Assembly: GCF_022524345.1 (NCBI RefSeq)
Contig: NZ_JAKWJU010000002.1
Span: forward strand, 5,570,001-5,634,000
Source: Streptomyces marispadix
GTDB lineage: Bacteria; Actinomycetota; Actinomycetes; Streptomycetales; Streptomycetaceae
DNA length: 64,000 nucleotides
Direction of reading: 5' to 3'
The position numbers and the translations under genes are program-made. The notes beneath the pieces are model-generated. The model was not told the DNA's origin. It did no database searches and worked only from the letters and a program-made list of their open reading frames with translations. Of this stretch, positions 1 to 64,000 are shown piece by piece. How positions within the stretch are numbered: position 1 is the first letter of the stretch; the number at the start of each line of letters is the position of its first letter.

Positions 1-373
1 AAGAGCCCGCGCCCGCCGTCCCGCCGCTCGCCGGAGCCACCGCCGCCGGCCACCCAGGGCCACGCCCTGGAACCGCCCCTCTGGGCCCGGGGCGGCCGGG
101 CCTCCACGGGTTACGTCCCGTGGGGGCCCGCGGCATGTGCGCATGCGTCGCCGCGGGGTGCGCCCCGCCCTCTGCTCAGCCCGTCGTCCCTCAACTCTCC
201 CTCGGCGAGGGGAAGTTGGACGAGGATGGACCAAACCGCGGTGTTGCGGCGTCGACGGCGACGCCCCGGTGGCGTGGTGTCCGCCGGATGGTCACAGGCG
301 AAGCCGCCGATGTGGGCCATGCCACATCGGCGATTGTTGACCCTCCGGTTACTGCAAGGCCGAATCTCGTCCC
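1..373. other. Non-coding left edge
   Basis: No gene is convincing here. Two hairpins lie near the edge: a 7-bp stem at 54-60/64-70 with a 3-base loop, and another at 104-110/117-123. They could terminate a gene that lies left of the window, without a T-run, as is common in high-GC actinomycetes. The right part carries the probable control region of the MerR gene that follows. Confidence 0.5.
307..367 (+). promoter_or_regulatory. Candidate operator and promoter of the MerR-family gene
   Basis: A perfect inverted repeat with 9-bp arms (CCGATGTGG at 307-315, CCACATCGG at 322-330, 6-base spacer) stands just upstream of a TTGACC box at 337-342. A GAATCT box follows at 362-367, after 19 bases. 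An over-long 19-bp spacer is the hallmark of promoters distorted by MerR-family activators. The ATG at 374 is only 6 bases past the -10-like box, so the transcript would be nearly leaderless. Autoregulation is inferred. Confidence 0.4.
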
Positions 374-1219
374 ATGCTCTCCATCAGCGACTTCAGCTCC
401 ATCTGCCAACTGCCCCCGCAAACCCTGCGGTACTACCACTCCGAGGGCCTGCTCGTTCCCGCCGAGGTCGACGAGGCGACCGGCTACCGCACGTACAACT
501 TCGACCAGGTCGAACAGGCCATGCTCGTCACCGTCCTTCGCGGTTCGGGACTCAGCGTCAAGGACGTCAGGCGCGTGCTCGACGAGCCGGACACCGCCAC
601 CGCCCTTCTTCAGCAGCACAGCGTGGAAGTGCGGCGCCGGAGGGAGATCCAGGACAACGCGCTCGGTGACGCACGTGTGCTGCTCGCCGCCTGGCCGGAA
701 CCGCGGATACGCCAGGTGCCCGGGATGACCGTGGTGTCGAAGGTGGTGCCCGGCCCGGAGACCGGGGCACGTGACTATTACGACTGGGACTACGCCGATA
801 CCGCCCTCGCCGCCACCCTGGAGGAAGTCATCGAGACGGTGGAGTCGTGCGGGGCCGTGGTCTCGGGGTCGCCGTGGCGCTCCCCGGCCGCCGAGACCGA
901 AGAGCAAATGAAGCAGCAGGTGACCGCGGAGGGACCGCACTGGCTGGTGAAGGTCCCCGTCACGGCGGACGAGAAGGCCCTCGCGGCTCTTCACGGCGAT
1001 GTCGAGGTGCAGAGCTTTCAGGCACGGGAGGAGTTGTCGATCGTCCTCCCGGGCCGAAGCTCGAACGCCAAGTACGCCACTGCGATCTCGCGCCTGGTCC
1101 AGTACCCCGCCCAGCACGACCTCGGCGGCCGCATGGTCGAGATCACCGCCGTCCGTCAGGTGCTGCACGAGGACAGCGTCGAGACCGCCATGGCACTCGT
1201 CGCTTTCGACGAGTCCTGA
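374..1219 (+). CDS. MerR-family transcriptional regulator
   Basis: This 281-residue cytoplasmic DNA-binding protein has a MerR-type winged helix-turn-helix at residues 1-70. The typical run SISDFSSICQL, TLRYYHSEGLL and the GYRTYNFDQVEQ wing are all readable. A helical linker of about 40 residues (dimerisation in this family) leads to a C-terminal effector domain of about 160 residues (110-275), which I do not recognise; its size would suit a GyrI-like ligand-binding fold, but no motif proves it. No cysteine cluster for metal binding is visible. The gene stands alone, with a non-coding stretch before dxs, so its target is unknown and self-control is the default guess. The ATG at 374 is chosen because the HTH begins right there. 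Confidence 0.85.
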   Translation: MLSISDFSSICQLPPQTLRYYHSEGLLVPAEVDEATGYRTYNFDQVEQAMLVTVLRGSGLSVKDVRRVLDEPDTATALLQQHSVEVRRRREIQDNALGDARVLLAAWPEPRIRQVPGMTVVSKVVPGPETGARDYYDWDYADTALAATLEEVIETVESCGAVVSGSPWRSPAAETEEQMKQQVTAEGPHWLVKVPVTADEKALAALHGDVEVQSFQAREELSIVLPGRSSNAKYATAISRLVQYPAQHDLGGRMVEITAVRQVLHEDSVETAMALVAFDES

Positions 1220-1643
1220 GCCGGGACGTCGGGCTCAACATGGGGCACGGTACTCGGAGTTGGAATCGTCCCGGACGGGTCGTGGGAGATCGCCGTGCCG
1301 CTGATCGCACCGTCGAGGGTGCGGCCGTCAGGCGGTGCGTGGACCGGGCGAGCCGGGCTCCAGGACGCACGTCCTGCCGACGCGTACGGACCTCGCGAGC
1401 GCCGCCCGGCACGCACCCACCTTGGCCCGTATGCAGGCGGCACGCGTCCTTGTTCCCCGGAACGGACGCCTCCCGCGCGGTGTGCCGCACTTGCCTTCCG
1501 CCCCGGAAGGGAGCCCTCCGCCGAGGCGCGGCGCGGCCAGACGGGTGATCGATCTCGCACAGCCGGGAGACCCCGGGGGCCCTCGGAACATTAGACTCGA
1601 CGGATCGGCACAGCTCGCTCACGCTCGAAGGCAAGGAGGCACC
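1220..1643. other. Intergenic region upstream of dxs
   Basis: No gene is supported; the open frames here lack protein-like sequence or known motifs. A TAGACT box at 1592-1597 resembles an actinomycete -10 element and would start transcription roughly 40 bases before the dxs start codon. The -35 region is weak. A good ribosome-binding site, AAGGAGG, lies at 1633-1639. Confidence 0.4.
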
Positions 1644-3638
1644 GTGGATAAGGGGCCGCGCTCGGCGCGTCATCCCGGTTCGGGGGCGGTGGAGTTCCCC
1701 AAGGCGCAGCGCCGGGGAAGGTGGGATCTGCTGACCCGTGTCGAGGGGCCGCGCGACCTCGACGAGCTCTCACCGGAGCAGTTGGAGCAGCTTGCCGGGG
1801 AGGTACGGTCCTTCCTCGTCGATTCCGTCTCCAAGACCGGCGGTCACCTCGGTCCCAATCTGGGCGTGGTGGAGCTGACCATCGCCCTCCACCGGGTGTT
1901 CGACTCCCCGAAGGACCGCATCCTGTTCGACACCGGCCACCAGTGCTACGTGCACAAACTCCTCACCGGACGCCAGGACTTCGCCAAGCTCAAGAGCAAG
2001 GGCGGCCTGTCGGGCTACCCCTCGCGTGCAGAGTCCGAGCACGACGTCATCGAGAACAGCCACGCCTCCACGGTCCTCGGCTGGGCGGACGGCCTGGCGA
2101 AGGCCAACGAGCTGCGCCACAGCGACGACCACGTGGTGGCCGTCATCGGCGACGGCGCCCTCACCGGCGGCATGGCGTGGGAAGCCCTCAACAACATCGC
2201 CGCCGCCAAGGACCGTCCGCTCGTCATCGTCGTCAACGACAACGAGCGAAGCTACGCGCCGACCATCGGCGGCCTCGCCAACCACCTGGCCACGCTGCGC
2301 ACCACGGACGGCTACGAGCGCTTCCTCGCCCGCGGCAAGGAGGTGCTCAACCGCACGCCGGTCGTGGGCAAGCCGCTGTACGAGACGCTGCACGGCGCGA
2401 AGAAGGGCCTGAAGGACTTCATCGCCCCGCAGGGCATGTTCGAGGACCTCGGCCTGAAGTACGTCGGCCCCATCGACGGCCACGACCTCGCCGCCGTCGA
2501 GTCCGCACTCCAGCGCGCCAAGCGCTTCGGCGGACCCGTACTCGTGCACTGCCTCACGGAGAAGGGCCGCGGATACCAGCCGGCGCTGGAGGACGAGGCG
2601 GACCAGTTCCACCAGGTCGGGATCATCCACCCCGACACCGGCCTGCCGGTGAAGTCCTCTGGCGCGGACTGGACTTCGGTCTTCGGCGAGGAGATGGTCA
2701 AGCTCGGGCGTGAGCGTGAGGACATCGTCGCCATCACCGCCGCGATGATGCGCCCCGTCGGACTGCACGGTTTCGCCGAGGAGTTCCCCGAGCGCGTCTA
2801 CGACGTGGGCATCGCCGAGCAGCACGCCGCCGTGTCGGCCGCGGGGCTCGCCACCGGCGGCATGCACCCCGTCTTCGCCGTCTACGCGACGTTCCTCAAC
2901 CGGGCCTTCGACCAGCTTCTGATGGATGTGGCGCTGCACAAGTGCGGCGTGACCTTCGTGCTCGACCGCGCGGGCGTCACCGGCTCCGACGGGCCCTCGC
3001 ACAACGGCATGTGGGACATGTCCGTGCTCCAGTGCGTTCCGGGGCTGCGTCTCGCCGCGCCACGCGACGCCGAGCAGGTGCGCCTCCAGCTCCGTGAGGC
3101 CGTCGAGGTGGACGACGCACCCACTGTGGTCCGCTACTCCAAGGGCAAGGTCGGACCGGCCGTTCCGGCCGTCGGCCGCGTGGGCAGGATGGACGTGCTG
3201 CGCAAACCGGCCGACGTTCAGCGCCCGGACGTGCTGCTGGTGTCGGTCGGCGCGCTCGCCCCGATGTGCCTGGAGATCGCCGACCTCCTCGACAAGCAGG
3301 GCATCTCCACGACCGTCGTCGACCCCCGCTGGGTCAAGCCCGTCGACGAGGAGCTGGCGCCGCTGGCCGAGCAGCACCGCGTCGTGGTCACCGTCGAGGA
3401 CAACGGCCGCGCGGGCGGCGTGGGTTCGGCCGTGGCGCAGTCGCTGCGCGACGCGAACGTCGACGTGCCGCTGCGTGACTTCGGCATCCCCGAGCGCTTC
3501 CTCGACCACGGTTCGCGTGCGGACGTGATGGCCGAGATCGGGCTGACCGCGCCGGACATCGCCCGTCAGGTGACGGGTCTCGTGGCGAAGCTGGACGGCC
3601 GGTACGAGACGGAGGCCGCGGAGGCGGCGCGTGACTGA
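1644..3638 (+). CDS. dxs: 1-deoxy-D-xylulose-5-phosphate synthase
   Basis: Dxs condenses pyruvate and glyceraldehyde 3-phosphate to 1-deoxy-D-xylulose 5-phosphate, the entry step of the non-mevalonate isoprenoid pathway, using thiamine diphosphate and Mg2+. The 664-residue product shows the [15 protein letters not shown] substrate region, the cofactor motif GDGALTGG (about residue 169) continuing to [13 protein letters not shown], and the catalytic-domain block [18 protein letters not shown]. The C-terminal transketolase domain contains VDPRWVKP. I chose GTG 1644 because AAGGAGG ends four bases before it; the frame stays open further upstream but without family similarity. The N-terminus is about 20 residues longer than in many homologues. 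Product supply would serve the terpene cyclase at 18.2 kb among others. Confidence 0.95.
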
Positions 3639-3833
3639 GCGCCTGGCTGTGCGCGTCACCGAACACGTCGCTGCGCGCGGTCGGTTGAGCGCGGGCGACT
3701 GAGCCAGGGCGGTTGCCGGTTCGCCGACGCGGCCGCCGCTTGGAGCCGGACCGAAGGGCCGGGTCCGTGCCCGTGAGGGCTCGGACCCGGCCCTCGCCGC
3801 GTCGGCTCCACGTACCCGGCTAGCTTTGGTGCC

Positions 3834-5552
3834 ATGCCGCCGCCACCGCGTACGAAGCGCACGACCCGTACGACGTCCACGCCTGCCACGGCGTCCACGG
3901 CCAGTGCGAAGTCCACGGGCCCCGCGGCGTCCGGGAGTCGGGCGGCGACGGGGGCGGGGGCGGGGGCGGGGGCGGGGAACGACTGTCACGGTCCCGGCGA
4001 CGGCGCCGCCACCGAGAACCCCGCCGCCGGGGGCGCCTCCGTGGAGACCGGCACGGCACGGGACCGCCAGTACTGGCTCCGGCTGCTGCCCGTACTGATG
4101 CTGCTGACCGCGGTGACGCGGCTGCCGTCCTTCGCGCGCCCCCTCTGGAACCCCGACGAGGGATATCTCGCCACGCAGGCACGGCAGTTGGCGGCCGGAG
4201 GCACGCTCTACGAGACGGTCGTGGACCGCAAGCCGCCGCTGCTGCCGTGGCTCTACCGCGCCGCGTTCGCCCTCTTCGGCGACGAGTCGCTGTGGCCGCT
4301 GCGGGTGGCCGCGTCGCTGGCGGTGCTGGCGTCCGCGCTGCTGCTCGCCTCGCTCGCGCGCCGCCGCTGGGGCGAGGGCGCGGGCCGGTTCGCGGGAGTG
4401 TGCCTCGTACTGGCCTCCGTCGCGCTGGTTCCCGAGGACACGCAGGCGGCGACGTTCGAGGTCTTCATGGTGCCCTGGACGGTGCTGGCCATGTGGTGTG
4501 CGGACAGGGGCCGTTGGGCGTGGGCGGGCGTGGCCGTCGCGGGAGCGGTGCTCACCAAGCAGACGGGCGGCGCCGTGCTCGTGCCCGTGCTGTGGCTGCT
4601 GTGGTCCCGGCGAATGCGGCCCCGGTACGCGCTCGGCCGGCCGCTGTCGGGCCTGTCGGCCGGTGCCGTGCTGCCCGTGCTTGCGGCGGCGCTGCTCCAC
4701 GGCCCCGCACGCTTCGTCTTCTGGACGGCCACGGGGTCCGGGAGTTACATGTCGGCCGACGGCGCGATGGGCCATGCGCTGCTGCGTGCGCTCGCCAACG
4801 GCGGTCTGCTGCTTGCCGGTTGCCTGCCCATGACGGCGGCACTGCTCTACGTGATGCGCACCCGCGTCCGTGCCCGCAGCCGTACCCGCAAGGGATCTCG
4901 TCCCCCTGCCGCGCCCGGCACGGGAAGCGACCGAACCACGGACGTCTGGATCTGGCTGGCGGCCTCAGCGGCGGCCGTGTGCGTCGGCTTCCAGTTCTTC
5001 GGTCACTACTTCCTTCAACTCACCCCCGCCGTCGCCCTGTTGGCCGCAGAGGCACTGCGCCACCTCACAAGTCGCGCGGCGAAGGCGGCCATCGCCCTCA
5101 ACTCGCTGGTGACCGCGGGTCTCCTCGGCTGGGCGCTGTGGCTCTTCCCCTCCGCCGAACTCGCCCATCAGCAGCGGCTCGCGGACGAGGTCCGCTCCCG
5201 TACCTCCCGCGCCGAGCCTGTGCTGCTGTGGGGCATGCATCCCGAGGGCTACTGGTTCGCCGAACGCGCCCCCGCCTCCCGCTACCTCACCGCCGGTTTC
5301 CTCACCAACTTCAGCGGTGGCCGGGGCGGGGCCCGCGTGGGGGAGCGCTACGCCATGACCGGCGCCTGGCCGTATTTCCGCCGCGAACTGGCGCGCAGGC
5401 CACCCGAGTTGATCGTCGACGACTCGCGGGGGAAGCCGTACGGCGCCGTGCACACGCCCACGCTGCGTGCGTATCTCGCCCGCCATTACGAACGCGTGGA
5501 CACCGTCGACGGTGCGGTCCTCTACGCCCGTTCGCCGCGCCCGGCGCCCTGA
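3834..5552 (+). CDS. Membrane glycosyltransferase, GT39/ArnT-like
   Basis: This is a 572-residue polytopic membrane protein of the PMT_2/ArnT (GT-C fold) type, which moves a sugar from a polyprenyl-phosphate carrier to an extracytoplasmic acceptor. Acceptor and sugar cannot be told from sequence. The first 80 residues are low-complexity (Pro/Thr/Ala, then an Ala-Gly run). The first membrane helix starts near residue 82, followed by the diagnostic luminal loop with NPDEGY at 106-111, where the acidic pair is the usual catalytic site, and then many hydrophobic helices. The tail after about residue 435 is soluble. No clear ribosome-binding site precedes the ATG, so the start could be further downstream near residue 75. 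Confidence 0.75.
   Translation: MPPPPRTKRTTRTTSTPATASTASAKSTGPAASGSRAATGAGAGAGAGNDCHGPGDGAATENPAAGGASVETGTARDRQYWLRLLPVLMLLTAVTRLPSFARPLWNPDEGYLATQARQLAAGGTLYETVVDRKPPLLPWLYRAAFALFGDESLWPLRVAASLAVLASALLLASLARRRWGEGAGRFAGVCLVLASVALVPEDTQAATFEVFMVPWTVLAMWCADRGRWAWAGVAVAGAVLTKQTGGAVLVPVLWLLWSRRMRPRYALGRPLSGLSAGAVLPVLAAALLHGPARFVFWTATGSGSYMSADGAMGHALLRALANGGLLLAGCLPMTAALLYVMRTRVRARSRTRKGSRPPAAPGTGSDRTTDVWIWLAASAAAVCVGFQFFGHYFLQLTPAVALLAAEALRHLTSRAAKAAIALNSLVTAGLLGWALWLFPSAELAHQQRLADEVRSRTSRAEPVLLWGMHPEGYWFAERAPASRYLTAGFLTNFSGGRGGARVGERYAMTGAWPYFRRELARRPPELIVDDSRGKPYGAVHTPTLRAYLARHYERVDTVDGAVLYARSPRPAP
3950..3973 (+). repeat. Hexanucleotide repeat GGGGGC, four copies
   Basis: Four perfect GGGGGC units encode an alternating Ala-Gly run in the disordered N-terminus of the GT39-like protein. 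Units of six keep the frame, so copy-number change would only alter linker length. The G-runs could form a quadruplex. Confidence 0.9.
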
Positions 5553-5577
5553 TCCGTGCCCGGCGCCCTGATCCGCG
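5540..5577 (+). repeat. 19-bp tandem duplication across the GT39 stop codon
   Basis: Two 19-base copies (5540-5558 and 5559-5577, one mismatch) begin CCCGGCGCCCTGATCCG. The first copy holds the stop codon of the glycosyltransferase gene. It looks like a small local duplication with no coding role. Confidence 0.8.
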
Positions 5578-5688
5578 CCCGGCTGCCCCCAGCCGGTCCC
5601 CCGGCCATCATCCAGTGCACCCGGCCTTCGCCGCCCGGCCTGACGCCCCCGGCCTGTAGCGGCCTCCCGCCCTGTTCGCACGCACAAC

Positions 5689-5727
5689 GGCGCCCGTCCG
5701 CCGGCCACTTGCCGGCGGACGGGCGCC
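5689..5727. terminator. Bidirectional terminator between convergent genes
   Basis: A perfect 17-bp stem (5689-5705 with 5711-5727) and 5-base loop CACTT sits between the ends of the GT39-like gene (plus strand) and the fadB-like gene (minus strand). It has no T-tract, as is usual here, and can serve both directions. Confidence 0.85.
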
Positions 5728-5756
5728 TTCGCGAGCGCGCCGGTCGGCGTGGGGGA

Positions 5757-7889
5757 TTATGCCGGTACGCTCGCGACCCCCGGCTCCAGGAAGCGGCGCC
5801 CTGTGGCCCGCTCGCTGACGCCCTCACGGTCCAGGTACGGGGTGATGCCGCCCAGGTGGAAGGGCCAGCCCGCGCCGGTGATCAGGCACAGGTCGATGTC
5901 CTGCGCCTCGGCGACGACACCCTCGTCGAGCATCAGGCGCACCTCCTGGGCGATGGCGTCCAGCGCCCGCTCGCGCACCTGCTCCTCCGTGAGCTGCACA
6001 TCGCCCGTCTGGAAGAGCGCCTCGACCTCCGGGTCCAACTCGGGCTTGCCGGAGCCCGGTACGTAGAGGTTGCGCTTGCCCGCCTCGACGACGCGGCCGA
6101 GGTTCTCCGAGACGCCGAAGCGGTCGGGGAACGCGTCGTGCAGCGTGCCCGACACGTGGTGGGCGACGGCCGGACCGACCAGCTCCAGCAGCACGATCGG
6201 CGACATGGGCAGGCCCAGCGGCGCCAGAGCGCGGTCGGCGACGTCGACCGGAGTGCCCTCGTCGATCGAGCGCAGCACCTCGCCGAGGAAGCGCGTCAGC
6301 ACTCGGTTGACGACGAACGCCGGTGCGTCCTTGACCAGAACGGCCGTCTTCTTCAGGGACTTGGCGACGGAGAACGCCGTGGCCAGCGACGCGTCGTCGG
6401 TGCGCTCCGCTCGTACGATCTCCAGCAGCGGCAGCACGGCCACCGGGTTGAAGAAGTGGAAGCCGACGACCCGCTCGGGGTGCTTGAGCTTCGACGCCAT
6501 CTCCGTGACCGACAGCGACGAGGTGTTGGTGGCGAGGATGGCGTGCTCCGGCACGACCGCCTCGACCTCCGCGAAGATCTTCTGCTTGAGGCCCATCTCC
6601 TCGAAGACGGCCTCGATGACGAAGTCCGCGTCACCGAAGGCGGCGGCCTTGTCCAGCGATCCGGTCACCAGCGCCTTCAGCCGGTTCGCCTTGTCCTGGT
6701 TGACACGGCCCTTCAGCAGCAGCTTGTCGATCTCCTCGTGGACGTAGCCCACGCCCTTGTCGACCCGCTCCTGGTCGAGGTCGGTCAGTACGACCGGCAC
6801 CTCCAGGCGGCGCGCGAAGAGCAGCGCGAGCTGCGAGGCCATCAGACCCGCGCCCACGACGCCCACCTTGGTGACGGGACGAGCCAGCGACTTGTCCGGA
6901 GCACCGACGGGCCGCTTGGCGCGCTTCTGCACCAGGTTGAACGCGTAGATGCCGCTGCGCAGTTCACCGCCCATGATCAGGTCGGCGAGCGCCTTGTCCT
7001 CGGCCTCGAATCCCGCACGCAGGTCGCCGCTCTTGGCCGCCGCGACGATGTCGAGCGCACGGTAGGCGGCGGGCGCAGCGCCGTGCACCTTGTCGTCGGC
7101 GATCTGCCGCCCGCGTGCGACGGCCTGGTCCCACGCCTCGTCCCGGTCGACCTCGGCCCGTACGACCTCGGTCTCGCCCTTGAGCACGGAAGCGGTCCAG
7201 CGCAGCGACTGCTCCAGGAAGTCCGCGCCCTCGAACAGGGCGTCGGCGATGCCCAGTTCGTAGACCTGCGGGCCCTTGAGCTGCTTGTTCTGGTTGAGGG
7301 AGTTCTCGACGATGACCGTGACGGCACGGTCGGCGCCGATGAGGTTCGGCAGCAGCGCGCACCCGCCCCAGCCGGGCACCAGCCCGAGGAAGACCTCCGG
7401 CAGACCGAACGCTGGCACGGCCTGCGAGACGGTGCGGTAGGTGCAGTGCAGCCCCACCTCGACGCCGCCGCCCATCGCCGCGCCGTTGTAGTACGCGAAG
7501 CTCGGCACGCCCAGGTCGGCCAGCCGACGGAACACCGCGTGACCGCCCTGCCCGATGGCGAGCGCGTCCTCGCGCTCCTTCAGCAGCTCGACGCCCTTGA
7601 GGTCGGCGCCCACGGCGAAGATGAACGGCTTGCCGGTGATGCCGACGCCGACGATCTCGCCGTCCTTCGCCTCCTTCTCGACCTGGTCGATCGCGGCGTT
7701 CAGATTGGCCAGCGAGGCCGGGCCGAACGTCGTCGGCTTGGTGTGGTCGAAGCCGTTGTCCAGGGTGATCAGCGCGAACCGGCCCGCGCCGCCCGGGAGT
7801 TCGAGGTGGCGCACATGCGCCTGAGTGACGACCTCGTCCGGGAACAGCTCGGCCGCGCCCTTCAGCAACTCGGCGGTGTTGGTGCTCAC
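5757..7889 (-). CDS. fadB: Fatty-acid oxidation complex alpha subunit (enoyl-CoA hydratase / 3-hydroxyacyl-CoA dehydrogenase)
   Basis: This 710-residue multifunctional enzyme hydrates 2-enoyl-CoA and oxidises L-3-hydroxyacyl-CoA with NAD+, the middle steps of beta-oxidation. The N-terminal crotonase domain (about 1-300) contains ITGKPFIFAVGADLKG and the oxyanion loop NGAAMGGGVEVGLHC. A Rossmann motif, VGVVGAGLMASQLA, opens the dehydrogenase domain near residue 345, and GFHFFNPVAVLPLLEIV holds the catalytic His. A C-terminal 3HCDH domain completes it. GTG 7889 gives the family N-terminus (STNTAELLKGAAELFPDEVV) and overlaps the thiolase stop codon by four bases (GTGA), so the two genes are coupled. 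Upstream in-frame codons lack family similarity. Confidence 0.93.
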   Translation of the reverse strand: MSTNTAELLKGAAELFPDEVVTQAHVRHLELPGGAGRFALITLDNGFDHTKPTTFGPASLANLNAAIDQVEKEAKDGEIVGVGITGKPFIFAVGADLKGVELLKEREDALAIGQGGHAVFRRLADLGVPSFAYYNGAAMGGGVEVGLHCTYRTVSQAVPAFGLPEVFLGLVPGWGGCALLPNLIGADRAVTVIVENSLNQNKQLKGPQVYELGIADALFEGADFLEQSLRWTASVLKGETEVVRAEVDRDEAWDQAVARGRQIADDKVHGAAPAAYRALDIVAAAKSGDLRAGFEAEDKALADLIMGGELRSGIYAFNLVQKRAKRPVGAPDKSLARPVTKVGVVGAGLMASQLALLFARRLEVPVVLTDLDQERVDKGVGYVHEEIDKLLLKGRVNQDKANRLKALVTGSLDKAAAFGDADFVIEAVFEEMGLKQKIFAEVEAVVPEHAILATNTSSLSVTEMASKLKHPERVVGFHFFNPVAVLPLLEIVRAERTDDASLATAFSVAKSLKKTAVLVKDAPAFVVNRVLTRFLGEVLRSIDEGTPVDVADRALAPLGLPMSPIVLLELVGPAVAHHVSGTLHDAFPDRFGVSENLGRVVEAGKRNLYVPGSGKPELDPEVEALFQTGDVQLTEEQVRERALDAIAQEVRLMLDEGVVAEAQDIDLCLITGAGWPFHLGGITPYLDREGVSERATGRRFLEPGVASVPA

Positions 7890-9106
7890 TTGCCTGCCCC
7901 TTCGAAGTTCGGGTTCTCCCAGATGACGGTTCCGCCCATGCCGAAGCCGACGCACATCGTCGTCAGCCCGTAGCGCACATGCGGCTGCTCCTCGAACTGC
8001 CGCGCAAGCTGCGTCATCAGCCGCACGCCGGAGGAGGCCAGCGGGTGCCCGTAGGCGATGGCGCCGCCGTACTGGTTGACGCGAGGGTCGTCGTCGGCGA
8101 TGCCGTAGTGGTCGAGCAGCGCCAGCACCTGCACCGCGAACGCCTCGTTGACCTCGAACAGGCCGATGTCGTCGATCGACAGCCCGGCCTTGGCGAGCGC
8201 CTTCTGCGTGGACGGCACCGGCCCTACGCCCATGACCTCCGGCTCGACACCGGCGAAGGCGTAGCTGACCAGCCGCATCCTGACCGGCAGACCCAGCTCC
8301 TCGGCGAAGTCCTCGGCGGCGATCAGCGAGGCGGTGGCACCGTCGTTGAGCCCCGCGGCGTTGCCCGGTGTGACGCGGCCGTGCGCGCGGAAGGGCGTCT
8401 TCAGCCCGGCGAGGCTCTCCAGGGTGGTGCCCGGACGCATCGGCTCGTCCTGCGTGGCCAGACCCCAGCCGGTCTCCCCGCCCTCCTCGTTGGTGCGGCG
8501 GACCGAGATCGGTACGAGGTCCTGCTGGATCTTGCCGTTGGCGTACGCCTTGGCGGCCTTCTCCTGGCTGCGCACCGCGTACTCGTCGGCGCGCTGCTTG
8601 GTCAGATGCGGGAAGCGGTCGTGCAGGTTCTCCGCCGTCATGCCCATGAACAGGGCGGACTGGTCGACCAGCTTCTCCGATACGAAGCGGGGGTTGGGGT
8701 CGACGCCCTCACCCATCGGGTGACGGCCCATGTGCTCGACGCCGCCCGCGACCACGACGTCGTACGCGCCGAAGGAGATGGAACCGGCGGTGGACGTCAC
8801 CGCCGTCATCGCGCCGGCACACATGCGGTCGATCGAGTATCCGGGAACGGTGTTGGGCAGCCCGGCCAGGATGCCCGCGGTGCGGCCGAGGGTCAGGCCC
8901 TGGTCGCCGATCTGCGTGGTGGCGGCGATCGCCACCTCGTCGATGCGCTCCGGGGGCAAGTCCGGGTTACGGCGCAGCAGTTCGCGGATGCACTTCACGA
9001 CCAGGTCGTCTGCCCTGGTCTCGTGATAGATGCCCTTGGGGCCCGCCTTGCCGAACGGTGTGCGGACGCCGTCGACGAAGACGACGTCCCTAGCGGTACG
9101 AGGCAC
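7886..9106 (-). CDS. fadA: Acetyl-CoA C-acyltransferase (thiolase)
   Basis: This 406-residue thiolase cleaves 3-ketoacyl-CoA with CoA to acetyl-CoA and a shortened acyl-CoA, the last beta-oxidation step, and partners the alpha subunit encoded immediately downstream. The nucleophile sits in YSIDRMCAGAMTAV (near residue 95); the other active-site blocks are VNEAFAVQVLA, GGAIAYGHPLASSG and the second catalytic Cys in TTMCVGFGMGG. GTG 9106 follows a strong GGAGGAGAG site. The stop TGA overlaps the next GTG. The two-gene operon probably starts in the 238 bases between here and the ribonuclease D gene. Confidence 0.95.
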   Translation of the reverse strand: MPRTARDVVFVDGVRTPFGKAGPKGIYHETRADDLVVKCIRELLRRNPDLPPERIDEVAIAATTQIGDQGLTLGRTAGILAGLPNTVPGYSIDRMCAGAMTAVTSTAGSISFGAYDVVVAGGVEHMGRHPMGEGVDPNPRFVSEKLVDQSALFMGMTAENLHDRFPHLTKQRADEYAVRSQEKAAKAYANGKIQQDLVPISVRRTNEEGGETGWGLATQDEPMRPGTTLESLAGLKTPFRAHGRVTPGNAAGLNDGATASLIAAEDFAEELGLPVRMRLVSYAFAGVEPEVMGVGPVPSTQKALAKAGLSIDDIGLFEVNEAFAVQVLALLDHYGIADDDPRVNQYGGAIAYGHPLASSGVRLMTQLARQFEEQPHVRYGLTTMCVGFGMGGTVIWENPNFEGAGK

Positions 9107-9286
9107 TTTGGCTCTCCTCCAGGTGCGGTGCAGTTACGCCGTACGGCGCGCTTCCCAAGAGCCATGCTACCCGTGGGTAACTGAGGGGCAAGGCCGGTTT
9201 CCGGGGAGGGGCACACGTCACATCGAGGGCCGGGGGAGGCGAGCCCGCCGGCGGTGCGGTCCGGCGTGCGAGGCCCGGCAGCAGAC

Positions 9287-9320
9287 CGCCCGCCCCGTCG
9301 TCACTCCGACGAGGCGGGCG
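9287..9320 (-). terminator. Probable terminator downstream of rnd
   Basis: A hairpin pairs CGCCCGCC (9287-9294) with GGCGGGCG (9313-9320) and GTCG with CGAC around a 6-base loop; there is one mismatch. It follows the end of the ribonuclease D gene on the minus strand. A 13-base direct repeat (CGAGGCCCGGCAG) stands on both sides of it. Confidence 0.55.
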
Positions 9321-9344
9321 CGACCGCCGAGGCCCGGCAGGCGC

Positions 9345-10622
9345 CTACTTGGACGGCGCCGGCGTCGCCAGAGCCTCGGTCAGCAGCGACGCGGTCTGCT
9401 CGATCTGCCACTCGCGCGCCCCGAGCGCCCGCAGCGCCGAGACGACCTCCGGCTCCGTGCGGGCGCGGGGCGGCTGCCAGCACAGACGCCGCACCGTGTC
9501 CGGCGTCAGCAGATTCTCCTGCGGCATGGACAGCTCCTCGGCCCGTGCCGTCACCGCCGCCCGCGCGGCCGCGAGCCGCGCGGCAGCCGCCGGGTCCTTG
9601 TCGGCCCAGGAACGCGGCGGGGGCGGCCCGTTCGTCGCCTGGCTCTGCTGCGGAAGGGCCGACTCCGGCAGCTCCTTCGCCCGGTCGACGGCGGCCTGCC
9701 ACTGGTCGAGCTGCTTGCGCCCTATCCGGTGCCCGAAGCCCGGCAGCCCGGCGAGTACACGCGCGTCGGACGGCAGCGCCAGCGCCGCCTCGACGATCGC
9801 CGAGTCCGAGAGCACCTTGCCCGGGGAGACGTCCCGCTTCCGCGCGATCCTGTCGCGTGCCGTCCACAACTCCCGTACGACGGCCATCTGACGGCGGCGC
9901 CGCACCTTGTGCATCCCGGAGGTGCGCCGCCAGGGGTCCTTGCGGGGCGGGGCGGGAGGCGCCGTGGCGATGGCCTCGAACTCCTGCCGCGCCCATGCGA
10001 GTTTGCCCTGACGCTCCAGCTCCTCCTCCAGCGCGTCACGCAGATCGATCAGCAGCTCGACGTCGAGGGCCGCATAGTGCAGCCACGGCTCCGGGAGCGG
10101 ACGCGTGGACCAGTCGACGGCGGAGTGGCCCTTCTCCAGTGCGTAGCCGAGCAGATTCTCCACCATCGCGCCGAGCCCGACGCGTGCGTACCCGGCCAGC
10201 CGCCCTGCCAGCTCGGTGTCGAACAACCGCCGGGGCACCATGCCTATCTCACGCAGACACGGCAGATCCTGGGTGGCGGCGTGCAGCACCCACTCCGAGT
10301 CGGCGAGTACGGAGCACAGCCCCGACAGGTCCGGGCACCCCACGGGGTCGATCAGCGCGCTGCCCGCGCCCTCCCGCCGTAGCTGTACGAGATAGGCCCG
10401 CTGGCCGTAGCGGTATCCGGAGGCCCGCTCGGCGTCCACGGCGACCGGGCCGCTGCCCGAGTCGAAGGCGGCGATGATCTCGGCGAGCGCGGCCGCGTCG
10501 CTCGTCACGGGTGGAACGCCCTCACGGGGTTCGAGCAGGGGGACCGGCGCCTGACCAGGGTCTTGGCCCTCGGTTTCGGCCTTAGCGGGGTTTGCTGATG
10601 CGGTCTCTCGGGCGTCGGTCAC
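9345..10622 (-). CDS. rnd: Ribonuclease D-like 3'-5' exoribonuclease with HRDC domain
   Basis: This 425-residue cytoplasmic nuclease trims structured RNA 3' ends, classically tRNA precursors. The DEDD-type exonuclease domain (about 40-220) shows AVDAERASGY (first acidic pair), LHAATQDLPCL, FDTELAGRL and HYAALDVELL, the Tyr-containing DEDDy motif. One or two HRDC helical domains follow (about 230-400; WTARDRIARKRDVSPGKVLSD is the typical start). The N-terminal 35 residues are acidic and low-complexity. GTG 10622 is the furthest plausible start. It lies downstream of the response regulator on the same strand, 266 bases apart, so a separate promoter is likely. Confidence 0.88.
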   Translation of the reverse strand: MTDARETASANPAKAETEGQDPGQAPVPLLEPREGVPPVTSDAAALAEIIAAFDSGSGPVAVDAERASGYRYGQRAYLVQLRREGAGSALIDPVGCPDLSGLCSVLADSEWVLHAATQDLPCLREIGMVPRRLFDTELAGRLAGYARVGLGAMVENLLGYALEKGHSAVDWSTRPLPEPWLHYAALDVELLIDLRDALEEELERQGKLAWARQEFEAIATAPPAPPRKDPWRRTSGMHKVRRRRQMAVVRELWTARDRIARKRDVSPGKVLSDSAIVEAALALPSDARVLAGLPGFGHRIGRKQLDQWQAAVDRAKELPESALPQQSQATNGPPPPRSWADKDPAAAARLAAARAAVTARAEELSMPQENLLTPDTVRRLCWQPPRARTEPEVVSALRALGAREWQIEQTASLLTEALATPAPSK

Positions 10623-10888
10623 CGCTCAAGGGTAGCTGCGCGAGGCCGGTGATTGTCCTGATGTCCGGGCAGACCGTTGCCCATGGCACCGGAATTCTCG
10701 CCGCGCCGCGTACGGGCCCTCCGGGGGCGGCGGACCGCCCGGCGTACCGGCCGCGCCGAAGGCCCGGCGCGGTGCGCCCCTAGGTCGCCCATGCGCCGCG
10801 CATATACGCGAGGCGCCCGCCGGCGGATCATGCCGCCTGCGGACGCCTCGAAGCGTGGGGGGAGGGGGAGGGCCGGGAAACTTCGTGA

Positions 10889-11563
10889 TCAGTGGATGAT
10901 GCCCGTGCGGAGTGCCACGGCGACCATGCCCGCACGGTCGCCGGTGCCCAACTTGCGGGCGATACGTGCCAGATGGGACTTCACCGTCAGCGCCGAGAGC
11001 CCCATCGAGACGCCGATCGCCTTGTTGGACTGGCCCTCCGCAACCAGCCGCAGCACCTCGACCTCACGTCCGGACAGCTCCCGCTGGCCACCGGGGTGCC
11101 CGGGGCCTCCGGGACCGCCGCCCGGGCGGCGGTGCATGCGCGCGGCGGCGGCACCGATGGGGGCCGCGCCGTGCCGGGTGGGCATGGCGCCGAGGTTGTT
11201 GCGGGTGCCGGTGACGACATAGCCCTTGACGCCGCCCGCGAGGGCGTTGCGCACCGCGCCGATGTCGTCGGCGGCTGACAGGGCCAGGCCGTTCGGCCAG
11301 CCCGCTGCTCGGGTCTCGGACAGCAGGCTGAGGCCCGAACCGTCCGGGAGGTGGACGTCGGCCACGCAGATGTCGCGTGGGTTGCCGACTCGGGGACGCG
11401 CCTCCGCGATCGACGACGCCTCGATCACGTCCCGTACGCCGAGAGCCCACAGATGTCGGGTCACGGTGGAACGGACGCGGGGGTCGGCCACGACGACCAT
11501 GGCCGTCGGCTTGTTCGGGCGGTAGGCGACCAGGCTTGTGGGGTGCTCAAGAAGAACAGACAC
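10889..11563 (-). CDS. LuxR/NarL-type response regulator
   Basis: This 224-residue regulator has an N-terminal receiver-like domain and a C-terminal LuxR helix-turn-helix. The receiver has ADVHLPDGSG with the likely phospho-acceptor Asp and the switch Lys in GGVKGYVVTG, but only one acid in the usual pocket (VVVADPRV). A Gly/Pro/Arg-rich linker leads to ELSGREVEVLRLVAEGQSNKAIG and VKSHLARIARKLGTGDR, a textbook LuxR domain. No histidine kinase lies nearby, so it is an orphan here. GTG 11563 has GGAGG four bases upstream and matches the Streptomyces family start I remember; an in-frame ATG at 11644, preceded by GAAGGAG at only three bases, would add 27 residues. Confidence 0.87.
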   Translation of the reverse strand: MSVLLEHPTSLVAYRPNKPTAMVVVADPRVRSTVTRHLWALGVRDVIEASSIAEARPRVGNPRDICVADVHLPDGSGLSLLSETRAAGWPNGLALSAADDIGAVRNALAGGVKGYVVTGTRNNLGAMPTRHGAAPIGAAAARMHRRPGGGPGGPGHPGGQRELSGREVEVLRLVAEGQSNKAIGVSMGLSALTVKSHLARIARKLGTGDRAGMVAVALRTGIIH

Positions 11564-11923
11564 CGGGCCTCCGAGGGCTGGCTGCGGACGGAACCATTCC
11601 GGTAATCGCGCGGGATGATCCGAGGTTCCGTGTGGAAGGGTCATAGACTCCTTCGGCAGCTCAGGGGGCCCGCTTTAGGGGAAGATCACCAATTGATGAC
11701 TGATATTTCCCGATTCGGACAGTCACTCGACGCCTGCTTCCGGCGCCGGGTCGGGCCTGATTTACGCGGTACGCGCGAGCGGCACAGGACGGTCGCCGCA
11801 GCGGTGCGACGGGGAGACCCATGAGGGGGCGCCGGCGCCGTGATCAAGAGCCGCAAGGAAGAGGGGCACTGGGCGCGGTCGGAGGGGCCGCGATCCGAGA
11901 CGCAGGCGTCAGGGAGTCCGCCG
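11564..11923. other. Intergenic region upstream of the response regulator
   Basis: No gene is supported. A distinctly AT-richer patch lies at about 11685-11730 and is likely to hold the promoter of the minus-strand response regulator; I cannot fix its boxes. A strong GAAGGAG motif stands just upstream of the alternative ATG at 11644. Confidence 0.4.
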
Positions 11924-12592
11924 TCAGAGAGGCTGCGGTCCGCGGCGCTTCGGGAGGGAGACGACGGAGCTTCCGTCTCCCGGCTCCGGCGGCAGTCCCG
12001 CGCACTGGCACAGCAGCTCCGACCACGCGGTCAGATGGAGCGCCATGTCCGGCAGGGCGTCCGGTGCGGCCTGCTCGTCGGGGCGGGGCGTCCAGCTCGC
12101 CCGGATCTCCAGCTCCGTCTGCGGCGGACGCTCGTCGAGGCCGCCGAAATAGGAGGACCCGGAGCGCGTGACCGTGCCGCTGGAGTCCGAGTACGCCGCG
12201 GAGTGCGCCTCCAGGGCGCCCGTCAGCCAGGACCAGGTGACCTCGGGCAGCAGGGGGTCGCCCGCCATCTCCGGCTCCAGCTCGGTGCGGGCGAGCGTGA
12301 CGACGCGGAACGTGCCCTGCCAGGACTCCTGTCCCGCCGGGTCGTGGAGCAGTACGAAGCGGCCGTCGGCCAGTTCGGAGGAGTCGTCGGCGGGGTCCGT
12401 CACCGAGGCCGACAGCGCGCAGGAGAACGGGGCGAGGCGCTTGGGCGCGGGCAGCGCGGAGAGCTGCACCTCCGGTCTGGTGTGCGCGGCGTTCAGTGCC
12501 GCCACCGCATGCTGGAAAGGCAGCGGGACGCCCTCGCTTTCGCCGCCCGAGCTGCCGGGGCCCTCCGTCATCCTTGGTCGCGCCGCTGCCAT
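11924..12592 (-). CDS. DUF3000 family protein
   Basis: This conserved actinobacterial protein of 222 residues has no known function. The DUF3000 core is recognisable in PAPKRLAPFSCALSAS, GRFVLLHDPAGQESWQGTFR, TELEPEMAGDPLLPEVTWSWL and the C-terminal SSVVSLPKRRGPQPL. It has no signal peptide, membrane helix or catalytic motif that I can see. ATG 12592 is chosen because the family sequence begins there; the open frame extends 86 codons further without similarity. It is divergent from hemE with 290 bases between them, a position that is, as I recall, conserved in Streptomyces, so co-regulation with heme synthesis is possible but unproven. Confidence 0.8.
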   Translation of the reverse strand: MAAARPRMTEGPGSSGGESEGVPLPFQHAVAALNAAHTRPEVQLSALPAPKRLAPFSCALSASVTDPADDSSELADGRFVLLHDPAGQESWQGTFRVVTLARTELEPEMAGDPLLPEVTWSWLTGALEAHSAAYSDSSGTVTRSGSSYFGGLDERPPQTELEIRASWTPRPDEQAAPDALPDMALHLTAWSELLCQCAGLPPEPGDGSSVVSLPKRRGPQPL

Positions 12593-12882
12593 GGGGCGCA
12601 AGAGTAGGGCGAGCGGGAGGCACAGACCGGTAGGGACACTCGCAAGTGGCCGAAGAGCGGTGGGTGTTGAAGCATCGCGAGGGGCTGCCGCTGCGGCCGG
12701 TGCGGGTGGCCGGGGAGGGGAAGCTTTCGGGGCGTGCCCTTGAGATTGGCTGACAACCGACGGCTCGTGGGCGGCGTACGGACAGCCGACGCGCAACAGG
12801 GGCCGCGATGGCGGGGGAGCGGCGCCTCCCGGCCTCGCCTCGCCGGTCAACAGGCCCTCCGAGGCGTGGGAGACTGCGGTGC

Positions 12883-13956
12883 GTGAGTGTCAACGACCCC
12901 CAGCCGCCGCAGCCGGTCCGGCCGGCCGCACCGCAAGACTCCGCGTTCCTCAAAGCGTGCCGCCGGGAGCCCGTGCCGCACACCCCGGTGTGGTTCATGC
13001 GGCAGGCCGGACGCTCGCTGCCGGAGTACCGCAAGGTCCGTGAGGGCATCGCCATGCTCGACTCGTGCATGCGCCCCGAGCTGGTCACGGAGATCACGCT
13101 TCAGCCCGTGCGCCGCCACCACGTCGACGCCGCGATCTACTTCAGCGACATCGTCGTACCGCTCAAGGCGATCGGCGTGGACCTCGACATCAAGCCCGGC
13201 GTGGGCCCGGTCGTCGCGCAGCCCGTACGTACGCGGGCCGATCTGGAGCGGCTTCGCCCGCTGGAGCCGGACGACGTCGGATACGTGACGGAGGCCGTGC
13301 GGCTCCTCGTGAGGGAACTCGGCGGCACGCCGCTCATCGGCTTCGCCGGCGCCCCCTTCACGCTCGCCAGCTACCTCGTCGAGGGTGGCCCCTCGCGCAA
13401 CCACGAGCGCACCAAGGCGATGATGTACGGCGACCCTGAGCTGTGGGCCGCGCTGCTGGACCGGCTCGCGGTGATCACCGGCACGTTCCTGAAGGTGCAG
13501 ATCGAGGCGGGCGCCTCGGCCGTGCAGCTCTTCGACTCCTGGGCGGGGGCCCTCTCCGAGGCCGACTACCGAAGCTCCGTGATGCCCGCGTCGGCGAAGG
13601 TCTTCGAGTCCGTCGCGCACTACGGCGTGCCCCGCATCCACTTCGGCGTCGGTACGGGCGAACTGCTCGGCGCCATGGGCGAGGCCGGTGCCGACGTCGT
13701 CGGCGCGGACTGGCGCGTACCCCTGGACGAGGCCGCACGGCGCATCGGGCCGGGCAAGCCGGTGCAGGGAAACCTGGACCCGGCGGTGCTCTTCGCGCCC
13801 CGTGACGCCGTCGAGGCGCAGGCCCGGCGGGTGCTGGACGCGGCGCGCGGCCTGGAGGGGCACATCTTCAACCTGGGGCATGGCGTGCTGCCGGAGACCG
13901 ATCCGGACGCGCTGACGCGGCTCGTCGCGTACGTGCACGAGCAGACGGAGAGGTGA
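12883..13956 (+). CDS. hemE: Uroporphyrinogen decarboxylase
   Basis: HemE removes four carboxyl groups from uroporphyrinogen III to make coproporphyrinogen III in the cytoplasm. The 357-residue product carries the signature [21 protein letters not shown] near residue 35, the catalytic acid region [13 protein letters not shown], the glycine-rich [17 protein letters not shown] and the C-terminal [17 protein letters not shown] 12883 with an upstream GGGAGA fits the family start; the 25 codons before it are not conserved. With hemG and hemQ 2-4 kb away, it supplies the coproporphyrin-dependent heme branch used by actinobacteria. A flavoenzyme on the opposite strand separates it from hemG. Confidence 0.95.
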
Positions 13957-13957
13957 G

Positions 13958-13980
13958 GCGGGCGGGGAATCCCGCCCCGC
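13958..13980. terminator. Terminator after hemE
   Basis: A hairpin with a 9-bp stem, one bulged C and the loop GAAT follows the hemE stop codon and faces the convergent flavoenzyme gene. Confidence 0.55.
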
Positions 13981-14044
13981 ACACGCGGCCGGGCCGCTCG
14001 CAACGGCCAGGCCGGGCAGCCGCCGGTCGAGCCGCGCCCGATCG

Positions 14045-15451
14045 TCAACTCGCGTTCCGCACCGCCGCCGTGGCCTTGCGGGCCGCCACCAGCACCGGGT
14101 CCCACACGGGGGAGAAGGGCGGCGCGTAGCCGAGGTCGAGATAGGTCATCTGCTCGACGGTCATGCCCGCGGTGAGCGCGACCGCCGCGATGTCGACGCG
14201 CTTGCCCGCGCCCTCGCGTCCCACGATCTGAGTGCCGAGCAGCCGTCCCGTGCCGAGTTCGGCGAGCATCTTCACGCGCATCGGCCTGCTGCCGGGGAAG
14301 TAGCCCGCGCGGCTGGTGGCCTCGGCCGTGGCCGTCACGAACCGCAGCCCCACCCCGCGCGCCTGCGCCTCCAGCAGTCCCGTACGGGCGATCTCCAGGT
14401 CGCAGACCTTGCTGACGGCGGTGCCGACGACGCCGGGGAAGGTGGCGTAGCCGCCGCCGATGTTGGCGCCGATGACCTGGCCGTGCTTGTTGGCGTGCGT
14501 GCCGAGGGCGATGTGGCGGGTACGGCCCGAGATCAGGTCGAGGACCTCGACGCAGTCGCCGCCGGCCCAGATGTTCTCCCGTCCGCGTACGCGCATCGCC
14601 AGATCGGTCAGCAGCCCGCCGGATTCGCCGAGCGGAAGACCGGCCTCCCGCGCGAGGGACGTCTCCGGGGTGACGCCGAGGCCGAGCACCACGATGTCCG
14701 CCGGATACGTGGTCTCCTCGGTGACGACGGCGCGGGCACGGCCGTCCTCTCCGGTCTCGACCTCTGTGACGGCCGCGCCCGTGACGACCTCCATGCCCAT
14801 GTCGCACATCGCGTCCCGCACCAGCTCGCCCATGTCCGGGTCGAGGGTCGTCATGGGCTGCGGCGCCTGGTCCAGGACCGTCACCTCGAAGTCCCGGCGT
14901 ACCAGGGCCTCGGCCATCTCCACGCCGATGTAGCCCGCGCCGACGACCACGGCCCGGCGTGGTCCGCCGCGGCGCGCTTCCGCCCGGTCGAGGGCGTCCA
15001 GCAGGGCCTGGCCGTCCTCCAGGGACTGCACGCCGTGCACGCCCTCCGCGTCGATGCCGGGCAGCGGCGGGCGCATCGGCCGGGCGCCCGTCGCCAGTAC
15101 GAGGTGGTCGAAGTCGCTCCAGCGTTCCTCGGAGGGGCCGCCGCCGGGCGGGAGTTCGCGGGTGAGGACCCGGCAGCGGTCCGGGTCGACGCGTGTCACC
15201 TCCGTGTGCATCCGCAGGTCGATGCCGCGCTCCCGGTGCTTCTCGGGTGTACGGGCGATCAGGTCGTCGCGTTCGCCGACGTCGCCGCCGATCCAGTACG
15301 GGATGCCGCACGCGGAGTAGGAGGAGAAGGCGCCGCGTTCGAAGGCGACGATCTCCAGCTCGTCCGGGCCCATGTGGCGGCGGGCCTGCGAGGCGGCGGT
15401 CATGCCTGCCGCGTCACCTCCGACGACGACCATGCGGCGTGCGGCAGCCAT
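14045..15451 (-). CDS. FAD-dependent pyridine nucleotide-disulfide oxidoreductase, CoA-disulfide reductase-like
   Basis: This 468-residue flavoenzyme has two dinucleotide folds: MVVVGGDAAGMTAASQARR at the N-terminus (FAD) and AVVVGAGYIGVEMAEAL near residue 165 (NAD(P)H). The block FSSYSACGIPYWIGGDV holds a single active-site Cys near residue 47, as in CoA-disulfide reductases and NADH oxidases, rather than the CxxxxC pair of glutathione reductases. The FAD-binding ENIWAGGDCVEV and a C-terminal dimerisation domain follow. Substrate is uncertain: CoA disulfide or a related persulfide are options, though Streptomyces use mycothiol. It is divergent from hemG with a 127-base spacer. Confidence 0.82.
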   Translation of the reverse strand: MAAARRMVVVGGDAAGMTAASQARRHMGPDELEIVAFERGAFSSYSACGIPYWIGGDVGERDDLIARTPEKHRERGIDLRMHTEVTRVDPDRCRVLTRELPPGGGPSEERWSDFDHLVLATGARPMRPPLPGIDAEGVHGVQSLEDGQALLDALDRAEARRGGPRRAVVVGAGYIGVEMAEALVRRDFEVTVLDQAPQPMTTLDPDMGELVRDAMCDMGMEVVTGAAVTEVETGEDGRARAVVTEETTYPADIVVLGLGVTPETSLAREAGLPLGESGGLLTDLAMRVRGRENIWAGGDCVEVLDLISGRTRHIALGTHANKHGQVIGANIGGGYATFPGVVGTAVSKVCDLEIARTGLLEAQARGVGLRFVTATAEATSRAGYFPGSRPMRVKMLAELGTGRLLGTQIVGREGAGKRVDIAAVALTAGMTVEQMTYLDLGYAPPFSPVWDPVLVAARKATAAVRNAS

Positions 15452-15578
15452 GATCCCTGTTCCCTCCGTCGTCGCCGGGCCGGGCGCCCCGGCTCCCGGG
15501 CCTGCGGTCCGTTGCCCGTCGCCCGCTGTCCGTTGCCCTGGTTACGCCGTGCGGTACCCGCGCTGGGACGATGGACAC

Positions 15579-17132
15579 ATGCATGTGATCGTGATCGGCG
15601 GCGGCGTCTCGGGGCTCGCCGCGGCCCTGCGGCTCTCCACGGGCGGTGCCTCGGTGACCGTACTGGAGGCGTCGGCGCGGCTGGGCGGAAAGCTGCTGGC
15701 CGGCGACATCGCCGGTACCACGGCCGTCGACCTGGGCGCCGAGTCGATGCTCGCGCGCCGCACCGAGGGCGTCGACCTCGCTACGGAGGCGGGACTCGGG
15801 CAGGACCTTCGGGCACCGGCCGCGGCGGGCGCCGCGATCTGGTCGCGCGGCGAGCTGTGCCCGATGCCCAAGGGCCATGTGATGGGCGTGCCCGGGGACC
15901 CCGAGGCGCTGCGCGGCCTGCTCTCCGAGGAGGGCGTGGCACGCGCCGGGCAGGACGCCGTGCTGCCGCGTACCGAGATCGGGGAGGACGCCGCGATCGG
16001 CGAGTACGTGGCGGAACGGCTGGGACGCGAGGTCGTGGACCGCCTGGTCGAGCCGCTGCTCGGCGGCGTGTACGCGGGCGACGCCTACCGGATCTCGATG
16101 CGTGCCGCGGTGCCGCAGCTCTACGAGGCCGCACGCGGCGGGAGTTCGCTGCTGGAGGGAGTGCGGGCCTTGCAGGAGCAGGCGCTCGCGCAGCCGTGCG
16201 GGTCGCCCGTGTTCATGGGAGTACGGGGCGGTGTCGGACGGCTGCCGGGCGCGGTGGCGGACGCATGCCGCGCTGCGGGCGCGCGTATCCGTACGAGCGC
16301 TCCCGTACGGAGCGTGCGCTCGGCGCGTGGTGACGGGGACGAGGCCGGTTCCGCTGCGGCCGTCCTGCGTAGCTCCGGCTCCCACACCGGCACCGGCTCC
16401 CACACCGGCTCCGGTTCCCACACCGGCTCCGGCTCCGGCTCGGAAGGGGGTTCCGGTCCCCGACGGGGCGGCGGCGCCCGGTGGTTCGTCGTCACCGAGG
16501 GCGGCGAGACGCTGCACGCCGACGGGGTCGTTCTCGCCGTACCCGCCCCGCAGGCCGCACGGCTGCTCGCGGAGGAGGTGCCCGCGGCGGCGGCGGAGCT
16601 GCGCGGGGTGGAATACGCGTCGATGGCGCTGATCACAATGGCGTTCCGGCGCGCGGACCTGGAAGAGGTGCCTGCCGGAACGGGCTTTCTGGTGCCGCCC
16701 GTCGAGGGCCGCGGCATCAAGGCCGCGACCTTCTCCAGCAACAAGTGGGGGTGGGTGGCCGCGCAGGACCCGGAGCTGTTCGTGCTGCGCACCTCGGTCG
16801 GCCGCTACGGCGAGGAGGCCGTACTGGAACGCGAGGACGGCGAACTGGCCGAGTTGTCGCTGCGCGATCTCCAGGCCGCGTTCGGGCTGCGCGCCCGTCC
16901 GGTCGACCGGAGGGTCAGCCGCTGGGACGGCGGACTGCCGCAGTACGCGGTCGGTCACGCCGCCCGCGTGGCCCGTATCCGTGAGGCGCTGGGCGAGACC
17001 CGCGGCCTGGCGGTCTGCGGAGCTGCGTACGAGGGCGTCGGCATCCCGGCGTGCGTGGCGAGCGGCCACCGGGCGGCGGGGGAGATCCAGCAGACCCTGG
17101 CGCGGGCCGCCGCGGGCAGCGCGCCAGAATAG
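15579..17132 (+). CDS. hemG: Protoporphyrinogen/coproporphyrinogen oxidase (HemY-type)
   Basis: This FAD enzyme oxidises the porphyrinogen ring in heme synthesis. In actinobacteria with HemQ the substrate is usually coproporphyrinogen III, so the modern name would be cgoX/hemY. The 517-residue protein begins with the Rossmann motif [18 protein letters not shown], then [13 protein letters not shown], and ends with [21 protein letters not shown], the FAD-binding close. At about residues 267-284 there is an insertion made of three SHTGxG repeats, absent from homologues I know. ATG 15579 is chosen because the FAD motif starts three residues later. Four bases separate the stop from hemQ, so the two are co-transcribed. 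Confidence 0.92.
16377..16430 (+). repeat. 18-bp tandem repeat inside hemG, three copies
   Basis: Three 18-base units (16377-16394, 16395-16412, 16413-16430; GGCTCCCACACCGGCTCC with one or two variants) encode three SHTGxG hexapeptides, followed by Ser-Gly. The insertion is in frame and lies in a loop before the strand [12 protein letters not shown]. Confidence 0.95.
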
Positions 17133-17136
17133 GGGC

Positions 17137-17913
17137 ATGACTGCTGCACCGGAGCCGGAGCCGGCGGGGACGCCGGACTCGCCTGCCAAGCCCGACTCGA
17201 CGAACAGGCCGGAGAAGACCCCCAACGCGGGCAAGAAGGCCAAGGACCTCAACGAGGTCGTCCGCTACGCCCTGTGGTCGGTCTTCCGGCTGCGTGCCGA
17301 ACTCCCCGACGACCGCACCGCGTTCGCGGACGAGGTCGAGGAGCTGTTCGCGCAGCTCGCCGCGAAGGACGTGGTGGTGCGCGGCACCTACGACGTCTCC
17401 GGGCTGCGCGCCGACGCCGACCTCATGATCTGGTGGCACGCCGAGTCCTCCGACGCGTTGCAGGACGCGTACAACCGCTTCCGCCGCACACGGCTCGGGC
17501 GCGCACTGGACCCGGTCTGGTCGAACATGGCGCTGCACCGCCCCGCCGAGTTCAACAAGTCGCATCTGCCCGCGTTCGTGGCGGGCGAGGAGCCGAGGGC
17601 GTATGTGAGCGTCTATCCGTTCGTGCGCTCCTACGAGTGGTATCTGCTGCCTGACGAGGACCGCCGCCGCATGCTGGCCGACCACGGGAAGATGGCCCGC
17701 GGCTTCCCCGACGTACGGGCCAACACGGTGCCCGCCTTCTCCCTCGGCGACTACGAGTGGATCCTCGCCTTCGAGGCCGACGAACTGCACCGCATCGTCG
17801 ACCTGATGCGTCATCTGAGGGGCTCCGAGGCGCGGTTGCACGTGAGGGAAGAGGTGCCGTTCTTCACCGGGCGGCGCAAGCCGGTCGCGGAGCTGCTGGC
17901 TGGCCTGGTGTAG
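17137..17913 (+). CDS. hemQ: Coproheme decarboxylase HemQ (chlorite dismutase fold)
   Basis: HemQ (ChdC) oxidatively decarboxylates two propionates of coproheme to give protoheme, the final step of the coproporphyrin-dependent pathway. The 258-residue protein has a disordered 35-residue N-terminus, then the ferredoxin-like repeats of the family. Key pieces are the [12 protein letters not shown] loop, whose His is a candidate distal base in actinobacterial ChdC, the catalytic Tyr in [14 protein letters not shown], and a His-containing helix near [13 protein letters not shown] for the proximal ligand region. Residue roles are assigned by family analogy. ATG 17137 follows hemG by four bases. Confidence 0.93.
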
Positions 17914-17916
17914 GGC

Positions 17917-17946
17917 GGACCGCCGCTCCGTGGGGGCGGTGGGTCC
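17917..17946 (+). terminator. Probable terminator after hemQ
   Basis: GGAC at 17917-17920 pairs with GTCC at 17943-17946 and an inner GCCGC/GCGGT stem continues inward with one bulge; it starts four bases after the hemQ stop. The rest of the 309-base gap up to 18222 shows no gene; a GGAGAAGGGGG ribosome-binding site closes it. Confidence 0.5.
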
Positions 17947-18120
17947 TGCCCAGGCCAGGTGGCGATCGCCAACCCCCGGCCCACGAAGGTGTGTTGACGC
18001 CCCAGGGCCTTGACCAGGCCCGGCTGGGCCGGGAGTTCGGCGGCTCCCGGCCCCGCTTCGCCCCGCTCGTCGACGGACGTGATCACCCTTTCGCGTGAAT
18101 GCGGGTCCGGCGTTCCATGA

Positions 18121-20497
<2,377 letters not shown>

Positions 20498-20584
20498 CAG
20501 GAGCGCAGGAGCGCAGGAGACAGGAACGCAGGAACAGGAACCAGGGCTGGCACGCGGGGAGTCGGCGGTTCGGGGCCCGGCGGC

Positions 20585-22246
20585 TCAGGGGCGGGTGCTC
20601 GCGGGTCCCGGCAGGGGCCTCGGCGCGGGCCGCGCGGGGCACTCCGCCCGGCGGCCCGGGGTCCCGCCCGTCAGCAGATAGGCAGCGAGGTGGGCGTCGG
20701 CGCAGCGGTTTCCTCCGGCGACGCCGTGCGTGCCCGAGCCGTTCTCGGTGACGAGGGAGGAGCCAGGCAGCCGCTTCCAGGTCTCGACCGCGCCCTCGTA
20801 CGGTGTGACGGCGTCGCGGGCCGCCGCGAGCAGGAGTACGGGCGGCAGCCTTCCCGGGGAGGCATGCACGTCGACGGGGCGCGAGGGCCTGGACTTCCAG
20901 TACGCGCACGGCAGATCGGCCCGCACGCCCTCCCACGCCAGGTAGGGCGCGACGCGGGCGATCGCGGTGTGGTCGCGGTCCCAGCGCGACCACGTCCGGG
21001 GCCAGTGCCCTTCGGAGCACTGCACGGCGCTGTAGACGGAGTCGCTGTTGTCCTGCTCGGTGGAGGGGCGCGGACCGGAGGCGGCCAGTCGCTTCAGCGC
21101 CCGCCGGTCGCCCCTGTGGAACTCCGCGAGCGCCAGGGCGAGTCGGGGCCAGCTCTCCTCGCCGCGGCCGGCGGCGAGATAGGCGCGCAGCACTTGCCGC
21201 GAGGCCCGGCCGCCCGGCTGTCCGCCGTCGAATGCGGCGAGCGCCTGGCCGAAACGGCGCTGCACGGCCTGCGGCCCGCGCCCGAGGCCGTAGACGGAGT
21301 GGTGGCGGGCGGTCCACGAGGTGAAGTCCTCCCAGCGGTGCTGCAATGCCCTGCTCTGCGCGAGGGAGTCGCCGTACCAGATCCGCCCGGGGCGTGGGTC
21401 GACGACGCTGTCCAGTACGAGGCGGCGCACATGGCCGGGGAAGAGCGTGGCGTACACCGCGCCGAGATAGCCTCCGTACGACGTGCCGAGGTAGTCGAGC
21501 TTCTCGCGGTGCAGTGCGGAGCGCAGCACGTCGAGGTCGCGGGCGTTGTCGGCCGTGGTGAAGTGCCCGAGTGCGCCGCCGTTGCGAAGGGCGCACGCCT
21601 TCGCGAACGCGGCTGCCTGTCTGCGCAGTTCCCGCTTGTACGCATCGGACGGGACCTGCGGAGGCCGCCCCACGTCCTCCTTCTCGCCCGGCCGCCCCTT
21701 CGTGCCCCCGGGCTGTGTGGCTTCTGCCGCCGTCGTCTCTGTGTGCTCGCGATGACGGCAGTGGAGCGGGGCGGAGCGTCCGACGCCGCGGGGTGCGTAA
21801 CCGACGAAGTCGTAGGCGCGGTTGAGCTTCTTCCACACTCCGGCACGGACGACGGGGTGGAGGGGGAAGTCCATGCTGTCGGCGCCGGGGCCGCCGGGGT
21901 TGTGGAGCAGGGGGCCTTGCCGCTCGGCGGCGGGGCCCGTCGCGCGTTTGCGGCTGACGGTGAGGGTGAGCTTCCGGCCGTGGGGGGCGGAGTAGTCGAC
22001 GGGGACGGAGACCTCTCCGCACTCGGCGTATCCGGGAAGCTCCTCCGTCTCGGGGCAACTCGCCCAGTCGATGCCCGTAACCGCCGCCGCCCGGGCGGCG
22101 ACCGCCGTACCTACGGCCTCGCGTGCCTCACGCAGCGGCAGCGGCAGACCGCCGGGTGCGGTGGGGGTGCCGGTGCCGGACGGTACGGCGGCACCGGCGC
22201 TGAGGACGAGCGCACCGAGCGTGCCGTAGAAGGCGACTGAGCGCAC
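20585..22246 (-). CDS. Secreted alpha/beta hydrolase, tripeptidyl aminopeptidase type
   Basis: This 553-residue exported serine hydrolase belongs to the Streptomyces tripeptidyl aminopeptidase (SlpD/TAP-like) group, which trims short peptides from protein N-termini outside the cell. The signal peptide is RSVAFYGTLGALVLSAGAA, ending near residue 25. HNPGGPG marks the oxyanion region, GTSYGGYLGAVYA holds the nucleophile Ser, AARDAVTPYEGA the Asp and GTHGVAGG the His; a C-terminal TAP domain is present. GTG 22246 is chosen because it begins the signal peptide and has GAGG six bases upstream. It is convergent with the terpene cyclase gene. Catalytic Asp and His assignments are by family pattern. 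Confidence 0.87.
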   Translation of the reverse strand: MRSVAFYGTLGALVLSAGAAVPSGTGTPTAPGGLPLPLREAREAVGTAVAARAAAVTGIDWASCPETEELPGYAECGEVSVPVDYSAPHGRKLTLTVSRKRATGPAAERQGPLLHNPGGPGADSMDFPLHPVVRAGVWKKLNRAYDFVGYAPRGVGRSAPLHCRHREHTETTAAEATQPGGTKGRPGEKEDVGRPPQVPSDAYKRELRRQAAAFAKACALRNGGALGHFTTADNARDLDVLRSALHREKLDYLGTSYGGYLGAVYATLFPGHVRRLVLDSVVDPRPGRIWYGDSLAQSRALQHRWEDFTSWTARHHSVYGLGRGPQAVQRRFGQALAAFDGGQPGGRASRQVLRAYLAAGRGEESWPRLALALAEFHRGDRRALKRLAASGPRPSTEQDNSDSVYSAVQCSEGHWPRTWSRWDRDHTAIARVAPYLAWEGVRADLPCAYWKSRPSRPVDVHASPGRLPPVLLLAAARDAVTPYEGAVETWKRLPGSSLVTENGSGTHGVAGGNRCADAHLAAYLLTGGTPGRRAECPARPAPRPLPGPASTRP

Positions 22247-22546
22247 GGGGTGCCTCGTTCCTGTCGTGATGTCGGACGGGCACCCGGGGATGGGCGGGTG
22301 GTGGCCGAATGGCCTGCGGCCTGCGGTCGGCGGCCGGTTGAGGATGGGAACCTTGAGTGAGCACCCGTGTGCGGTGTGTGACTGAGACCGCGATTCGCAT
22401 GCTGCGCAAGGGAGTTGGCGAAGTAAAGGACCCACCGGGGATGTCGGGGGTGATGCGCCCGAAGCGGGGAGCGTGGGCGCGGTCGTGCGAAAACCGGCGC
22501 CCTCGCGCGTACGGGCCCCTGGTGCCGGGCGGTGCCGGGCGTGCGG
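22247..22546. other. Intergenic region upstream of the secreted hydrolase
   Basis: No gene is supported in these 300 bases, including no short cysteine-rich frame that could be a precursor peptide for the DUF692 enzyme upstream. It probably holds the promoter of the hydrolase gene, but I cannot place its boxes. Confidence 0.4.
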
Positions 22547-23017
22547 TCAGCGGCTGAGGATGCGTTCCCGCGTCAGGTGCAGCATGCGGCGCACCCGGCC
22601 GTCCGGCAGCGGCTCCGGCCCGGACCGCTCACGCCACCACATGAGCAGCCTGCGGCTCGCCCTGCGGCCGCCCGCGGAGCCCTCGTCCAGGACGTGTGCG
22701 GCGAAGTCCAGCGCGTCACGCCGGTAGCCGCCGGTCATGGGCCGGGTGCGTGCGTATGCGACGAAGAGCGAGCGGAATGCCGACTCGCCCAGGATCACGG
22801 GGAGTTCGGGCGCGACCTTCGCCACCACGTCCGCTCGCTTGCCCGCCAGGGCGCGGCGCTGCACCTCCAGCCGGTCACGGTCGAAGCCGTCCGGATCGGG
22901 CGCTCCCGCTACGAGGGAGGCGAGCAGCCCGCTCTGTGCACGGGCGAGGCGTTCCCTCGCGGCGTCAGTGCCGCCACGGGCGGAGGCGGCGGCAGCCGTG
23001 CCGTCAGCCGTGGGCAT
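22547..23017 (-). CDS. Small partner protein of a DUF692 enzyme (SCO6045-like)
   Basis: This 156-residue soluble protein is rich in Arg, Ala and Leu and mostly helical. It resembles the Streptomyces family known as SCO6045-like, encoded next to DUF692 enzymes, and from its position may play the role of the DUF2063-type partner that binds the substrate peptide in MNIO systems. Features: [20 protein letters not shown] at the N-terminus, then [21 protein letters not shown], and [12 protein letters not shown] at the end. It has no cysteine and no membrane segment. ATG 23017 overlaps the end of the DUF692 gene by 14 bases, so the two are translationally coupled. Confidence 0.75.
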
Positions 23018-23921
23018 GGGCGCTCAGCTCCTCCGTGCGGGGCCCGACGGAGCGCGACCCCGGGCCGGGGTCGCCGGGGCCGTCCAACACCTCGCGTATG
23101 GCGGCCAGTTCGGCGGCGAGTTCGTTCAACGGCGGGAAGTTCTCGTCCCGTTCCAGCAGCACGCCCGGCGGCTCCGTACGGGCACGTAGCTGTGCGAGCA
23201 CGTCCAGGACGGGACGGGTGACGGGGTGGCCGTGGCTGTCGTGCCAGACCCCGTCACGTTCGAAGCCGCCCGCCACATGTACGTACGCCAGCGCGTCCAG
23301 CGGCAGCCGGTCCAGCGCGGCGCGGGGCTCCTCGCCGCGGTTGACGTGGTTGGTGTGGAGGTTGGCGACGTCGATGAGCAGCCGCACGCCGGTACGTTCC
23401 ACCAGCTCGGCCAGGAAGTCGCCCTCGCTCAACTCCTCGCCGGGCCAGGCCACCAGGGCCGCGATGTTCTCCAGAGCGAGTGGTACGGGCAGTGACTCCT
23501 GTGCGATGCGTACGTTCTCGCACAGCACGTCCAGGGCGTCCCGGGTACGCGGCACCGGCAGCAGATGGCCCGCCTCCATGCGCGGAGAGTCCGTGCCCGG
23601 CCCGCCTGCCCGCACAAAGGCGATGTGCTCCGTGACGAGCGGCGCGGACAGCGCCTCGGCGCGCTCGGCGAGGGCCGACAGCCGTGCGGGGTCGGGGAGT
23701 TCGGCGCCGCCGAGCCCGAGGGAGACGCCGTGCGGTACGACGGTCGTGCCGCGTTCGCGCAGCCTCCGCAGCCCGTCGGGGAGATGGTCCGGATGCGGGC
23801 AGACGTTCTCCGCGACCACCTCGACCCAGTCGATGCCCGGCAGTGCCTCGATTCCGTCCGCGATCTCGGGCCGCCAGCCGATGCCGGTGCCCAGCCGCAC
23901 CCGGGTGTCTGCCGTGCCCAT
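23004..23921 (-). CDS. DUF692 family multinuclear non-heme iron enzyme (MNIO)
   Basis: This 305-residue TIM-barrel protein belongs to the DUF692/MbnB-TglH-BufB family, whose characterised members use two or three iron ions to modify cysteine or other residues in ribosomal peptides. The start [17 protein letters not shown] is typical. Likely metal ligands are the His in [10 protein letters not shown], Glu-His in VTEHIAF, Glu in LALENIAAL, the Asp, Asn and His of [12 protein letters not shown], His in YVHVAGG and the WHDSHGHPV cluster. The small partner gene follows with a 14-base overlap. No precursor peptide or exporter is visible next to it, so the substrate is unknown. ATG 23919-23921 begins the conserved sequence; the upstream frame is not family-like. 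Confidence 0.85.
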
Positions 23922-24117
23922 GCGCGCCCTCCCCGTCTTTCGTCTCCCCGTCGGCCCGCCCGGCCGCCCACAGCGGTTCCTGCTTCCTCGCTCCTGCCAC
24001 GTAAGGGGCGGACGAACCCACACTGCCGCGTGTTCAGAGCCGGAATTGAGGTTCCGGCGAGGCAGGTGGCGTTTCCGGGCCCGGCCTTGACCGACCTCGA
24101 CCTTGCGCCGCCGCTCC

Positions 24118-24921
24118 TCAGGTCGGCAGCGCCCTGTGGTCGGCCACCACCGTCGCCGAGCCCGCCGCGATCTCGGTGAACCCCGCGTCCCGTACGACCG
24201 GAAGCCCGCCGCGAAGCAGCCGGGACCAGGACGCCTCGCCGTCCGCCGTGCGTACGGCGAGCGGGAAGCCCGCGTCACGCCACCGCGACCGCGCCGCGTC
24301 CGGCAGTTCCCACCATGCCAGTTGGGCGCCGTGCGCCGCCTGCGCCATCGCCTTGCCCGCCGACATCTCCAGACCCGGGGCCAGCCACAACACGGGCACT
24401 CCGCCCGGCGGGGCCGACGGCGGCCGCGCATCGGTGAGTTCGGTGCCGGAGACCTGCAACCGCGCCAGGTCTCCGGGCCAGTCGCCCACGGGCACGGGCG
24501 GGAAGACCCGGACCTCGGCAGTGCCTCCCGTCACCGTGATCCCGGGCAGTGCCTCCGCCCTGCGCCACTCGGCGCCGCGTGCACGGCGTACCACCTTGCG
24601 GATCGCGCTGTCCTCCCACATCCGCACCCGCCCGGCCCACTCGCCCCCGTCCGAGGAGCGTTCGTCGGCGAGCAGGGTGAGGACCGCGCGGGCCGCCGTC
24701 TCCAGAGCGTCGGTGCGTTCCGGGGGCGCGGTCCGCTCCAGCCGTACGACCAGCGGCAGCGCGAACTCCTGTGTCCGGTCGGGGAGTCGGTGCTCCACGG
24801 ATTCCGCGGGCTCCGAGCCGTACGCCCGGCCCCCTGGCGAGCCCTGCGCCGAGGCCTCTCCCGAGCCTCCGCCCAAGTCCCGCCCCGCGCCCGCACTTAC
24901 GTCCCCTCGTTCCTCGGTCAC
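24118..24921 (-). CDS. Peptidyl-tRNA hydrolase II-like protein
   Basis: This 267-residue protein contains a Pth2-type block, [26 protein letters not shown], near residue 185, where Lys, Gln and His match the Pth2 pattern of enzymes that release peptides from peptidyl-tRNA. The surrounding sequence is longer than classical Pth2 (about 120 residues), with an N-terminal half that has no familiar motif ([21 protein letters not shown]). It could therefore be a divergent paralogue rather than the housekeeping enzyme. The first 45 residues are low-complexity, so the true start may be downstream of GTG 24921. It is divergent from the ABC transporter operon, with 38 bases between the start codons. Confidence 0.65.
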
Positions 24922-24959
24922 CCGGCCAGTCTGCCAGCCCTCGGCTACTGTCGACTGTC

Positions 24960-25844
24960 ATGAGACTTGACGGAGTCGGCCGCCGCTACGGCCGGCGCGG
25001 GGGCGTCTCCGGGACCGGCAAGGGACCGGGGGGAGGCTGGGTCCTGCGCGGCGTCGACCTCTCGCTGTCCGAGCGGCAACTGGTGCGCGTGCAGGGCGAC
25101 AACGGCAGCGGCAAGTCCACGCTGCTGCGGCTGCTCGCCGGGATCGACGCACCCAGCGCGGGCCGCATCACCGGCCGCCCGCCGACGGCCTATGTGCCAG
25201 AACGCTTCCCCGCGGCGATGCCGTTGACGGTTCTCGGCTACCTCACCCGCATGGGCCGCGTACACGGGCTGCGCCGTGACGCGGCGGCCGACGAGGCACG
25301 CGGATGGCTGGAGTGCTTCGGCGCGGACGCCTACGCGCGCACGCCCCTCGCCGAACTGTCCAAGGGCAGCAGCCAGAAGGTCGCCGTCGCCCAGGCGCTG
25401 ATGGCCCGCCCCGGCCTGCTGGTGCTCGACGAGGCATGGACGGGGCTCGACCTGAACGCCCGTGCAGTGCTTGACCGTTCGGTCGCCGAGCGCGTCGCGG
25501 AAGGCGGCACCGTCGTCTTCGTCGACCACGACCCGGCCCGGCTGGCCGGCGCGCCCGACGTGACGTACCGGATCGAGGGCGGCGGCCTGCACGAGGTCGA
25601 CGGCCGGGTGCCGCCAGGGCACGGCGGTGTGCCCGCGGCCGGGCCGCAGGTACGGATCGAGGCCGAGGGCCCGCCCGGCGTCGCCCTCCCTTCCGGGCTT
25701 CCGGGTTCCCCGCGTACCGAGCAGACACCCGACGGCACGACGGTGCTGACCGCCCCCGCCCCGTACTCCGACGCGCTGCTGCGCGGGCTGCTCGCCGGGC
25801 ACTGGCACATCCGTTCCGTCGCGGTCGAGGAGGCGTCCCGGTGA
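24960..25844 (+). CDS. ABC transporter ATP-binding protein
   Basis: This 294-residue nucleotide-binding subunit drives the small membrane protein encoded next to it. Walker A is GDNGSGKSTLL near residue 46, the signature is LSKGSSQKVAVAQAL, Walker B is LLVLDEAWTGLDL and the switch His lies in VVFVDHD. The C-terminal 80 residues are extra and unrecognised. ATG 24960 starts four residues before the conserved GVGRRYG strand. The stop TGA overlaps the GTG of the permease by four bases (GTGA). The transported substrate cannot be told; two-component systems of this layout are often exporters. Confidence 0.88.
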   Translation: MRLDGVGRRYGRRGGVSGTGKGPGGGWVLRGVDLSLSERQLVRVQGDNGSGKSTLLRLLAGIDAPSAGRITGRPPTAYVPERFPAAMPLTVLGYLTRMGRVHGLRRDAAADEARGWLECFGADAYARTPLAELSKGSSQKVAVAQALMARPGLLVLDEAWTGLDLNARAVLDRSVAERVAEGGTVVFVDHDPARLAGAPDVTYRIEGGGLHEVDGRVPPGHGGVPAAGPQVRIEAEGPPGVALPSGLPGSPRTEQTPDGTTVLTAPAPYSDALLRGLLAGHWHIRSVAVEEASR

Positions 25845-26509
25845 AGGCCCTGATCGCGTACCAGACCGAACTGCTCGTACGTTCCCAGCGGTGGCTGCCG
25901 CCGCTGCTGCTCTACGTGGCGTTCCTGGGCGTCGGCGTGCAGTGGGGCAGGCCGCTGCTGGACTCGCTCGGCTACTCGGCCGCGGCGCTGCTGCCCGTCA
26001 CGGCATGGTTCGTACGTGTCTGCGTGGACGGCGAACCGGCAGCCGCCCGGCACTGCACGGCAGCCGCCGCGGGCCCTGGCCGCGTCCATCTGGCCGCGGT
26101 GCTCACCGCGCTGCTCGCCGCCTGTGTGCTGGGCGCGGTGGCCACGGCGTACGCGGTCGCCGTCAGCGACCCCAGCAGCTCGGAGGGGCATGTGCCGATA
26201 CCGGTGCCCCGGGCGGCCGTTGCCGGACTGCTGGCGATCGCCGCCTGCGCGCTGTTCGGCACGGCGGTCGGCGCGCTGTGCAACCGGCCCGTGCTGCGCA
26301 GCACGGGCCTGGCCGTGCCGTCCGCCATGCTGGCGGCGCTGCTGGTGCTGGTCGCAGGCGGTTCTCCCGCGAACGCCGCGGTCTCGGGCCTGGTGACCGG
26401 CTCCCACACCGGCACGGTGACGCTGCCGCTGGTTCCGGCGGTGCTGTCGCTGGGCGTCGCGGCGATCGCGGTGGGATTCGCGTGCCGCCAGGCGTCCAGG
26501 CGGAGTTGA
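25841..26509 (+). CDS. ABC transporter membrane protein
   Basis: This 222-residue integral membrane protein has about six hydrophobic helices (for example PPLLLYVAFLGVGVQW, AAVLTALLAACVLGAVATAYAVAV and LPLVPAVLSLGVAAIAVGFA). It lacks a recognisable signature, but its GTG start overlaps the ATPase stop codon, which makes it the channel partner. Its size suits an ABC-2-like half transporter. The substrate is unknown. Confidence 0.75.
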   Translation: MKALIAYQTELLVRSQRWLPPLLLYVAFLGVGVQWGRPLLDSLGYSAAALLPVTAWFVRVCVDGEPAAARHCTAAAAGPGRVHLAAVLTALLAACVLGAVATAYAVAVSDPSSSEGHVPIPVPRAAVAGLLAIAACALFGTAVGALCNRPVLRSTGLAVPSAMLAALLVLVAGGSPANAAVSGLVTGSHTGTVTLPLVPAVLSLGVAAIAVGFACRQASRRS

Positions 26510-26576
26510 GCGCGCGCCGGAGAGAGCCTGAGAGCCCGCGGCGCCGGGTGTGCGCGAACGTCCGGCGCCGGACGCG

Positions 26577-26619
26577 GAACTGCGGAACTCCCCTGTGCGC
26601 TCGGGGAGTTCCGCAGTTC
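26577..26619. terminator. Bidirectional terminator, 17-bp perfect stem
   Basis: GAACTGCGGAACTCCCC (26577-26593) pairs perfectly with 26603-26619 around a 9-base loop. It lies between the convergent ABC permease and PhoX-like genes and can stop transcription from both sides. Confidence 0.85.
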
Positions 26620-26706
26620 TGTGCAGTGCTCGGAGGAGGAGCCTGCTCGGCGCAACGTGCCGGGCACCGTGCGCAGTTCGGCACCGTGCCCGGCCCGCCG
26701 CCGTAC

Positions 26707-26746
26707 TCAGTGCTGCGAGGGACCGGTCAGTGCTGCCAGGGGCCGG
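26707..26746 (-). repeat. 20-bp tandem duplication of the 3' end of the PhoX-like gene
   Basis: Two 20-base copies (26707-26726 and 26727-26746, two mismatches) each contain the reverse complement of a stop codon preceded by codons for TGPxQH. The inner copy is the true gene end; the outer one repeats the C-terminal codons and stop beyond it. Confidence 0.9.
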
Positions 26747-28112
26747 TCACCGCGAACGTGGTGCCCGGGTCGTAGCAGTTGACGTACATCGTCTGGTTGT
26801 CCGGCGAGAAGGTCACGCCCGCGAACTCGCCCCACGCGGGCTCCTCGGGCGTCCCGATGTTCTGCCGACCGCGCGCCATCGGATAGACGGCGCCCTCCTT
26901 GGTCAGGCCGAAGACGTGCTGCGCGCCCTCGCCGTCCTCGCAGACCATCAGCCCGCCGCTGGGCGCCAGGCAGATGTTGTCCGGCTCCTCGCCCGGCAGG
27001 TTCAGATCCGTGTCGGGGCCGAAGACGATGACGAGCGTGAGCTTCTTGTGCTTCGGGTCGTAGCGCCAGATCTGGCCGTAGTGGTCGGCCTTCGAGCCTT
27101 CCTCGCTCTTGGCGTAACTGGACACGAAGTAGACGGACTTGCCGCCCCAGTAGCAGCCCTCCAGCTTCTGGGCGTGCGTGATGCCGCCCTTGCCGAAGTC
27201 CTGGAAGCGGATCGCGGTCTCCTTCGCGAGCGGATCGGGCACGTCGATCCACTCGATGCCCTCGAAGCTCGTGCCCGGCTCCTGCACCACCGACAGGTCC
27301 GGTACGCCCGGCACCCGCATCGCCTGGAGCTTGCCGCCGGCGTGCAGGGAGCCGTAGCCGCCGAGCGGCTTCTCGGGCAGGAAGCGGTAGAAGAGCCCGA
27401 ACGGCTTCTCGAAGGCGTCCTCCGTCTCGTACACCACGCCGTTGCGCGGGTCGAAGGCGATGGCCTCGTGCTGGAAGCGGCCCATCGCCTTCAGCGGCTC
27501 GGTGGAGGTGGGCCGGTCGTTGCGGAAGCCGACCTCGAAGATGAAGCCGTGGTCCTTGGTGTAGCCCTCCTCGCCGGCCTTGAACTCCGTCTCCTCGCAG
27601 GTCAGCCAGGTGTCCCAAAGGCTGTGCCCGCCCGCGCAGTTGGTGGAGGTGCCGGCGATGCCGACGCGCTCCTGGCGGACCTCGTTGTGCCGGTCGAGTT
27701 CGAGGACGGTGCAGCCGCCGAGCGCCGCGGGGTCGTAGGTGAGGCCGTCGACCGCGGGGACGCGGTGCTCGGCGTCCATGCGGTTCTCGTGATTGCGTAC
27801 GAGCCAGGTCGAGCCGGTCCGGTGGCCGTGGCCGGTCGGGCCGGCGAAGGCGGCCATACCGTCGCAGTGGCTGGGCACCTTGCCCTCTCCGGAACGCAGG
27901 TCGTCGCCCTCGCGGGAGAGGATCTTGTAGCTGAATCCCTTGGGCAGATCGAGTACGCCGTCGGGGTCCTCCACCAGCGGCCCGTAGCCGGAACGACCTC
28001 CGGTGCCCTGGGCGGCGGCGGTACCCGTGAACAATTCCGAAAGGGCACCTGAGAAGGCGATGCCTGCTCCCAACGCGCCCGATCTTGCCAGCACTTGACG
28101 TCGTGTGGTCAT
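26727..28112 (-). CDS. Secreted PhoX-like phosphatase (DUF839)
   Basis: This 461-residue exported protein of the PhoX/DUF839 family would release phosphate from organic esters, with Fe and Ca cofactors in characterised members. The N-terminus MTTRRQVLARSGALGAGIAFSGAL is a Tat signal (twin Arg, export folded). STWLVRNHENR and TNCAGGHSLWDTWLTCEET correspond to the PhoX metal centre; the Cys and Glu there are the expected ligands. Later blocks include YYTEDA-like VYETEDAFEKPFGLFY and PDNICLAPSGGLMVCEDG. It is shorter than classical PhoX and may be a paralogue with other specificity. ATG 28112 follows GGGAG by six bases. I see no clear PHO box upstream. Confidence 0.85.
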   Translation of the reverse strand: MTTRRQVLARSGALGAGIAFSGALSELFTGTAAAQGTGGRSGYGPLVEDPDGVLDLPKGFSYKILSREGDDLRSGEGKVPSHCDGMAAFAGPTGHGHRTGSTWLVRNHENRMDAEHRVPAVDGLTYDPAALGGCTVLELDRHNEVRQERVGIAGTSTNCAGGHSLWDTWLTCEETEFKAGEEGYTKDHGFIFEVGFRNDRPTSTEPLKAMGRFQHEAIAFDPRNGVVYETEDAFEKPFGLFYRFLPEKPLGGYGSLHAGGKLQAMRVPGVPDLSVVQEPGTSFEGIEWIDVPDPLAKETAIRFQDFGKGGITHAQKLEGCYWGGKSVYFVSSYAKSEEGSKADHYGQIWRYDPKHKKLTLVIVFGPDTDLNLPGEEPDNICLAPSGGLMVCEDGEGAQHVFGLTKEGAVYPMARGRQNIGTPEEPAWGEFAGVTFSPDNQTMYVNCYDPGTTFAVTGPWQH

Positions 28113-28319
28113 ACGGAACTCCCTGTCGGCCGGGCAGATACCAGGTGTGTTTACCATGCGGACGGGCGTACGAGCACTAGCCACGACAGCGGTGTCTACG
28201 CGCGTACGGAGTCGGCCGGGTACCGCCTGCCCTGACTGCCTGCCCGCTCGCCCGCACGGGTTCGGCATCGGTCCGGCGGTGCTCCGGTCGCGGAGCCCGC
28301 CCGGGGCCGCGGGACGCGC

Positions 28320-29522
28320 TCAGCCCCGTGCGAGCCGCGCCCCGTCCCTCGCCAGCGACGTGAGCCGCGAGATCGCCCGGAAGTACTTCTTCCGGTAGCC
28401 GCCCTCCAGCATTTCCGGGCTGAAGAGCCCGTCCAGGGGCGCACCCGAGGCCACCACCGGCAGCTCACGGTCGTAGAGCCGGTCCGCGAACACCACCAGC
28501 CGCAGCGCCGTCGCCTGGTCCGGCACCGGCCCGACATCGGTCAGACAGACGGCACCGAGACCGTCGACGAGCGCCCCGTAGCGGCTGGGATGCACGGCGG
28601 CCAGATGGGAAAGCAGCGCCGGGAAGGAGTCGAGGGAGGCACCGGGCGTGCGCCGCGCGGCGCTCGTCACGGAGTCCTCCGCGAGCGGTTGGGGTGCGGC
28701 GGGCAGTCCCCGGTGGCGGTAGTCCTCGCCGTCGATGCGCAGCGTACGGAAGTGCGCGGAGAGGCCCTGGATCTCGCGGAGGAAGTCGGCGGCGGCGAAG
28801 CGGCCCTCGCCGAGCCTGCCCGGCAGCGTGTTGGACGTGGCCGCCAGGGCGACTCCCCGGTCGACGAGGCGGGCCAGCAGGCTGGAGACGAGGACGGTGT
28901 CACCGGGGTCGTCCAGCTCGAACTCGTCGATGCACAGCAGGTCGTGGCCGCCCAGCGTGCGCACCGTCTCCTGGAAGCCGAGCGCCCCCACGAGGTCGGT
29001 CAGCTCGACGAACGTGCCGAACGCCTTGCGTTCCGGCGGTACGTCGGCTGCGTGCCAGAGGGAGGCCAGCAGATGGGTCTTGCCGACTCCGTATCCGCCG
29101 TCCAGATAGACCCCCTTGGGGCCGGGGGAGCCCGCCGTGGTCCCGCCGCGCCGGAACCAGCGCTTCAGGACGCCGCCCCTGGCGCCTCCGCCGCCGTCAC
29201 GGCCGTCGGGGGCGATGCCTCCGGCGAACGAGCGCAGCTCTCGCACGGCCTCGGCCTGACTCGGCCGTTCCGGGTCCGGCACGTACGTCTCGAAGCGCAC
29301 GGAGTCGAAGCGCGGCGGCGGGACCATCTCGGCGACGAGCCGCTCGGCGGGCACGCGAGGCTCGCGTGCGGTCAGGGAGAGCGGCGCGCTCCCCGCGTCC
29401 GGCGAAGGGACGGAAGCTGCGCCTGTCGGTCCGGCGGTACCTGCCGGTCCGGCGGCGGCCGGTCCCGTACGGGCCGGGCCTGCGGATTCTGCTGAGTGGG
29501 GCGAGCGGGACACGCCCTTCAT
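28320..29522 (-). CDS. zapE: ZapE/AFG1-family ATPase
   Basis: This 400-residue AAA-like ATPase resembles AFG1/LACE1 of mitochondria and ZapE, which acts at the division ring of some proteobacteria; its role in actinomycetes is not established. Walker A is GVYLDGGYGVGKTHLLASLWH, Walker B LLCIDEFELDDPGD, and sensor 1 LAATSNTLP. The C-terminal LVVFADRLYDRELPVVASG is characteristic. The first 60 residues are Ala/Gly/Pro-rich and variable. ATG 29522 is used; the open frame continues upstream into the intergenic region shared with the divergent reductase gene. Confidence 0.85.
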   Translation of the reverse strand: MKGVSRSPHSAESAGPARTGPAAAGPAGTAGPTGAASVPSPDAGSAPLSLTAREPRVPAERLVAEMVPPPRFDSVRFETYVPDPERPSQAEAVRELRSFAGGIAPDGRDGGGGARGGVLKRWFRRGGTTAGSPGPKGVYLDGGYGVGKTHLLASLWHAADVPPERKAFGTFVELTDLVGALGFQETVRTLGGHDLLCIDEFELDDPGDTVLVSSLLARLVDRGVALAATSNTLPGRLGEGRFAAADFLREIQGLSAHFRTLRIDGEDYRHRGLPAAPQPLAEDSVTSAARRTPGASLDSFPALLSHLAAVHPSRYGALVDGLGAVCLTDVGPVPDQATALRLVVFADRLYDRELPVVASGAPLDGLFSPEMLEGGYRKKYFRAISRLTSLARDGARLARG

Positions 29523-29655
29523 GCTACGGGCCGGCGAAGCGCGCACCTCCGCCGGAGGCGACGGCTTCGACCGCCCTCCACGTGCGCCCGCCGGGGTTCG
29601 CAGCGGCCCGGCAGCCGGGGACGGGCGTCCGGGCGCTCGTGCCACACTGCCGTCC

Positions 29656-30489
29656 ATGCGACGCCTGTTCCCACCGCCCGCCGACGACCGCCCCGAATCG
29701 TCCCGCACGCCAGGCGGCGGCCGTTGGAGCATCGAAGCCCTCGCCGACGCCTACGCCTACCCGGAGACGGCCACCGACCCGGACGGCGACGGAGTCTGGC
29801 TGCGCGCCAACATGGTCTCCTCACTCGACGGCGCCGCCTACCACGACGGCCGCTCGCAGCCGCTGTCCTCCAAGGCCGACATGCGCGTCTTCGGAGTGCT
29901 GCGCGGGCTCGCCGACGCGGTCGTGGTGGGAGCGCAGACCGTACGTCAGGAGGGATACGGGCCGCCGCACGAACGTGAGGTCTTCGCCAGGCGCCGCGCG
30001 GAGGCCGGACAGGGCCCGGTCCCGGTGATGGCCGTCGTCAGCGCCGGGCTGGATCTGGACTTCTCCCAGCCGCTCTTCACCCGCCCCCTCGTGCCGACGC
30101 TGCTGGTGACCGGTGCGGGCGCTCCCTCCGACCGGGTCGCGGCGGCACGAGAGGCGGGCGCCGAGGTCGTCTTCGCCGGTGAGGGCGCCACGGTGGACCC
30201 GCACCGGCTGCCCCGTGCCCTGGCCGGGCGGGGACTGCGGAGGCTGCTGACCGAGGGCGGGCCACGGCTGCTGGGGCAGCTCGTCGCGGGCGGAGCGCTG
30301 GACGAGCTCTGCCTCACGGTCGCGCCGCGCATCACCTCCGGTGAGGCCTCACGGATCGTGAACGGGCCGGGGACCGAGGTGCCCGTGGAGTACGCGCTGG
30401 CCGGGGTACTGGAGGAGGACGGGTTCCTGTTCACGCGCTACCGGCGGAGCGGCCCGGCGCCGGACGACGGCGCATTGACACCGGAATGA
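29656..30489 (+). CDS. Pyrimidine reductase family protein (RibD C-terminal domain)
   Basis: This 277-residue NAD(P)H-dependent reductase resembles the reductase half of RibD, which acts in riboflavin synthesis; stand-alone actinobacterial versions are of uncertain substrate. Recognisable pieces are RANMVSSLDGAAYHDGRSQPLSSKAD near residue 53, VVVGAQTVRQEGYGPP, LLTEGGPRLLGQLVAGGALDELCLTVAPRI, the last being the NADPH-binding and closing strands of the DHFR-like fold. No deaminase domain is attached. ATG 29656 comes 133 bases from the divergent ZapE start, so the spacer holds both promoters. Confidence 0.85.
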   Translation: MRRLFPPPADDRPESSRTPGGGRWSIEALADAYAYPETATDPDGDGVWLRANMVSSLDGAAYHDGRSQPLSSKADMRVFGVLRGLADAVVVGAQTVRQEGYGPPHEREVFARRRAEAGQGPVPVMAVVSAGLDLDFSQPLFTRPLVPTLLVTGAGAPSDRVAAAREAGAEVVFAGEGATVDPHRLPRALAGRGLRRLLTEGGPRLLGQLVAGGALDELCLTVAPRITSGEASRIVNGPGTEVPVEYALAGVLEEDGFLFTRYRRSGPAPDDGALTPE

Positions 30490-30619
30490 GAGGAGAAGCA
30501 GATCCGTTCCGGACTGATCCGCGGACGCCCTGAGGAGCGTGAGTTGCACGTTTCGCGGGCAACCGTTGGCAGGATGATCGCTCCGGAGCCCCGGCTCCAT
30601 GTTGAAGAAGGGCACCGTC

Positions 30620-31087
30620 GTGTTCACGACCGTACTGATGATCGAGAAGCCGCTGGTGTCCGACGATGTGGAACTCGTCACGACGCTCCACGGTGACGAG
30701 CCTGTCTCCTTCGTCGTACTGATTCAGCCCCGCGGCGACCAGGACCGGCTGCTGCGCGCCCTGGACGACGTCGCGCTGGGCGAGTTCGACCAGGCCGTAC
30801 GCGAGGGCAGCGAACCGGAGGACCGCGATACGCGGCAGCCCGCGGTCCGGGCCCTCGAACACTCGCTGACGATGCTGCGCGAGGCCGGAGCCCGCGCCGA
30901 GGGCAGCATCATCGAGGACCATCCGCTGGATGTGCTCACGAAGGCGGTCGAGCGGCACAAGGCGGACGAGGTGATCGTGCTGACGGCACCGCACCTCGTC
31001 GAGGAGTTCTTCCACCGCGACTGGGCCACGAGGGCGCGGCACAAGGTGGGGGTGCCCGTGCTGAAGCTCTTCGCCCACACCCCTTAG
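30620..31087 (+). CDS. UspA-like small protein
   Basis: This 155-residue cytoplasmic protein has an alpha/beta layout like the universal stress protein/adenine nucleotide hydrolase fold: a first strand VFTTVLMIEKPL, a helix with LEHSLTMLREAGARAEGSII, then DVLTKAVERHKADEVIVLTAP and a C-terminal RARHKVGVPVLKLF. The ATP-binding GxxGxxS motif of UspA is not evident, so nucleotide binding is doubtful. Close Streptomyces relatives have, as I recall, sometimes been called indole-3-glycerol-phosphate synthase, which this is too short to be. GTG 30620 has AAGAAGG seven bases before it; ATG 30599 is the alternative. Confidence 0.6.
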   Translation: MFTTVLMIEKPLVSDDVELVTTLHGDEPVSFVVLIQPRGDQDRLLRALDDVALGEFDQAVREGSEPEDRDTRQPAVRALEHSLTMLREAGARAEGSIIEDHPLDVLTKAVERHKADEVIVLTAPHLVEEFFHRDWATRARHKVGVPVLKLFAHTP

Positions 31088-31293
31088 GGCGCCCACACCT
31101 CAGGGGCGGCCGGGCGCGGGGCGGCTGCCGGCCGTCATGCGCCCGGGGGCCGGGCAGCCGTCCCGCAGCGCATAGGCTGAGCAGCGCGCGTGGTGCACGT
31201 CGCGGTACGGGACGCCGAGCGGCGTCCGTGCCGCCCCATGAGGCGCACGGCGCGCGCCGTTCGCGAGAGTACGAGTCCTGTGGAGGCGCCCGC

Positions 31294-32703
31294 ATGGCAG
31301 CCGACCTGTCCAGCCCTACGGTCCCCGCGGACCTGGCACGCCCGCACTTCATCGGCGTCGGCGGTGCGGGCATGTCCGGCATCGCGAAGATCCTCGCCCA
31401 GCGCGGTGCGCGGGTGCAGGGCAGCGACGCGAGGGAGTCGGTGACGGCGGCCGCGCTGCGCGGCCTGGGCGTGACCGTGCACATCGGCCATGACGCGGAG
31501 CATCTGGCGGCCGACGCCACCAGCGTCGTCGTCTCCAGCGCCATCCGGCCGGACAACCCGGAGCTGGTCGCGGCGGGGGAGCGCGGAGTGCCCGTCGTGC
31601 ACCGCTCGGACGCGCTGGCCGCGCTGATGGACGCCTGCCGTCCGCTGGCCGTCGCCGGCACCCACGGCAAGACCACCACGACGTCGATGCTCGCCGTCGC
31701 CCTGGGCGCCCTCGGCCTCGACCCGTCGTATGCGATCGGCGGCGACCTGGACGAGCCCGGCTCCAACGCGCACAACGGCCGCGGCGAGATCTTCGTCGCC
31801 GAGGCCGACGAGTCCGACCGCAGCTTCCACAAGTACGCGCCCGAGGTGGCCGTCGTACTCAACGTGGAACTCGACCACCACGCCAACTACGCCTCCATCG
31901 AGGAGATCTACGACTCGTTCGTGACCTTCTCCGACCGCATCCGCCCCGGCGGGGTGCTGGTCGTCAGCGCCGACCACGACGGCGCCCGCGAGCTGACCCG
32001 CAGGGTGCGCGAGCGGGGCCGGGTGCGGGTGCGCACCTACGGAGAGGCCGAGGACGCGGACGTGCGCATCCTCGACGTCACGCCGCACGGGCTGACCAGC
32101 CAGACGACCGTGCGCCTCGCCGGTGAGGAGCTGAGCTTCGCGGTCTTCGTGCCCGGACGGCACTACGCGCACAATGCCGTCGCCGCCCTCGTCGCCGGCT
32201 CCGAGCTGGGCGTACCGGCCGACGAGCTGGCGAAGGCCCTGGGCACCTACACCGGGGTCCGCCGCCGCCTCCAGCTCAAGGGCGAGGCGAACAGCGTCCA
32301 GGTCATCGACTCCTACGCGCACCACCCGACCGAGATGACCGCCGATCTGGAGGCGATCCGCGGCGGCGCCGGCGACGGGCGCATCATCGTCCTCTTCCAG
32401 CCGCATCTCTTCAGCCGTACACAGGAGCTGGCCACCGAGATGGGGGAGTCCCTGGCGCTGGCCGACGCGTCCGTCGTCCTCGACGTCTATCCGGCGCGGG
32501 AGGACCCGATCCCGGGCGTCACCAGCGAGTTGATCATCGACGCGGCACGTGCGGCGGGCGCCGACGTACGGCATGCCGCGAGCGGCACGGAGGGCGTGGA
32601 CCTGGTCGCGGGAATGGCGGCCCCGGGCGATCTCGTTCTCACCATGGGGGCGGGTGACGTGACGGAGCTGGGCCCCGAGATCCTCGCCCGGCTGCCGAAG
32701 TGA
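31294..32703 (+). CDS. murC: UDP-N-acetylmuramate--L-alanine ligase
   Basis: MurC adds L-alanine to UDP-N-acetylmuramate, the first peptide step of peptidoglycan precursor synthesis, using ATP in the cytoplasm. The 469-residue enzyme has the N-terminal UDP-binding motif HFIGVGGAGMSGIAKIL, the ATP-binding VAGTHGKTTTTSMLA near residue 128, EADESDRSFHKYAPEVAVV, NVELDHHANY and the C-terminal DSYAHHPTEMTADLEA. It stands alone outside the usual mur-fts cluster, as known for Streptomyces. ATG 31294 follows TGGAGG by seven bases. msrB starts 58 bases downstream and may share its transcript. Confidence 0.95.
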   Translation: MAADLSSPTVPADLARPHFIGVGGAGMSGIAKILAQRGARVQGSDARESVTAAALRGLGVTVHIGHDAEHLAADATSVVVSSAIRPDNPELVAAGERGVPVVHRSDALAALMDACRPLAVAGTHGKTTTTSMLAVALGALGLDPSYAIGGDLDEPGSNAHNGRGEIFVAEADESDRSFHKYAPEVAVVLNVELDHHANYASIEEIYDSFVTFSDRIRPGGVLVVSADHDGARELTRRVRERGRVRVRTYGEAEDADVRILDVTPHGLTSQTTVRLAGEELSFAVFVPGRHYAHNAVAALVAGSELGVPADELAKALGTYTGVRRRLQLKGEANSVQVIDSYAHHPTEMTADLEAIRGGAGDGRIIVLFQPHLFSRTQELATEMGESLALADASVVLDVYPAREDPIPGVTSELIIDAARAAGADVRHAASGTEGVDLVAGMAAPGDLVLTMGAGDVTELGPEILARLPK

Positions 32704-32761
32704 GTGCCGTCGGGGAATCCCGAGACCGAGCCCCGAGACCGACGAAGGAGGCCGACCGGCC

Positions 32762-33169
32762 GTGACGTACGAGATCGAGAAGCCGGAAGAGCAGTGGCGG
32801 GCGGAGCTCAGCCCGGAGGAGTACCGGGTGCTGCGTGAGTCGGGCACCGAGCCCGCCTTCACCGGCGAGTACACCGACACGAAGACGACCGGCGTCTACA
32901 ACTGCCGGGCCTGCGGTGCGGAACTCTTCCGCTCCGACACGAAGTTCGAGTCGCACTGCGGTTGGCCCAGCTTCTACGACCCGGCCGGCTCCGACGCCGT
33001 CGAGCTGCTGGAGGACCACTCGATGGGCATGCTCCGCACTGAGGTGCGGTGCGCCCGCTGCGGCTCGCATCTGGGCCACGTCTTCGAGGGCGAGGGCTAT
33101 CAGACGCCGACGGACCAGCGGTACTGCATCAACAGCATCGCGGTGCGGCTGGAGCCCTCCGAGTCCTGA
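32762..33169 (+). CDS. msrB: Peptide-methionine (R)-S-oxide reductase
   Basis: MsrB repairs the R isomer of methionine sulfoxide in proteins. The 135-residue product is a complete single-domain enzyme: two zinc CxxC pairs (NCRACG and RCARCG), the substrate motif HCGWPSFYDP, GSHLGHVFEGEG, and the catalytic Cys in RYCINSIAVRLEP. GTG 32762 is preceded by GAAGGAGG at about 10 bases. It follows murC on the same strand and precedes a strong hairpin at 33201-33231. Confidence 0.95.
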   Translation: MTYEIEKPEEQWRAELSPEEYRVLRESGTEPAFTGEYTDTKTTGVYNCRACGAELFRSDTKFESHCGWPSFYDPAGSDAVELLEDHSMGMLRTEVRCARCGSHLGHVFEGEGYQTPTDQRYCINSIAVRLEPSES

Positions 33170-33200
33170 ACCCGGCCCGGGTTCCGCTGTCGCCGTCTGC

Positions 33201-33231
33201 CGGGCGCCCGCCTCTCATGGGCGGGCGCCCG
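33201..33231. terminator. Terminator between msrB and rho
   Basis: A perfect 12-bp stem (CGGGCGCCCGCC, 33201-33212, with 33220-33231) and a 7-base loop separate the convergent msrB and rho genes; it can serve both. Confidence 0.85.
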
Positions 33232-33275
33232 TCGTATGCGGCCCTGTGCCGTCGGGCGCCCCCTCAGCCCGTTCC

Positions 33276-34580
33276 TCAGTCCGATCCGTTCGCGCCGTCG
33301 GAAGAGCCGGGCGTGGTCTTCTGGATCTGGAGGAGGAATTCGGTGTTGGACTTGGTCTGCTTCATCTTGTCCAGCAGCAACTCGATGGCCTGCTGCTGAT
33401 CCAGGGCGTGCAGCACCCGGCGGAGCTTCCAGATGATCTGCAACTCGTCACCCGCCATGAGGATCTCCTCCTTACGGGTACCAGAGGCATCCACATCCAC
33501 CGCCGGGAAGATCCGCTTCTCCGACAGCTTCCGGTCCAGCTTCAACTCCATGTTGCCGGTGCCCTTGAACTCCTCGAAGATCACCTCATCCATCCGCGAC
33601 CCGGTCTCCACCAGCGCCGCGGCCAGAATCGTCAGCGACCCCCCGTCCTCGATGTTGCGCGCCGCACCGAAGAACTTCTTCGGCGGATACAACGCCGTGG
33701 AATCCACACCACCGGAGAGAATCCGCCCCGACGCCGGAGCCGCCAGGTTGTACGCCCGGCCCAGCCGCGTGATGTTGTCCAGCAGCACCACCACATCGTG
33801 ACCCAGCTCCACCAGCCGCTTCGCCCGCTCGATCGCCAACTCCGCGATCGTGGTGTGATCCTCCGCAGGACGATCGAAGGTCGAGGAGATCACCTCACCC
33901 TTCACCGACCGCTGCATATCGGTGACTTCCTCCGGCCGCTCATCGACCAGCACCACCATCAGATGGCACTCCGGGTTGTTCACCGTGATCGCATTCGCGA
34001 TCGACTGCAAAACCGTCGTCTTCCCCGCCTTCGGCGGCGCCACGATCAGACCCCGCTGCCCCTTCCCGATCGGCGACACCAGATCGATGATCCGCGCCGT
34101 CAACCGGTTCGGCTCCGTCTCCAACCGCAGCCGCTCCTGCGGATACAACGGCGTCAGCTTGTTGAACTCCGCCCGCGCACGACCACCCTCCGGCGACGCA
34201 CCGTTCACCGAATCCAGCCGCACCAGCGCATTGAACTTCTCCCGCCGCTCCCCCTCACGCGGCTGACGCACCGCACCCGTGACGTGATCACCCTTACGCA
34301 GACCGTTCTTCCGCACCTGCGCCAACGACACATACACATCATTGGGACCCGGCAGATAACCCGACGTCCGCACGAACGCATAGTTATCGAGAATGTCCAA
34401 GATCCCCGCCACCGGGATCAGCACATCATCCTCAGCGATCTGCGGCTCCGCATCCTCACGACCACCACGACGCCCACGACGATCCCGATAACGACCCCGC
34501 CGACCACGACGGCCTTCGCGCTTGGACGGGCGGCCCTGTTCGGTGCCGGGATGTGCGGGCTTTTCGATGGTGTCGCTCAC
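33276..34580 (-). CDS. rho: Transcription termination factor Rho (short form)
   Basis: Rho is a hexameric RNA-dependent ATPase that ends transcription. This 434-residue version has an Arg-rich stretch (REGRRGRRGRYRDRRGRRGG), the RNA-binding OB domain starting at IPVAGILDILDNYAFVRTSG, Walker A VAPPKAGKTTVLQ, Walker B VVVLLDNITRLGRAYN and the C-terminal FLLQIQKT. The main Rho of actinobacteria usually carries a long N-terminal insertion and exceeds 600 residues, so this is probably a second, short Rho. Its codons favour GCG, CGG, GAT and GGT over the C-ending codons of the neighbours, which suggests separate descent. GTG 34580 follows GGAAGG by six bases; upstream frame is not Rho-like. Confidence 0.9.
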   Translation of the reverse strand: MSDTIEKPAHPGTEQGRPSKREGRRGRRGRYRDRRGRRGGREDAEPQIAEDDVLIPVAGILDILDNYAFVRTSGYLPGPNDVYVSLAQVRKNGLRKGDHVTGAVRQPREGERREKFNALVRLDSVNGASPEGGRARAEFNKLTPLYPQERLRLETEPNRLTARIIDLVSPIGKGQRGLIVAPPKAGKTTVLQSIANAITVNNPECHLMVVLVDERPEEVTDMQRSVKGEVISSTFDRPAEDHTTIAELAIERAKRLVELGHDVVVLLDNITRLGRAYNLAAPASGRILSGGVDSTALYPPKKFFGAARNIEDGGSLTILAAALVETGSRMDEVIFEEFKGTGNMELKLDRKLSEKRIFPAVDVDASGTRKEEILMAGDELQIIWKLRRVLHALDQQQAIELLLDKMKQTKSNTEFLLQIQKTTPGSSDGANGSD

Positions 34581-35160
34581 GAAGGGCCTTCCGGATGGGA
34601 GTTCGTACGTACGTCCTCGTCTGCGCACGCGGTGAGAACGGAAGCCTCCGCCGTGCTCCGCGGGGCGGACCGGAATCCGGGCGGGCGCGGGGACGGCCGC
34701 AGGTTCAAGACGGTGGACGGACCACACCGTCATGCGTGCACTTCCCACGCTGGCCGCCGGGAAACCCGGTCGGCCGCCCGTACGCCCCCGCACCTTCGGT
34801 GCTCATCCCGCCAGGCGGAATAGGCAGGCGGTGCGCGGCGGTTCGCTTGTACGTTGCAACAGATCGCGGCGGCGCGCGGGCCTGTGTCCGGTGCCGTGGC
34901 GTTCCGGTGCCGATGCCGCCCGCGGCCACGGCGTCCGGGCGGCCGGAGCGAACTGCGCAGCCGCCACACAAGTCCCGCCCGCCGCACGTCCGTTACCGGC
35001 CGCAACCGTCGATTCCGCCCATACGACCCGCCTGTACCGCCGCGATTCCGCAAGTCCCTTACGCCGTAGGTCTCGTCCCCGTCCAGCATCCGCCGCATCC
35101 CGTCGACGCCGCGCGTCTCAAGTACCGCGTACCGCCTCCCGTACCGAATCCGGAGTCCGC
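34581..35160. other. Intergenic region between rho and the MFS gene
   Basis: No gene is supported in this 580-base divergent stretch. It must hold promoters for rho (minus) and the exporter (plus). The open frame joined to the exporter gene is rich in Arg/Pro/Ser and looks non-coding. I see no regulator gene, clear operator or riboswitch. Confidence 0.4.
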
Positions 35161-36732
35161 ATGACCCAGGCCAGCAGTGCCGCCTCGTCCGCGACCGCCC
35201 GCCCCGCCGGCGCAGGCGGCACCGGCGTCTCAGACGGGAACGGCACCTCCGGTGGCGCTTCAGGCGGGCGAACCGCGGGCGCGCGCAAGGGAGTCGTGCC
35301 CGTGCTGGCCTTCGCCGGGATCTCAGTCGCGGTGATGCAGACGCTGCTCGTACCCGTGGTGGCCCGGCTGCCCGTACTGCTGAACACCGCCACGTCCGAC
35401 GCCGCCTGGGTCGTCACCGTGACGCTGCTCTCCGGTGCCGTCGCCACGCCCATCATGGGGCGCCTCGGGGATCTCTACGGCAAGCGGCGCATGATCCTCG
35501 TCAGCCTCGCGGCGATGGTGGCCGGTTCGCTGCTGTGCGGCGTCACTTCGTCGCTCATACCGATGATCACCGGCCGTGCCGTGCAGGGCTTCGCTATGGG
35601 AGCCATCCCGCTGGGCATCAGCATCATGCGGGACGAACTGCCCCCGGACAGGCTCGGATCGGCCATGGCGTTCATGAGTTCGTCGCTCGGCGTCGGCGGG
35701 GCGCTGGCCATGCCCGCCGCCGCGTACGCCGCTCAGCGAACCGACTGGCACATGCTCTTCTTCGGCGCCGCCGGGCTGGGCCTCCTCGCGATGCTGGCGG
35801 TGCTCGCCGTCGTACCGGAGTCCGCGCAGCGCACCGGTGGCCGCTTCGACATACCCGGCGCTCTCGGCCTGACGGCAGGGCTCGTGGCGCTGCTGCTCGC
35901 GATATCCAAGGGCGCCGACTGGGGCTGGAGCAGCGGGCTGACGCTGGGGCTCTTCGCCGCCGCGCCGCTGGTGTTCGTGCTGTGGGGAGCGATGGAGCTG
36001 CGGGTACGCAGGCCGCTGGTCGATCTGCGCAGCACGGCACGCCGCCAGGTGCTGCTGACCAATCTGGCCTCGATCGCCGTCGGACTCGCCTTCTACGCCG
36101 CCACGTTGGTGCTGCCGCAGCTTCTCCAGCTTCCCCGTTCCACCGGCTACGGGCTGGGGCAGACGATGACCGTCGCGGGGATGTGCGTCGCGCCGATGGG
36201 GCTTTCGATGATGCTCGTCTCCTCGCTCTCCGCACGCATCTCGGCGGCCCGGGGTCCCAAGGTCTCGCTGATGGCGGGGCTGGTGGTCCTCGCCGTCGCC
36301 TATCTCGCGGGCACGGTACTGATGAACGCCGTATGGCAGGTCGTGGTGACCGCCGTACTGATCGGCGTAGGCATCGGCATCGCCTACGCGGCGATGCCCG
36401 CGCTGATCATCGGCGCCGTGCCGCCGTCGGAGTCCGGCGCCGCCAACGGGCTGAACACGCTGATGCGTTCGATCGGCACCTCCACTTCGAGCGCGATCGT
36501 CGGCGTCGTACTGGCGCACATGAGCATCCCGCTCGGCGGCACCGACGTGCCCACGCGCAGCGGCTTCCAGGTCTCGTTCCTCATCGCGGCGGGGGCGGCG
36601 CTCACGGGGCTGCTGATCGCCTCGTTCCTGCCGGGCCGGGACGCGGGGAGCGCCGGGAGCGGGGGGCACTCCGGGAACGCTGCGGAGGCGGGGGCCGGAC
36701 GGCAGGTACGACCGTCACGTGCGGGCGTCTGA
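35161..36732 (+). CDS. MFS drug:proton antiporter
   Basis: This 523-residue inner-membrane exporter of the major facilitator superfamily has about 14 predicted helices, as in the DHA2 group, after a disordered 40-residue N-terminus. Motif A is GRLGDLYGKRR near residue 101, and the family motif C-like LGVGGALAMPAAAY near residue 178 supports antiport. Substrates of this group are lipophilic drugs and dyes, but specificity cannot be read. ATG 35161 is chosen because the frame upstream is not protein-like. No regulator gene is adjacent. Confidence 0.85.
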   Translation: MTQASSAASSATARPAGAGGTGVSDGNGTSGGASGGRTAGARKGVVPVLAFAGISVAVMQTLLVPVVARLPVLLNTATSDAAWVVTVTLLSGAVATPIMGRLGDLYGKRRMILVSLAAMVAGSLLCGVTSSLIPMITGRAVQGFAMGAIPLGISIMRDELPPDRLGSAMAFMSSSLGVGGALAMPAAAYAAQRTDWHMLFFGAAGLGLLAMLAVLAVVPESAQRTGGRFDIPGALGLTAGLVALLLAISKGADWGWSSGLTLGLFAAAPLVFVLWGAMELRVRRPLVDLRSTARRQVLLTNLASIAVGLAFYAATLVLPQLLQLPRSTGYGLGQTMTVAGMCVAPMGLSMMLVSSLSARISAARGPKVSLMAGLVVLAVAYLAGTVLMNAVWQVVVTAVLIGVGIGIAYAAMPALIIGAVPPSESGAANGLNTLMRSIGTSTSSAIVGVVLAHMSIPLGGTDVPTRSGFQVSFLIAAGAALTGLLIASFLPGRDAGSAGSGGHSGNAAEAGAGRQVRPSRAGV

Positions 36733-36882
36733 CCGTCCTCAACCCGTCGCCCCCACCTGATCGTTCGCCCCGTAAGTCCCTCATCCTGGGATTCCGGGTG
36801 CCCGCGAGACCCCGGGAATCCGGCCGTAAGCAGGCGATCCCGGCCGGAAAACGGTTCGCCACCCGCCCGGCGCCCGGCCAGG

Positions 36883-37551
36883 ATGGCCCGCATGTTCACG
36901 ACTCTCCTGTCCTTTCTCGGCGCCTGCGTCCTGGTCGCGATGGCGCCGGGCCCCAGCACCGTGCTGATAGTGCGCAGTTCGCTGCGCAGCCGCCGCTCGG
37001 GCTTCATGACCGTGCTGGGGAACGAGACGGGAGTCTTCACCTGGGGCGTCGTCGCCGCGTTCGGTCTGACCGCGCTGCTCGCCGCGTCCCAACTGGCCTA
37101 CGAGATCATGCGGTTCGGCGGGGCCGCCGTGCTGATCGTCTTCGGCGTGCAGGCGATACGCTCGGCCCGCAGGGGCGCAGGCTTCGACGCCACGGCCGAA
37201 CCGGGCGCCACGGCCGAACCGGGCGCCACGGCCGAACCGGGCCCGGCGGCGATCAGCGGCTGGCGCTCCTATCGCGCGGGCCTGCTGCTGAACCTCGCCA
37301 ACCCGAAGGCCGCCGTCTTCGCCATGTCGTTCCTGCCGCAGTTCGTCCCGCACGGTGCGCCCCAACTCCCGCTGATGGTGGCCCTGGCGGCGCTCTGGGC
37401 CGTCTTCGAGATCGGCTACTACGGGATGTACGTATGGTTCGTCGGCCGGATGCGCCGCGTGCTGTCCCGCGCGGGCGTACGGCGGCGCCTGGAGCAGATC
37501 TCCGGCGGGGTGCTGCTGGCGCTCGGCATACGGATGGCACTGGAGGGCTAG
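36883..37551 (+). CDS. LysE family translocator
   Basis: This 222-residue membrane protein of the LysE/RhtB family exports amino acids or similar small molecules. The N-terminal ACVLVAMAPGPSTVLIVRSSL is the family signature, followed by RSGFMTVLGNETGVFTWG; about six helices are present. Between helices 3 and 4 (residues 102-120) there is a tandem repeat of the hexapeptide ATAEPG. RAGLLLNLANPKAAVFAMSFLPQF opens the second half. ATG 36883 or 36892 are both possible. It is 150 bases behind the MFS gene; the regulator often found beside lysE is absent. Confidence 0.87.
   Translation: MARMFTTLLSFLGACVLVAMAPGPSTVLIVRSSLRSRRSGFMTVLGNETGVFTWGVVAAFGLTALLAASQLAYEIMRFGGAAVLIVFGVQAIRSARRGAGFDATAEPGATAEPGATAEPGPAAISGWRSYRAGLLLNLANPKAAVFAMSFLPQFVPHGAPQLPLMVALAALWAVFEIGYYGMYVWFVGRMRRVLSRAGVRRRLEQISGGVLLALGIRMALEG
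37189..37242 (+). repeat. 18-bp tandem repeat inside the lysE-like gene, three copies
   Basis: Three perfect copies of an 18-base unit (GCCACGGCCGAACCGGGC) encode ATAEPG three times in the cytoplasmic loop before the second half of the transporter. The frame is kept. Confidence 0.95.
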
Positions 37552-37747
37552 GTCCGGGGCCGGTGCATTCCCTCACCGGAGGGCGCCGCCCGCCCACCGG
37601 GACCCGCCCGTGCCCCCACCGGGACCCGGCGCCCACCGTGAGCTCCGCGCCCGCCGACCGGAACCGGCGAAATCCGTACAACCAGCTCCGCCCTTCGACG
37701 GTCACACCAGATACCCCCCCCACGCCGTCGACCGAGTGGGGGTCCCC

Positions 37748-39214
37748 GTGCCACACAACCGCCGCATGCTGATGTGCGCCGTCGCGGCCGCTGTGGCCGC
37801 CGCCGGGTTCGTGGTCCCGTCCGGGGCCACCGCTGCCGCACCCCGTACCGTCGCGAGCGACTTCAACGGCGACGGCTACGCGGACGTCGCCGTCGGCGTC
37901 CCGGACGGGACCGTCGGCGGTCAGGCCAAGGCCGGGTACGTGAACGTCGTCTGGGGCGGCCCGAAGGGCGCCGGAGCCCACGGGAGCATCCGCATCACCC
38001 AGGCCACTCCCGAGCTGCCCGGCACCCCGGAGGCGGGCGACCGCTTCGGCGCGTCCGTGGCCCTGGTGGACCTCAACGGCGACGGCATCGCGGAACTCCT
38101 CGCCGGTGTCCCGGGCGAGGACGTCACCGACCGCGGTACGGACGCGGGCATGGTCACCGCCGTAGGCGGCTCGAAGGGCGGGCCGGGACCGGGGTCGACG
38201 GTGCTCACCGGGCCGTCGCCGTCGGCCGCGTACGGCAGATCGGTCGCGGCGGCCGACCTGACCGGCGGCGGCAACAAGGCGATCGTGATCGGCGGCAAGG
38301 ACAAGGTCGTCGCCCGCGTCATCCAGGGCGAGGACAGCATGGTCACCACCGTCGTCGCCGCCCCCATGGGCGGCCGCGCCCCCGTCCTGGCCACCGGCGA
38401 CTTCGACAGCGACGGCACGGCGGACCTGGCCGTGGCGTACTGGACCGAGAGCGACCCCAACACGCAGTCCCACGTGCGCCTGTGGAAGTGGGACGCCGAC
38501 CGGTCCGCGATGGCCAACTTCTGGAACACGGACAACGCCGGTGTCACGGCCTTGGCCGCCGGCGACTTCGACGGCGACGGCCACGACGACCTGGCGCTCG
38601 GCGAATGCCGTGAGATCGCCGACGAGAACATCGACGACCCGTGCGGCCCCGAAGAACTCGCCAAGGGCGGCGGCGTCCACATCCACTACGGAAGCCCCGC
38701 GGGCGGCCCGTTCGGCAGCCGCGCCCAGACCCTCAACCAGGACACGGCGGGCGTCCCGGGCGTTGCCGAGGACGGCGACCGCTTCGGCGCCGCCCTCGCC
38801 GCCGCCGACGTCGACCGCGACGGCCGCGACGACCTGATCGCGGGCGCTCTAGGTGAGGCCATCGGAAGCAGGACGGGGGCGGGCGCCGCCTGGCTGCTCC
38901 ACGGCGGCGCCAAGGGGCTGCTCGACGCCGCGGGCGCTGCCACGTCCGTCGCCTGGAACCAGGACACGTCGGGCGTCCCCGGCGTCGCCGAGGCGGGCGA
39001 CACCTTCGGCGCGGCGGTCGCCTCGGGTGACTTCAACGCCGACGGCATACCGGACGTGACGGCCGGGTCCCCCGGCGAGAACGCGTCCCTGGGCGCCGTG
39101 TGGTACCTCCCCGGCGGCTCGGCCAGGGGCTCGGCGGCCTTCTCCCCTCGCACGCTCGGCCTCCCGTACCCGTCCACGGCCCAGAAGTACGGAAAGCCGC
39201 TGAGCACCCGCTGA
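37748..39214 (+). CDS. Secreted FG-GAP repeat protein (integrin alpha-like)
   Basis: This 488-residue exported protein carries a signal peptide (RRMLMCAVAAAVAAAGFVVPSGATAAA, cleavage near residue 35) followed by some seven FG-GAP/VCBS-type blades. Each has a calcium-binding loop of the DxNxDGxxD type: DFNGDGYADVAVG, DLNGDGIAELLAG, DFDSDGTADLAV, DFDGDGHDDLALG, DVDRDGRDDLIAG and DFNADGIPDVTAG. Such proteins form beta-propellers; binding partner or enzymatic role is unknown. GTG 37748 has a GGGGG run five bases upstream; ATG 37766 is an alternative inside the signal. Confidence 0.85.
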   Translation: MPHNRRMLMCAVAAAVAAAGFVVPSGATAAAPRTVASDFNGDGYADVAVGVPDGTVGGQAKAGYVNVVWGGPKGAGAHGSIRITQATPELPGTPEAGDRFGASVALVDLNGDGIAELLAGVPGEDVTDRGTDAGMVTAVGGSKGGPGPGSTVLTGPSPSAAYGRSVAAADLTGGGNKAIVIGGKDKVVARVIQGEDSMVTTVVAAPMGGRAPVLATGDFDSDGTADLAVAYWTESDPNTQSHVRLWKWDADRSAMANFWNTDNAGVTALAAGDFDGDGHDDLALGECREIADENIDDPCGPEELAKGGGVHIHYGSPAGGPFGSRAQTLNQDTAGVPGVAEDGDRFGAALAAADVDRDGRDDLIAGALGEAIGSRTGAGAAWLLHGGAKGLLDAAGAATSVAWNQDTSGVPGVAEAGDTFGAAVASGDFNADGIPDVTAGSPGENASLGAVWYLPGGSARGSAAFSPRTLGLPYPSTAQKYGKPLSTR

Positions 39215-39311
39215 GAGCGCCGCGCGCGGCGGTCCTGCCTCTCCGGTCTGTATCGGTTTGTACCAGTCCGGTCTCCGCCGGTGCACCCCGGCCTGTGCCG
39301 GTGGTCTGAAT

Positions 39312-39340
39312 CCTGGCCGGTCCTGGCCGGTCCTGGCCGT
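39312..39340 (+). repeat. 10-bp repeat TCCTGGCCGG, nearly three copies
   Basis: Two full and one 9-base copy of TCCTGGCCGG stand in the 254-base gap between the convergent FG-GAP and ricin-like genes. No coding role. I see no clean terminator in this gap. Confidence 0.7.
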
Positions 39341-39468
39341 CGCCGGGCGTCGTCCGGCGGTCGCCCGCGGCGCGTACGGCCGCCGCCCCGCTCGTCGGCC
39401 CCGGGCAGGCGGACCGCCCGCCCGGGGCCGGGGCCGTCGCACCCGACGACCCGTCCGCGTAAGGCGGT

Positions 39469-40488
39469 TCAGCCCACGACCCTCATCTCGGACTTCGCCC
39501 GCCCGAGCCGGTCCACGTCGTAGCCGAGGCTGGGGATCTCGCCCTGCTTCAGACCGGAGATGCGTACGTCGGTGTCCAGACGCGTGGTCTGTCCCGGACC
39601 GATGCCGAGCGGGACGTCGTTGCAGACGGCCTTCGTGCCCGTATCGGTGCACCGCACGGTCTGCGAGGTGCCGTCGGGCCGCTTGACGCGCAGCTCTACG
39701 ACCCCGGGGAAGCTGACACCCGCCGGGCCGGGAGTGAGCGTCACGGTTCGCTTGGCGATGCGGGACCTGCCGGTGTTCGTCACGGTGACAGCGGGCTTCG
39801 CGAAGGAGTCGTTGCGTGCCGTCTGATTCGGCTCACCCTTGATCTCCGCCTGGCCAGGGGCGCTCTCGTCGCTCACGCCGGGCACCTTCCACAGCCGGTC
39901 GGAGCTCTCGTTGGCGCGGTTCAGGGAGAGCTTGTCGTAGGCGCCCCAGTGCTCCTCGCGTTTGAAGGTTCCGATGGCCATGTCTTGTCCGTTGCGCGGA
40001 CGGATGCTTAGCCAGTCGCCCTCTCCCGACTCCGGTGCCTTGAGGGACCACTGCTGCGAGGCCCGGCCGTCCTGGCAGGGGCTGAGGATGATCGCGCTGT
40101 TCATCACCGCGCCGCTCTTGGCGGTCAGGCACAGCGGCTTGGCGTCCTTGGTCTTGGTGAGCCGGAGGGTGTGGTAGTCGCCGACGCGGGTCACCACCCA
40201 GTCGTGGGCGGCCCTGCCCGGGTGCTCCTCGGCGGACCAGTAACGTCCGCCCACGAGGGAACGGACCTCGTGGTTCTCATTCGGGTTGTCGTCGTAGACG
40301 CCCAAGTACCCGCCCGAGCCCTTGTTGTAGATCTTCACCGGCCCGCTGCTTTCGCCGTCGTCGGCCTGCGCCGCAGGCGCCGCAAGCGCGCCGAGCATCA
40401 GCCCGGCGGTGGCGGTGCACAGCACAGCCGGGACTCCGACGCGTCGGAACCCCGTCCGCTGCATCGGACGCCTTCTACCGTCACGCAT
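39469..40488 (-). CDS. Secreted protein with ricin-type lectin-like domain
   Basis: This 339-residue exported protein has a signal peptide (VPAVLCTATAGLMLGALAAPAAQA) and a region of about 150 residues resembling a ricin B/beta-trefoil carbohydrate-binding domain: VKIYNKGSGGYLGVYDD, KDAKPLCLTAKSG, then SPCQDGRASQQWSLK with the QxW motif. The C-terminal half has a DUF11-like or immunoglobulin-like character (VTNTGRSRIAKRTVTLTPGPAGV). It may bind glycans at the cell surface. Start: ATG 40488 with GAGAGGA upstream, or ATG 40464 with GAAGG upstream, eight codons shorter. Confidence 0.65.
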   Translation of the reverse strand: MRDGRRRPMQRTGFRRVGVPAVLCTATAGLMLGALAAPAAQADDGESSGPVKIYNKGSGGYLGVYDDNPNENHEVRSLVGGRYWSAEEHPGRAAHDWVVTRVGDYHTLRLTKTKDAKPLCLTAKSGAVMNSAIILSPCQDGRASQQWSLKAPESGEGDWLSIRPRNGQDMAIGTFKREEHWGAYDKLSLNRANESSDRLWKVPGVSDESAPGQAEIKGEPNQTARNDSFAKPAVTVTNTGRSRIAKRTVTLTPGPAGVSFPGVVELRVKRPDGTSQTVRCTDTGTKAVCNDVPLGIGPGQTTRLDTDVRISGLKQGEIPSLGYDVDRLGRAKSEMRVVG

Positions 40489-40875
40489 CGCGCAAATCCT
40501 CTCTGCGGAATCGGGGCGGCCCGGAGACGACGCAGAACTCCGCGCTGAGTGAATACCGGAGATACGACCGATTCGCCCCGATATGGCGATTCTCTGTCGT
40601 ACGGGATTTCGCCCTGACCGGGCGCCTGTAGTCGTGGGGCCGCCCGGTGTTGGACACCGTGTCCATGCGTAGGTTCCGGGAGGGGCGGTCATGGAAGTGG
40701 ACGTGTGCGCGAGCGCGGCGAGCCCGCTACCGGCCACATTTCAGCGAGAGTCGGCCCGTTCGCACGTGCCCTCCTGCCGCGCGTCGCCCGACGGCAGGCT
40801 CGGGGCCACGGTGCCCCGAGCCGATCCCGGCGCACTTTCTTGATTGATTCAAGAAAATGAGGCACGCTTCCGAAC
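40489..40875. other. Intergenic region between the lectin-like gene and the Fur gene
   Basis: No gene is supported. The stretch at about 40540-40610 is AT-richer and may carry the promoter of the minus-strand secreted protein. A short inverted repeat, GGACAC-C-GTGTCC, lies at 40653-40665. The right end holds the Fur-type palindrome described separately. Confidence 0.4.
40836..40856 (+). promoter_or_regulatory. Fur-family operator upstream of the Fur gene and katG
   Basis: A perfect inverted repeat, TTTCTTGA (40836-40843) and TCAAGAAA (40849-40856) with a 5-base spacer, ends 19 bases before the GTG of the Fur-family gene. Its AT-rich make-up stands out from the surroundings and resembles self-operators of FurA/FurS/CatR regulators in actinobacteria. 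Binding is inferred. Confidence 0.75.
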
Positions 40876-41307
40876 GTGCCAACGACCTCGGACTTCGAGC
40901 GCATGCTGCGCGGGGCCGCTCTGCGTGTGACGCGGCCCCGCGTGGCGGTGCTCCACGCGGTGCACGACCATCCGCACGCCGAGACCGAGTCGATCATCGG
41001 TGCCGTGCGGGAGGAGTTGGGCGGGGTTTCCCACCAGGCCGTCTACGACGTGCTGCGCGCGCTGACCAGTGCCGGTCTGGTGCGTCGCATCCAGCCGCCG
41101 GGATCGCTGGCACGCTACGAGGCGCGGGTCGGGGACAACCACCATCACGTCGTATGCCGGTCGTGCGGGGCCGTCGCCGACGTGGACTGCGCTGTCGGTG
41201 AGGCCCCCTGCCTGACCGCGTCCGACGACCACGGATTCGACATCTACGAAGCCGAGGTCACATATTCGGGCTTGTGCCCAGGCTGTTCCGCCGCAGCCGA
41301 TTCCTGA
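40876..41307 (+). CDS. furA: Fur-family peroxide-sensing regulator (FurA/CatR type)
   Basis: This 143-residue Fur-family repressor is placed directly before katG, as FurA, FurS and CatR are in actinobacteria, where metal-loaded repressor blocks both genes until peroxide oxidises it. The winged helix is at 10-80 (RVTRPRVAVLHAVHDHPHAE, VSHQAVYDVLRALTSAGLVRRI), the metal site includes GDNHHHVVCRSCGAVADVDC, and a second CxxC (LCPGC) closes a structural zinc site. GTG 40876 lies just after the palindrome at 40836-40856, implying a near-leaderless transcript and self-repression. katG begins 30 bases after its stop. Confidence 0.93.
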   Translation: MPTTSDFERMLRGAALRVTRPRVAVLHAVHDHPHAETESIIGAVREELGGVSHQAVYDVLRALTSAGLVRRIQPPGSLARYEARVGDNHHHVVCRSCGAVADVDCAVGEAPCLTASDDHGFDIYEAEVTYSGLCPGCSAAADS

Positions 41308-43571
<2,264 letters not shown>

Positions 43572-43672
43572 TCGACGCCGTTTGATCGAGGCTCTGTCCA
43601 GGGCGTCCCGGGCGTCCCGGGCGGCCATCGCGTCCCGGGCCGGTCCGCCGGTCCGGTCCGGGACAGGCGCTG

Positions 43673-43717
43673 ACGGGCGGGCGTCCGTGCTCCGACTGCG
43701 GGAGCGCGGGCGCCCGT
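43673..43717. terminator. Terminator between katG and the ComJ-like gene
   Basis: Outer arms ACGGGCG (43673-43679) and CGCCCGT (43711-43717) and inner arms GCTCC/GGAGC form an imperfect long hairpin between convergent genes. Further left lie several GCGTCCCGGG direct repeats. Confidence 0.6.
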
Positions 43718-43779
43718 CGCGCTTTTCCTCCGGGGCCCGCGCGCTCGCGGGACCCCGCGTGCGGGGGCCAGCGTCCGGC

Positions 43780-44295
43780 TCACGCCCCCTCGCGGCGCCT
43801 TCTGCCGATGCGGCTGGTCTGCTTGTGCGTCACTCCGGAGTCCCGGGCGCCCTCCGAGGGCCACACCTGGATGAGGTACTCCTCGGCGGGGTCGGTCTCG
43901 GCACGCGGGTCGTCGTAGTCGCGGTTCTTCCCCGAGACGCGGATGCGGTAGTCGCCCGGTCCGGGGATCGGCAGCAGCGGCTCCTCGTCGAGCGACGTGC
44001 CCTCTCCGCCGATCTCCATGACGTCGGTGAGCCAGCGGACCGGCACCTCCGCGACGTCCTCCCAGCCGTCGGTCTCCAACGGCGGCGCGCCGTCCCACAG
44101 TTCGGCCGTCACGGTCAGGTCGCCGATCTCGGTGGCGCAGATCACCGCGGCCGCCGACCCCTCGGCCCGTGCGTCCAGGATGCCGTTCCTGGCGTAGTCG
44201 GGTTCGAAGACGGCCATCTCCTCGTCGAGGATGTCGATGGTGGTGGCGTCGATGAACATGCGCGGATCGGTGATGCGGGCGATCAGGTTCGCCAC
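43780..44295 (-). CDS. ComJ/Nin-like protein, candidate inhibitor of the adjacent DNase
   Basis: This 171-residue acidic soluble protein has no signal peptide. Its layout (a beta-rich core with ELWDGAPPLETDGWEDVAEVP and GDYRIRVSGKNRD, then EEYLIQVWPS) resembles ComJ/Nin of Bacillus, the inhibitor of the NucA nuclease, and the gene lies directly downstream of a secreted protein with a NucA/NucB motif. The C-terminus is basic (TSRIGRRRREGA). The similarity is by eye and the function rests mostly on the neighbour. GTG 44295 has GGAAGGA about 10 bases upstream. Confidence 0.55.
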   Translation of the reverse strand: MANLIARITDPRMFIDATTIDILDEEMAVFEPDYARNGILDARAEGSAAAVICATEIGDLTVTAELWDGAPPLETDGWEDVAEVPVRWLTDVMEIGGEGTSLDEEPLLPIPGPGDYRIRVSGKNRDYDDPRAETDPAEEYLIQVWPSEGARDSGVTHKQTSRIGRRRREGA

Positions 44296-44408
44296 GGGAG
44301 TGTGTTCCTTCCGGTGCGGTGCGGGTCGGGTGCGTACGGGCCGGGTGTCCGCGGGTCCGTGCGTGCGGCCGATGAGGTGCGCGTCCGGGAGCGTAACGGC
44401 CGCTGTAC

Positions 44409-44499
44409 GGGCCGCTGTACGGACCGATCCGTACAGGCTCTTGCGTACCGGGCCCTTGCGTACAGGCCACTTCGCGCAGGTCCCTGCGTACAGCGGCCC
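44409..44499. repeat. Nested GTAC-rich inverted repeats between DNase and inhibitor genes
   Basis: A 13-bp inverted repeat (GGGCCGCTGTACG at 44409-44421, complement at 44487-44499) encloses another, CTGTACGGA (44415-44423) with TCCGTACAG (44428-44436). Further GCGTAC motifs lie between. The alternatives exclude each other, so the transcript could fold in two ways. It lies in the 285-base gap between the two genes and may be a terminator or attenuator. Confidence 0.7.
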
Positions 44500-44580
44500 G
44501 CGGGGAACGCAGGAGGGGCAGACCCCGGCTGGAGCCTGCCCCCTGCTGTACGCGGCCCCGCAGGCGGGGGCGCGACGAGC

Positions 44581-45723
44581 CTAGTCCTGGCCGCAGCCGA
44601 CCGGGCCCAGCAGGCTCGGCGGCGGTGCGACCCCGGTCGGCTTGACGACCTTGACCCAGAACGCGTCCCTCTCCAGTACACGCTGGCTGTTGAGGTACGC
44701 CTTGCGGAAGCTGCCTTCCTTGCTGTTGTTGTCGCCGTTCAGGAAGTGGCAGGAGTAGTCCGGGTTCTTCGAGGCGCCCTCGTGAGTCGCGGCGAACGGA
44801 TACTCGTCGCAGGTCTGGCCCTCGCTGTTGGGCGGCCGGGGCACACGGCAGGCGACCCGGCGGTTGGCGTTCTGGAGCGCCTGGTTCGTGGTGCGGTGCA
44901 GCGGATGTCCCTTGCCGCGCACGCCCCACGGCGTCTTCAGATTGCGCTGCGCCCAGTCGACGTGCCAGCCGACGGCGGCGACCTTCGGATCGCCGACGGA
45001 GATCTCCCACGTCGGTGTGAACTGCGGGTAGACGCAGCCCCCGTAGCGCTTGTCGGTGATGCGGGGCGTGCTGTCGCAGCGAGGCCTGAACGCGGGCCCC
45101 AGGGCCAGGGTCCCCGTGTCGTGCCGGGGAGCGGTCAGCACGGCCTGCGGACGCAGGGTGTCGACCACGAGGTCCTTGCCGGGGCTTGAGACCTCCATCT
45201 TGAACGTCTGCTTCTGCCCCGGGAAGAGGATCTTGCTGCCGCCCGTGGTGGCCGTGCAGGACGAGCAGTTGAGGCTGACGGTCGCGTCGACGAGATACGC
45301 CTCGGGGATCGTCGGCCTGGTGAGCGTGATGTCGACCTGCTGGTTCCACTTCCGCCGGTCACGCGGGTTCAGTTCGGCGGTCGTGTCGATGTCGAGCTGG
45401 GCCGTGCCGCGCACCTTGCCGTTGAGCAGGAACTGGATCTGGGCCTTGGTGTTGGAGCACGACTCGGTGCGGTTGAAGGCGTAGGTGTTGGCCGGGCAGT
45501 CGATCGCCATGACGCCCGGTGCCTGTGTGGTGGCGTCGGTGGCCTCGATCTTGTCCGCGGGCAGCTTCTCCGGCTCGGTCGCCTTGGTGACGATCGCGTC
45601 GCTGCCGCCCTTGTGCGGCTGGTCGTCGGCACTGGCCGGTGCCGAGAGGGCCAGCGGTAACAGCATCGCCGCGGCCGCGGCCAAGGCCGCCGCGCGTGCC
45701 CTGATGGGTCTCTTCCCCGTCAA
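44581..45723 (-). CDS. Secreted NucA/NucB-type deoxyribonuclease
   Basis: This 380-residue exported protein has a signal peptide (RARAAALAAAAAMLLPLALSAPASA) and, near the C-terminus, the motif QTCDEYPFAATHEGA followed by NPDYSCHFLNGDNNSKEGS, which matches the NucA/NucB DNase family (catalytic Asp-Glu with His downstream). The family cuts DNA outside the cell, in Bacillus for competence or spore release. About 200 residues between signal and nuclease domain are Cys-containing beta-rich sequence of unknown role. TTG 45723 with a GAGGGGGG ribosome-binding site is preferred; a TTG at 45816 would fall on the promoter. The inhibitor-like gene follows. Confidence 0.78.
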   Translation of the reverse strand: MTGKRPIRARAAALAAAAAMLLPLALSAPASADDQPHKGGSDAIVTKATEPEKLPADKIEATDATTQAPGVMAIDCPANTYAFNRTESCSNTKAQIQFLLNGKVRGTAQLDIDTTAELNPRDRRKWNQQVDITLTRPTIPEAYLVDATVSLNCSSCTATTGGSKILFPGQKQTFKMEVSSPGKDLVVDTLRPQAVLTAPRHDTGTLALGPAFRPRCDSTPRITDKRYGGCVYPQFTPTWEISVGDPKVAAVGWHVDWAQRNLKTPWGVRGKGHPLHRTTNQALQNANRRVACRVPRPPNSEGQTCDEYPFAATHEGASKNPDYSCHFLNGDNNSKEGSFRKAYLNSQRVLERDAFWVKVVKPTGVAPPPSLLGPVGCGQD

Positions 45724-45786
45724 GTCGGTTCCCCCCTCTGAGGGTTCGCGACCGGCCAGTTCCCCCCGGCCGGTCTTGGCAGGTGC

Positions 45787-45816
45787 ATACTCACGAGACT
45801 TGTGATGCTTGGTCAA
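45787..45816 (-). promoter_or_regulatory. Candidate promoter of the DNase gene
   Basis: On the minus strand, TTGACC (45816-45811) and GAGTAT (45792-45787) are 18 bases apart, close to an SigA-type promoter, and would give a leader of about 55 bases before TTG 45723. The rest of the 391-base gap to 46114 shows no gene. Confidence 0.5.
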
Positions 45817-46114
45817 ATGAAATGGGGATTATGGCGGATTTTCTCCGTGCGACCGCTGCCGCCTCCGCTGTGCTCAGGGTTGTTGAAGCCGCTGATCGGA
45901 GCTGATCAGAGTGGGCCGGGTGAGAGGGCCCCTGCCGCGTTGCCGCCGAAGTGCCCCGCCGGGCCGGATTGGCGCTTTTCCGCCCCCGATTTCCGCCCCG
46001 CTCCGCGTTCCGGGCGTCCGGCCCTGTCGTCGGCCCAGAAGCGGATGTACTGGTTCGGCTACTGGCCAAGGCCGGGCCTGGACAGCGGGTTTGGCCGTGC
46101 TGAGAATGCTGTGC

Positions 46115-46693
46115 ATGACATCTCTGGAGTTCGGTGCGTACCCACCGCGGCTGTCCGACGCGGAACGGGAGCGCGCTCTGGAGGTGCTGCGCGAGGGAGC
46201 CGCCGAGGGGCGCATCTCGCACAACACGTTCGAGCGGCGCATGAACGTGATCCTCAACGCGCAGTGGCACGGCGAACTGCACCCGGTGCTCCACGACTTG
46301 CCGACGCGGCGCCCCCGCAGCCGCTGGTTCGCCGAGGGCATCGCGCGGCTGCTCTCCTTCCCGCGCACGCTGCGCAACGCCTGGCAGTCCGAGCGGCTGC
46401 CCGAACTGCTGCTTCCGGGGCCCGGATCGCATGCGTACTCCATAGGCCGCGCGCCGGGTTCGATGCTGCGCCTCAACCACTTCACCGTCTCCCGTACGCA
46501 TGCGCAGCTACGCGCCACCGACGACGGCTGGAAGCTTCGCGACCTGGGGTCCAGCAACGGGACCTGGGTCAACGGCAGCAGGGTGACGGGCTCGGTGCGG
46601 GTGAGGCCGGGCGACGTGGTGAGGTTCGGGCAGATCGGCTTCAAGCTCGCGCTGACCCGGCCGCCTTCGCTGGAGCCGCCCCAACGTCCCTGA
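46115..46693 (+). CDS. DUF1707-FHA domain protein
   Basis: This 192-residue cytoplasmic protein starts with a DUF1707 helical domain (AYPPRLSDAERERALEVLREG, ISHNTFERRMNVIL) and ends in an FHA phosphothreonine-binding domain: SIGRAPGSMLRLNHFTVSRTHAQL, LRDLGSSNGTWVNG and GDVVRFG are complete. Such proteins are typical targets or readers of Ser/Thr kinases in actinobacteria; no kinase lies nearby. ATG 46115 begins at the conserved domain. Its last 53 bases overlap the 3' end of the convergent glgX gene. Confidence 0.87.
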   Translation: MTSLEFGAYPPRLSDAERERALEVLREGAAEGRISHNTFERRMNVILNAQWHGELHPVLHDLPTRRPRSRWFAEGIARLLSFPRTLRNAWQSERLPELLLPGPGSHAYSIGRAPGSMLRLNHFTVSRTHAQLRATDDGWKLRDLGSSNGTWVNGSRVTGSVRVRPGDVVRFGQIGFKLALTRPPSLEPPQRP

Positions 46694-48944
46694 AGGACCG
46701 CAGCACCACCAGGCTGCGGCCCGAGAGCGTGATCCGCTCGCCCGCCGCTGCCTTCCGCTTACGGCCCTGCTGTGCGGAAGGGGGGACTTCGTCGGCGGTG
46801 TCGACGACAAGCTGCCACGACCGGCCGTCCCATCCGCCGTCCCAGCCCCCTTCCGGTGGTCCGCTACGTACGGGAGCGAGCGGGACGGTGAACTCCACCG
46901 GTGCGGCAGCCGCGTTGAACAGCAGCAGGAACGAGTCGTCCGTCACCGGCTCCCCGCGCGGACCCGGCTCGGAGATGGCGTCGCCGTCGAGGAGCACCGC
47001 CAGGGAGCGTGCGTGCTCGTCGTGCCAGTCGGCGGTGGTCATCGGCCGGCCCTCCGGGGTGAACCAGCCGATACCCGGGGGGAGTCGATCCTCTGCTTGG
47101 TCCTTCCCGCCGATGGTCGCCGCCTCTCCGGGGCCACGGAAGAAGCGCCGCCGCCTGAAGACGGGGTGCTCTCGCCGCAGGGCGGCCAGTTCGCACACGA
47201 AGGTGAACAGCTCGCCCTCCGGGCGGAGTTGAGAGCCGCTGAGTGCGGCGGCTCCCTCCCTCCCGCCGTCTCCGTCCTCCGCGGCATCGCCCCCCTCCGC
47301 CGACGGCCAGTGCACCCACGTCAGTTCGCCGTCGTGGCAGTAGGCGTTGTTGTTGCCGTACTGCGTGCGGCCGAACTCGTCGCCGTGGGAGAGCATCGGC
47401 ACGCCCTGCGACAGCATCAGCGTCGCGATGAGGTTGCGCATCTGCCTCCGGCGCAGCCGCAGCACGTCGGGGTCGCCGGTGGGGCCCTCGATGCCGCAGT
47501 TCCAGGACCTGTTGTGGCTCTCCCCGTCCCTGCCGTCCTCGCCGTTGGCCTCGTTGTGCTTGCCGTCGTAGCTGACGAGGTCGTGCAGGGTGAGACCGTC
47601 GTGGCACGTGACGAAGTTGACCGACGCCAGCGGGCGTCTGCCGTGCCGGAAGAGATCGCTGGAGCCCGTCAGCCGGGACGCGAACTCCGGGAGGGTGCCC
47701 GGCTGTCCGCGCCACAGATCCCGTACTGCGTCGCGGTAGCGGCCGTTCCACTCGCTCCACGGCGGAGGGAAGTTGCCTGCCTGATAGCCGTCCTCGCCCA
47801 CGTCCCACGGCTCGGCGATCAGCTTGACGCGGCTGACGACCGGGTCCTGCCGCACGAGGTCGAAGAACGACGACCGGCGGTCCACCCCGTCGAACTGCCG
47901 CGCCAGCGTCGCCGCCAGATCGAAGCGGAAGCCGTCGACGTGCATTTCGGTCACCCAGTAGCGAAGCGAGTCCATGATCAGGCGAAGGACGTGGGGGCTG
48001 CGCATCAACAGTGAATTACCCGTGCCCGTCGTATCGGTGTAGTAGCGCGGATCGTCGCTCAGCCGGTAGTACGAGGGATTGTCGAGGCCTCGGAAGGAGA
48101 GGGTAGGACCGAGATGACTGCCTTCCGCGGTGTGGTTGTAGACGACGTCGAGCAGGACTTCGATGCCCGCTTCGTGCAGCGCGCGCACCGCGCGCTTGAA
48201 CTCCGTGACCTGGCCGCCGAGTTCGCCGGACGAGGAGTAGCCGTTGTGCGGGGCGAGGAAGCCGATGGTGTTGTAGCCCCAGTAGTTGGCCAGGCCCGCG
48301 TCGGCCAGCCGGTGGTCGGTGACCGACTGGTGCACGGGCATCAGCTCCAGCGCCGTGACACCGAGCCGCCTCAGGTGGCTGGTCACCGCCGGGTGCCCCA
48401 ACGCCGCGTAGGTGCCGCGCAGTTCGGGCGGCACCTCCGGGTGAAGCATCGTCAGGCCCTTCACATGGGCCTCGTAGACGAGGGTGTCCTCGTAGCCGGT
48501 GCCCGGCGGACGGTCGTCGCCCCAGTCGAAGTACGGGTCGACCACGACCGAAGTCATCGTGTACGGCGCCGAGTCCAGGTCGTTGCGCGCCTCCGGCTCG
48601 CCGAACCGGTGGCCGTAGACCGCCTCGTGCCACTCGACGCTTCCGCTCATCGCCTTCGCGTACGGATCGAGCAGCAGCTTCGCGGGATTGCAGCGCAGCC
48701 CACGGGCCGGGTCCCACGGGCCGTGCACCCGGAATCCGTAGCGCTGCCCCGGCGCCACCCCGGGCAGATAGGCATGCCGTACATGGCCGTCGTGCTCGCG
48801 CAGCTCCACCCGCGTCTCCCGGCCGCCGTCGTCCAGCAGGCACAGCTCGACGCGGTCCGCCGCCTCGGAGAGGACGGCGAAGTTGGTGCCGGTTCCGTCG
48901 TAGGCCGCCCCGAGGGGGTACGCCTGCCCCGGCCACACCTGCAT
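46641..48944 (-). CDS. glgX: Glycogen debranching enzyme GlgX
   Basis: GlgX hydrolyses alpha-1,6 branch points during glycogen breakdown. The 767-residue GH13 enzyme has an N-terminal CBM48-type domain (YPLGAAYDGTGTNFAVLSEAADRVELC), the barrel with DVVYNHTAEGS, the nucleophile region GFRFDLAATLAR, the acid in LIAEPWDVGEDGYQAGNFP and NFVTCHDGLTLHDLVSYD, then LSHGDEFGRTQYGNNNAYC. ATG 48944 is preceded by GGAGGAGAG. The C-terminal 50 residues vary, and the final 53 bases overlap the convergent FHA gene. It is divergent from the HEPN gene, with a 244-base spacer. Confidence 0.93.
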   Translation of the reverse strand: MQVWPGQAYPLGAAYDGTGTNFAVLSEAADRVELCLLDDGGRETRVELREHDGHVRHAYLPGVAPGQRYGFRVHGPWDPARGLRCNPAKLLLDPYAKAMSGSVEWHEAVYGHRFGEPEARNDLDSAPYTMTSVVVDPYFDWGDDRPPGTGYEDTLVYEAHVKGLTMLHPEVPPELRGTYAALGHPAVTSHLRRLGVTALELMPVHQSVTDHRLADAGLANYWGYNTIGFLAPHNGYSSSGELGGQVTEFKRAVRALHEAGIEVLLDVVYNHTAEGSHLGPTLSFRGLDNPSYYRLSDDPRYYTDTTGTGNSLLMRSPHVLRLIMDSLRYWVTEMHVDGFRFDLAATLARQFDGVDRRSSFFDLVRQDPVVSRVKLIAEPWDVGEDGYQAGNFPPPWSEWNGRYRDAVRDLWRGQPGTLPEFASRLTGSSDLFRHGRRPLASVNFVTCHDGLTLHDLVSYDGKHNEANGEDGRDGESHNRSWNCGIEGPTGDPDVLRLRRRQMRNLIATLMLSQGVPMLSHGDEFGRTQYGNNNAYCHDGELTWVHWPSAEGGDAAEDGDGGREGAAALSGSQLRPEGELFTFVCELAALRREHPVFRRRRFFRGPGEAATIGGKDQAEDRLPPGIGWFTPEGRPMTTADWHDEHARSLAVLLDGDAISEPGPRGEPVTDDSFLLLFNAAAAPVEFTVPLAPVRSGPPEGGWDGGWDGRSWQLVVDTADEVPPSAQQGRKRKAAAGERITLSGRSLVVLRSFRDVGAAPAKAAGSARA

Positions 48945-49188
48945 GCGATGCTCTCCTCCTGCCGTTCCGGGCGTTCGCTCGGGCACCGTCCGCCGGCCGC
49001 CGCGCCCGCACCCGGGCATCCTCGCCCAGGTGGCGCGAAAGGGACGGGCCTCCGGGGGACACGGTGGGCGGCAATCGCTCGTACGGGCGTACGGGCAGGG
49101 CAAGTTGATGGGGGTTCAAGGTGCGGCCCTTCCGGCGCCGCAGTAGTCTTCCTTGATCGCTCAACAGGGTCAGGAAGGCGGTGCGCGG

Positions 49189-50451
49189 GTGGGTGCGGGA
49201 GGGCTTGAGCTCCCCCCAGGTGAAAGCGGCGACGACGGTGACGGGGAAGCCGCCGGCGCGCCGGCAGGTGCGGTGTCACTGGCACGCCCCATGGAGATCG
49301 GCGCGGACCTCGACTGGGACGCGGACGCGTGGTCCGAGGTGCGCACCCGCGCCAGGCGGGCAGGGCGCGCGTACATCTGGCTGAATCTCGTCGAACAGCG
49401 CCTGCGTGCGGTCGTCTCCGCCGTGCTGCGGCCCATCTACGAGCCGGTGCACGGCGACGAGTGGGTCATCGCCGCCGCAGGCCCCGCCGGGCAGGAGTGG
49501 GTGCAGCGCGCCGTGGCGGTACGGGAGGTGAGCCGCCGCAAGGGCTATCTGCTCGATCCCGCCGACGACAACGTTCTCTGCTTCCTCACGCTGCCGCAGC
49601 TCAGGGAGCTGATGGTGCAGCACTGGCCCTGCTTCGAGCCGTACTTCGACGACCGCCGCGAGGTCGAACTCGCCCTGGACGAGCTGGAGGTGGCCCGCAG
49701 CGCCGTCGCCCGCAACCGCGCGCTGTCCGAGACGGTCCTCGCACAGGCGGAGCGGACATGCGCACGGCTGCTGGAGATGCTCGGGGCCTCCGGGGACGAG
49801 ACGCCCTCCGCGCACCGGCTGCCGGTCGACGCCGTGGAGGACCTGGTGGGCGACCGCTTCGCGGACGTCGTCGGGGTCCACTCCGACCGGGTGCGTCTCC
49901 AGCGGAGCCTGCCGGCCGAGGATCTGTTCGCCGGGGCGCGCCGGCTGGACGCCATGGGCATAGGTCTCAATCTGCTCGTGCAGAACTACTCGGGGCGCAG
50001 GCTGGTGCGCCTCGCCGCGTCCGGGTGTCGGCTGCGGCTGCTCTTCCTCAACCCGGCCAGCAGCGCCGTACGCCGCCGGGAACGCGAACTCGGCATAAAA
50101 AAGGGCGAGTTGAGCCGCACCGTGGAGATGAACATCCTCCATATGCGGCGGGTGCGCGCACGGCTGCGCGACACCGGCGCCTTCGAGATCCATGTGTTCG
50201 ACGAGACGCCGCGCTTCTCGGCGTACATGGTCGACGGCGACGGCGCCGACGGCCTCGCGGTGGTGCAGTCGTATCTGCGGCGGGTGCGCGGCATGGAGGC
50301 TCCGGTGCTGGTGCTGCGCGGCGGCGGGCGGGATCTCGTACAGCGGCGCGCGGAGCATCAGAAGCCTCAGGACGAGGGCGTGCAGGGCCTGTTCCAGACC
50401 TATCGCGAGGAGTTCGAGGCCGCCTGGACGGACTCGCGTCCGGTGTCGTGA
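49189..50451 (+). CDS. SAV2148-type HEPN domain protein
   Basis: This 420-residue actinomycete protein has an N-terminal HEPN-like helical region (ARPMEIGADLDWDADAWSEVRTRARRAGRAYIWLNLVEQRL) and a conserved WVQRAVAVREVSRRKGYLLDPADDN segment, then a C-terminal half (LVQNYSGRRLVRLAASGCRLRLLFLNPAS; FEIHVFDETPRFSAYMVDGDG) that resembles DUF5919/phospholipase D-like folds. The R-x(4-6)-H nuclease motif of HEPN toxins is not evident. Function unknown; it may sense or bind nucleic acid. GTG 49189 with AGGAAGG ten bases before fits the family; the frame opens at 49153. Confidence 0.82.
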   Translation: MGAGGLELPPGESGDDGDGEAAGAPAGAVSLARPMEIGADLDWDADAWSEVRTRARRAGRAYIWLNLVEQRLRAVVSAVLRPIYEPVHGDEWVIAAAGPAGQEWVQRAVAVREVSRRKGYLLDPADDNVLCFLTLPQLRELMVQHWPCFEPYFDDRREVELALDELEVARSAVARNRALSETVLAQAERTCARLLEMLGASGDETPSAHRLPVDAVEDLVGDRFADVVGVHSDRVRLQRSLPAEDLFAGARRLDAMGIGLNLLVQNYSGRRLVRLAASGCRLRLLFLNPASSAVRRRERELGIKKGELSRTVEMNILHMRRVRARLRDTGAFEIHVFDETPRFSAYMVDGDGADGLAVVQSYLRRVRGMEAPVLVLRGGGRDLVQRRAEHQKPQDEGVQGLFQTYREEFEAAWTDSRPVS

Positions 50452-50500
50452 AGCGGCGGCTCGCCGACGGGTGTCGGACGCCTCTTCTAAGCTGCCGCCC

Positions 50501-51028
50501 ATGACGACTTATGCGGCGCTACTGCGGGGGATCAACGTGGGCGGCCACAAGAAGGTGCCCATGGCCGAGTTGAGGGACGTCATGACGGGCCTGGGGTGGA
50601 CGGACGTCCGCACCTATCTCCAGAGCGGCAACGCGGTGTTCACCACCGGCGACAGCGACCCGGGCGCCCGGCTGGAGAGCGCGGTCGCCGACCGCTTCGG
50701 CTTCGAGGTCCGCTGTCTGATCCGTACGGCGGAGGAGCTGCGCGCGGTGGCCGCCGCCTGCCCCTATCCGGCGTCGGAGCTGGACCCGGCGAAGCTGCTG
50801 GTGCTCTTCCTCGAAGACCCGCCGGAGAAGGGCCACTTCGACTCCTTGGACGCCGCCGCGTTCGCCCCGGACTCCTTCGAGCACGTCGGCGGCGCCGTGT
50901 ACTGCTACTTCCCGGACGGAATGGGTCACAGTAAGCTTCCGGCCGCTCTGGAGGGCGTACGCCCCAAGGTGCTGATGACCGGGCGGAACTGGCGCACCGT
51001 GCAGCGGCTGATCGAACTCGCGAGCTGA
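50501..51028 (+). CDS. DUF1697 family protein
   Basis: This 175-residue conserved bacterial protein of unknown function is easy to recognise by YAALLRGINVGGHKKVPMAELRDVMTGLGWTDVRTYLQSGNAVF at the N-terminus and TGRNWRTVQRLIELA at the end. It folds as an alpha/beta protein; no catalytic residue is established. ATG 50501 is the family start. It is 49 bases behind the HEPN gene on the same strand. Confidence 0.92.
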   Translation: MTTYAALLRGINVGGHKKVPMAELRDVMTGLGWTDVRTYLQSGNAVFTTGDSDPGARLESAVADRFGFEVRCLIRTAEELRAVAAACPYPASELDPAKLLVLFLEDPPEKGHFDSLDAAAFAPDSFEHVGGAVYCYFPDGMGHSKLPAALEGVRPKVLMTGRNWRTVQRLIELAS

Positions 51029-51426
51029 ACCGCGGGGCGCCGGGCGGTACTTGGGCTCCCGGGGCGGGCCACGGCAGGGAATCGGCCCGGTCCCGCGAGT
51101 CGAACTCCGGTGCCACGGCGCCCCGTACGGATCTGCGGCCCGGACGGCGGACCCGGGGCGGACCCACGCCAAGAGTTGTTGCCAAGTGAGTCAGTCCGGT
51201 CAGATATCTGACCGGACTGATGCCTCGTCAGGTCGACTTGGGTGGATACAGGGCGCTTTGCCGTACGGCCTTGAAAGTTGTCTATGTCACACCCGCTCAT
51301 ACCGCTTGAGGTGAGCGGATCAATCAGACAGTGTTTCGAGTCCCGGTAGCGGATCATCAATTGTGTGTGCGCCGGGGCGAAAACGTGACAAACAACCCCC
51401 CACACCTCACGAGGAGGACCCTCGTC
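51029..51426. other. Intergenic region with a long palindrome upstream of the subtilisin gene
   Basis: No gene is supported. The stretch holds the 30-bp palindrome at 51191-51220 and a TTGAAA box at 51271-51276 that could be the -35 element of the protease promoter, with a weak -10. A second inverted repeat, CCGCTCA (51294-51300) with TGAGCGG (51312-51318), follows. The last 20 bases carry the GAGGAGG ribosome-binding site. Confidence 0.5.
51191..51220. promoter_or_regulatory. 30-bp perfect palindrome
   Basis: TCAGTCCGGTCAGAT (51191-51205) is followed immediately by its exact reverse complement (51206-51220), with no spacer. Outer arms CCAAGT (51182-51187) and ACTTGG (51236-51241) extend the symmetry with gaps. 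A loop-free palindrome is a poor intrinsic terminator, so an operator for a dimeric or tetrameric regulator is more likely; it lies about 210 bases before the subtilisin start. Confidence 0.8.
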
Positions 51427-52662
51427 ATGGCAACCAAGACGCCCAGAAGCACGGAGAAGTCCGCAAGGCGGCGCCGCATCACTCTGGCGACCGGTGTCGC
51501 CGCGGCGGTGGTCGGCGCGGCGACCCTGCTGACGCTGCCGGCCGGTGCCTCCCCCGCGGAGGGCCACGTGTACGGCACGAAGGCCAAGGGCGCGGTCGAC
51601 GGCAGCTACATCGTCATGCTGAAGGACACAAAGGGCGCCAACTCCGTGAAGTCCGCGGGGGCCGACCTGGCCGACCAGTACGGCGGCAAGGTCAAGAACA
51701 CCTACAGCTCGGCCATCAACGGCTTCTCCGCCAAGGGCCTCAGCGCCAAGGAGGCCCGTCAGCTCGCGGGCAACTCCCAGGTCGAGAAGGTCGTCCAGAA
51801 CCACACCTTCACGGTCAACGAGACGCAGTCCAACCCGCCGTCGTGGGGCCTGGACCGCATCGACCAGAAGGAGACCAAGGGCGACAAGAAGTACACCTTC
51901 CCGGACAGCGCCGGTGAGGGCGTGACCGCGTTCGTCATCGACACCGGCGTCCGCATGACGCACAAGGACTTCGGCAAGCGTGCGAAGTCCGGCTTCGACG
52001 CCATCGACGGCGGCGAGGCGGACGACGGTCAGGGCCACGGCACGCACGTCGCGGGCACCATCGCCGGCACCGACCACGGCGTCGCCAAGAAGGCCAACAT
52101 CGTGGCCGTCCGCGTCCTGGACGACCAGGGCAGCGGCACCACCGAGCAGGTCGTCAAGGGCATCGACTGGGTCACCAAGAACGCCAAGGGCCCCTCCGTC
52201 GCCAACATGTCGCTCGGCGGCCCGAAGGACGAGGCGCTGGACGCCGCTGTGCAGAAGGCCGTCGACAAGGGCATCACCTTCGCCGTCGCCGCGGGCAACG
52301 AGAGCCAGGACGCGGACAACGCCTCCCCGGCTCGCGTGAAGGACGCCCTGACCGTCGCGGCCAGCGACGACGCCGACAAGCAGGCCGACTTCTCCAACTT
52401 CGGCAAGCTCGTCGACATCTACGCCCCGGGTGTGGACATCGTCTCCGCGACCAACACCAGCGACGACGCCACCGAGACCCTCTCGGGCACCTCGATGGCC
52501 TCGCCGCACGTCGCGGGTGCCGCCGCCCTGTTCCTCGGCGAGAACAAGGACGCCAAGCCGGCGGACGTCGCCAAGGGTCTGAGCGACGCGGCCACCAAGG
52601 ACGCGATCTCCAACCCGAGCGAGGGCACCAAGAACGAGCTGCTGAACGTCAACAGCAAGTGA
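51427..52662 (+). CDS. Secreted subtilisin-like serine protease (S8)
   Basis: This 411-residue exported protease has a signal peptide (RRRRITLATGVAAAVVGAATLLTLPAGA, about 13-42), an inhibitor-I9 propeptide (SYIVMLKDTKGANSVKSAG to VEKVVQNHTF), and a catalytic domain starting near WGLDRIDQKE. The triad is Asp in AFVIDTGVRMTH, His in GQGHGTHVAGTIAG and Ser in LSGTSMASPHVAG; the oxyanion Asn lies in AAGNESQDADN. No cell-wall anchor or C-terminal extension is present. ATG 51427 has GAGGAGG nine bases upstream. Processing is probably autocatalytic. Confidence 0.95.
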   Translation: MATKTPRSTEKSARRRRITLATGVAAAVVGAATLLTLPAGASPAEGHVYGTKAKGAVDGSYIVMLKDTKGANSVKSAGADLADQYGGKVKNTYSSAINGFSAKGLSAKEARQLAGNSQVEKVVQNHTFTVNETQSNPPSWGLDRIDQKETKGDKKYTFPDSAGEGVTAFVIDTGVRMTHKDFGKRAKSGFDAIDGGEADDGQGHGTHVAGTIAGTDHGVAKKANIVAVRVLDDQGSGTTEQVVKGIDWVTKNAKGPSVANMSLGGPKDEALDAAVQKAVDKGITFAVAAGNESQDADNASPARVKDALTVAASDDADKQADFSNFGKLVDIYAPGVDIVSATNTSDDATETLSGTSMASPHVAGAAALFLGENKDAKPADVAKGLSDAATKDAISNPSEGTKNELLNVNSK

Positions 52663-53409
52663 CCTTCGGGCTCACTCGCTGAGTTCGGCTCGGCGCACGC
52701 ACAACACCGCCCGTCGCGCTCCCCGTTGAGCGCGGCGGGCGGTCGTGTCCTTCTCCGGCTCCGGGGTACCCGGTGCTTTCCAGCCCGGTGTTCACTCGCC
52801 CGGTGTTCTCTCGCTTGGTGCCATCCGCCATTCGAGACGTTCCGTCTGTTCATTGACGACGTACCGCGACTGCTGGCATGCTCATTTCCGTGAATCAGTC
52901 CGCGAACCTTGTAGCGCGCCTGCACGTCGATCTGCGACGGCATGCCAGCGCCATCTGTGCCGCTGGTTTCTGAGCCGCGCTCCGGCTGCTTCCTTTTCCT
53001 GCTCCGCTTTCCGCTCCGCTCTCTGTCACACCCTCGCGGAGCCGATCCGAGCTGCGGTTCTTTCCTCAACCGGCCGGGCGGGTGCCCGCATCGGCCGCTG
53101 CCCTGAATGACGGCTGAATTCCGGCCACCGGTTTTTCCGATTCACGGTCCGCTGCCCCCGGTCTTCGATCTCCCGATTCCTTTCCGATTCGCTTCGGTCC
53201 GTCTCGGTTCGGTTCGGAACGGGACGAGCGTGATTCAACGTGCGCCGTCGACCGCGCTGTTCGGACCTGCGCGTCATGCAATTCCGCGCCGGGCTCAAGT
53301 CGGCGCTGTGCGCGGTTCCGTTCATTCGTGTGCGGTGCCGTGGTCGTGCCGGTCGTGTGCCCGCGCATGAGAACGCCCCTGGAACCCTCTCCGTGAAGGA
53401 GTAGCCCCG
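52663..53409. other. Long intergenic region, pyrimidine-rich and less GC-rich
   Basis: These 747 bases hold the terminator of the protease gene (52707-52742) and then no convincing gene. Between about 52740 and 53340 the plus strand is unusually rich in TTC, CTC and CCG runs and visibly less GC-rich than its surroundings. A near-direct repeat (CCCGGTGTTC) occurs at about 52782-52808. A long 5' leader for the regulator gene or a small RNA is possible; nothing proves it. Confidence 0.4.
52707..52742 (+). terminator. Terminator after the subtilisin gene
   Basis: A 15-bp stem with one G-U pair (CCGCCCG...GCTC with GAGC...CGGGCGG) and a 6-base loop, 45 bases after the stop codon. Confidence 0.8.
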
Positions 53410-54087
53410 ATGACCTCCGCCCTCTCCGCCGCCGCACGCCATCTGCGCATCGTCGACGAGTCCGCTTCCGAGGAGCCCGCAGCAATACGGGAAGCCGCCG
53501 CACGCGAAGCCGACGACGGTGACGCTCCGCCGCCCGGCGAGCAGACACCCGTGGTCGGCTACGTCGTGCTCGTGCCCGAAGGCACCGATGTGACGGACCT
53601 GTTCACCGCGGACGGCACCAGAGCGCGGTTCCGCCCGCTGCTGCCCTCGGAGCAGCCTCCGGCGCCGCCCGCGGAGCATCCGCCCGCGCAGCACCGGTCC
53701 GCAGCCCCTCCGCACGTACAGCATGCGCACGTACAGCATGCGCACGTGGAGCGTCCCGCGGCGGGCGGTCCGGCCGTCCAGGCCGAGCCCTACGGCTCCG
53801 AGGGCGTCCACGTGAATCCCGAGCGGCACACCGCGCATGTCGACGGGCGCCAACTCGACCTGACATACCTGGAGTTCGAGCTACTGGCGCACTTCGTGGC
53901 CAATCCGCACCGCGTGCACAGCCGCGCCCATCTGGTGGGGGCCCTGTGGGGCTACAGCCATGTCGGGGACGGCCGCACGGTCGACGTGCACATCGCCCGG
54001 CTGAGGCGCAAGCTCGGCCGGTTCCGGGACACGATCGTCACCGTCCGACGCGTCGGCTACAAGTACGAGCCGGGGAGGGCGCGTTGA
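53410..54087 (+). CDS. Orphan winged-helix (OmpR-type) transcriptional regulator
   Basis: This 225-residue protein has a C-terminal OmpR/PhoB-type winged helix (HVNPERHTAHVDGRQLDLTYLEFELLAHFVANPHRVHSRAHLVGALWG, VDVHIARLRRKLG, TVRRVGYKYEP) but no receiver domain; instead the N-terminal 120 residues are disordered, with Ala/Glu- and Pro/His-rich stretches, including VQHAHVQHAHVE. The short segment VVGYVVLVPEGTDVTDLF is the only folded-looking part there. No kinase is next to it. ATG 53410 follows GAAGGAG by seven bases. Location beside the sulfur-assimilation operon gives no proof of a link. Confidence 0.82.
   Translation: MTSALSAAARHLRIVDESASEEPAAIREAAAREADDGDAPPPGEQTPVVGYVVLVPEGTDVTDLFTADGTRARFRPLLPSEQPPAPPAEHPPAQHRSAAPPHVQHAHVQHAHVERPAAGGPAVQAEPYGSEGVHVNPERHTAHVDGRQLDLTYLEFELLAHFVANPHRVHSRAHLVGALWGYSHVGDGRTVDVHIARLRRKLGRFRDTIVTVRRVGYKYEPGRAR
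53713..53742 (+). repeat. 15-bp direct repeat coding a His-rich linker
   Basis: Two exact 15-base copies (CACGTACAGCATGCG) followed by a partial third encode HVQHA twice in the linker of the orphan regulator. Confidence 0.9.
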
Positions 54088-54343
54088 GGCGAGCGGGAGC
54101 GCAAGACCGCTGACCGCGAGGGCCCTTGGCCCGCGTCACCCCCTCTTTTTGCCCCTGGTCCGCCCCTGATCCGCTCCTGTCCGCGCCTGACCGCCGCTGA
54201 GTGCGCCACGCGCTCAGCGGCCAGGTGGACGGTGCCCCGTCGCCTCGCCTCGCCCCGCCTTGGCTTGGCGCGGTCGCGGTCAGCGCGGCGGGCGGGGGTC
54301 GCGGTCCGAGTGCCTGCCGAACTCCCCGCCCTTCAGGGCCGGT

Positions 54344-55144
54344 TCAGGCGCTGAGCGCCAACGGCCCCCGTGCCGCGGCCTCGTCGTACCGCAGCGCCGT
54401 CAGCGACGCCAGCTCGGGGGCCGGGCCCAGCACCGGCGCGAGCACGTCCGCGCCCGCATGCAGCGCCCCGTCGCGGATGCGGTCGGGCAGATAGCCGGGC
54501 GCCACGACATAAGGCGCCACCGCCACATGCTCGACGCCGTCGGCGCGCAGCCCCCGTACCGCGTCCTCGGTACGGGGGAGGCTGGCGGAGGCGAACGCAG
54601 GACGCACGGCACACCAGCCACCGGTGCGCCGCCACTCCCGCGCGGTCTGTGCGATCACTGCGATCGCCTCCGGGTCCGAGGAACCCGCCGAGGCCAGCAC
54701 CACGCCCGTCGAGGCGCGCCGGTCCGCCGCGAGTCCGGCCTCCCGCAGCCGCCGCTCCAGCGCGCCGACGAGCAGCGCGTGGGGGCCGAGCACGTCCGCC
54801 TGCCGTACGCGCAGCCGCGGCAGCCTGGAGGTGGCCTCGTGCAGCACGGCGGGCAGATCGGACTTGGCGTGGAAGGCGCGGCTGAGCAGCAGCGGCAGGG
54901 CGACGACGTCGTGTACGCCCTCCGCGTGCAGCCTCTCCAACAGCCGTGGCACGGAAGGGGCGTTGAAGTCCAGATAGGCCGCCTCCACGCGCAGCCCGGG
55001 GCGCAGCGCGCGCACCCGCGCGCACAGCGCGGCCACCGTCGCGGCGTGCCGGGGGTCGCGGCTGCCGTGTGCGACGACCACGAGGGCAGGCCCGCCCGGG
55101 AGCCCTGCCCCCGGGCCGGCCGGCGGCCGTGTCACATCGTGCAT
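54344..55144 (-). CDS. Sirohydrochlorin chelatase-like protein (SirB/CbiX)
   Basis: This 266-residue class II chelatase inserts Fe2+ into sirohydrochlorin to make siroheme, the cofactor of the sulfite reductase encoded at the head of the same gene group; cobalt for cobalamin is the alternative. The metal-binding first His lies in VVVAHGSRDPRHAATV and the second in LSRAFHAKSDLPAVLHEA. A second half, VLASAGSSDPEAIAVI to VAPYVVAPGYLPDRI, repeats the fold. Start GTG or ATG at 55144 is followed by 15 low-complexity residues. It is the last gene of the minus-strand sulfur group, 165 bases behind cysN. Confidence 0.85.
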   Translation of the reverse strand: MHDVTRPPAGPGAGLPGGPALVVVAHGSRDPRHAATVAALCARVRALRPGLRVEAAYLDFNAPSVPRLLERLHAEGVHDVVALPLLLSRAFHAKSDLPAVLHEATSRLPRLRVRQADVLGPHALLVGALERRLREAGLAADRRASTGVVLASAGSSDPEAIAVIAQTAREWRRTGGWCAVRPAFASASLPRTEDAVRGLRADGVEHVAVAPYVVAPGYLPDRIRDGALHAGADVLAPVLGPAPELASLTALRYDEAAARGPLALSA

Positions 55145-55170
55145 GGCGGTGGCGTCCGTTTCGTCTCAGT

Positions 55171-55212
55171 GTCTGTGTCTGTGTCTGGGTCTGCGTCGGG
55201 GTCTGCGTCTGC
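55171..55212. repeat. Degenerate hexanucleotide repeat GTCTGN, seven units
   Basis: Seven units of the pattern GTCTGT/GTCTGG/GTCTGC (one reads GTCGGG) lie in the gap between cysN and the chelatase gene. Confidence 0.9.
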
Positions 55213-55250
55213 TCGTTCGTCTTGCGCTGTGTGTTCGTGTGTTCGTCTGC

Positions 55251-55292
55251 GACCGGCGACCGGCGACCGGCGACCGGCGACCGGCGACCGGC
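55251..55292. repeat. Heptanucleotide repeat GACCGGC, six copies
   Basis: Six perfect tandem copies of GACCGGC sit just downstream of the cysN stop codon, in the same gap as the hexanucleotide repeat. Confidence 0.95.
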
Positions 55293-55309
55293 GTCTGGGG
55301 CCTTGCGCC

Positions 55310-56680
55310 TCAGAAGTCCCAGCCGTCGTCGTCCGCTTCCCGCCCGCTCTCGGCCCCGGCGGCGTCCCGTACGGCGTCCGCGAAGGCGTGGCCCGCCATG
55401 CCCGCGGTGAGCGTCGAACCGTCCGCGGGGTCGATGAGCACGAACGAGCCCGTACGGCGCGAGTCCGCGTAGGCGTCGACGGGCAGCGGCTCGGAGGTGC
55501 GCAGCACGACGCGGCCGATGTCGTTGGCGACGAGCCGTCCGGGCTCGGGGTGCTGGGAGAGGTCGTCCAGGGTCAGCCGGGACGGGATCTCCTTCACGAT
55601 GGCCTTCACGGTGCGGGTGGTGTGCTTCAGCAGCACCCGTGCGCCGGGCGTCAGGGGAGTGTCGTGGAGGTGGCAGACGGTCGCGGTGAGGTCCTGGCTG
55701 GCGGTGACGGCCGCGTCGGACGGCACGATCATGTCGCCGCGTGAGATGTCGAGTTCGTCGGCGAGCAGCACCGTCACGGACTGCGGCGCCCAGGCGACGT
55801 CCACGGACTGGCCCAGCACGTCCAGGCCCTCGATGGTGGAGGTACGGCCCGAGGGCAGCACCGTCACCCGCTGCCCCACGCGCAGCAGCCCGGAGGCGAT
55901 CTGGCCCGCGTAGCCCCGGTAGTCGGGGTGTTCCGGTGTCTGCGGGCGGATGACGTACTGCACGGGGAAGCGGGCCGGGTCGTCGCTGGGGTCGTCGGTG
56001 ACGGCGACGGTCTCCAGATGCTCCAGCACGGTCGGGCCGCCGTACCAGTCCATATGGGCGGAGGGCGCCACGACGTTGTCGCCCACGAGCGCGGAGATCG
56101 GGATGGCGGTGATCTCCGGTACGCCCAGGGAGGCGGCGTAGCGGGTGAACTCCTCGGCGATGCCCGCGAAGACGTCCTCGTCGTAGTCGACCAGGTCCAT
56201 CTTGTTCACCGCCAGCACGACGTGCGGGACGCGCAGCAGCGCGGCCACGGCGGCGTGCCTGCGGGTCTGTTCGACGACGCCGTTGCGCGCGTCGACGAGG
56301 ACGACGGCGAGTTCGGCGGTCGAGGCGCCGGTGACCATGTTGCGCGTGTACTGAACATGACCGGGGGTGTCGGCCAGGATGAACCGCCGCCGCGGCGTCG
56401 CGAAGTAGCGGTAGGCGACGTCGATGGTGATGCCCTGCTCACGCTCGGCACGCAGCCCGTCCGTCAGCAGAGCGAGGTCGGGGGTGTCCTGGCCGCGGCT
56501 GCGGGAGGCGGACTCCACGGCCTCCAACTGGTCGGCCAGCACCGACTTCGAGTCGTGCAGCAGCCGCCCCACCAGCGTGGACTTGCCGTCGTCGACGGAG
56601 CCGGCGGTCGCGAAGCGCAGCAGCGAGGTCGCCGCGAGCGCCGGGCCGCAGTCCGCGGCAGGGAACGCAGAAGTGTCCAT
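55310..56680 (-). CDS. cysN: Sulfate adenylyltransferase subunit 1 (GTPase)
   Basis: CysN is the GTPase subunit that drives formation of adenosine 5'-phosphosulfate (APS) from sulfate and ATP with CysD. The 456-residue protein shows GSVDDGKSTLVGRLL (G1), ITIDVAYRYF (G2), LADTPGHVQYTRNM (G3) and VNKMDLVDYD (G4), then EF-Tu-like beta-barrels (ISRGDMIVPSD, GRVVLRTSEPLPVD). No APS-kinase domain is fused; a separate cysC is present. ATG 56680 is two bases after the cysD stop, so it is the next gene of the operon. Confidence 0.95.
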   Translation of the reverse strand: MDTSAFPAADCGPALAATSLLRFATAGSVDDGKSTLVGRLLHDSKSVLADQLEAVESASRSRGQDTPDLALLTDGLRAEREQGITIDVAYRYFATPRRRFILADTPGHVQYTRNMVTGASTAELAVVLVDARNGVVEQTRRHAAVAALLRVPHVVLAVNKMDLVDYDEDVFAGIAEEFTRYAASLGVPEITAIPISALVGDNVVAPSAHMDWYGGPTVLEHLETVAVTDDPSDDPARFPVQYVIRPQTPEHPDYRGYAGQIASGLLRVGQRVTVLPSGRTSTIEGLDVLGQSVDVAWAPQSVTVLLADELDISRGDMIVPSDAAVTASQDLTATVCHLHDTPLTPGARVLLKHTTRTVKAIVKEIPSRLTLDDLSQHPEPGRLVANDIGRVVLRTSEPLPVDAYADSRRTGSFVLIDPADGSTLTAGMAGHAFADAVRDAAGAESGREADDDGWDF

Positions 56681-56682
56681 GG

Positions 56683-57618
56683 TCAGAAGTACCCCTCGCG
56701 CTTGCGGTCCTCCATGGCGGCCTCGGAGAGCTTGTCGTCGGCCCGGGTCGCGCCGCGCTCCGTGAGCCGGGACGCGGCGATCTCGGCGATGACCTTCTCG
56801 ATGCTGTCGGCGTCGGAGTCGACGGCGCCGGTGCAGGACATGTCGCCGACGGTGCGGTAGCGGACCTTGCGCTGCTCCACCCGCTCGCCCTCGCCGGGGC
56901 CGCCCCACTCGCCCGGCGCCAGCCACATGCCGGAGCGGGAGAAGACGGTGCGCTCATGTGCGTAGTAGATGGCGGGCAGTTCGATCTTCTCGCGGGCGAT
57001 GTACTGCCACACGTCCAGCTCGGTCCAGTTCGACAGCGGGAAGACGCGCACATGTTCGCCGGGCGCGTGGCGGCCGTTGTAGAGCTGCCACAGCTCGGGG
57101 CGCTGACGGCGCGGGTTCCAGCCGCCGAACTCGTCACGCAGGGAGAAGACGCGCTCCTTGGCGCGTGCCTTCTCCTCGTCGCGGCGCCCGCCGCCGAAGA
57201 CGGCGTCGAAGCGGTTGGAGTCGATGGCGTGCAGCAGCGGCACCGTCTGAAGCGGGTTGCGGGTGCCGTCGGGGCGCTCCTTCAGCTCCCCGCGGTCGAT
57301 GAACTCCTGTACGGAGGCCACGTGCAGCCGCAGTCCGTGCTGGGCCACCACGCGGTCGCGGTAGTCGAGCACCTCGGGGAAGTTGTGCCCGGTGTCCACG
57401 TGCAGCAGCGCGAACGGCACGGGCGCGGGCTGAAAGGCCTTCAGCGCCAGATGCAGCATGACGATGGAGTCCTTGCCGCCGGAGAAGAGGATCACAGGCC
57501 GCTCGAACTCGCCTGCCACCTCGCGGAAGATGTGCACACCCTCCGACTCCAGCGCGTCCAGGTGCGAGAGCGCATACGGGTTCTCCCGCTCCTCAAGCGC
57601 CGTGACAGCCGTCCTCAC
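56683..57618 (-). CDS. cysD: Sulfate adenylyltransferase subunit 2
   Basis: CysD is the catalytic adenylyl-transferring subunit that joins AMP to sulfate. The 311-residue PP-loop ATPase has FSGGKDSIVMLHLALKAF near residue 45, HVDTGHNFPEVLDYRD, FGGGRRDEEKARAKER, and FPLSNWTELDVWQYI; the C-terminus is RKREGYF. GTG 57618 overlaps the cysC stop (GTGA), and cysN starts two bases after the TGA. Complete and full length. Confidence 0.96.
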   Translation of the reverse strand: MRTAVTALEERENPYALSHLDALESEGVHIFREVAGEFERPVILFSGGKDSIVMLHLALKAFQPAPVPFALLHVDTGHNFPEVLDYRDRVVAQHGLRLHVASVQEFIDRGELKERPDGTRNPLQTVPLLHAIDSNRFDAVFGGGRRDEEKARAKERVFSLRDEFGGWNPRRQRPELWQLYNGRHAPGEHVRVFPLSNWTELDVWQYIAREKIELPAIYYAHERTVFSRSGMWLAPGEWGGPGEGERVEQRKVRYRTVGDMSCTGAVDSDADSIEKVIAEIAASRLTERGATRADDKLSEAAMEDRKREGYF

Positions 57619-58250
57619 AGCAGTCCCCTCTCACTCAGCAGCGCGTTCAGCGCCGCGGTGGATTCCTCGACGTCCTGCCGGTGCGTCTCGATCCGCAGAT
57701 CCGGCTCCGCGGGCGCCTCGTACGGGTCGTCCACGCCCGTCAGCCCGGAGATCTCACCGGCTGCCTGACGTGCGTACAGTCCCTTCACGTCGCGCTGTGA
57801 GCACACCTCCACGGGCGTGGCCACATGAACCTCCAAGTAGCCGGTGCCCGCGGCCTGATGGCGCTCGCGCACCGCGGCACGGCTGTCGGCGTACGGGGCG
57901 ATCACCGGTACGAGGACGATCACCCCGTGCGAGGCGAGCAGTTCGGCGACGAAGCCGATGCGCTGCACGTTCCGGTCGCGGTCCGCGCGGGAGAAGCCCA
58001 GCCCGGCGGAGAGGAACGTGCGGATCTCGTCGCCGTCCAGCACCTCCACGCGGCGGCCCCGCGCGGCGAGTCGCTCGGCCAGCGCCCTCGCGATGGTGGT
58101 CTTGCCGGCGCTGGGCAGGCCCGTGAGCCAGACCGTGGCGCCCGGAGTCCCGGCCGGCGCCGGCGTTGTGGCCGGTGCCGTGGCCGCATCCGGGGCCGGG
58201 GCAGGGCCCGTGGCCGTCGCCGGGGTCGTTGCAGTCATCTTCCGAGTCAT
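57615..58250 (-). CDS. cysC: Adenylylsulfate kinase
   Basis: CysC phosphorylates APS to PAPS. The 211-residue protein begins with a 30-residue low-complexity Ala/Thr/Pro segment, then Walker A VWLTGLPSAGKTTIARAL, the LDGDEIRTFLSAGLGFSRADRDRNVQRIG block (substrate binding) and VCSQRDVKGLYARQAAGEI. It is shorter at the start than it looks: ATG 58250 or 58238 are both possible. The stop overlaps cysD by four bases. Its presence next to an APS-type reductase suggests PAPS is made for sulfation as well. Confidence 0.93.
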   Translation of the reverse strand: MTRKMTATTPATATGPAPAPDAATAPATTPAPAGTPGATVWLTGLPSAGKTTIARALAERLAARGRRVEVLDGDEIRTFLSAGLGFSRADRDRNVQRIGFVAELLASHGVIVLVPVIAPYADSRAAVRERHQAAGTGYLEVHVATPVEVCSQRDVKGLYARQAAGEISGLTGVDDPYEAPAEPDLRIETHRQDVEESTAALNALLSERGLL

Positions 58251-58383
58251 CTCCCGCTCTCTGCCGCGGAGTTCACCGTGCCGACGTTCGCGTACGGGGC
58301 CGTGTGCGAGTCCGCGTGGAGATCCGCGCACAGGGCCGCCCCGACGTCCGCGCCGACGTCCGCCTTCACGTTCACGTCCACGT

Positions 58384-59094
58384 TCACAGATGGATCCCGC
58401 ACTCGCTCTTGCCCCTGCCCGACCAGCGCCCGGCCCGTGCGTCCTCCCCTTCGAGCACGCGCCGCGTGCACGGGGCGCACCCCACCGAGGCGTAGCCGTC
58501 AGAGAGCAGAGGATTGGTCAGCACGCCGTGCTCCGCGATGTAGGCGTCGACATCTGCCTGATTCCAGCGGGCGATCGGCGAGATCTTGACCTTCTGCCTG
58601 CGCTCGTCCCAGCCGACCACGGGAGTACCCGCGCGAGTCGGCGACTCGTCGCGGCGCAGCCCCGTCGCCCACGCGTCGTAGGCACGCAGCCCCTCTTCCA
58701 GCGGCGCCACCTTCCGCATGGCACAGCACAGATCGGGGTCCCGGTCGTGCAGCTTCGGCCCGTACTCGGCGTCCTGTTCGGCGACGCTCTGCCGGGGCGT
58801 CAGCGTGATCACCTCCACGTCCATGACGGCGGCCACGGCGTCGCGCGTACCGATGGTCTCGGGGAAGTGGTAGCCGGTGTCGAGGAATACGACGTGGACG
58901 CCGGGGGCGACCCTGGAGGCCAGGTGCGCCACCACGGCGTCCTCCATGGACGAGGTGACGCAGAAGCGGTCGCCGAAGGTGTCGGCCGCCCACCGGAGCA
59001 CCTCCAGCGCCGGGGCGTCCTCCAGCTCACGGCCCGCGTCCTCCGCGAGCCGCCGCAGCCGCGCCGCCGAGTCCTGTTGCCGGACGGTGGTCAT
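58384..59094 (-). CDS. cysH: Adenylylsulfate (APS) reductase, CysH family
   Basis: This 236-residue PP-loop reductase makes sulfite from APS (or PAPS) with thioredoxin. It contains CVTSSMEDAVVAHLASRV, FLDTGYHFPETIGTRD and, decisive for type, the cysteine pairs CCAMRKVAPLEEGL and SVGCAPCTRRV that bind a 4Fe-4S cluster in APS-specific enzymes, plus the catalytic C-terminal ECGIHL. ATG 59094 overlaps the zinc-ribbon gene stop by four bases (ATGA). A 133-base gap separates it from cysC. Confidence 0.93.
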   Translation of the reverse strand: MTTVRQQDSAARLRRLAEDAGRELEDAPALEVLRWAADTFGDRFCVTSSMEDAVVAHLASRVAPGVHVVFLDTGYHFPETIGTRDAVAAVMDVEVITLTPRQSVAEQDAEYGPKLHDRDPDLCCAMRKVAPLEEGLRAYDAWATGLRRDESPTRAGTPVVGWDERRQKVKISPIARWNQADVDAYIAEHGVLTNPLLSDGYASVGCAPCTRRVLEGEDARAGRWSGRGKSECGIHL

Positions 59095-59297
59095 GAAGTG
59101 CCGTCTCCTTCCCGGGCGTTCGCCCCGCCGTCCGCACTGCCTCCCGGCCTCAGCCCGGCGGCCAGCAGGCCGCGGAAGGAGAGCGCGAACGCCCTGTTGC
59201 ACGAGGCGCACTCCCAGGTGCCGTGACCCGCATCCGAGGGGCGCAGATCCTCGTCGCCGCAGTACGGGCAGTAGAACGGCGCGGCACGCTCGCTCAC
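59091..59297 (-). CDS. Small zinc-ribbon protein of the sulfur operon
   Basis: This 68-residue protein carries a zinc-ribbon pattern, CPYCGDEDLRP and then WECASCNRAF, followed by a hydrophobic-aromatic stretch ALSFRGLLAAGLRPGG. A homologue between nirA and cysH is, as I recall, common in Streptomyces; function is unknown, perhaps binding metal or protein in sulfite reduction. GTG 59297 overlaps by four bases the stop of the mini-ORF in the array before it, and its own stop overlaps the cysH start. Its first codons (GTGAGCGAG) match the first codons after nirA (ATGAGCGAG), which helps explain the array. Confidence 0.88.
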   Translation of the reverse strand: MSERAAPFYCPYCGDEDLRPSDAGHGTWECASCNRAFALSFRGLLAAGLRPGGSADGGANAREGDGTS

Positions 59298-59773
59298 TGT
59301 GTCCCCCGCTCAGCCTCGCCACGCTTTGACGCGTCGGCTTCCCTCGTCACTGCTCGCTCCTTCGTCGCTGCGCGGCTTCTCGGTCCAGCCGACGCCGCGT
59401 GCCGAGGCTCGCTCGTTGTGTCCCCCGCTCAGCCTCGCCACGCTTTGACGCGTCGGCTTCCCTCGTCACTGCTCGCTCCTTCGTCGCTGCGCGGCTTCTC
59501 GGTCCAGCCGACGCCGCGTGCCGAGGCTCGCTCGTTGTGTCCCCCGCTCAGCTTCGGCTCGCTTTGACGCGTCGGCTTCCCTCGTCACTGCTCGCTCCTT
59601 CGTCGCTGCGCGGCTTCTCGGTCCAGCCGACGCCGCGTGCCGAGGCTCGCTCGTTGTGTCCCCCGCTCAGCTTCGGCTCGCTTTGACGCGTCGGCTTCCC
59701 TCGTCACTGCTCGCTCCTTCGTCGCTGCGCGGCTTCTCGGTCCAGCCGACGCCGCGTGCCGAGGCTCGCTCAT
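59298..59773 (-). repeat. Four tandem 119-bp repeats carrying coupled mini-ORFs
   Basis: Four copies of a 119-base unit start at 59298, 59417, 59536 and 59655 and fill the whole space between the zinc-ribbon start codon and the nirA stop. Copies 1 and 2 match each other, as do 3 and 4; the pairs differ by a few bases. On the coding (minus) strand each unit has AAGGAG six bases before GTG. Because 119 is two modulo three, each mini-ORF ends in a TGA that overlaps the next unit's GTG (GTGA). They read: ATG 59773 to stop 59585 (62 codons), GTG 59588 to 59466 and GTG 59469 to 59347 (40 each), GTG 59350 to 59294 (18), which overlaps the zinc-ribbon GTG. Peptides are Arg/Ala-rich (VTREADASKR) and may be by-products. 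Confidence 0.95.
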
Positions 59774-61467
59774 TTCAGGGCACCCTCTTCCGCGCGGGCC
59801 GCCCACTGGGCGAAGCGCTCGCCGTCCTCGCGCTGTTCCTGGAAGTTGCGCAGCACGCGCTCGATGTAGTCGGGCAGTTCGTCGGCGGTGACCTTCAGCC
59901 CGCGCACCTTGCGGCCGAAGCCGGGCTCCATGCCCAGCGAGCCGCCGAGGTGCACCTGATAGCCCTCGACCTGCTCGCCGTCCGCGTTGGTGACGAGCTG
60001 GCCCTTGAGGCCGATGTCGGCGACCTGGATGCGGGCGCAGGAGTTGGGGCAGCCGTTGAGGTTGATGGTGACCGGCTCGTCGAACTGCGGCATCCTGCGC
60101 TCCAGTTCGTCGATCAGAGACGAGCCTCGTGCCTTCGTCTCGACGATGGCCAGCTTGCAGAACTCGATGCCGGTGCAGGCCATCGTGCCGCGCCGGAAGA
60201 CCGACGGGCGCGCCGTGAGGTCGAGGGCCTCAAGCGACTCCGTCAGCGACTCCACCCTGTCCCCGGGCACGTCGAGGACGATCATCTTCTGCTCGGCGGT
60301 GGTACGGACACGGCCCGAGCCGTGCGACTCCGCGAGGTCCGCGATCTTGGCGAGCGTGCCTCCGTCGATCCGCCCGACGCGCGGCGCGAAGCCCACGTAG
60401 TAGTTGCCGTCCCGCTGTTCGTGCACGCCGATGTGGTCGCGCCACTGCGCCACGGGCGCCTTCGGCGCCGGGCCGTCGGCCATCTTCCGCAGCAGGTACT
60501 CGTCCTCCAGCACCTGGCGGAACTTCTCCGCGCCCCAGTCGGCCACGAGGAACTTGATGCGCGCTCGGGTACGCAGCCGCCGGTAGCCGTAGTCGCGGAA
60601 GACGGAGACGACGCCCTCGTGGACGTCGGCGACCTCCTCCAGCGGCACCCAGGCGCCGAGCCGCACACCCAGCTTGGGGTTGGTGGACAGCCCGCCGCCG
60701 ACCCATACGTCGAACCCCGGGCCCAGTTCGGGGTGTTCGACGCCGACGAACGCCACGTCGTTGATCTCGTGCGCTACGTCGAGCAGCGGCGACCCGGAGA
60801 CCGCGGTCTTGAACTTCCGCGGAAGGTTCGAATAGGCGGGGTTGCCGATGACGCGCCGGTGGATCTCGTCGATGGCGGGGGTGCCGTCGATGATCTCGTC
60901 GGCGGCGATACCGGCGACCGGTGAGCCCATGATGACGCGCGGGGTGTCGCCGCACGCCTCGGTCGTGGAGAGCCCGACGCTCTCCAGCCGCCGCCAGATC
61001 TCCGGCATGTCCTCGATACGGATCCAGTGGAACTGGATGTTCTGCCGGTCGGTGATGTCCGCGGTGCCGCGGGCGAAGTCCTGCGAGATCTCGCCGACGG
61101 TGCGCAACTGCCGCGTCGAGAGCTGCCCGCCGTCGATGCGGACGCGCAGCATGAAGAACTCGTCGTCCAGCTCCTCCGGTTCCAGCACGGCGGTCTTGCC
61201 GCCGCTGATCCCGGGGCGGCGCTGGGTGTACAGACCCCACCAGCGCATGCGTCCGCGCAGATCGGCGCCGTCGATCGAGTCGAATCCACGGTGCGCGTAG
61301 ATCGTCTCAATGCGTGTCCGCACATTGAGACCGTCGTCGTCCTTCTTCGTCTGCTCGTTGCCGTTGAGCGGAGTGAAGTGCCCCGCGGCCCACTGCCCTT
61401 CGCCACGATGGCGTCCGGCCTTGCGGCGGCTCGGCGGGGAAGCGGGACGCTTGGAGGTGTCGGCCAT
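59770..61467 (-). CDS. nirA: Ferredoxin-dependent sulfite reductase
   Basis: NirA (Sir) reduces sulfite to sulfide with six electrons from ferredoxin. The 565-residue enzyme has two homologous halves. Cluster and siroheme are held by MACTGIEFCK and NGCPNSCARIQ (the four Cys). The substrate-binding Arg and Lys lie in RTVGEISQDFARGTADITDRQNIQ and the region around GGGLSTNPKLG; the Tyr and Cys that form the cross-link in the mycobacterial enzyme can be matched to WGLYTQRRPG and TTEACGDTPR. ATG 61467 is the first start. The stop TGA lies inside ATGAGCGAG at the array edge. A leader peptide lies 276 bases upstream. Confidence 0.95.
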   Translation of the reverse strand: MADTSKRPASPPSRRKAGRHRGEGQWAAGHFTPLNGNEQTKKDDDGLNVRTRIETIYAHRGFDSIDGADLRGRMRWWGLYTQRRPGISGGKTAVLEPEELDDEFFMLRVRIDGGQLSTRQLRTVGEISQDFARGTADITDRQNIQFHWIRIEDMPEIWRRLESVGLSTTEACGDTPRVIMGSPVAGIAADEIIDGTPAIDEIHRRVIGNPAYSNLPRKFKTAVSGSPLLDVAHEINDVAFVGVEHPELGPGFDVWVGGGLSTNPKLGVRLGAWVPLEEVADVHEGVVSVFRDYGYRRLRTRARIKFLVADWGAEKFRQVLEDEYLLRKMADGPAPKAPVAQWRDHIGVHEQRDGNYYVGFAPRVGRIDGGTLAKIADLAESHGSGRVRTTAEQKMIVLDVPGDRVESLTESLEALDLTARPSVFRRGTMACTGIEFCKLAIVETKARGSSLIDELERRMPQFDEPVTINLNGCPNSCARIQVADIGLKGQLVTNADGEQVEGYQVHLGGSLGMEPGFGRKVRGLKVTADELPDYIERVLRNFQEQREDGERFAQWAARAEEGALK

Positions 61468-61742
61468 GGCGGAAGTCCTTCAAGTCCTTCGTGTGTCCTC
61501 GGGCGCCGTCTCCGGCCGGGCAGGCGGGCGGCACGACACGGCCGTTCGCCGAAGACGTACGGGTACGGACGTACAGGTCAGCGGGGGTGCGGGGGTGCAC
61601 GAGGCGGCCCCCGTCGGACCGCACGGCGGTACGTGCCGCACGCGCCGCGAGGCGGAGGGCAGGCGTGACCGCGGTGGTCCTTACGAGGGGTACGCGCGCC
61701 CGCGACGGTGAGGGCGGCTCGTGATCGGTGGTGCTGGGACTG

Positions 61743-61826
61743 TCAGCCCGCGCGACAGATGGCGCTGGACATACGGCCGAAGTCGACGTGGCGTCGACTC
61801 ACCAAGGCGATTCCAGCACGAGACAT
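61743..61826 (-). CDS. Leader peptide of the sulfur-assimilation operon
   Basis: A 27-codon open frame, starting at ATG 61826 and ending at TGA 61743, encodes a peptide containing RRHVDFGRMSSAIC. This ending is the hallmark of the short putative leader peptides encoded before sulfur-metabolism genes in Streptomyces. The single Cys near its C-terminus would make ribosome progress depend on cysteinyl-tRNA, so it may control nirA and the genes behind it. No clear ribosome-binding site precedes the ATG, so translation may be leaderless. The 275 bases between it and nirA should contain the attenuator; I could not fold it with confidence. Confidence 0.8.
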   Translation of the reverse strand: MSRAGIALVSRRHVDFGRMSSAICRAG

Positions 61827-61971
61827 GACGGAAGCGTCGCACGGTGATGAACGGGCAGTCCACCGATATCCAGGATGTGGACAATGGCGTCCCGGAGTTC
61901 GGACAGGCCGAGGTGTGGGCCGTTTCGAAGTGCGGACCGGTCCCGAAGTGCGGGCCGGTGGAGCGCGGCGG

Positions 61972-62742
61972 TCACTCGGAGGCGGAGCGCGGCGCGGGCG
62001 GTTCCGATGGTCCGGCAGTTCCCCGTGGTTCCTGCGGTCCCGGCGGCCGGGCCTCCGCCTCGGCGCCGTCCCTGGCCGACGGCGGAACCGGAACCGGCTC
62101 CTTCGTCACTTCCTTGGCGAAGACACGGAAGCCCCGGCGCTGGTAGTTGCGCAGCGCGTAAGGGCCGTCCTTGCTGCATGTGTGCAACCACACCCGCGCC
62201 GTCGGCTTCCGCCCCTCCCAGCGTTCGGCCATGTCCCAGGCCCGGGCGACGCCGTAGGTCAGGAGGTGCTTGCCGATGCCCTTGCCGCGGAAGCCCGGCA
62301 GAAGGCCGAAATAGGAGACCTCCACGGTGCTGCCGGGCCGGGTGCCGCGCCCCGAGGTGTCCCTCGTGGCGCCGTCCAGTTCGATGTATCCGGCGGGAGT
62401 GCCCCTCTCGTAGGCCACCCACGTCTCGACGCCCGGACGCTCCAGCCACTCCATCCATCGCTCCCTCGGCCACGGCAGCCGGTCGGTCCACTCCACGTCC
62501 CGGCCGACCTCGCCGTAGAGGAAGCGGCTGAAGGCGGGTTCGGGCAGCTCGGCCCGCATGATCCGGAGACCGGACGCCTCCTCCGGAATCCGGGCGCCGG
62601 CCAGGTCCTCGGGAGCCGTCTGCTCCAGGAACCAGGTGGTGACGGCCCTCGTCGCGTTCGTGCCCGGCCCGTAGCCGCTCGGCCCCCGCCCGCTCGACGT
62701 GGGCGTGCCCGATTCGTACCCGCTCGACCTGTGCTCGCTCAA
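61972..62742 (-). CDS. GNAT family N-acetyltransferase
   Basis: This 256-residue acetyltransferase transfers acetyl from acetyl-CoA to an unknown amine. The GNAT core starts around residue 55 (LRIMRAELPEPAFSRFLYGEVGRD) and holds the acetyl-CoA loop FGLLPGFRGKGIGKHLL, then AWDMAERW and WLHTCSKDGPYALRNYQRRGF. The C-terminus is Pro/Ala-rich and disordered. Start is uncertain: TTG 62742 overlaps the ATPase stop codon as TTGA, which argues for coupling; no ATG or GTG is available before the domain. It is 145 bases before the leader peptide, on the same strand. Confidence 0.75.
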   Translation of the reverse strand: MSEHRSSGYESGTPTSSGRGPSGYGPGTNATRAVTTWFLEQTAPEDLAGARIPEEASGLRIMRAELPEPAFSRFLYGEVGRDVEWTDRLPWPRERWMEWLERPGVETWVAYERGTPAGYIELDGATRDTSGRGTRPGSTVEVSYFGLLPGFRGKGIGKHLLTYGVARAWDMAERWEGRKPTARVWLHTCSKDGPYALRNYQRRGFRVFAKEVTKEPVPVPPSARDGAEAEARPPGPQEPRGTAGPSEPPAPRSASE

Positions 62743-64000
62743 CCCGCGCTCGCTCTCGTGCTCGTGGCGCTTCCCGCTCTGCTGACGCGCAGCCCCCGTA
62801 CCCGGTTGAGAGCCGCCGCCGTCTCGAAGCGGCGCGGCACCGCGAAGTCCTCGTCGCGCACTGCCAGCAGCGCGTCCGCGCCCCGCTCCGCCAGCTCGGC
62901 GTCGAGCAGGTCCAGGGCCTTCGCGAGGGTGTTCACCCCGTCCAAGTAGCCGCGGCGCAGCAGCAGTCGGAGCGCGAGACCGATGCCCGTCACCTGCCGA
63001 GGGTCGGCGATCTGCTCCACGGAGCGCAGGTCCACCTCGTAGTCCCCGAACGTCAGCGCGTCCGTGCCGCGCGCCCGCACCTTCCCCGGACCTGCGGAAC
63101 CCGCGCCTGCGGGACCTCCGCCTCCCGAAGGGGGCGCGTCCCCGCGCCTTCGCGGCTCCTGCTGAAGCGACGCCGGTTCGGGGACGCGGTGCACCACGGG
63201 CGGGAACGTCTCCGCCTCCGCGTGCCGCCCCGTCGGCACGGACGCGACCTCTCGTGCCCGCTCGGTGACGTCGGAGGGCCGGTAGGCGTCCATCATCAGC
63301 ACCCGGTCGGCGACCTCCAGATAGTCGCCGGAGCCGCCCATCACCAGCACCATCGATACACCGTGGTCGCGGTGGAGCGAACGTACGGAGTCCACGAGCG
63401 GAGTCAGCGGCTCCCGCTCCTTGGCGACGAGGGACTGCATACGCGCGTCGCGGATCATCAGGTTCGTCGCGGCGGTGTCCTCGTCGATGAGCAGCACCCG
63501 CGCGCCCGCCTCCACGGCCTCGCACAGGGACGCCGCCTGGGAGGTCGATCCGGAGGCGTTGTCGGTGGAGAAGTCGGTGGTGTCCGAGCCGTCGGGAAGC
63601 CGGCCGACGAAGGCGTGCACGTCGACCCGCTCGACCCGCCGTCCGTCCTCGGCACGCAGCTTCACCGTCTCAGGGAGCGAGACGACCAGTTCACGCCCGT
63701 CGCCCGGCACGTGGTCCCAGATGCCCGTCTCCAACGCGCGCAGCAGCGTGGACTTGCCGTGGAAGCCGCCGCCGACGACCAGGCTCACCCCTTCCCGCAG
63801 GCCCATGCCCCTGACGGCGCCGGCGTTGGGCACCTCGACCGTCACCCGCAGGCCCTCGGGGGAGGAGAAGGGCACCACCTTCTCGCCCTTCGCCGGGCGG
63901 TCGTCGACGCCGCTGCCGCGTGGCAGCACCGCGCCGTCGGCGACGAACGCCACCAGGCCGAGACCGGGCAGCGCCTTGCGCAGCGCGTCGGAGTCCTCCA
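62739..64000 (-). CDS. ABC-class ATPase (PF09818 type), truncated at the window edge
   Basis: About 420 codons of a larger gene; its start lies right of the window. It matches the predicted ATPases of the ABC class: LGLVAFVADGAVLPRGSGVDD at the visible start, Walker A VVGGGFHGKSTLLRALE, DTTDFSTDNASGSTSQAASL (signature-like) and ARVLLIDEDTAATNLMIRD (Walker B), then SMVLVMGGSGDYLEVADRV. No membrane partner is near; the family is soluble and of unknown role. The C-terminal 40 residues are not conserved. The stop overlaps the GNAT gene by four bases. Confidence 0.85.
   Translation of the reverse strand, partial: EDSDALRKALPGLGLVAFVADGAVLPRGSGVDDRPAKGEKVVPFSSPEGLRVTVEVPNAGAVRGMGLREGVSLVVGGGFHGKSTLLRALETGIWDHVPGDGRELVVSLPETVKLRAEDGRRVERVDVHAFVGRLPDGSDTTDFSTDNASGSTSQAASLCEAVEAGARVLLIDEDTAATNLMIRDARMQSLVAKEREPLTPLVDSVRSLHRDHGVSMVLVMGGSGDYLEVADRVLMMDAYRPSDVTERAREVASVPTGRHAEAETFPPVVHRVPEPASLQQEPRRRGDAPPSGGGGPAGAGSAGPGKVRARGTDALTFGDYEVDLRSVEQIADPRQVTGIGLALRLLLRRGYLDGVNTLAKALDLLDAELAERGADALLAVRDEDFAVPRRFETAAALNRVRGLRVSRAGSATSTRASAG

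Follow-up and report, generated by a model that had tools for sequence, protein, structure and literature searches.

A probable mobile hairpin element at operon junctions of Streptomyces, putatively coupled to translation and tandemly amplified in Streptomyces marispadix

Between a reductase gene and a small zinc-ribbon gene, the minus strand of Streptomyces marispadix carries four consecutive units of exactly 119 bp (Table 1). The question raised by this locus is whether such an array is a device that sets the expression of its neighbours, a local duplication, or an element that also occurs elsewhere and was multiplied here. The window in the following is the whole stretch of 64,000 nucleotides that was analysed (contig NZ_JAKWJU010000002.1, positions 5,570,001 to 5,634,000), and positions are counted from its first letter.

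A first-pass annotation of the window described four tandem copies, each with AAGGAG six bases before a GTG, and these copies are real. TRF reports a period of 119, 4.1 copies and 98% matches (score 912), the units agree pairwise at 115–119 of 119 positions, and AAGGAG-N6-GTG is present in all four, with the GTG at 59707, 59588, 59469 and 59350. A 119-bp array at such identity is far beyond chance. Units 1 and 2 differ at a single base, and the units carry two sequence variants in an ordered arrangement. The upstream gene, annotated at first as nirA, scores below cutoff with models of both nitrite and sulfite reductases, ferredoxin-nitrite reductase being the best match, and its position next to cysH suggests sulfite reduction. 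The family matches of the 68-residue zinc-ribbon-like protein are weak, all of them below cutoff.

Table 1. Features of the array and of its flanking genes in the S. marispadix window.
Feature	Positions	Strand
cysH, phosphoadenylyl-sulfate reductase, overlaps the zinc-ribbon stop by ATGA	58384..59094	-
Downstream gene, 68-aa zinc-ribbon-like protein, two CxxC motifs	59091..59297	-
Tandem array, four 119-bp hairpin-element units	59298..59773	-
Unit 1, begins ATGA, overlaps the reductase stop	59655..59773	-
Unit 2, begins ACGA	59536..59654	-
Unit 3, begins ACGA	59417..59535	-
Unit 4, begins ACGA, identical to unit 3	59298..59416	-
Mini-ORF 1, ATG start, 62 codons, in-frame internal GTG at 59707	59585..59773	-
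Mini-ORF 2, GTG start, 40 codons	59466..59588	-
Mini-ORF 3, GTG start, 40 codons	59347..59469	-
Mini-ORF 4, GTG start, 18 codons, ends on the zinc-ribbon start (GTGA)	59294..59350	-
Upstream gene, nitrite/sulfite reductase family (NIR_SIR)	59770..61467	-

The genes and mini-ORFs had also been read as linked stop to start, and NTGA overlaps are indeed found along the whole array. ATGA at 59773 comprises the reductase stop and the start of mini-ORF 1, GTGA overlaps link mini-ORF 1 to 2 (59588), 2 to 3 (59469) and 3 to 4 (59350), another GTGA at 59297 links mini-ORF 4 to the zinc-ribbon gene, and ATGA at 59094 links the latter to cysH. The chain of mini-ORFs stands as to its linkage, with a refinement at its head, where mini-ORF 1 starts at the ATG and the GTG of copy 1 is an internal, in-frame codon. 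Mini-ORF 4 is short because its end is the zinc-ribbon start. As the unit length of 119 cannot be divided by three, linkage between the units is kept through the GTGA inside each hairpin. At the internal unit junctions (59654, 59535 and 59416), as well as in the two-unit array of genome G233 (L018), the expected NTGA reads ACGA or GCGA; in both 119-bp arrays the start/stop at the junction is thus lost and linkage runs via the internal GTGA.

Elsewhere in the S. marispadix genome, the only other match to the unit is 22 nt long (E 0.008). In a sample of 392 genomes of the genus, BLAST with one unit finds matches in 13, and a covariance model built from 14 copies finds matches in 12. The BLAST matches are full-length, partial or short, none was read as belonging to a larger element, and neither a transposase nor a larger partner of the element came to view. 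Full-length copies are present in 11 of the 392, S. marispadix included and a partial match in G373 removed, and a deeper search of 14 chosen genomes with more candidates scored gave no further copies. An exact-pattern scan of 84,980 species genomes, which may leave out records close to the S. marispadix genome, returned 18 stretches, all from Streptomyces. The matches come from S. violaceusniger, S. iranensis, S. himastatinicus, S. niphimycinicus, S. milbemycinicus, S. samsunensis and S. sp. NBS 14/10, which we take to be one group, and from S. violens, S. natalensis, S. nanshensis, S. daqingensis, S. albidus, S. sp. HNM0575 and S. sp. WMMB 322. With model R1 and strict filters, S. marispadix is the only match among 296 genomes of the phylum. 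Phage and plasmid records contain no match to the element, and neither do viral contigs searched with the exact core pattern only. Rfam offers no family at gathering score (18.8 bits at most on the window vs 50), and the literature matches listed, among which subscription papers are mostly absent, hold no account of the Streptomyces element, which is weak evidence.

Short BLAST matches that were judged to be due to chance or unresolvable (L005, L017, L021) were removed before counting, as was the G373 sequence (L016/L033), a different palindrome with a short core in common. This palindrome, in positions 1–200 of L016/L033, has the core GCGACGAAGGAGCGAGC with long inverted repeats on its flanks, and is perhaps a relative of the element or a terminator-like structure.

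The element occupies 28 loci at seven unrelated sites, A to G, with one to four sites per genome (four in G055). A locus is counted if it has one full-length unit or more; the partial copies of G389 and S. albidus are not included, and copies present in two collections are counted once (G086, G233, G150, G180, G372). According to the gene families, looked up for one locus per site, the element is found between the reductase and zinc-ribbon genes (site A, 12 loci), a PotA-like ATPase and a PotB-like permease (B, 4 loci), a sugar-type ABC permease pair (C, 4 loci), GPW_gp25 and baseplate-J-like genes (D, 4 loci), an ORF of unclear family and a DNA-3-methyladenine glycosylase (E, 1 locus), and a DrrA-like ATPase and an ABC-2 permease (F, 1 locus). 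At sites A–F, that is in 26 of the 28 loci, it lies in sense on the stop/start overlap, and the upstream frame stops in its first NTGA; at site A of S. samsunensis this frame is a short mini-ORF following the reductase. Site G (2 of 28 loci) is not at a gene junction, and the element is placed there antisense within the 3' end of an ORF resembling a membrane protein. A locus contains one, two or four units, and all three values occur at site A. Single inserts measure 119–125 bp and tandem spacing is 117 or 119 bp: 117, a multiple of three, in the two-unit arrays at C, D and F, and 119 in the site-A array of G233.

In 21 of the 26 loci at sites A–F a mini-ORF or a chain of mini-ORFs ends on the downstream start with a 4-nt overlap. 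One continuous mini-ORF, from the upstream NTGA to the TGA overlapping the downstream start, is found in 19 of all 28 loci, and the NTGA-to-NTGA distances in these (119, 122, 125, 236, 239, 257) are all 2 modulo 3. Chains via an internal GTGA occur at two loci, S. marispadix (476) and G233 (238), where each added 119-bp unit is not divisible by three. The modulo-3 rule is broken at site A of G055 (distance 121), where the mini-ORF stop lies 4 nt beyond its usual place. In all four loci of site B the mini-ORF continues in frame into the PotB-like permease, with which it is fused. The permease in these loci (L019, L009, L012, L062) has an N-terminal extension of element origin, and the NTGA of the right edge reads GCGA in L019 and L012 and is otherwise lost. 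At site G, a stop interrupts the mini-ORF of the S. milbemycinicus copy, and bases are masked in the other. The mini-ORF frame is open in 32 of 33 distinct copies, with one stop seen vs about 2 expected without selection, so that the 74 derived alleles over which this was tested show no selection against stops. With a stop count so near the neutral expectation, the open frame alone is no evidence of translation; the frame-preserving lengths are the better indication of it, with one exception.

The array had been proposed to have entered the small gene at its start codon, and comparison of this junction across Streptomyces, as the first-pass annotation advised, agrees with this. Among the best 30 of 198 genomes with a match, 21 junctions are empty, each with a single NTGA overlap, 4 contain the element, 3 have a short insert, 1 is cut by a contig end and 1 has other downstream sequence. 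That this junction is seldom occupied suggests that the insertion is dispensable. A filled and an empty site can be compared directly in G165, with ATGA on the left and GTGA on the right of the element, and G150, with a single ATGA; the two share 290 of 300 bases in the upstream flank and 135 of 140 in the downstream flank. At site B it is G165 that lacks the element; its gene junction has one GTGA, and its flank is 97% identical to that of G055. The filled edges at this site are GTGA and GCGA in G384 and ATGA and GCGA in G055, so the right edge resembles a second NTGA in which T has become C. Close empty sites were recovered at A and B only. The empty relatives of sites C and D are not close, with flanks 73–77% and 74–86% identical, and have an NTGA at nearly all junctions. 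An orthologous empty site for F was sought and none was recovered, and relatives of site G are too diverged to reveal the target.

The element has a terminal or near-full-length inverted repeat. Seven copies folded singly each give one long hairpin, and six of them lie at least 2.8 standard deviations below the mean of their shuffles, window unit 1 lying only 0.98 below. The Shine-Dalgarno-like AAGGAG and the internal GTG are located in the apical part of the predicted hairpin. Alignment A3 comprises 34 of the 36 full-length units; the two left out are both from NBS 14/10, one from site F with an 18-nt internal duplication and one from site G with masked bases. Over 33 distinct copies, standard pairs fill 98.0% of pair cells vs 93.3% in shuffled alignments (0 of 500), double changes are found in 52 cells vs 16.8, and covariation is 0.219 vs 0.130 (0 of 500), with slid controls at 0.082 or less. 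The number of pairs with double changes (7 vs 5.1) was reached by 36 of 500 shuffles and is not decisive; as to the other fold measures of the five, three were reached by no shuffle and one by 6 of 500. Shuffles keep the relatedness of the copies, and for this reason the slid control and the presence of all four Watson-Crick types at pair 26/82, the columns of which are codon positions 2 and 1, matter more. In the frame of the mini-ORF pN/pS is 1.02. The fold is kept and the mini-peptide shows no constraint. A tree of the copies is weakly supported, with stars on 3 of its 30 inner branches. It places 13 of 16 site-A rows in one group, which indicates that vertical inheritance explains much of site A; beyond this grouping support is too weak for the tree to trace the order of moves.

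The unit is very probably a non-autonomous mobile hairpin, transparent to translation, which has been tandemly amplified in S. marispadix. Such an element of about 115 bp plus the four-base NTGA would transpose into NTGA sequences, its insertions being found mostly where the NTGA is the stop/start overlap of neighbouring operon genes. In this reading each copy is both a long hairpin and an open mini-ORF, which extends from the upstream-stop NTGA to the downstream-start NTGA and contains, close to its 3' end, a purine-rich stretch resembling a Shine-Dalgarno sequence. It is hypothesized that a ribosome ending the upstream gene restarts on the mini-ORF, opens the hairpin by translating it, halts at the far NTGA and restarts on the downstream gene, and such a hand-over would render the insertion nearly invisible to the operon and nearly neutral for the host. 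The apical AAGGAG/GTG would be poorly used unless a ribosome coming from the upstream ORF opens the hairpin, as strict coupling requires. The hairpin may also serve mobility. In S. marispadix, the element at the reductase/zinc-ribbon junction would have been amplified to four units.

The same features could belong to a regulatory device, in which hairpin and copy number determine how strongly the downstream genes (zinc-ribbon, cysH) are expressed relative to the upstream one and are kept for this effect. Compensatory changes maintain the hairpin, the tandem copy number varies at site A, and for a mycobacterial repeat array the length reportedly correlates with the mRNA of the downstream gene (PMC2734929). 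However, covariation is equally expected if mobility needs the hairpin, the 21 empty junctions among the best 30 of 198 keep their overlap intact, the sites share no common pathway and presence is patchy, with 11 of 392 genomes, which makes a regulatory device unlikely. The rarity at site A together with the unrelated sites favours a mobile element that is tolerated over a regulator specific to the cys genes. The frame, open in nearly all copies and fused to the permease N-terminus in four loci, might alternatively encode a functional small peptide that drives the spread of the element. We give this hardly any credence, as the pN/pS value is that given above, covarying stem positions change amino acids freely and the openness of the frame is close to the neutral expectation.

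Slippage, one of the origins considered in the first-pass annotation, or unequal exchange probably explains the step from one to four units, and only that step. Local tandem duplication without mobility fits the near-identity within the unit pairs 1/2 and 3/4 and the single locus in the S. marispadix genome, but as a full account it is contradicted by the unit at six other unrelated sites in other Streptomyces and, further, by nearly identical but unoccupied counterparts of two of the seven, and it is extremely improbable. The number four itself could be an artefact, with fewer units in the real chromosome, near-identical tandem units being a classic assembly hazard. The ordered pattern of two variants and the two-unit arrays in other assemblies at A, C, D and F speak against this, and we regard it as very unlikely; the main conclusion is independent of the number four.

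REPIN, BOX, RUP, ERIC and MITEs are short imperfect palindromes dispersed between genes without an encoded transposase. Judged by description, the Streptomyces element resembles them in its inverted repeat and differs in its full-length mini-ORF and in the placement of 26 of 28 loci on stop/start overlaps in one orientation. Like the families of Rfam, it is a candidate structured RNA. A closer parallel in arrangement is found in the MIRUs of mycobacteria, for which transposition into DTGA sites was reportedly proposed in the original MIRU paper, that of Supply in 1997. MIRUs are described as apparently mobile short repeats inserted at start codons, with an internal ORF coupled at -4 nt (PMC12548453); they are 40–100 bp long and occupy 41 chromosomal locations, some with variable copy number (PMC2734929), and occur in tandem between senX3 and regX3 (PMC2734929, PMC4213456). 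The Streptomyces element is likewise dispersed, over seven sites in the species examined, is positioned at a start codon with a 4-nt overlap in 21 of 28 loci, a likeness of position only, and forms tandem arrays of varying copy number (1, 2, 4). In contrast, its unit is about 119 bp rather than the 40–100 bp cited for MIRUs, its host is Streptomyces (18 of 18 stretches) and not mycobacteria, and it fills 1–4 sites per genome against the 41 locations cited; a long covarying hairpin is documented for the Streptomyces element. By analogy, the element works like a MIRU, the likeness being one of arrangement, and since size and host differ, membership in the MIRUs is not claimed.

These observations suggest that MIRU-style insertion, with the overlap rebuilt on both sides, also takes place in Streptomyces, with a differently sized and strongly structured element. 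At a single operon junction, copy numbers of 0, 1, 2 and 4 form a natural series, with which it can be tested directly, in a soil genus, whether such repeats tune downstream expression or are silent. The four loci with the element in the permease frame offer a route from mobile repeat to protein sequence. A more tentative extension, which we hold to be possible but rather doubtful, is that the element represents a second "junction parasite" family, sharing no descent with the MIRUs, with a machinery that would recognise the NTGA plus the hairpin, possibly as single-stranded DNA or through mRNA. Operon overlaps would then serve generally as a niche for mobile elements that the ribosome takes for genes and that are able to become new protein N-termini.

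Short inserts at site A show the same spacing, with lengths of 32 (L135), 41 (L151), 35 (L152) and 38 nt (L060), all 2 modulo 3. Those of L135 (G194), L151 (G028) and L152 (G096) lie between the reductase and zinc-ribbon genes with NTGA on both sides. The 3' part of the L135 insert resembles the end of the element, and some of the short inserts may thus be deletion derivatives. In S. samsunensis (L060, 4083–4245) the NTGA-flanked insert of 38 nt, similar to that of L152, directly precedes a full-length element at site A.
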